A program made the position numbers and the translations under genes. A stretch of 35,926 nt of DNA from Planctomycetota bacterium. Lineage in GTDB: Bacteria; Planctomycetota; UBA11346. Shown in pieces: positions 1-35,926 of the stretch. Each line of letters opens with the position of its first letter. Position 1 is the first letter of the stretch. The DNA lies in contig JAQIBG010000491.1 in assembly GCA_027859175.1 (NCBI GenBank), positions 1-35,926 of the forward strand, given 5' to 3'. Below the pieces are notes generated by a model. That model saw only the letters and a list, made by a program, of their open reading frames with translations. It had not been told where the DNA came from and searched no databases.

Positions 1-8361: not shown

Positions 8362-10569
8362 GTGTCTTTTGATGATGCCAATGTCAGGGAAAAACCCCCC
8401 ATGAATGATACCAATGATAATCGCGGCGGTGGTAACAACCGTCGTCGTCGCCGCCGTCGTGGTGGCAATAATAGCAACCGTCGCGAAGGCGGCGGTGGCG
8501 AGATCGACTGGGCCCAGGTTGAGCAAATGCTCAAAGTGCCGGAAGACCGCACCATCCTGATCGGCCTGACCGGCGAACCCGGTGCCGGCAAGAGTTCGCT
8601 GGCCGCTGAGTTCGCCAGCCTCGGTGCTGAAGTCATCGACGTGGACGCCGCCGGCCATGACGCGATTCAAACGCCCGCCACCAAGAAAAAGCTCGTTGAA
8701 GCCTTCGGTGACGAGATCCTGGCCGAAGACGGTGCAATCGATCGCAGCAAGTTGGCCAGCAAGGCCTTTGCTGACGCCGACAGCACCGCCGCGCTCAATA
8801 AGATCGTGCACCCCCGCATCAGCGCGAAGGTCAAGGCCCTCCTGAAAAAGGCTGGCAACTTCGTGGTGATCGACGCGGCCCTGCTCGGCGAACTCGGCTT
8901 TGCCGCCGATGCCGATCAAACCGTCTACGTGCGCGCTCCGCGCGAACTGCGCTTGGCGCGGGTCGCCGAGCGTGGTTGGGACGAAGCCGAACTGGCCCGG
9001 CGCGAAGCCGCGCTTGGCGACGACGAAGAACGCCGCAAAGGCTGCCAACTCACCGTTGAGAACAGCGCCGACCGCAAGTTGCTGACCACCTACGCCCGCA
9101 CCATTATGGCGCGCCTGCTCAACATCGACTTGAGCCAGATGCGCCGACCCCCGGCCGACACCGGTGGTGATGATCGCGGCGAACGCAGTGATCGCGGCGA
9201 ACGCAGTGATCGTGGCGAACGCAGTGATCGTGACGAACGCAGTGAACGCGAGCCCCAGCGCGAGCGTGAGCCAGAGCGTGAACCAGTAGAAGTGTCGCTC
9301 GACACCTACCTGGAGCGGCGTCTGCCCGACCTGCAAAAGGAAGGCGAAGAGCTTGAAGTCCGCGATGTTCGCTGGCTCAAGACAGTAGACCTGGTCTGCG
9401 AGATCTTGCGCCGCGTAGCCGGCCAACGTCAAGATGTGATCAAGGTCAGCGGCTACATCGAACTCGGCAACAAGGAGCAAAACGGCTATATCCGCTCGCC
9501 CCTGAATCAGTATGCCGCCACCAACACCGACACCTTCATCACCGGTCAACAGTTGCGACGCTTCGGCCTCAAGGCCGGCATGCATGTTGAAGGCACGGCG
9601 CGCGCCTCGCGCGGCAATGAAAAGTGCCCGCAGTTGCTCGCCATCAGCACGGTGATGAATGAGCCGATTGAAAATCGGACCCGCGTACGCGAGTTCCGCA
9701 GCCTCACCCCGCTGCACGCCACCGACCGGCTGTTCATGGAACTGCCAACCGACCCCACCGATTACAACCTCCGGATCATCGATCTGGTGGCACCGATCGG
9801 CAAAGGCCAGCGTGGCCTGATCGTGGCCCAGCCCAAGTGCGGCAAAACGGTGTACCTGCAGAAGATTGCCAACGCGATCACCACCAATAACCCGGAAGTC
9901 ACCCTGATGGTGTTGCTCATTGACGAGCGCCCGGAAGAAGTGACCGACATGGAACGCTCGGTCAACGGGGAGGTCATTGCCTCCACCTTCGACCAACCCG
10001 CCAGCCGCCACGTGCAGGTGGCGGAAACCGCGATCAACAAGGCCAAGCGTTTGGTCGAACTTGGCCAAGACGTGGTGATCCTGCTCGACTCGATCACCCG
10101 CCTAGCGCGCGCCTACAACACCGAGGCACCCAACTCGGGCCGCATCATGTCGGGCGGCATCGAGTCGACCGCGCTGATCAAGCCCAAGCAGTTCTTCGGT
10201 GCGGCGCGTAACATCGAAGAGGGCGGCAGCCTCACCATTCTGGCGACCGCTCTGGTCGATACCGGTTCGGTGATGGACACCGTGATCTTCGAAGAGTTCA
10301 AGGGCACCGGTAATATGGAACTGGTCCTCGATCGCCGCTTGGCCAACAAGCGCATCTTCCCGGCCGTGGATACCTCGCAGTCTGGCACCCGTAAGGATGA
10401 CCTGCTGATCAAGGACCCGGAAGAGATGAAGCGCCTGTGGACTCTGCGCCGCTACCTGTCGGACCGCAGCCCCCAAGACGCGGTCGAATTCCTTAAGGGT
10501 CGCCTCAAGACCTATAAGACCAACATTGAATTCCTGATGACCATCGATCCGGATAAAAATGTGATCTAA
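8362..10569 (+). CDS. rho: Fusion protein: dephospho-CoA kinase (CoaE) domain + transcription termination factor Rho
   Basis: CoaE: '[36 protein letters not shown]...[10 protein letters not shown]...[17 protein letters not shown]'. Rho: '[19 protein letters not shown]', '[13 protein letters not shown]', '[17 protein letters not shown]', '[23 protein letters not shown]'. Start is GTG 8362 or ATG 8401. Confidence 0.95.
9172..9243 (+). repeat. 4 x 18-bp in-frame tandem repeat (GATCGYGRCGAACGCAGT) in the CoaE-Rho linker
   Basis: GATCGCGGCGAACGCAGT x2, GATCGTGGCGAACGCAGT, GATCGTGACGAACGCAGT; encodes (DRGERS)3-DRDERS. Confidence 0.95.
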
Positions 10570-10593
10570 GGATTACGCGAGTCTGCTCGCTGG

Positions 10594-10628
10594 ACCCCAG
10601 GGCTCATGATGAGCCCTGGGGTTTTTTT
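10594..10628 (+). terminator. Strong intrinsic terminator after the rho fusion gene
   Basis: ACCCCAGGGCTCAT-G-ATGAGCCCTGGGGT followed by a T-tract (TTTTTTT at 10622-10628, first T shared with the stem), 24 nt after the stop codon. Confidence 0.92.
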
Positions 10629-10789
10629 AGGTCCTGGGTCCTAGGACGCTTGCAAGCAAGCTTGGAAACGGGGTTGCCACCCCGATACCCGGCCTCCACA
10701 GCCCGTTCACGGCTAGCCTCGGCTGTTCCACAATCTAAGCGCCGCAGGCGCGTACCAGGGGCCAGAACCCGTCCACACAAGCCTGCCGG

Positions 10790-10817
10790 TTGAGCACCGC
10801 TCCCACTTGCCTAGTAT
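10790..10817 (+). promoter_or_regulatory. Putative promoter producing a leaderless transcript
   Basis: TTGAGC (10790-10795), 16-nt spacer, TAGTAT (10812-10817); ATG at 10825 falls where the transcription start would be expected. Confidence 0.45.
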
Positions 10818-10824
10818 ACCCACC

Positions 10825-12099
10825 ATGAAATGCCTCCGCCTTGCCGCCACCCTGGCCCTCTGCATCTCTTTGCTCGGTGCGATGGAATTATCTCCCGGCG
10901 CCCAGTTTGACATCGCCCTCCCTGAACTCGGTGCCACCAGCGACGGTGGCACTGGCCGCGTTGGGATTTCACTGCCGAAAGACTATGATGCCGAGCGCTT
11001 GTTTCCGGTGATCTGTTGGTTTGGTGGCGGCGAGGGCGGCGCTGACCCCAAGCCGATGACGCAGATGATCAATAACACGGGATACATCGTGTTCGCTCTG
11101 CCCTATCAGAAGGGCAAGTTGTGGGGCAGTCCGCTGAGCTGGTATATGCCGATGATTGAGGCCGGCCTGGCCGCCGTCCCCAATGCCAACCGCCACGTTA
11201 TGGTTGCCGCGGGCTTTTCCTCTGGTGGCGGCGCTACGGGCGTGGTGTGTTTCAATAAGGCCGGCATGGATTTGTTCTGCGGGATGATCCCATCTGGCCT
11301 TGCGCCCGACTTCATCGAAGTCAAACACCCGCGCTTCCAAGGCTTTCCGGTACTCGCCATCATCGGCGAGAAAGACACGCAGCATGACCGCCTCGGACAA
11401 ATGCACACCTTTCGAGATCTGGCCCAGCGGGCCGGGCTCGACCTGACCTACGTAGAGATGAAGGGCGTTGGCCACAAACTCGACAAACAGTGCTGGCCTC
11501 AGGTGCAAGAATTCCTGGCCAACAAGATTGCCGCCCCCAATGCTGCGCGCTTCGCCGCGATGATGGACCAAGCCGCCAAGAAAAACCGCTGGGATGCCGC
11601 GCTTCCAGCAGCACGCGCTGTTCTCGGCCTGAGCCCCAGCGACAGCCCCGAAGCGCAGCGCGCCAACGAATGCCTGGCCGCCGCGTCGCAGGCTGCCACC
11701 GATGCACTCAGCGAACTCGGTGACAAGGAAGACCCCAAGAAACTCTATGCCCTGACCCAGCAGTTCGCTGGAACCAAGGGCGGGGCCGAAGCCCAGCAAC
11801 GCTACGACGCCCTCGCCGCAGCAAGCGAAGCGCCGACGCAGCCAGAGGCCTTAGCCAAAGCGCGTGATGTCAGCACCTGGCTGAAGAGTATCGGCAAATT
11901 CGTCAAGAAATGGCCAGGCAGCGCCACTAGCATCGAACTGATGGCCAGCGTCGACCCCTACCTCAAACAGCGCCTCGATGCGATTGCCGCCATCGACGAT
12001 CCCAAGCTCCGCAAAAAAGAATTAATCAGTTTCGCCAAGCAGTTCAAAGACCGCGCCATCGCCCACGACGCCGTAGCCTTACTCAAAGCCCCAAACTGA
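10825..12099 (+). CDS. Secreted alpha/beta hydrolase (esterase/phospholipase-like) with C-terminal helical repeat region
   Basis: Signal peptide MKCLRLAATLALCISLLGAME; 'RLFPVICWFGGGEGG', 'VMVAAGFSSGGGATG' nucleophile elbow, 'FPVLAIIGEKDTQHD', 'VEMKGVGHKLD'. Confidence 0.75.
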   Translation: MKCLRLAATLALCISLLGAMELSPGAQFDIALPELGATSDGGTGRVGISLPKDYDAERLFPVICWFGGGEGGADPKPMTQMINNTGYIVFALPYQKGKLWGSPLSWYMPMIEAGLAAVPNANRHVMVAAGFSSGGGATGVVCFNKAGMDLFCGMIPSGLAPDFIEVKHPRFQGFPVLAIIGEKDTQHDRLGQMHTFRDLAQRAGLDLTYVEMKGVGHKLDKQCWPQVQEFLANKIAAPNAARFAAMMDQAAKKNRWDAALPAARAVLGLSPSDSPEAQRANECLAAASQAATDALSELGDKEDPKKLYALTQQFAGTKGGAEAQQRYDALAAASEAPTQPEALAKARDVSTWLKSIGKFVKKWPGSATSIELMASVDPYLKQRLDAIAAIDDPKLRKKELISFAKQFKDRAIAHDAVALLKAPN

Positions 12100-12865
12100 A
12101 CAGGCTATTCGCATTGCGCGTGGTCCATGCCGCCACGTGCTCGGGCGCTTCGCCGCGCAGGTCTGCAACGAATGCGCAGGTGTGAGTCATCAAGGCAGGT
12201 TCACAGCGCTTGCCGCGCTTGGGCGTTGGCGCCAAGTATGGGCTGTCGGTTTCCAGCAGCAGGCGGTCATTGGGCACCACTTTGGCTGCCTCCTGAACGT
12301 CGGCTGCGTTTTTGTAGGTCACGATGCCGTTAAAAGCGAGGTACCAGCCTAAGGCCAAATAGGCCTCGGCATCGGCGGGGCCGCCGGTGAAACTGTGAAT
12401 CACCCCGCCAACACCGGGATGCTCGGCCAACACCCGCTGCATATCCGCATGGCATTCGCGCGCATGAATCACCACGGGCAAGCCGTGCCGCTGCGCCATC
12501 GCAAGCTGAGCGTGCAATTGCGCCTGCTGAACCGCTGCCGCTGGCAGATAGTCGTAGTGGTAATCAAGGCCCACCTCGCCCAGGGCAACGCAGCCGGTAG
12601 CCGGCAACAAGACGTCAAGCTCAGCGAGTTCGGCATCAAAGGCCTCGCCAGCATGATAAGCCGAAAAGGGATCAAGACCGGCCGCCATACGCAACAAGTT
12701 GGGATGCTGCGCCACCACCGTGGCGCAGGCGCGGGCGTCAGCGATACCCGTACCGATGGTGATGGCCCGCACAATGCCCGCCGCACCAATGCGTGCGATC
12801 ATGTCATCGCGATCCGTGTCAAAGCGATCGGCGGTCAGATGGCAATGGGTATCAACCAGATTCAT
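12083..12865 (-). CDS. tatD: TatD family metal-dependent hydrolase (DNase)
   Basis: MNLVDTHCHLTADRFD..., 'LGEVGLDYHYD', 'PVVIHARE', 'GVIHSFTGG', 'LLLETDSPYLAPTPKRGKRCEPA'. Confidence 0.95.
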   Translation of the reverse strand: MNLVDTHCHLTADRFDTDRDDMIARIGAAGIVRAITIGTGIADARACATVVAQHPNLLRMAAGLDPFSAYHAGEAFDAELAELDVLLPATGCVALGEVGLDYHYDYLPAAAVQQAQLHAQLAMAQRHGLPVVIHARECHADMQRVLAEHPGVGGVIHSFTGGPADAEAYLALGWYLAFNGIVTYKNAADVQEAAKVVPNDRLLLETDSPYLAPTPKRGKRCEPALMTHTCAFVADLRGEAPEHVAAWTTRNANSLFSLGL

Positions 12866-12962
12866 AGCGCGGCACCATAGAGCGGGCTCGGCGAAGTGAA
12901 GGCCTGCCCCCGAGCTTGAGTGCCATCGCAGAATGATGTTTTAAAACGTATCCGACAACCGG

Positions 12963-13847
12963 TTAACGCTTCTCGAGGGCTTCGAGGAATGCCTTCTCGC
13001 GCACACGCGCTGCATCGGGCTCGAGCATGGGCAGATGCGCCCGCACACTCAACACCGGCTTGCGCTTGGTATCGAGAAGACGCTTGAGCTGGCCCGACTC
13101 GTCGGCCTGAACAACGAATTCCTCACCGGCGATGGTGACCGCGGTATCGTTCCAGCGCAAAGCCCCAAGCTTGGGCTCGGCGTCAAACAGATCGAGTAAT
13201 GGCACGCTGCCGTTTGTGTTGCTACGCCACACCATGGCCAGGAGCAAAGGCGCCAGCCTGCGGTCCCAAGCCTTTGGGCCAGGCCGCTTATCCGAGCGCT
13301 CAGCCGTAAAAATATCGCCACCGACCGTGCGTTCGATCTCATGCCGCACGCGGTAACCGGCCGGTTCGTCATCGTCACGGTATTCGGCTTGGCTGAGGCG
13401 GCTGCGCTCCATCCAAGCCTGAATCAGCAAAGCATCATCAAGCAGCACCCAGGGGTGCGGATCGAGAAGAGTTCCGCCAAGCTCGTCGGGCGTTGGCTGC
13501 GTGTACAGCACCTGCAACACACGACCACCAAAGGCGGCGTTGCTCGGCCCGAGCCGCAGCCAGAACCGCTCGCCCTGCCAGGTGCCATCACATTCAAACT
13601 GACCATCAGGTAGGGCTGGAAGCGCGACTTCCGCCACGGCCGTGGCCCCATCCGCCAGCACTGACTCAGCAGGCTCGCTGGCGTCAGCTGCCGCCGTGAC
13701 CGTCTCAGCGGCGTCAGGCTCCGCGCTGCTTGCATCAACACTCGTGTCAGCACCACTGCCACAGCCGAAGCATACCAGGGCCAAGGCCGTTACCAGGTAC
13801 GCAGGTCCAAGCTGCCTGATTCGCTGCATGGCGGTTATACTCCCCAT
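12963..13847 (-). CDS. Putative lipoprotein of unknown function
   Basis: N-terminal hydrophobic segment with lipobox-like 'LVCFGC|GSG'; Ala/Glu-rich low-complexity region, then a globular domain. Alternative start at 13829. Confidence 0.65.
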   Translation of the reverse strand: MGSITAMQRIRQLGPAYLVTALALVCFGCGSGADTSVDASSAEPDAAETVTAAADASEPAESVLADGATAVAEVALPALPDGQFECDGTWQGERFWLRLGPSNAAFGGRVLQVLYTQPTPDELGGTLLDPHPWVLLDDALLIQAWMERSRLSQAEYRDDDEPAGYRVRHEIERTVGGDIFTAERSDKRPGPKAWDRRLAPLLLAMVWRSNTNGSVPLLDLFDAEPKLGALRWNDTAVTIAGEEFVVQADESGQLKRLLDTKRKPVLSVRAHLPMLEPDAARVREKAFLEALEKR

Positions 13848-13850
13848 GGG

Positions 13851-14375
13851 TCAACGCTCCTCATCGCTTGTGGTTCGCTTCCAAGGCCGCCGCAGGATCA
13901 ACAGTGCCATCCACGTAAGCGGCGGCGACAGCACCATCAGCAAGCCCAGATGCGGCATCGACAAGAATAGCTTGTCGGCGCCAGGCCGAATTTCCGCACG
14001 CACAGTGTGCATGGGGTCTCCAGGCTGGTAATACACGCGCGATTGGGCGCGGCCCGCCCGGACCTGATTGATAAAGCGTTCGGCCTCAGCGTCGCTCAAG
14101 ACTAAGTCTGGCAACAATTGGCCAAAGCGGTCGCAGCGAGCGTAGCCAAGACCAACAACCGGGCCGGCGTGGGCCGGGTGGTCACCCGGCAGAATATCGA
14201 ACTCATAGACCACCGCCAAGCGCACTTGGCCATCGTCTGTCGCTTCCGCGAAGGCGTCTACGATGGTGCCCACCACAGGGCGAAAACGCACACTCGTGAT
14301 GAGCGACGGACCGGCCAAGCTGAGCCCAACGACCATAATCATCAGGCCGACTAGAAAATTGGTGCGCCCGATCAC
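13851..14375 (-). CDS. DUF3592-like membrane protein with two TM segments
   Basis: GTG start at 14375 overlapping the upstream stop; TM 'FLVGLMIMVVGLSLAGPSLI' and 'HLGLLMVLSPPLTWMALLIL' flank a domain with 'VYYQPGDP'. Confidence 0.6.
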   Translation of the reverse strand: MIGRTNFLVGLMIMVVGLSLAGPSLITSVRFRPVVGTIVDAFAEATDDGQVRLAVVYEFDILPGDHPAHAGPVVGLGYARCDRFGQLLPDLVLSDAEAERFINQVRAGRAQSRVYYQPGDPMHTVRAEIRPGADKLFLSMPHLGLLMVLSPPLTWMALLILRRPWKRTTSDEER

Positions 14376-15223
14376 GCGCGCCCGGCAATCACCGGGTTGA
14401 CCACGGCACCCAAACCCGTCACCGCGCACCGCACCGTGTCGCCAACCCGCAAGAAGCGCCGCGGCTCGCGATAGCACCCAACTCCACTCGGCGTGCCGGT
14501 GGAAATCAGATCGCCTGGCTCGAGCGTCATGTAGCGACTCAGGTATGCGATCAAGTGCGGAAGGTCGTGAATCAAATCATCAGCGGTGGCGTCTTGCAGG
14601 TGCTCATCGCCGATATCGGTGGTCAGTCGCAGGGCGCGATAGTCACCCACTTCATCGGTGGTGACCAGGGCCGGGCCGCACGGGAAGAAGGTGTCGCAAC
14701 TCTTGGCGCGGAACCACTGACCATCGCCCTTCTGCCAGCGGCGAGCCGATACATCGTTAGCCACCATATAGCCGGCCACGTACTGCATCGCATCCTCGAG
14801 GGCAACATGACGCGCGCGCTGCCCGACCACCGCCACCAGTTCGACTTCGTAATCGATGCTGTCAGGATCATCGGCCGGCAACTCGATCGCATCGGCACAC
14901 CCAACCATTGCGGTCGTCGCCTTGGCAAACAGCAGCGGTTCGGTTGGCCAGGCCAGATCCTGCTCGTCAGCGTGGGCCTTGTAGTTCAGGCCGACACAGA
15001 TGATTTTGCCTGCGTCTGGCACTGGCGGACCCAGCCGCACCGTATCCAGCGCCACGCCGGCCGCCGGATCGATCGTAGCAGCAGCGATGGCAGACAACTG
15101 ATCACCGGCGAGCAAGTCGCGCACGCTCCCAGGAAAACCGCACGCGGCCAAAGCCACCACGCGATCATCACAAACAATCCCAGCGCACTCCTGCCCAGGC
15201 TCACCAAAACTAACTAACCTCAT
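14372..15223 (-). CDS. Fumarylacetoacetate hydrolase family protein
   Basis: 'KIICVGLNYKAHADEQ', 'DYEVELVAVVGQRARHV', 'VANDVSARRWQKGDGQWFRAKSCDTFFPCGPALV', 'MTLEPGDLISTGTPSGVG'. Start at 15223 overlaps the upstream stop as ATGA. Confidence 0.95.
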   Translation of the reverse strand: MRLVSFGEPGQECAGIVCDDRVVALAACGFPGSVRDLLAGDQLSAIAAATIDPAAGVALDTVRLGPPVPDAGKIICVGLNYKAHADEQDLAWPTEPLLFAKATTAMVGCADAIELPADDPDSIDYEVELVAVVGQRARHVALEDAMQYVAGYMVANDVSARRWQKGDGQWFRAKSCDTFFPCGPALVTTDEVGDYRALRLTTDIGDEHLQDATADDLIHDLPHLIAYLSRYMTLEPGDLISTGTPSGVGCYREPRRFLRVGDTVRCAVTGLGAVVNPVIAGRA

Positions 15224-15789
15224 TGCCATGCTCCCCATTCGCTATCGTTATCGCCTGCGCCCTGCTGCCTTGCTTCGCTGTCGCTGTTGCTGAACACCCA
15301 CCCGGCACGAGCTCGATGCTGCGCACGATTGAGTTCCAACACGTTCAAGCCGGCATCGAGCACGTACCAGGTTTCGGCCACGGCGGCGCCAGCGGTTTCG
15401 CCCTTGGCGCCGAATTCCTCACCCGCGGCAACGGCCCGATTGGGCTTGTCGCTGGCCATTACGATGTGGGCTGTGCCGCCATCGGTCGGCGGCCGATAGC
15501 GATAAAAAACATCGGTGCCGGGCACGTGGTTGGCATTAAAGCGCAGCCGCTGGTCATCACCAAGCTTCTTGGAGAACCCGCGCAAGTCGATGACGTTGCT
15601 CGGCCACTTACCCTGATGGGCATCACGATAGGCCTTGAGCACCCGTGCGTGATCTTCCAGCAGCACCTGCGCCGTACGGCGCTGAACCGAGGGCCGGTCC
15701 TGAGCGTCTTCCATCGCCATGTACACAGCAGCCAAGCCGCCGGTCATGACCAACGCGATGACGATGATAATCCATTGTGCACGAGTCAC
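15220..15789 (-). CDS. Membrane-anchored protein of unknown function (single N-terminal TM, pseudopilin-like layout)
   Basis: 'WIIIVIALVMTGGLAAVYMAM' TM followed by 'LKAYRDAHQGKWPSNVIDL' as in pseudopilin-like/secretion-associated small proteins. Confidence 0.5.
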   Translation of the reverse strand: MTRAQWIIIVIALVMTGGLAAVYMAMEDAQDRPSVQRRTAQVLLEDHARVLKAYRDAHQGKWPSNVIDLRGFSKKLGDDQRLRFNANHVPGTDVFYRYRPPTDGGTAHIVMASDKPNRAVAAGEEFGAKGETAGAAVAETWYVLDAGLNVLELNRAQHRARAGWVFSNSDSEARQQGAGDNDSEWGAWQ

Positions 15790-15800
15790 GGTAGATCCCC

Positions 15801-16562
15801 CTAACCAGAGAGACGTGGCGTGGCGCGTCCGGTTTCATCATCGAGTGGGCATTCCTCGTCGATGAGCGGCTTGAGCTGCCATTCGCCACCCTTGAGGGTG
15901 AGGCGCACGCCGCGCTGCAAGGTCGACAGGCGCTCCAGCTCTTCGTGCTCAAGCGGGCTCAGGGCATGAATACCAGCCCACAGATCCACCGTTGAACGCC
16001 AGCCTGTCATCACCAAATCGGCGTTGCGTGACCAGCCGTGTTCGAACAAGCCCGAGCGCAGGGCCTTTGCGGCAGCCGGAGCCAAGCCGCATTCGCGCCA
16101 ATCGACGGTCAAGGGGCGCGCACACAAGAACCAGCATAAGAGCTGGTCTATCGCGGCCTCGTTTAGGCCGCCAAAAAACACGTTCTCGTTATCGACGATC
16201 TGCATCCACGGGCGGTTGCCAGATTCGGTCCAGGCCTGCAAGGAGCGGTCACTCGGTGGGGTGCCATTGGCTTGGACTGCCGAACCGAAGGTCAAGGACC
16301 CACTGACGACCCCCTCTGTGTTCGCAACTCGTTGCTCCACAAAGAGTTCTGCCAGAACCACCCACACCGGCTCACGGGCCTCAATGCCTTCAAGCTGCGG
16401 TTGCTCGCCGTCGCAATGCAGCCAGCCGGTATACAGGCCAAGGGCCTCGGCGACGCGAAATGCAGTATGCGTGCTCATATGCGTCATTCCGACCACCGCC
16501 GAACCGCTGCGGCGGTGCGGCGCATAGCCGATCATATTCATGGACCAGTCGAGCAAAGGCAT
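15801..16562 (-). CDS. Hypothetical protein
   Basis: Long ORF co-directional with the downstream operon (12 nt gap); plausible start MPLLDWSMNMIGYAPHRR at 16562. Confidence 0.5.
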   Translation of the reverse strand: MPLLDWSMNMIGYAPHRRSGSAVVGMTHMSTHTAFRVAEALGLYTGWLHCDGEQPQLEGIEAREPVWVVLAELFVEQRVANTEGVVSGSLTFGSAVQANGTPPSDRSLQAWTESGNRPWMQIVDNENVFFGGLNEAAIDQLLCWFLCARPLTVDWRECGLAPAAAKALRSGLFEHGWSRNADLVMTGWRSTVDLWAGIHALSPLEHEELERLSTLQRGVRLTLKGGEWQLKPLIDEECPLDDETGRATPRLSG

Positions 16563-16707
16563 GGGACGCGTCGATCTCCGAAGGCCGCATGCTAGACCCC
16601 CTGGACAAGGCAACAAGGGCCGGGCTCGTGACCCGGACGCCCCGTACCCGTGGCGCGAGCGCATCCTACAGGCCGTTGGGCTCAACTAGGCCCCGACTGC
16701 GCCCCAA

Positions 16708-17928
16708 CTAGGCGAGAGCCCGGCGCCGATACCGCAACTCATACAGATCGTGGCTGACGGTCAGCAGCACCAAGCCCATCGCCATGGCCGACGCCAGCGG
16801 CCGGCCGGCTGCCCCCATGCTGACCAAGATAGCCACCACCAGCACCCCGCTCGCTCCAGGCGGCACCATACGCCGCTCCGGGCGCTGGCTCAGCGTGGCT
16901 GTGGTTGGCGACAGCGCCCCACGGAACACCCAGCGCGCCACCACGGCAAAACCAACCAAGACCCACACCACCGGGTCGGCGTTCAGCGTACCGAGAATCA
17001 GGCCCGCCAGGAGCCCGGTTCCCACGCTTACCGGCTGCTCCATGCCTTCGAGAGCCCGCTCGATGATGCTGATGCGCCCCTGGGGCACGTTCACGAACAC
17101 CGCGCCGATCAACAGGCCCGAAAACAAGGGCGCCGAGCCGAGCACCAAGCCCGTGCCACCGGCTACACCCAGCACCGCCAGCAAGAACAGATAGGCCTCT
17201 TCGCGGTTACGGGCGCGTTGGGCCAGCCAACCCAACACCAAGCCCATCCCCATCGGTACCAGCACCTCAAGAATCGGATTACACCACAGCGGCATAGTCA
17301 GCTGGGTGGCGCCCAAGCTGTTCTGAGCAAAGCCTGGCACGGCAATGGCCAAACCGCTCGAGCGGCCCAAGGGCAAAGACATCGCCGCGCCCGCCAGCAA
17401 GATCGCAATCAGATTCCACCAGCCCGCTGGTGCAACGTGGCCCAGCACCACATCACGATGGTTGACGTCAAACGAGCTCGCGCTGAAAGGCGGGCGCTGA
17501 CTCGTGGCCACCACCAAGGCGCCGATCGCGCCCGACCACGCCACACCGTTCACCCAGCCCAGATCAGTCAAAAACACCAGGCCCAGCAAACTCGGCACCG
17601 CCGCGAGGTGGAACAGAGCCAGGGCGGCCATCGAATGGCGCCGTAAAAAAGGCCAACCAGCGCGCCGCAGAAAGCCGCCGCGTAATTGGGTTCCGAGCAA
17701 TACGCCGGCGGTGGCCGTGGCCAGAGCCAAGATCGTGTCTAAGCTCTCACGCAGGGCCTCTGACAGCCACGGCCCCACTACCATCCCAATAACCAAGGGC
17801 AGCAAGCCGGTGTTGATCCAGGGATGCCAGAAACGGCGTTCGGTTTGCCGCGTGATGTGAGGCAGGCCGAGAGCCAGCAGGCCGCCTAACAGCAATAGGA
17901 CGATCAAGTCGACCCCGGAGCTCTTCAC
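16708..17928 (-). CDS. Cation/proton antiporter family (Na+/H+ exchanger-like) membrane protein
   Basis: About 12 hydrophobic segments; order 'LIVLLLLGGLLALGLP...LLPLVIGMVVGPWLSEALRESLDTILALATATAGVLLGTQL' resembles CPA-type antiporters. GTG start directly abuts the upstream stop codon. Confidence 0.7.
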   Translation of the reverse strand: MKSSGVDLIVLLLLGGLLALGLPHITRQTERRFWHPWINTGLLPLVIGMVVGPWLSEALRESLDTILALATATAGVLLGTQLRGGFLRRAGWPFLRRHSMAALALFHLAAVPSLLGLVFLTDLGWVNGVAWSGAIGALVVATSQRPPFSASSFDVNHRDVVLGHVAPAGWWNLIAILLAGAAMSLPLGRSSGLAIAVPGFAQNSLGATQLTMPLWCNPILEVLVPMGMGLVLGWLAQRARNREEAYLFLLAVLGVAGGTGLVLGSAPLFSGLLIGAVFVNVPQGRISIIERALEGMEQPVSVGTGLLAGLILGTLNADPVVWVLVGFAVVARWVFRGALSPTTATLSQRPERRMVPPGASGVLVVAILVSMGAAGRPLASAMAMGLVLLTVSHDLYELRYRRRALA

Positions 17929-18753
17929 CTAGAGCTCCAGGGAGTGGCCCTTATCGAGACCAATCGCTGCCGGTACATCGAGGGCGAAGGCGATGCCAGA
18001 ACCAGGCGCAGTCATGCCACCAGCGGCGATCCGAATCAGGTCTAACACTTCGGCGGTGCGGTCGGCCGGCACCACCGTGAGCAAGACCTGGGAATGGCCG
18101 ACGGCCTTGAACGCGCTGCGGAAACCGGCGAACAAGCTCATGTGGGCCGCCAGATGCTCGGCCATGCCACGCGCCTCCAGCACGGTGGCGCCACGCACGT
18201 CGTGGTCCACAAACAGCGCTAGCAAATGGTCAACAAATTCGACTTCTTTGAGAATCGCCACGATCAGGCGGTGCTCGGCCGTGGTGCCCACGGCGGGCTG
18301 CTCCACAACCGGCAAGCGTTTGCTGTGATGATGGTGCGGGCTCTGGTCTGACACCATGGTGTCGAGACTCTTGAGCAGCAACTCCGGATCGGTGGCCTCG
18401 CGCAGGTCGGCCCGGCACTTCTCGTCATGCAGCCCAGCCGCCAAGTGCGCCATCCAGCCGAGATGCAGCGAGGGATCACCAGCCGGGATCAACACCACCA
18501 ACCACAGCCAGGTCTCATCTTCGCTGCCAACGTTCTGGGCCTTCCAGGCACCCAGGGTTGGCTGGTCAACGCCATGATGGCGCAGATGGGCCAATTGGAC
18601 CCCGTGCCCGAGTGAGACCACGCGGTCTTCCAGGAGTTCGCATTCGGGCGCGGTCATGCTTGCCGATAGGGCCTCGGCCATCGCGGTTGCCCAGCGTCCG
18701 GGCAGATGCTCGGCCTCAACGATGCGAACGGTGTCGGGTCTGATGCGCGTCAC
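17929..18753 (-). CDS. Fusion of a PTS EIIA (type 2)-like domain with a PII-like signalling domain
   Basis: N-term 'LEDRVVSLGHGVQLAHLRHHGVDQP...ETWLWLVVLIPAGDPSLHLGWMAHLAAGLHDEKCRADLREATDPELLLKSL' (EIIA-like); C-term 'RLIVAILKEVEFVDHLLALFVDHDVRGATVLEARGM...SQVLLTVVPADRTAEVLDLIRIAAG...GIAFALDVPAAIGL' (PII-like). Confidence 0.6.
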   Translation of the reverse strand: MTRIRPDTVRIVEAEHLPGRWATAMAEALSASMTAPECELLEDRVVSLGHGVQLAHLRHHGVDQPTLGAWKAQNVGSEDETWLWLVVLIPAGDPSLHLGWMAHLAAGLHDEKCRADLREATDPELLLKSLDTMVSDQSPHHHHSKRLPVVEQPAVGTTAEHRLIVAILKEVEFVDHLLALFVDHDVRGATVLEARGMAEHLAAHMSLFAGFRSAFKAVGHSQVLLTVVPADRTAEVLDLIRIAAGGMTAPGSGIAFALDVPAAIGLDKGHSLEL

Positions 18754-18831
18754 GGCGGCAGGTTACGTCATCGCTCCAACTCGCAAGGTCGCAGCCGGCG
18801 GCTCTCACCCCGGCGCGCCGTCAGCGCCCGC

Positions 18832-19425
18832 TCACTGGCCCAGCGCGAACAGGATCAAGGCCTGGATCAGGCCGATGAGCAGGCCCAAAATAGCCCCCCA
18901 CCACTCAATCGCCCGAAACTCGGTGCGCGCCACCTTATGCACCACGCGCTCCAGATCTTCGAGATCCAAGCCGGCAACCTTGGCTTCAACGATAGCCGCA
19001 ATGTCAACGTGATCGGCCGCGGCCTTGGCAACGCCGGACATGATGTCGGCGCGATGAGCTGTGATCTCGCGCAGCACCGCATCGCGCAGGCCGCTCAAGC
19101 GATCTGGCGTGATCATCGAGCCGATCAATGGGATCGACTGCAAATCGCCAACCTTCTTAGCAATGACCTTGTCGAGGATTGGCGCCACATGGGGCTCCAG
19201 ATCGAGATTCTGCAAGGGCTCGAGCAGGGTCTCGATGCGGATCAAGTCTTCAGACACCACCGTACCGATGGTGGCCGCCAACTCGGCCTGACGCCGCGGT
19301 AGCAGGCCCTGCATCCCCAGCTTGCGCTGACGCGGATGAAACAACATGCGGATCGCGACCCAATTGGTCGCATATCCGATCAGAGCACCCACGACGGGTA
19401 ACAGAATCCACGGTAGCCACGGCAT
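18832..19425 (-). CDS. DUF445 family membrane protein
   Basis: 'LLPVVGALIGYATNWVAIRMLFHPRQRKLGMQGLLPRRQAELAATIGTVVSEDLI' is diagnostic for DUF445; C-terminal TM segment. Confidence 0.9.
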   Translation of the reverse strand: MPWLPWILLPVVGALIGYATNWVAIRMLFHPRQRKLGMQGLLPRRQAELAATIGTVVSEDLIRIETLLEPLQNLDLEPHVAPILDKVIAKKVGDLQSIPLIGSMITPDRLSGLRDAVLREITAHRADIMSGVAKAAADHVDIAAIVEAKVAGLDLEDLERVVHKVARTEFRAIEWWGAILGLLIGLIQALILFALGQ

Positions 19426-19553
19426 GGAGCGGGATGCTAGCCACCGTGGGCGCGCTGCAAGGCCGGCCAGTCACTGGGTTGGCCGGGTGCCGGGGCGCTG
19501 GGGCTTGCCTCCACCGGCCTCTCCAGGCACCGTCTGCGCCAGGAGATACGCGC

Positions 19554-20000
19554 ATGCGCCTTGCTCTGCTTATTCCAGCTCTGGCCCTGCTGTTCGCCGG
19601 CTGTGGTTCGTCGCGCAGTGATGACATCATCATCGCCGATGATGCCCCGGAGGCGGCGAGCGCCGGCACCACCGATGAGCAGGCCTCCGTGGCCGCTAAC
19701 GAGGCACCGGCGGCAGACCCCGCCAAACCAGCTCGCCCCGACGTGGTCGATAGCAGTGGCGTGACCGTGCCGAGCCGCATCGCGATCAGCATCATCCCCG
19801 GCATCGGTTATCAGATCGAGGGCAAGAACGCCAATTTGGCCGAAATCGACGAACTGCTACGCCTGATGGCCAAGCACAACCGCTACAGCGACATTCAGAT
19901 TCGCGCCAAGAGCCGCGGCACCGCCACCCTGGTGCAACCCCTGCTCGATCTCACTGAGAAGCACGATCTGGTGAACGTGAGCCTGCACACCGGGCGCTGA
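19554..20000 (+). CDS. Lipoprotein with ExbD/TolR-like periplasmic domain
   Basis: Signal MRLALLIPALALLFAGC (lipobox) with AGGAGA upstream; 'VTVPSRIAISIIPGIGYQIEGKNANLAEIDELLRLMAKHNRYSDIQIRAKSRGTATLVQPLLDLTEKHDLVNVSLHTGR' matches the ExbD C-domain pattern. Confidence 0.65.
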   Translation: MRLALLIPALALLFAGCGSSRSDDIIIADDAPEAASAGTTDEQASVAANEAPAADPAKPARPDVVDSSGVTVPSRIAISIIPGIGYQIEGKNANLAEIDELLRLMAKHNRYSDIQIRAKSRGTATLVQPLLDLTEKHDLVNVSLHTGR

Positions 20001-20051
20001 CAAGCGGGCCCCGCGCCTTGCCAATGCGCGAGGCGCGCTAGCGTGCCGCCC

Positions 20052-20828
20052 ATGACCACCGCCATCATTATGCACGGCGCCGCCGGGCGCATGGGCCAAC
20101 GCATTCTCAGCTTGGCCGCCGACAACAACGATTTCAGCATCAGTGCCGGCGTTGACCTGAAACCAGGCACGCTGCGCGCGCTTGGCGTTCCTAGCGATGC
20201 GCCACTGGTGCAGGCCCTGCCAGCCAAGGCCGGCAGCGTGGTCATCGACTTCAGCCACGCCACGGTCACGCCTGGCGTGATTGCCCACTGTGCCGAGCAC
20301 GGCATGCCGCTGGTGATTGGCACCACCGGGGTCAGCCCCGACGAGCAGGCCGCGCTGATCGAGCAGGCCGCCAGCGCCATCCCAATCATCTGGGCGCCCA
20401 ACATGGCAATTGGCGTTAACGTGGTGTTTGAGATCGCAGCACGCATCGCCAAAACCCTCGGCCTCGACTACGACATCGAAATCGTAGAGGCCCACCATCA
20501 CCACAAGGTGGACGCCCCCTCCGGCACCGCCTATGGGATGTCTGATGCGATCTGCGAAGCCACCGGCCGCACCCGCAGCGATCTGGTCCACGGCCGCGAG
20601 GGCCACACCGGGGCCCGCACCCGTGGCGAGATCGGCATGCACGCCCTGCGCATGGGCGATGTGGTTGGTGACCATACCGCCTACTTCGTGGGTGGCGGCG
20701 AGCGCATCACGCTCGGCCATATGGCCCACACGCGCGACATCTTCGCCAATGGTGCCCTGCGCGCTGCGGCCTACCTAGCCACTCAGCAGCCGGGTCGCTA
20801 CACCATGAAAGACGTGCTCGGCCTATGA
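20052..20828 (+). CDS. dapB: 4-hydroxy-tetrahydrodipicolinate reductase
   Basis: 'TAIIMHGAAGRMGQRI', 'VVIDFSHA', 'PLVIGTTGVS', 'IVEAHHHHKVDAPSGTA', 'RGEIGMHALRMGDVVGDHTAYFVGGGERITLGHMAHTRDIFANGALRAA'. GTG at 20043 is an alternative start. Confidence 0.97.
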   Translation: MTTAIIMHGAAGRMGQRILSLAADNNDFSISAGVDLKPGTLRALGVPSDAPLVQALPAKAGSVVIDFSHATVTPGVIAHCAEHGMPLVIGTTGVSPDEQAALIEQAASAIPIIWAPNMAIGVNVVFEIAARIAKTLGLDYDIEIVEAHHHHKVDAPSGTAYGMSDAICEATGRTRSDLVHGREGHTGARTRGEIGMHALRMGDVVGDHTAYFVGGGERITLGHMAHTRDIFANGALRAAAYLATQQPGRYTMKDVLGL

Positions 20829-21484
20829 GCGCGCCGCGTGCGGTCAGCTTCGACGTTCACGGCACTCTGATCCTACCCACGCCCTCGATTGGCGCGCTGT
20901 ACGCAGCTGCTGCCGCCGAGCAGGGGCTGAGCGTGCCGGCCGATGAAGTCGAAGCGGCTTTTGGGCCGGCCTTCAAGGCGGTGCGCAGCACCTGGGACGT
21001 GCCCTACGGCCGCAATGAAGCCGACGCGCGCCGGTTCTGGCACCAGGTCATCAATCGCACCTTCACGGGGCAGGCCTCGCCAGCCCTGTGCGATGCCCTG
21101 TTTGACAGCCTTGGCCACGGCCAAGCGTGGCGGGTGCTACCCGGCGCCCACCAGGCCCTGGCGCTGGTGCGGGCCGCCGGCCTGCCGGTGTACGCCTGCA
21201 CCAATTTCGACGGCCGCGTGCATCAGATTCTGGCCGACCTCGATTTGCACCTCGATGTGGTGTTCACCTCGGCCCATTACGGCGCTGCCAAGCCTGACCC
21301 GGCCATTCTGCTCGCGGCCTGCGCCGCCGCCGCGTGCGAGCCCAGCGAGTTACTCCACGTGGGCGATCACCCGCACGAAGACGCCGGCGCGTGCAGCGCT
21401 TGCGGTGCGCGCTTTTTTGCAGTGGAACGCGGCGCGGGGATCAACCCCGCACGGCTACAAGCCGCTCTCGCACAGTCGAACTGA
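20825..21484 (+). CDS. HAD superfamily hydrolase
   Basis: 'VSFDVHGTLI' motif I, 'VYACTNFDG', 'SAHYGAAKPDPAILLAA', 'LLHVGDHPHEDAGACSACGARFFAVERG'; ATGA overlap with dapB. Confidence 0.9.
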   Translation: MSAPRAVSFDVHGTLILPTPSIGALYAAAAAEQGLSVPADEVEAAFGPAFKAVRSTWDVPYGRNEADARRFWHQVINRTFTGQASPALCDALFDSLGHGQAWRVLPGAHQALALVRAAGLPVYACTNFDGRVHQILADLDLHLDVVFTSAHYGAAKPDPAILLAACAAAACEPSELLHVGDHPHEDAGACSACGARFFAVERGAGINPARLQAALAQSN

Positions 21485-21485
21485 C

Positions 21486-23249
21486 TTAACCCCGGAGCGC
21501 CGCCATCGCGTCGCGAACCAATCCGACCACATGCGTTACCGCGTCGCTGATTGCCACGTCGCCGCCCTCGCCTTGGCGGGTCTTGATCTCGAGATTGCCG
21601 TCAGCAACACCGCGACCAGCCACCACCTTGACCGGGATACCGATGAGGTCCCAGTCTTTGAACTTCACGCCGGGCTTGGCGTCGCGGTCATCAAGAATGA
21701 CCTCGATGCCCTGGGCCTTGAGCTCGGTGTAGAGCTGCTGGGCTACCCCCATCAGATTCTCATCGTCAGCGCGCGTGGGCACCACTACCACTTGGTAGGG
21801 CGCAATCGACATCGGCCACACGATCCCGTTCTTGTCGTTATGCTGTTCCACCGCCGCCGCCGCCAGGCGGCTGGTGCCGATACCGTAGCAGCCCATGGTC
21901 AGTGGATGCCGCTTGCCGTCTTCGCCGGTGAATTCGGCGCCCATGGCGGCCGAGTACTTGGTACCGAGCTTGAAGATGTGACCGGCCTCAATGCCGCGCC
22001 GTTCAACCAACTCGCCGCTGCCAGCGGGCGCCACGTCACCAGCCACCGCCAAGGTGATATCGGCCTGAACCGCATCGGCCAGATGCGCAGCGATGCTGAC
22101 CGCGGCGTGGGTGTCGTCTTGATTGGCACCTGCCACCACAAGGGCTTCGGCATCAAGCACGGCATCAAACACCACCACATCGGCGTTGAGGCCCGGGCCG
22201 GCAAAGCCCGGGGCACAACCAGTGGCAGCACGCACGGCGGCTTCGTCCATCGCGCGCAGCTGCAACACTTCGCCCACGCGCTGCGACACCGCATTGCTCA
22301 GCTTGATCTCGTTAACCTCGCGATCGCCGCGCACAAAGGCCGCCACGGTGCGGTCGCCATCAACCGTTTCTGCCACCAGCAGCACCGCCTTGAGCGTGTT
22401 GGCGCTGGTCAGGTCGGGGTAGCCATTGGCCTGAAGGTAGGTCACCACCTCGTCGATGGTTTTGGCGCCCGGTGTGGGCAAGGCCGTGCCGGCCGCCGGG
22501 GCCGACCAAGCCGGCGCCGCGGGAATAGCGCATTCGGCGCGCTCAACGTTGGCCGCGTAGCCACTGTCCGGATGAAACAGGATCGCGTCTTCACCAACAT
22601 CGGCCGCAATCATGAATTCATGCGAGGATGAACCACCAATGGCGCCGGTATCGGCCTCAACCGCGAAGGCTTCGAGCCCACAGCGACGGAAGGCCGTGGT
22701 GTAGGCCTGGCGCATCGCTTGGTAGGTGTCGTCGAGACTCTGCTCTGAGCCATGGAAGGAGTAGGCGTCCATCATGATGAATTCTTTGACCCGCATCAGG
22801 CCGAAGCGCGGGCGGATCTCATCACGGAACTTGGTGTGCTGCTGGAAATAGCATACCGGCAGCTGCTTGTAGCTGGTGATCTGGTTGCTGGCGTAATCGG
22901 TGACCACTTCCTCGGCCGTCGGCGACAAACCAAACTCCTGGCCGCCACGATCGGTGACGGTGAGCATGGTGCGGGTGGCCTGGAAGCCGGCCCAACGGCC
23001 CGAGCGCTCCCACAGGCTGCGCTCCTGCATGATCGGCATGGTGACCTCAACGCCACCGGCGCCGGCGATTTCCTCAGCCACAATGCGGCTGATCTTGTCG
23101 ACCACGCGCTTGAGGAAGTGCCCGTAGAGGTAGAGCCCAGCGCCAGACTTGTGCAGGTAGCCCGCCCGCGTCAGCAGTTTATGGCTGACGATCTCGGCGT
23201 CGGCGGGGTCTTCACGCAGGGTCACGATATTCAGGGTGCGGGCGCGCAT
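21486..23249 (-). CDS. proS: Prolyl-tRNA synthetase (bacterial type with editing insertion)
   Basis: 'MRARTLNIVTLREDPADAEIVSHKLLTRAGYLHKSGAGLYLY', 'QERSLWERSGRW', 'LSPTAEEVVTDY', 'FRDEIRPRFGLMRVKEFIMMDAYSFH', 'GCYGIGTSRLAAAAVEQHND'. Confidence 0.97.
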   Translation of the reverse strand: MRARTLNIVTLREDPADAEIVSHKLLTRAGYLHKSGAGLYLYGHFLKRVVDKISRIVAEEIAGAGGVEVTMPIMQERSLWERSGRWAGFQATRTMLTVTDRGGQEFGLSPTAEEVVTDYASNQITSYKQLPVCYFQQHTKFRDEIRPRFGLMRVKEFIMMDAYSFHGSEQSLDDTYQAMRQAYTTAFRRCGLEAFAVEADTGAIGGSSSHEFMIAADVGEDAILFHPDSGYAANVERAECAIPAAPAWSAPAAGTALPTPGAKTIDEVVTYLQANGYPDLTSANTLKAVLLVAETVDGDRTVAAFVRGDREVNEIKLSNAVSQRVGEVLQLRAMDEAAVRAATGCAPGFAGPGLNADVVVFDAVLDAEALVVAGANQDDTHAAVSIAAHLADAVQADITLAVAGDVAPAGSGELVERRGIEAGHIFKLGTKYSAAMGAEFTGEDGKRHPLTMGCYGIGTSRLAAAAVEQHNDKNGIVWPMSIAPYQVVVVPTRADDENLMGVAQQLYTELKAQGIEVILDDRDAKPGVKFKDWDLIGIPVKVVAGRGVADGNLEIKTRQGEGGDVAISDAVTHVVGLVRDAMAALRG

Positions 23250-23360
23250 CAATGTCTCCAAAAACTCGGTTTGGCACCATGGCGGGGCCCCCGAAGTGGG
23301 CAAGTAGGGAAGATGGGGCCCGCAAGCCGCCTGGTGTATTTCAACAGCCTGCTAAAACGG

Positions 23361-25163
23361 CTAGACCTCGTCGACCGGCAGCCCAAAGGCCTTCATCACG
23401 CGCAGGGCGTTGGTGGTTTCCAACACGCCGGGGCGTAGGGCATAGTCAAAGGCCATGTCAGGGCCCTCGCTGTGCTCGAGAGCGGCGCGGTCGGCGAAAT
23501 GTGCCAGCACAAAGCGCTCAGGCTCGTGTTCCGACAGGCGCGCCAGATCCAGGTCATGCGTGCTCACCACCAGGCAGCCAGCGGTGCCACGCAGGTGATC
23601 GATCACCGCTTTGGTGCCGAGGTGGCGCTCGCGCGAGTTGGTGCCGGCCAGGATCTCGTCTAAGCCAAGTAAGAGCGGCGCATCGCCGGCGTGGGCCAAG
23701 TCGAGCACCACTTTGAGGCGTTCGACCTCGGCCTGGAAACGACTACGCCCGGAGCGCAGATCATCGCTCACGCGCATCACCGTGGCCAGCCGCATCGCGC
23801 GCATTGCGCAACTCTTGGCCGGTACCGGCGCGCCCAAACGCGTCAGCACCACGGCCAAGGCGATGGCGCGCATAAAGGTGCTCTTGCCCGAGGCATTGGC
23901 ACCGGTCAGCAGCAAGACCTGGCCGTCGCGCAGGTCAATCGCGTTACCGACTCGGCTGTCGCGTGGCAACAGTGGGTGCGCCAAATCGTCAGTCACCAAC
24001 AGGTGACCAGCTTCGGCCTCGTTGGCCCAGCAACCACCTTGCTCAGCGGCGTAGGTCGCCAAACAACTCAAGGCCTCGCCGCGGCCCAAGCAGGCGCACC
24101 AAGCCGGATAATCGCGACCGTATTGATCGGCCCAGCGATGGAGACGCCGCATGTTGCGCCACTCGATCAGCACCACTGCACCCAGCAGTGCGCGCAGCGC
24201 GTTACCGCCCTTGGCCACCGCATCCAAGGCCTTGGCCAAGCCCTCAAGGCCGGCCGCGGCCGTTGCGGCCTCACTACGCAAGCGCGCCAACTCGGGATGC
24301 GCACCCGGCGCTTCGGCAATCGCCGACAAGGCGCGCGCATAGGCCCGCACCCGCACCCGCGAGCGGCTCGGCTCTTTCAGCGCAAGACTGCGACGGGCGA
24401 TGCCATCGATCGGAAACCATAACACCGACACCAACAGCAGGGCCAGCAACATGCCGCCGCCGCCATCACGCCAAGCCCCGTAGACGAGCAGGCCAGGCCC
24501 AAGAATGCGGCCAATCCACACCACGACCCACCACCACGCCGCCGGCTGGGCCGGGCGCTTGGCAAGCCAAGTCTCAATCTCGTCGACACCGTCACCGTGC
24601 TCATCCACGTCACCGGTGGCCATTACCGCAAGGCTGGCTCGCCACGCATGGGCCTCAGCCAACTGCTGGACCTGGCCCTGCCGCTGCGCGTCCACCCGCG
24701 CCACATTGTCGAGCAACCATGCCGCCAACTGCGAGCGCCCTGGACGCGAGCCAGCGGTATTCAGGAGTTGGAACAAGCCGCCCGGGCCCACCACATCCAA
24801 ATCGGCCGCAAAGGCATGCTTGGCCGACACCCAGGTGGTGCCATCGTCCTGGCCATGGTCCCACTGGCCCTGCAGGCGCTCACTGCCACGACGATGGTAA
24901 CGCTCCAGGAGACGGGCCCGCCGCAGATGATCATCAACCTGCAGATGCCACAAGGCCAGCAGCAGGAATGCCGCCAAGCTACCCCCTGCCAGGGCGATCG
25001 ACCACACCGTCGCGTCTGCGATGGTGGCAGCAGCTCCAATCGCCAGGGCGATAAAGGCCACAAAACGCAGCAAAGCGATCAGATTGTAGCTGCGGCGGCG
25101 GCGGCGCGCTTCGCTAGCGGCAGCCTCTGCGGCGGCTTGATGGGTCGCGACGGTTAGCGTCAT
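23361..25163 (-). CDS. Membrane-anchored MutS-family ATPase
   Basis: C-term MutS ATPase: 'LLLTGANASGKSTFMRAIALAVVLTRLGAPVPAKSCAMR', 'SGRSRFQAEVERLKVVLDLA', 'LLLGLDEILAGTNSRERH', 'CLVVSTHDLDLARL'; N-term hydrophobic segments 'LIALLRFVAFIALAIGAAA' and 'VWSIALAGGSLAAFLLLALWHL'. Confidence 0.9.
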   Translation of the reverse strand: MTLTVATHQAAAEAAASEARRRRRSYNLIALLRFVAFIALAIGAAATIADATVWSIALAGGSLAAFLLLALWHLQVDDHLRRARLLERYHRRGSERLQGQWDHGQDDGTTWVSAKHAFAADLDVVGPGGLFQLLNTAGSRPGRSQLAAWLLDNVARVDAQRQGQVQQLAEAHAWRASLAVMATGDVDEHGDGVDEIETWLAKRPAQPAAWWWVVVWIGRILGPGLLVYGAWRDGGGGMLLALLLVSVLWFPIDGIARRSLALKEPSRSRVRVRAYARALSAIAEAPGAHPELARLRSEAATAAAGLEGLAKALDAVAKGGNALRALLGAVVLIEWRNMRRLHRWADQYGRDYPAWCACLGRGEALSCLATYAAEQGGCWANEAEAGHLLVTDDLAHPLLPRDSRVGNAIDLRDGQVLLLTGANASGKSTFMRAIALAVVLTRLGAPVPAKSCAMRAMRLATVMRVSDDLRSGRSRFQAEVERLKVVLDLAHAGDAPLLLGLDEILAGTNSRERHLGTKAVIDHLRGTAGCLVVSTHDLDLARLSEHEPERFVLAHFADRAALEHSEGPDMAFDYALRPGVLETTNALRVMKAFGLPVDEV

Positions 25164-25241
25164 GGCCGGCATGCTATGGCTTGGTGGGCGCTGTCACCTG
25201 CGAGCCCTTGCTCCGGCGATACGTTTTCGCACAGTATGGCG

Positions 25242-26111
25242 ATGCAGGAGGGCCTCACGCGACGGGAATTGATTGCCGCCGGAGCAGCATTGTTGCTGGC
25301 TGGTTGTGCACGGCACCGCGGCGGCCTATCGGCTCGTCCGAGCGAATCTCAGATCATTACGCCCGATCACCCCCATTACGCGACTCCGATTGCCGCACCT
25401 GATGGGCTGTGGTACCGAGTTGCCAAGGGTGACACCCTCTCAGGCATCTCGCGCCGTTCTGGGGTTCCGGTCAAAACCATCGCCGGTGACAACCGACTGG
25501 CTTCGAGTCTGATCAAACCTGGGCAGCGTTTGTGGCTTCCTGGTGTCCATCACCTGGAAACTGACCCCCTTGCTGTGGCCCAGGCTAAACAGGCCAAACG
25601 CATCCAGCGCGCGGTGGCAGGCGATTACCAACTCGTGCCGCGCTCAGAATGGACCCGCACCAAGCCGCGCAGCAATTACAAAAAGATGGGCAAAGTCACC
25701 CGGATCACCCTGCACCACACCGGTGAGCACAAGGGCATGGTTGGCAAGTCTGACGTCGAAATTGTCCGGATGATTGAACGCTATCATCGCGATGGGCGCA
25801 AATGGTCGGCTATCGGCTACCACTACTTAGTAGGCCGCGATGGACGTATCTACGAAGGCCGGCCAGCCTGGATCCAGGGCGCTCACACTTCCAAGGCCAA
25901 CAGCAATAATCTTGGCATTTCCTGCATTGGAGATTTCCATCACCATTTGCCGACCGAAGCCCAGATGGGCGCCCTGATCGCGTTCCTCGGCAACCGCCGA
26001 ACGCATTACGGCGTGGGCCGCACCCGGGTTTACGGTCATCGTGACCTGAGTCCGTCAATCTGCCCCGGCGATACACTCTACGGCTGGCTCAAGGGCTATA
26101 AGCGAGGCTGA
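25242..26111 (+). CDS. Tat-type lipoprotein N-acetylmuramoyl-L-alanine amidase with LysM domain
   Basis: 'LTRRELIAAGAALLLAGC' (RR + lipobox), LysM 'LWYRVAKGDTLSGISRRSGVPVKTIAGDNRLASSLIKPGQRLWLPG', Amidase_2/PGRP 'ITLHHTGEHKG...AIGYHYLVGRDGRIYEGRP...GISCIGDF...VYGHRDLSPSICPGDTLY'. Confidence 0.93.
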   Translation: MQEGLTRRELIAAGAALLLAGCARHRGGLSARPSESQIITPDHPHYATPIAAPDGLWYRVAKGDTLSGISRRSGVPVKTIAGDNRLASSLIKPGQRLWLPGVHHLETDPLAVAQAKQAKRIQRAVAGDYQLVPRSEWTRTKPRSNYKKMGKVTRITLHHTGEHKGMVGKSDVEIVRMIERYHRDGRKWSAIGYHYLVGRDGRIYEGRPAWIQGAHTSKANSNNLGISCIGDFHHHLPTEAQMGALIAFLGNRRTHYGVGRTRVYGHRDLSPSICPGDTLYGWLKGYKRG

Positions 26112-26112
26112 C

Positions 26113-26679
26113 ATGATTGCACAGTTCCAACACAAAGACGCCGGTCTTATCGCCTTTGGCGTCATCGTGGCGCTGATCGGCATCGTAGCCTGCATCGGTT
26201 CGTTTCGCATTGCGTCCGAACGCGCCAGTATGCTGTCTGCGATTGAAGCCGGCAGTCTGACCCCAGCACTGGTCACGGTCACCACTCTCGAAATCGTGAC
26301 GCCGGGCCCCAGCCCCGACAGCGAAGCCCAGAACGAAGGCGAAGTCAGCGCCTACAAAGCCTCCTTTGCCGGCGATGACATCAGCTTTTTCCGCTTTATC
26401 GACCCCGACCACCTCGCTCTGATCAGTAGCTGGAAGGAAAGCAGCACCCCCGTGGCTGCCTACCGGAGCGACAGCGACAGTTGGTACATCGCCGAATTAG
26501 ACCGCGATCTCGACACCAGCGGCGCCACCCTTGCCGGCTTCGTCATCACCCTGCTGGGGATTGCCATCGCCGCGACGCCGTTGATTGCCCTACGCGTACT
26601 GGCGCGCCGAGGAACGCCTTCAGAACCCAGTGACGCGAGCGAAGCCGAGACCAGCGAACAGGCACCGCCACAGGGCTGA
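26113..26679 (+). CDS. Two-TM membrane protein of unknown function
   Basis: TM 'AGLIAFGVIVALIGIVACIGSF' and 'ATLAGFVITLLGIAIAATPLIALRVL'; begins 1 nt after the amidase stop codon. Confidence 0.6.
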   Translation: MIAQFQHKDAGLIAFGVIVALIGIVACIGSFRIASERASMLSAIEAGSLTPALVTVTTLEIVTPGPSPDSEAQNEGEVSAYKASFAGDDISFFRFIDPDHLALISSWKESSTPVAAYRSDSDSWYIAELDRDLDTSGATLAGFVITLLGIAIAATPLIALRVLARRGTPSEPSDASEAETSEQAPPQG

Positions 26680-26682
26680 GCG

Positions 26683-27690
26683 CTAGCTCGGAAGCTTTGA
26701 TTCTTCCGGCGCCGAATCATCGGCCTTGTGCCACGGCCCTGGGGCGTCTGCCATATTGAGACGCGTTGCCCCAAGCACGGAAAAGTCGCTGAACGGTACC
26801 GACTCGTAAGTCGGGTCTTTAGGGTAATCGAGATGGACGTTGACCGCGCCCTCGGCACCGAGCCGCTCAAGGATGAGGTCCTCAAGCCGTTCGATCACAT
26901 CGTGGGCGCGCTTGACCGACCAATCCTTGGGCACCAGGAGATGGAACTCCACATAGCGCCGTTCACCAACCCGCAACACGCGTAGGCGGTGCACGTCGAT
27001 CCACTCCGATTCGCGATGCTGGTTGAGCACCTCCACCACCTGGGTCAGGGTCTCCTCGTCAGCACTATCGAGTAATTCCGATCCGGCCTCACGCACCAAA
27101 CGCACCCCCACCACCAGCAGGTGTATCCCAGCGATGACGGCAACCACCATGTCGATCCACACCAAGTTGGTCAGCATAACCAAGGCCAGGCCGATCAAGG
27201 CGGTCCCCGAGGTCCACACGTCAGCCAACACATGGTGGGCATCGGCCCGCAAAATGGTGCTGCCGGTGCGCCGCGCGACCCGCATCAAATATAATCCCAG
27301 CACCAAATTTACCCCGGCGGCCGCGCCAATCCAGGCGGCGCCGGCCCCGAGCGAGCCCAATTCAGTTGGATTGAATAAGCGTGAAACCACCATCCAAAAC
27401 ACCAGCAAGCCAGACGAGGCGACCAAGCCACCCTCAAAACCAACCGAAAAACTCCCAACCTTGCCGTGTCCAAATGGGTGATGGCGATCGGGCGGAGCGG
27501 CCGCCATGCGCAACGCCACGTACATCACAATGGTGGCGCCAACGTGAACCACTGACTCCAGCGCGTCTGACATCACTGCCAAGGAGCCGGTCAACAGCCA
27601 AGCCGTAACCTTGAACACCAAGATCACCACGCCAACGCCTACCGACCAACGGGCCGCTATCTCCCGCGCTTTGTGATCATCCATACCCAT
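26683..27690 (-). CDS. Cation diffusion facilitator family transporter
   Basis: 'VGVGVVILVFKVTAWLLTGSLAVMSDALESVVHVGATIVMYVALRMAAAPPDRHHPFGHGKV', 'TILRADAHHVLADVWTSGTALIGL'; C-terminal cytosolic CDF domain. Confidence 0.96.
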   Translation of the reverse strand: MGMDDHKAREIAARWSVGVGVVILVFKVTAWLLTGSLAVMSDALESVVHVGATIVMYVALRMAAAPPDRHHPFGHGKVGSFSVGFEGGLVASSGLLVFWMVVSRLFNPTELGSLGAGAAWIGAAAGVNLVLGLYLMRVARRTGSTILRADAHHVLADVWTSGTALIGLALVMLTNLVWIDMVVAVIAGIHLLVVGVRLVREAGSELLDSADEETLTQVVEVLNQHRESEWIDVHRLRVLRVGERRYVEFHLLVPKDWSVKRAHDVIERLEDLILERLGAEGAVNVHLDYPKDPTYESVPFSDFSVLGATRLNMADAPGPWHKADDSAPEESKLPS

Positions 27691-27914
27691 CGGTGTATCC
27701 TGTTGTGGTGCACTGCAAGATGCGCTTGCCGTGAAAACATACTGCCTCAAGCGATGGTGTAACATGAACCGCACTGGCGCACTGTGCTGGTCACGCTATA
27801 CCCACATGCAAGCCCGCCTGCGAACCCGTCGATGGCTCAAGCTGAGCGCGAACGGCCGATTCTCTGGTCATTCACGCCATCTCAACCAACTCGACACGGC
27901 GAACTGGAGCCTAA

Positions 27915-29282
27915 ATGCATACTGCTACCACCACCATTCAATCATCAAAGCACTCAGCGCTGCCGCGCATCTGTATGATCAGCACGCACGGCTACGTTGC
28001 TGCTGAGCCACCACTAGGTGCTGCTGACACCGGCGGCCAGGTGGTGTATGTGATTGAGCTCTCGAAAAAGCTCGCCGACCTCGGCTTCGAGGTTGACATC
28101 TGGACTCGTCGGTTCGAAGATCAACCCGAGATCGACGAGATCAGCGACCGTGTGCGAGTGCTACGTGCCCGCTGCGGCGGCAATGACTTCATCCCGAAGG
28201 AATACCTCGCCGACAAGCTGGTTGAATGGTGCGCCAATTTCATGCGCTTCGTCAATAAGCACGACATTGACTACGCCTTCGTGAATTCGCACTATTGGGA
28301 TGCCGGCGTGGCCGGGCAGAATGTCGCGAAACAGCTCGGCATTCCGCACCTCCACACGCCCCACTCGATTGGTCAGTGGAAGCTTGATCAGATGCACACC
28401 GACTTCCCCGGTAAGGAAGCCGAGTTCGAAGAGCAGTACAACTTCAAGAGCCGCATCAAAAACGAACATATTATCTTCAACGAGGCTGACCTCGTTATTG
28501 CCACCACGCCGGTGCAAACCGACATGCTGGTCAAAGACTACGGCGTGTCCAAGGGCCGGATCCGCATGATCCCGCCTGGCTATGACGACAACCGCTTCTT
28601 CCCGGTTTCAGGCGCGAGTCGCCAAGTGGTGCGCGAACGCCTCGGATGGGACGGCGGCCCGGTCATCCTCGCGCTCGGACGTCTAGCTGAGAACAAGGGC
28701 TACGACCTTCTCATCAAGAGCTTCAAGTTGGTGGCCGACCGCCACCCCAAGGCTCTGCTCCACCTAGCGGTAGGCGGCGAAGAACTCGGCGACCACGAAG
28801 CCGGCATCATGAAACAATTGGTTGCCCTGGTTGACGAGTTGGATTTGAAGAAGCAAGTCGTCTTCGGTGGTTTTATCAGCGACGAAGAACTGCCCGATTA
28901 TTACCGCTCGGCCGATGTATTCGTGCTGTCCAGTCGCTACGAACCATTCGGTATGACTGCTATCGAAGCCATGGCCTCCGGCACCCCCACGGTTGTTACC
29001 AGCCACGGCGGCTTGTGGCGCGCCATCATGTATGGCCGCCACGCCTTGATCGCCGACCCCTTCGACACCGAAGACCTGGGCATCACAATTTGCAAGATCC
29101 TCAAATTCCGCCACCTCGGTGCGCAACTGCGCTCACGCGGTGCACGCCGTATGCGCGCCATGTTCACTTGGACTGGCATCGCCCAACAGTTGGTCAGCGC
29201 GGCCGAGCAACGCACCTCGCGGACCCTAAAAACGCCTGACTTTGAATACGATGACGAAGGCGCCTGGATCGATTTCGACTAA
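27915..29282 (+). CDS. mfpsA: GT4 glycosyltransferase, mannosylfructose-phosphate synthase / sucrose-phosphate synthase-like
   Basis: 'CMISTHGYVAAEPPLGAADTGGQVVYVIELSKKL', 'RRFEDQPEIDE', 'CGGNDFIPKEYL', 'NSHYWDAGVAGQ', 'LHTPHSIGQWK', 'IPPGYDDNRFFPVS', 'SSRYEPFGMTAIEAMASGTPTVVTSHGG'; closely resembles the Agrobacterium MfpsA sequence as I remember it. Confidence 0.75.
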   Translation: MHTATTTIQSSKHSALPRICMISTHGYVAAEPPLGAADTGGQVVYVIELSKKLADLGFEVDIWTRRFEDQPEIDEISDRVRVLRARCGGNDFIPKEYLADKLVEWCANFMRFVNKHDIDYAFVNSHYWDAGVAGQNVAKQLGIPHLHTPHSIGQWKLDQMHTDFPGKEAEFEEQYNFKSRIKNEHIIFNEADLVIATTPVQTDMLVKDYGVSKGRIRMIPPGYDDNRFFPVSGASRQVVRERLGWDGGPVILALGRLAENKGYDLLIKSFKLVADRHPKALLHLAVGGEELGDHEAGIMKQLVALVDELDLKKQVVFGGFISDEELPDYYRSADVFVLSSRYEPFGMTAIEAMASGTPTVVTSHGGLWRAIMYGRHALIADPFDTEDLGITICKILKFRHLGAQLRSRGARRMRAMFTWTGIAQQLVSAAEQRTSRTLKTPDFEYDDEGAWIDFD

Positions 29283-29306
29283 TCCTTCCCCCATTGATTT
29301 TGCCAC

Positions 29307-30056
29307 ATGCCCATTCGTCTCTTCGCTTCTGACCTCGACGGCACCCTGCTGTCCTTTTCCGGCGACACCGCCGCCAGCCAGCGCTTTTCCGCTGCGTGGC
29401 AGGCGGTGCCCGTTGGTGAACGCCCGCTGTTGTGCTATAATAGCGGGCGCCTCGCTAATGATTTGCGCGAGGCCGCCCACAAAGGCGGCCTGCCGCCCAG
29501 TGACTATTTATTCGGCGGCGTGGGCACCACATTGGTAGACCGCAATGGTCGTATCGTACGCGAGTACCAAGAACAGTTCCGCCCTGGATGGGACCGCAGC
29601 TTGGTGGTGGAAGTGCTGTCCTCAATCAAGGGCGCCAAGCGCCAACCCGAGCGCTTCCAAAGCCCATTCAAGAGCAGTTGGTTTTTGCTCAACGCGAGTG
29701 CCGAACTCCTGGCTGAAATCAGGGAACGCCTGCGCACGGTAGAGCTCGACGTCACCGTGGTGTACTCGTCCGCGCGCGACCTCGACATTGTTCCGGCAGC
29801 GGCCGACAAGGGCAACGCGATTCGCTGGCTGTGCGATCATCTCGGCTACAGCCTCAACGAGGTGGTGGTTGCCGGTGATACGGGCAATGACTCGAGCATG
29901 TTCCGCCTGCCCAACATCAACGGCATTGCTGTTGGCAACGCCCGCGAAGAACTCATTGAAGCTACCGCCGGCTGTCGCGTGCTACACACCGCCGCGCCCG
30001 AGGCCGACGGCGTGATCGAAGGCCTGACCCACTACGGCGTGTTTGCCAAAGCCTAG
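29307..30056 (+). CDS. mfppB: HAD-family sucrose-phosphatase-like / mannosylfructose-phosphate phosphatase
   Basis: 'FASDLDGTLLSF', 'LLCYNSGRLANDL', 'FGGVGTTL', 'KSSWFL', 'VYSSARDLDIVPAAADKGNAI', 'VVAGDTGNDSSMF', 'HTAAPEADGVIEGL'; follows the synthase gene. Confidence 0.8.
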   Translation: MPIRLFASDLDGTLLSFSGDTAASQRFSAAWQAVPVGERPLLCYNSGRLANDLREAAHKGGLPPSDYLFGGVGTTLVDRNGRIVREYQEQFRPGWDRSLVVEVLSSIKGAKRQPERFQSPFKSSWFLLNASAELLAEIRERLRTVELDVTVVYSSARDLDIVPAAADKGNAIRWLCDHLGYSLNEVVVAGDTGNDSSMFRLPNINGIAVGNAREELIEATAGCRVLHTAAPEADGVIEGLTHYGVFAKA

Positions 30057-30118
30057 TCAACACCGCCGCGCTGCATACGCCAAGCGTTTCAAAGACGCTT
30101 GCACCTACTGGAGAGCCC

Positions 30119-32203
30119 ATGACCGAGATCCGCCTGTTCTGCACCGACCTCGACGGAACCTTGATTGGCAATCCTGCCACCACCCACCTGTTCACCTCAG
30201 TGTGGAATGGAATGGACCAATCAAAGCGCCCGTTGCTGGTGTATAATAGCGGCCGCTTGGTTGAAGACATCAGCGCCATCATCGGCAGCGGCGATATCCC
30301 CGAGCCCGACTTCGTCATCGGTGGCGTTGGCACCGAGGTGGTCGACTACCGTGCGCGCAAGGTCCTCGATGATTACCAAACTCACATCGCCAAGGGGTGG
30401 AATCGCGAACAGGTTGACGAACTCATCGCCGCCACGCCCGGCATTGAACGCCAACCCGATCAGTACCAAAACTCATATAAGTCGAGCTGGTACATCTACG
30501 ACGCCGACGATGACACCATTGAGACATTGCACGCGCGACTCGCAGACAGCGGCATCAATGCCGCGGTAATCTATTCATCAAACCGTGACCTCGACATTGT
30601 TCCGGCCGCCGCCGACAAGGGCAAAGCCCTAGCTTGGCTCCTCGACCACCTCGCTATTGACTCCAGCGCCGTGGTAGTGGCCGGTGACCGCGGCAACGAC
30701 CGCGGCATGTTTGAGATCCCCGAGGTGCGTGGCATCTTGGTTGAGAACGCCCAGCCAGAACTGTTTGAAATCGCATGCAGCGCCTGTGGCGAGGTATACC
30801 AGAGCGAACACGTCATGGCCGAAGGCCTGCTTGATGGCTTGGCCCACTTCGGCGTCGCCACTGACCTGCCCGACTCCACCCCGCCGACCATCGTCGCCCA
30901 AGACGAAGAGATGACTCTGCTGTTCGCGCAGCAATACCAGCAGCATCTCACGCCAGCCCAGATCGAACTGATCAGAGATGGCTATGTCCATGCGATCGAC
31001 GCCATCCGCCGCAACATCACGCCGATCGGTTTTAGCGCATGCAGTCTCGACGACAACGAGGTCACCGGCACCGACGTTAATTATCGCAGCGTGTGGGGTC
31101 GCGACGGCGCCATTACCCTGATCAACACCCTGTGCGTCAATGATCCTGCGATTACCGCCTGCGCCAAACGGACCCTCCAGACCCTGCTCGGAGCGGTTAC
31201 CGACGCTGGCTTGGTGCCTGCCAATGTGCGCATTGATGACGGCAGCCCCGACTACAGTGGCGTTGGCGGCATCTGCGCCGTCGACAGCGCACTCTGGGTC
31301 GTCATTGCGCTGTATAATTTTGTACGTCACACCGGCGATGAAGAATTCCTGAGCCAACATCAAGGCGAGCTACGCCGCATCATGCGCTGGCTCGAAGCCC
31401 TTGACGCCAATCGTGACGGTCTGCTTGAGGTGCCCGAGGCCTCCGACTGGACCGACCTATTTGGCCGCAGCTACAACGTGCTGTACGACGAAATCCTATG
31501 GTACCGCGCCAAGGTGTGCTTCGGGCGCATGTTGGAAATGCTCGGTCATCACGAAGAGGCCGCCGACGCCGCACATCAATCGCAGCACATTCGCGGCAAG
31601 ATCCTCCGCACCTTTTGGCCCACCACGCACCGCCAGGATGAGACCATCGAAGCGACCTTCGCCGATATGCAGTATTCGCTCGGCGACGCGCGCTACCTCC
31701 TGGCCGAGGTGTCGCCCTTCAACTTCAATTGGCGCTGCGATGTACTTGGCAACATATTGGGCTTCCTGACCAATGTGCTCGACGTGCCCAAGGCGCGCAC
31801 CGCCTTGTCGTTCATGTGGGGCGTGGGCGTCAATGACCCATGGCCGGTCTCGAATCTCTATCCAGTGGTGCAGGCCGGCGACCCCGACTGGAAACCCTAC
31901 TACACGGTCAACCTGCTCAACCTCCCGCACCATTATCACAACGGCGGCATCTGGCCCTTCGTAGGCGGCCTGTGGGTTCGCTTCATTCACCGTCTCGGCC
32001 AGCATCAAGCCGCATGCCAAGAACTCGTGCGACTCGCCGAATGCAACCGCCAGGGCCGCGCCCACGAATGGGAATTCAATGAATGGTGCCACGGCACCAC
32101 CGGGCGCCCAATGGGCAAGGCCTACCAGGCGTGGTCGGCCGCCACCTTCATCCATGCCTGCCACGAACTCGGCCTAAGCGCCAAGGAACTGCCCGATGAC
32201 TGA
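30119..32203 (+). CDS. Fusion: SPP-like HAD phosphatase + GH100-like (alpha/alpha)6 glycoside hydrolase (amylo-alpha-1,6-glucosidase/invertase superfamily)
   Basis: N-term HAD 'FCTDLDGTLIGN', 'LLVYNSGRL', 'GGVGTEV', 'VIYSSNRDLDIVPAAADKG', 'VVAGDRGNDRGMF'; C-term 'VWGRDGAITLINTL', 'GICAVDSALWVVIALYNFVRHTGD', 'HYHNGGIWPFVGGLWV', 'GTTGRPMGKAYQAWSAATFIHA'. Confidence 0.8.
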   Translation: MTEIRLFCTDLDGTLIGNPATTHLFTSVWNGMDQSKRPLLVYNSGRLVEDISAIIGSGDIPEPDFVIGGVGTEVVDYRARKVLDDYQTHIAKGWNREQVDELIAATPGIERQPDQYQNSYKSSWYIYDADDDTIETLHARLADSGINAAVIYSSNRDLDIVPAAADKGKALAWLLDHLAIDSSAVVVAGDRGNDRGMFEIPEVRGILVENAQPELFEIACSACGEVYQSEHVMAEGLLDGLAHFGVATDLPDSTPPTIVAQDEEMTLLFAQQYQQHLTPAQIELIRDGYVHAIDAIRRNITPIGFSACSLDDNEVTGTDVNYRSVWGRDGAITLINTLCVNDPAITACAKRTLQTLLGAVTDAGLVPANVRIDDGSPDYSGVGGICAVDSALWVVIALYNFVRHTGDEEFLSQHQGELRRIMRWLEALDANRDGLLEVPEASDWTDLFGRSYNVLYDEILWYRAKVCFGRMLEMLGHHEEAADAAHQSQHIRGKILRTFWPTTHRQDETIEATFADMQYSLGDARYLLAEVSPFNFNWRCDVLGNILGFLTNVLDVPKARTALSFMWGVGVNDPWPVSNLYPVVQAGDPDWKPYYTVNLLNLPHHYHNGGIWPFVGGLWVRFIHRLGQHQAACQELVRLAECNRQGRAHEWEFNEWCHGTTGRPMGKAYQAWSAATFIHACHELGLSAKELPDD

Positions 32204-33068
32204 ACAAGCAGCGGTTTTATGCATTGGTGAGGCACTGTGGGACTGTCTGCCGCGCGGCCTGTTTCTCGGCGGCGCACCTCTGAACGTTGCCTACCACCTC
32301 TCGCAACTTGGTCGCCAAGCGGCTCCGGTAACCGCCGTTGGTGACGACTTCCTCGGGCAGGAAATTATCCGGCGCGCCGCCGGCTTTGGTCTGGACACCA
32401 CTTTTATCAGTACGGTTGACCGACTGACCGGGGTGGTGCAAGTACGGCTGGAAAATGGCCAACCCAGCTACGACATCGTCGACCAGGTTGCCTGGGATGT
32501 GATCCCCACCACGCCGGCCTTGCTCGAAGCAGCCCAAGCAGCGCCCGCCCTGGTGTATGGGTCTTTGGCCAGCCGTCATGACAACAACCGCGCCCTGGTG
32601 ACCGCCGCCATCGAAGCCTGCGCTGGGCTCACGGTGTTCGACGTCAATCTCAGAGCCCCCTTCGACGACCAAGACCTGGTCTGGGATTTCGCCAAACGAT
32701 CGCAGTTGGTCAAACTCAATGACGAGGAAATCGCCAATCTGGTGGGTGCCGGCGAATTAGCCGACCAGGCCGAGCGCTTGCGTGAGCGCTGTGATTGCCG
32801 TTACGTGTGCGTTACCGCCGGCAGTCGCGGCGCCGGCCTGTTGAGCCCCGATGGCTGGCAGTTTGCTGCAGCCGAGCCGATCACCCTGGCCGATGCTGTC
32901 GGCGCCGGCGACAGCTTCATGGCTGCCCTCCTCGACGGACTCCTGCAACAGGCCGACCCGGCAGCTGCACTTCATCGCGCCGCCCGCCTCGCCGAATTCG
33001 TTGCCAGCAGCGATGGCGCAACGCCAAGCCACGACCAAGCCCCGCGCGCGGCACGCAAACTCAGCTAG
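32196..33068 (+). CDS. PfkB-family carbohydrate kinase, probable fructokinase
   Basis: 'VLCIGEALWDCLPRG..LGGAPLNVAYHLSQLG', 'VTAVGDDFLGQEI', 'VFDVNLRAPF', 'ITLADAVGAGDSFMAALL'; overlaps the upstream CDS by 8 nt. Confidence 0.9.
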   Translation: MTEQAAVLCIGEALWDCLPRGLFLGGAPLNVAYHLSQLGRQAAPVTAVGDDFLGQEIIRRAAGFGLDTTFISTVDRLTGVVQVRLENGQPSYDIVDQVAWDVIPTTPALLEAAQAAPALVYGSLASRHDNNRALVTAAIEACAGLTVFDVNLRAPFDDQDLVWDFAKRSQLVKLNDEEIANLVGAGELADQAERLRERCDCRYVCVTAGSRGAGLLSPDGWQFAAAEPITLADAVGAGDSFMAALLDGLLQQADPAAALHRAARLAEFVASSDGATPSHDQAPRAARKLS

Positions 33069-33075
33069 GCTCGAA

Positions 33076-33861
33076 TTAGAACTGAAGCACGAGGCCTAGG
33101 TAGGGGCCATGGAAGGCGACATCCAACACCGCATGGTGATCGGATGAAATCTCGGCATCGATGTCATATTGCGTGATGCGATATCCGCCTTGCACACCAA
33201 ACAACTCGGTGAAGCGATAGTTCACAGCCGCAAACAGGTCGATGTATTTCGCGTCCACATCACCGACGTCGAGCGCCATGAGATGAAGACGGCCGTCTAT
33301 CGTCCACCCGCCCCACGGACTCGTCGACACCCGACCGGTTATCGCCGGCAGCGGGAAACCCTCGTCGGTCGAGGTCTTGCCCAGCACCGAATTCACATCT
33401 ACCGACGTGTCGATGTAGTGGAGCGCAAGGCCGACGCTGGCCGTTGCCAGATCCAAGCCGAGAAAACGCCACGCCACTTCGCCGTAGAGGTCGGTCACCG
33501 CGATATCGGTGGTGGTGTCCCCAAGGACGGCCGTGCCATTGTAATACTTGAGCTCATTCAAGGTTGCCTCGCCATCGGCGCCGTAGCTAAACACGCCGGC
33601 ATGCAGCTCAAACAAGAGCGGCAGGGCAACATCGGCCTCAATCAGTGGCGAGGCCACAAAGTCATCAAGACCAAAGTCATCGGTATCAAAGGTGTCACCT
33701 TCAATCAGATCAGTACTGGAACTGAATTCGCCCCCCATCTGGGTCAGCCACGCGCCACCGATAATGCGCACGGTATAATCGTTGCCGGCATCGACTGCGG
33801 AGGCGCTGCCACCAAAGGCGCACAGTCCGAGGATGCTGGCAATGAGAGGGTGCTTGATCAT
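33076..33861 (-). CDS. Outer-membrane beta-barrel protein
   Basis: Signal peptide MIKHPLIASILGLCAFGGSASAVDA; alternating amphipathic strands; C-terminal 'YLGLVLQF' with terminal Phe. Confidence 0.75.
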   Translation of the reverse strand: MIKHPLIASILGLCAFGGSASAVDAGNDYTVRIIGGAWLTQMGGEFSSSTDLIEGDTFDTDDFGLDDFVASPLIEADVALPLLFELHAGVFSYGADGEATLNELKYYNGTAVLGDTTTDIAVTDLYGEVAWRFLGLDLATASVGLALHYIDTSVDVNSVLGKTSTDEGFPLPAITGRVSTSPWGGWTIDGRLHLMALDVGDVDAKYIDLFAAVNYRFTELFGVQGGYRITQYDIDAEISSDHHAVLDVAFHGPYLGLVLQF

Positions 33862-34020
33862 GAGATTCTCCAGGAAGCAAGCAGTCTAGGGCTTCAGCCT
33901 GGGATGCCAAGGCTAGGCCGCCTGTTTCGCCACGATTTGACGGAACGCCACCCGTTATCTATACCCTTGCCATGGTGCGCACTGCTGCGCCCCCTGTTAT
34001 TTGTTACAGTCTGTTAACCA

Positions 34021-34050
34021 TTGACCATCCACTGAACCCACACTGATACA
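34021..34050 (+). promoter_or_regulatory. Putative sigma70-type promoter upstream of rny
   Basis: TTGACC (34021-34026), 18-nt spacer, GATACA (34045-34050) in a locally AT-rich stretch. Confidence 0.35.
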
Positions 34051-34180
34051 TTAAACACCTTCATGACAAATAGTTACAATCATGAGACGTACTCTGTGAC
34101 CAGTGCCCTTGCCCACAGCAAGGCACGGGTGCCCCACCGTTTGCACCTCGGATGGTCGACCCCCCTACAAGGTGACCACC

Positions 34181-35926: not shown

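Follow-up and report, generated by a model that had tools for sequence, protein, structure and literature searches.

A planctomycete gene that joins a phosphatase to a glycoside hydrolase probably encodes, judging from its sequence, a bifunctional make/break enzyme in an operon for a sucrose-type (sucrose or mannosylfructose) osmolyte cycle. The gene lies in the window, the 35,926-nucleotide stretch of a Planctomycetota MAG contig (G000:C476) that we analysed, as a single uninterrupted open reading frame of 694 amino acids (30119-32203, plus strand) with an ATG start and zero internal stops. Its product comprises an SPP-type HAD domain (residues 1-247; 30119-30859, plus strand), a variable short linker (residues 248-262; 30860-30904, plus strand) and a GH100-like (alpha/alpha)6 hydrolase domain (residues 263-694; 30905-32200, plus strand). 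Pfam placed S6PP at residues 5-245 (4e-62), and Glyco_hydro_100 (3e-17) and GDE_C (3e-14) in the C-terminal half. An AlphaFold model of the whole fusion (pLDDT 82.6, pTM 0.83) contained two confident domains separated by a dip to pLDDT 56-70 at the linker, with further low values at the GH active-site loops (440-451, 505-536 and 576-610). The first-pass annotation had seen in one protein an SPP-type HAD and a toroid like that of alkaline/neutral invertases, preceded by a second phosphatase, which Pfam and the open reading frames confirmed. Every motif it named was found in the 694-residue frame: DLDGT (residues 10-14) and GDRGND (189-194) in the HAD half, and WGRDG (326-330), VDSALW (388-393), SDWTD (442-446), HYHNGGIWP (605-613) and GKAYQAWS (666-673) in the GH half.

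Searching the GH half against 84,980 species genomes returned 343 relatives, of which the best 80 were retained. Among these 80, 77 are fused N-terminally to an SPP domain, across many phyla, and the remaining 3 lie at contig ends. An assembly or frame error merging two genes, a concern raised in the first-pass annotation and favoured by the window's origin in a MAG contig, is thus vanishingly unlikely: the fused frame recurs in 77 of 80 independent genomes, named isolates among them, and we rejected the artefact on the strength of this conservation. The search for the same architecture in other genomes, which that annotation had proposed, also removes the idea of a single-genome novelty, as the fusion is widespread and the normal state of its family. 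Under even genome sampling, matches at E<=1e-30 to the whole protein or to a single domain occurred in 26 of 289 genomes for the Verrucomicrobiota sample, 15 of 294 for Planctomycetota, and 9 of 201 and 2 of 189 for the Chloroflexota and Myxococcota samples respectively. Stand-alone GH relatives account for many of the matches in planctomycetes and in the Chloroflexota sample.

The phosphatase half retains its complete catalytic set in the window (D10, D12, T14, S44-G45-R46, K167, D190, N193 and D194), as do nearly all of its relatives, and departs from 57 conserved HAD positions at only three sites, each conservatively. Its R191 is common to L019 and L020 only. The S6PP profile scored the domain at 210 bits over residues 5-245 (cut-off 20.3), and the NCBIfam equivalog TIGR01485 at 158.8 bits (cut-off 183.65), which leaves it outside the plant/cyanobacterial equivalog. 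Foldseek matched it best to Synechocystis SPP (Slr0953, PDB 1s2o; PF05116; TM-score 0.81 by target length). The two have a common fold and the complete HAD-IIB catalytic set at about 29% identity; the window domain differs in being joined N-terminally to a glycoside hydrolase and in falling below the TIGR01485 cut-off. In the fused HADs of L063, L067 and L068, REVTILP or SDITILP stands where RDLD(I/V)LP is usual, a possible change of phosphatase function.

In the hydrolase half, the predicted general acid D446 (31454-31456, plus strand) and general base E655 (32081-32083, plus strand) are the equivalents, by alignment of the family profile to InvA, of the catalytic residues D188 and E414 reported for that enzyme (PMC6995568; the PDB chain counts one higher), and both are invariant in 55 sequences. 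The first-pass annotation had held that absence of acid/base residues would speak against its reading; they are present, and with catalytic residues intact in both halves its proposed disaccharide make-and-break role is supported. Foldseek ranked InvA, InvB and CINV1 best (TM-score 0.61-0.64 by target length, 0.63 for InvA/InvB), with glucosylglycerate hydrolase at 0.50 at most. The domain has in common with GH100 invertases (Anabaena InvA 5goo/5gop and InvB 5z74, Arabidopsis CINV1 6ttj) the (alpha/alpha)6 fold, the dyad equivalents and the YHNGGxWP motif, but identity in structural alignment is 19-20% and the window domain is fused to a phosphatase. The Glyco_hydro_100 profile (PF12899) matched the domain at 6.5e-18 and the full fusion at 62.7 bits (cut-off 23.6), though through two partial stretches only; it gave 65 bits for the GH part, where a canonical Acidithiobacillus GH100 reaches 625. 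The domain also scores with GDE_C and MGH1-like families. An equivalent of InvB Arg430, a residue linked to catalysis, is missing through a three-residue gap (GKEARIYQTWS in InvB, GKA---YQAWS in the window) and is absent from all family members displayed in the alignment. The GH100-like identity that had been proposed therefore holds for fold and dyad, whereas by profile score and the lost arginine the domain is a GH100 outlier, a distant relative only. It would work like a GH100 invertase, and its full GH100 membership is doubtful. Stand-alone GH relatives on Deinococcus plasmids (L099 and L103; 34-35% identity) are annotated glycoside hydrolase 100 but have unrelated sugar genes as neighbours (clusters with ABC-transporter, ROK, GH38 or aldolase genes); the annotation therefore need not mean invertase.

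The fusion gene stands third in an operon whose members all lie on the plus strand. First comes an SPS/MshA-like GT4 glycosyltransferase of 455 amino acids (27915-29282; PF00534 1.6e-33, GT-B_Sucrose_synth 1e-10), predicted from sequence to be an NDP-hexose:fructose-6-phosphate glycosyltransferase. A stand-alone SPP-type HAD phosphatase of 249 amino acids with intact HAD motifs (29307-30056; S6PP 4.3e-60) lies directly upstream of the fusion, and the gene for a PfkB-family sugar kinase of 290 amino acids (32196-33068; PfkB 3.9e-35) shares its first 8 nt with the 3' end of the fusion gene. The kinase is a probable fructokinase, fructokinase being its best NCBIfam match at 80.8 bits, below the cut-off of 450. 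The glycosyltransferase fails the SPS equivalog TIGR02472 (198 bits, cut-off 576) and scores slightly better as MshA; its closest solved structures are Tll1590 (6kih) and H. orenii SPS (2r60), and it belongs to a distinct GT4 clade. This neighbourhood is conserved. A glycosyltransferase of the window family adjoins the fusion in 71 of the 80 loci (best 80 of 343), upstream in Verrucomicrobiota and Planctomycetota and downstream in Bacteroidota and Chloroflexota. PfkB often follows the fusion, but roughly half of the full-flank loci yielded none, a count that partly reflects search sensitivity.

On our analysis sucrose is most likely the disaccharide, because the nearest solved structures of glycosyltransferase, phosphatase and hydrolase are sucrose enzymes. 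The glycosyltransferase might instead take GDP-mannose as donor and make mannosylfructose, the GH domain then being a mannosylfructose hydrolase. We lean against this possibility while taking it seriously: the glycosyltransferase is no canonical SPS, a Paracoccus glycosyltransferase encoded beside a HAD gene is its closest plasmid counterpart (44%), and the GH domain's scores extend to GDE_C and MGH1-like families; however, the nearest solved structures of both proteins are mostly sucrose enzymes, and a GDP-mannose gene was not found among the recurrent neighbours of the fusion loci. In Agrobacterium, a GT4 enzyme (MFPS) and an SPP-like HAD (MFPP) reportedly make the fructose-containing osmolyte mannosylfructose. 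These are separate proteins of about the same size, and the pairing of GT4 with SPP-like HAD resembles that in the window. The Agrobacterium mannosylfructose genes are not known to include a fused hydrolase. A PMM-family match in the window genome proved to be an unrelated acetate-kinase/HAD frame and was set aside. There (G000:C33:7216-10620; L001, 1444-3405, minus strand), an acetate-kinase-like frame runs stop-free into a phosphomannomutase-like HAD over at least 653 amino acids, adjoining an amino-acid permease-like gene; it is an apparent second enzyme fusion of this genome.

In the cycle that we propose, the glycosyltransferase would link NDP-hexose to fructose-6-phosphate, and the SPP domains, solo and fused, would take the phosphate off the resulting disaccharide phosphate. 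The product, a non-reducing fructose-containing disaccharide, would serve as a compatible solute. Once it is unneeded, the GH domain, acting as an inverting hydrolase through the D446/E655 dyad, would cleave it, and PfkB would rephosphorylate the released fructose. Fusion would fix the phosphatase:hydrolase ratio at 1:1 in one molecule, so turnover would have to be set through regulation of activity and not of expression. Besides the domain matches, the intact catalytic residues, the conserved fusion and neighbourhood, the MscS association and the precedent of a trehalose operon, such a cycle is favoured by a series of unfused operons (L165-L167), a Paracoccus plasmid set of glycosyltransferase, HAD and GH32-like genes, and an Acidithiobacillus plasmid set of PfkB, GH100 and SPS-like genes. 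Against it stand the glycosyltransferase's score below the SPS cut-off, the outlying position of the GH domain relative to GH100, the unrelated sugar clusters around the Deinococcus relatives, the loci in which PfkB was not found, and the restriction of the MscS association to loci labelled Verrucomicrobiota.

The first-pass annotation had also suggested that the fusion acts on the phosphorylated disaccharide, in which case the GH domain would split that compound and the fused HAD clear the resulting phosphosugar. The presence of both activities in one chain would suit this arrangement, which we nevertheless consider very unlikely. The nearest structures of the GH domain are InvA and InvB, and InvA is reported to be stringently specific for the sucrose bond (PMC6995568); the HAD is of SPP type and not a hexose-phosphatase; and unfused GH homologues occur in operons with separate SPPs. 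The suggestion is unsupported, and cleavage of the dephosphorylated disaccharide remains our preferred reading.

The presence of two phosphatases in the window operon is most simply explained by a lineage-specific tandem duplication of the fused HAD. In the tree, the solo SPPs of the window, L019 and L020 form one group (91/96) and the corresponding fused HADs another (99/81). These two groups are neighbours, with L025, inside one clade (89/84); it is this adjacency that points to duplication. The fused HADs of L019 (3345-5453) and L020 (4204-6318) have lost the nucleophile (D10P) and carry T14S and N193S, whereas their solo SPPs retain the residues at D10, T14 and N193. These catalytically dead domains nonetheless keep 49 of 57 conserved HAD positions. 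Between L019 and L020 the dead fused HAD is 64% identical and the active solo SPP 58%, and the divergence of the fused HAD relative to the GH half lies within the family range (expected 69.7, s.d. 5.8 at that GH identity). We therefore rejected relaxed decay; conservation of a HAD dead in catalysis suggests a structural or regulatory role in these two lineages. With a solo duplicate present, catalysis by the fused HAD would become dispensable and could be lost, as in these two sister lineages. In other Planctomycetota, a second divergent SPP-like gene lies directly downstream of the fusion (L025:8500-9273 and L040:1524-2297), and the fused HAD of L025 is intact.

Whether the fused HAD is mainly regulatory or structural across the family, binding the disaccharide phosphate and gating the hydrolase while a solo SPP, where present, does the catalysis, can be weighed on the same data. 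The nucleophile-less HADs of the solo-SPP carriers L019 and L020 are as conserved as their GH halves predict, Synechocystis SPS is known to carry a non-functional phosphatase domain (PMC4390843), and a pTM of 0.83 for the two-domain model fits a defined arrangement. We still judge this rather unlikely: the nucleophile was lost once, in a single clade, the two affected lineages L019 and L020 being sisters, and most carriers, like the window, keep all HAD catalytic residues, usually with no other SPP nearby, which makes catalysis the default. Both phosphatases of the window are probably active, given the retained catalytic residues and the few, conservative departures of the fused HAD. The earlier suggestion that one phosphatase is regulatory accordingly fits L019 and L020 and finds no counterpart in the window, where the fused HAD is fully intact in its catalytic residues. 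A more specific proposal, unlikely in our view, is a switch within one polypeptide, in which the HAD would sense the phosphorylated intermediate and gate the hydrolase, the L019 and L020 HADs would have become pure pseudophosphatase sensors once the phosphatase was duplicated, and the substrate might be mannosylfructose. If true, breakdown would be held off during synthesis, and a mannosylfructose substrate would make the GH domain a new hydrolase activity.

Unfused forms point to how the bifunctional enzyme may have arisen. At L166 and L167 an unfused GH gene (53-56% identical) lies next to a glycosyltransferase and a separate divergent SPP; L165 carries a glycosyltransferase and an unfused GH, with no SPP recognised. 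Glycosyltransferase and GH belong at all three loci to the families seen in the window. The GH tree places L165 basal to the fused clade (91/70 support) and L166 and L167 in an unresolved fork at the base of the clade. From this tree and the unfused operons, the fusion probably arose once, out of an unfused make/break operon. Other gene sets occur on plasmids. Paracoccus sp. TOH plasmid p1 (L101, 2704-6296) encodes a weak GH32-like hypothetical protein, an SPP-like HAD and the glycosyltransferase 44% identical to that of the window, a possible non-orthologous make/break set. The 10.8-kb Acidithiobacillus sp. AMEEHan plasmid p6 (L102, 685-6628) carries a compact sucrose-type set that encodes an MFS transporter, PfkB, a canonical GH100 and a HAD family hydrolase, so annotated, that is SPS-like.

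A link to osmotic stress comes from the neighbourhood of the fusion in other genomes. Genes for MscS-family channels are present in 15 of the 80 loci (best 80 of 343). In 12 carrier genomes we counted 1-6 MscS genes per genome, a density at which about 0.54 such loci would be expected. Small MscS genes occur at L021, L024, L026, L032, L035, L059, L061, L067, L068 and others, mostly adjacent and co-directional, lying upstream of the glycosyltransferase, between it and the fusion, or after PfkB. All 15 loci are labelled Verrucomicrobiota and are not phylogenetically independent; the differing positions of the gene argue for repeated association. A UspA-like gene lies between glycosyltransferase and fusion in five loci (L043, L047, L050, L052 and L061). 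Stretches at L047 and L050 that had matched MscS were rejected as reading-frame noise, their sequences reading as UspA-like; at L047 another match, weak and MscS-like, does lie downstream of the fusion. The MscS association suggests an osmolyte product, and compatible solutes observed or predicted in Planctomycetota include sucrose (PMC13342039).

In aggregate, the loci form a widespread and apparently undescribed family of operons, predicted to serve a compatible solute of the sucrose type, among phyla whose solutes of this kind are poorly known. Searches of the open-access literature turned up no account of an SPP-GH fusion. The family offers a natural series, from unfused operon through active fusion and fusion with duplicate to dead-phosphatase fusion, on which the avoidance of osmolyte futile cycling can be tested directly.

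Known systems supply partial precedents. The msc-gt-tpsp trehalose operon of Thermoproteus tenax likewise combines disaccharide genes with a mechanosensitive channel and a glycosyltransferase (PMC3634074), but it is archaeal, makes trehalose through GT20 and is without a hydrolase fusion. Bidomain SPS (GTD-PHD) and TPS-TPP proteins are also disaccharide-pathway fusions with a phosphatase domain, in some cases a dead one (PMC4390843, PMC3634074). Those fusions pair synthase with phosphatase, both anabolic, whereas the window fusion pairs phosphatase with hydrolase, an unusual anabolic-catabolic combination built of known parts.
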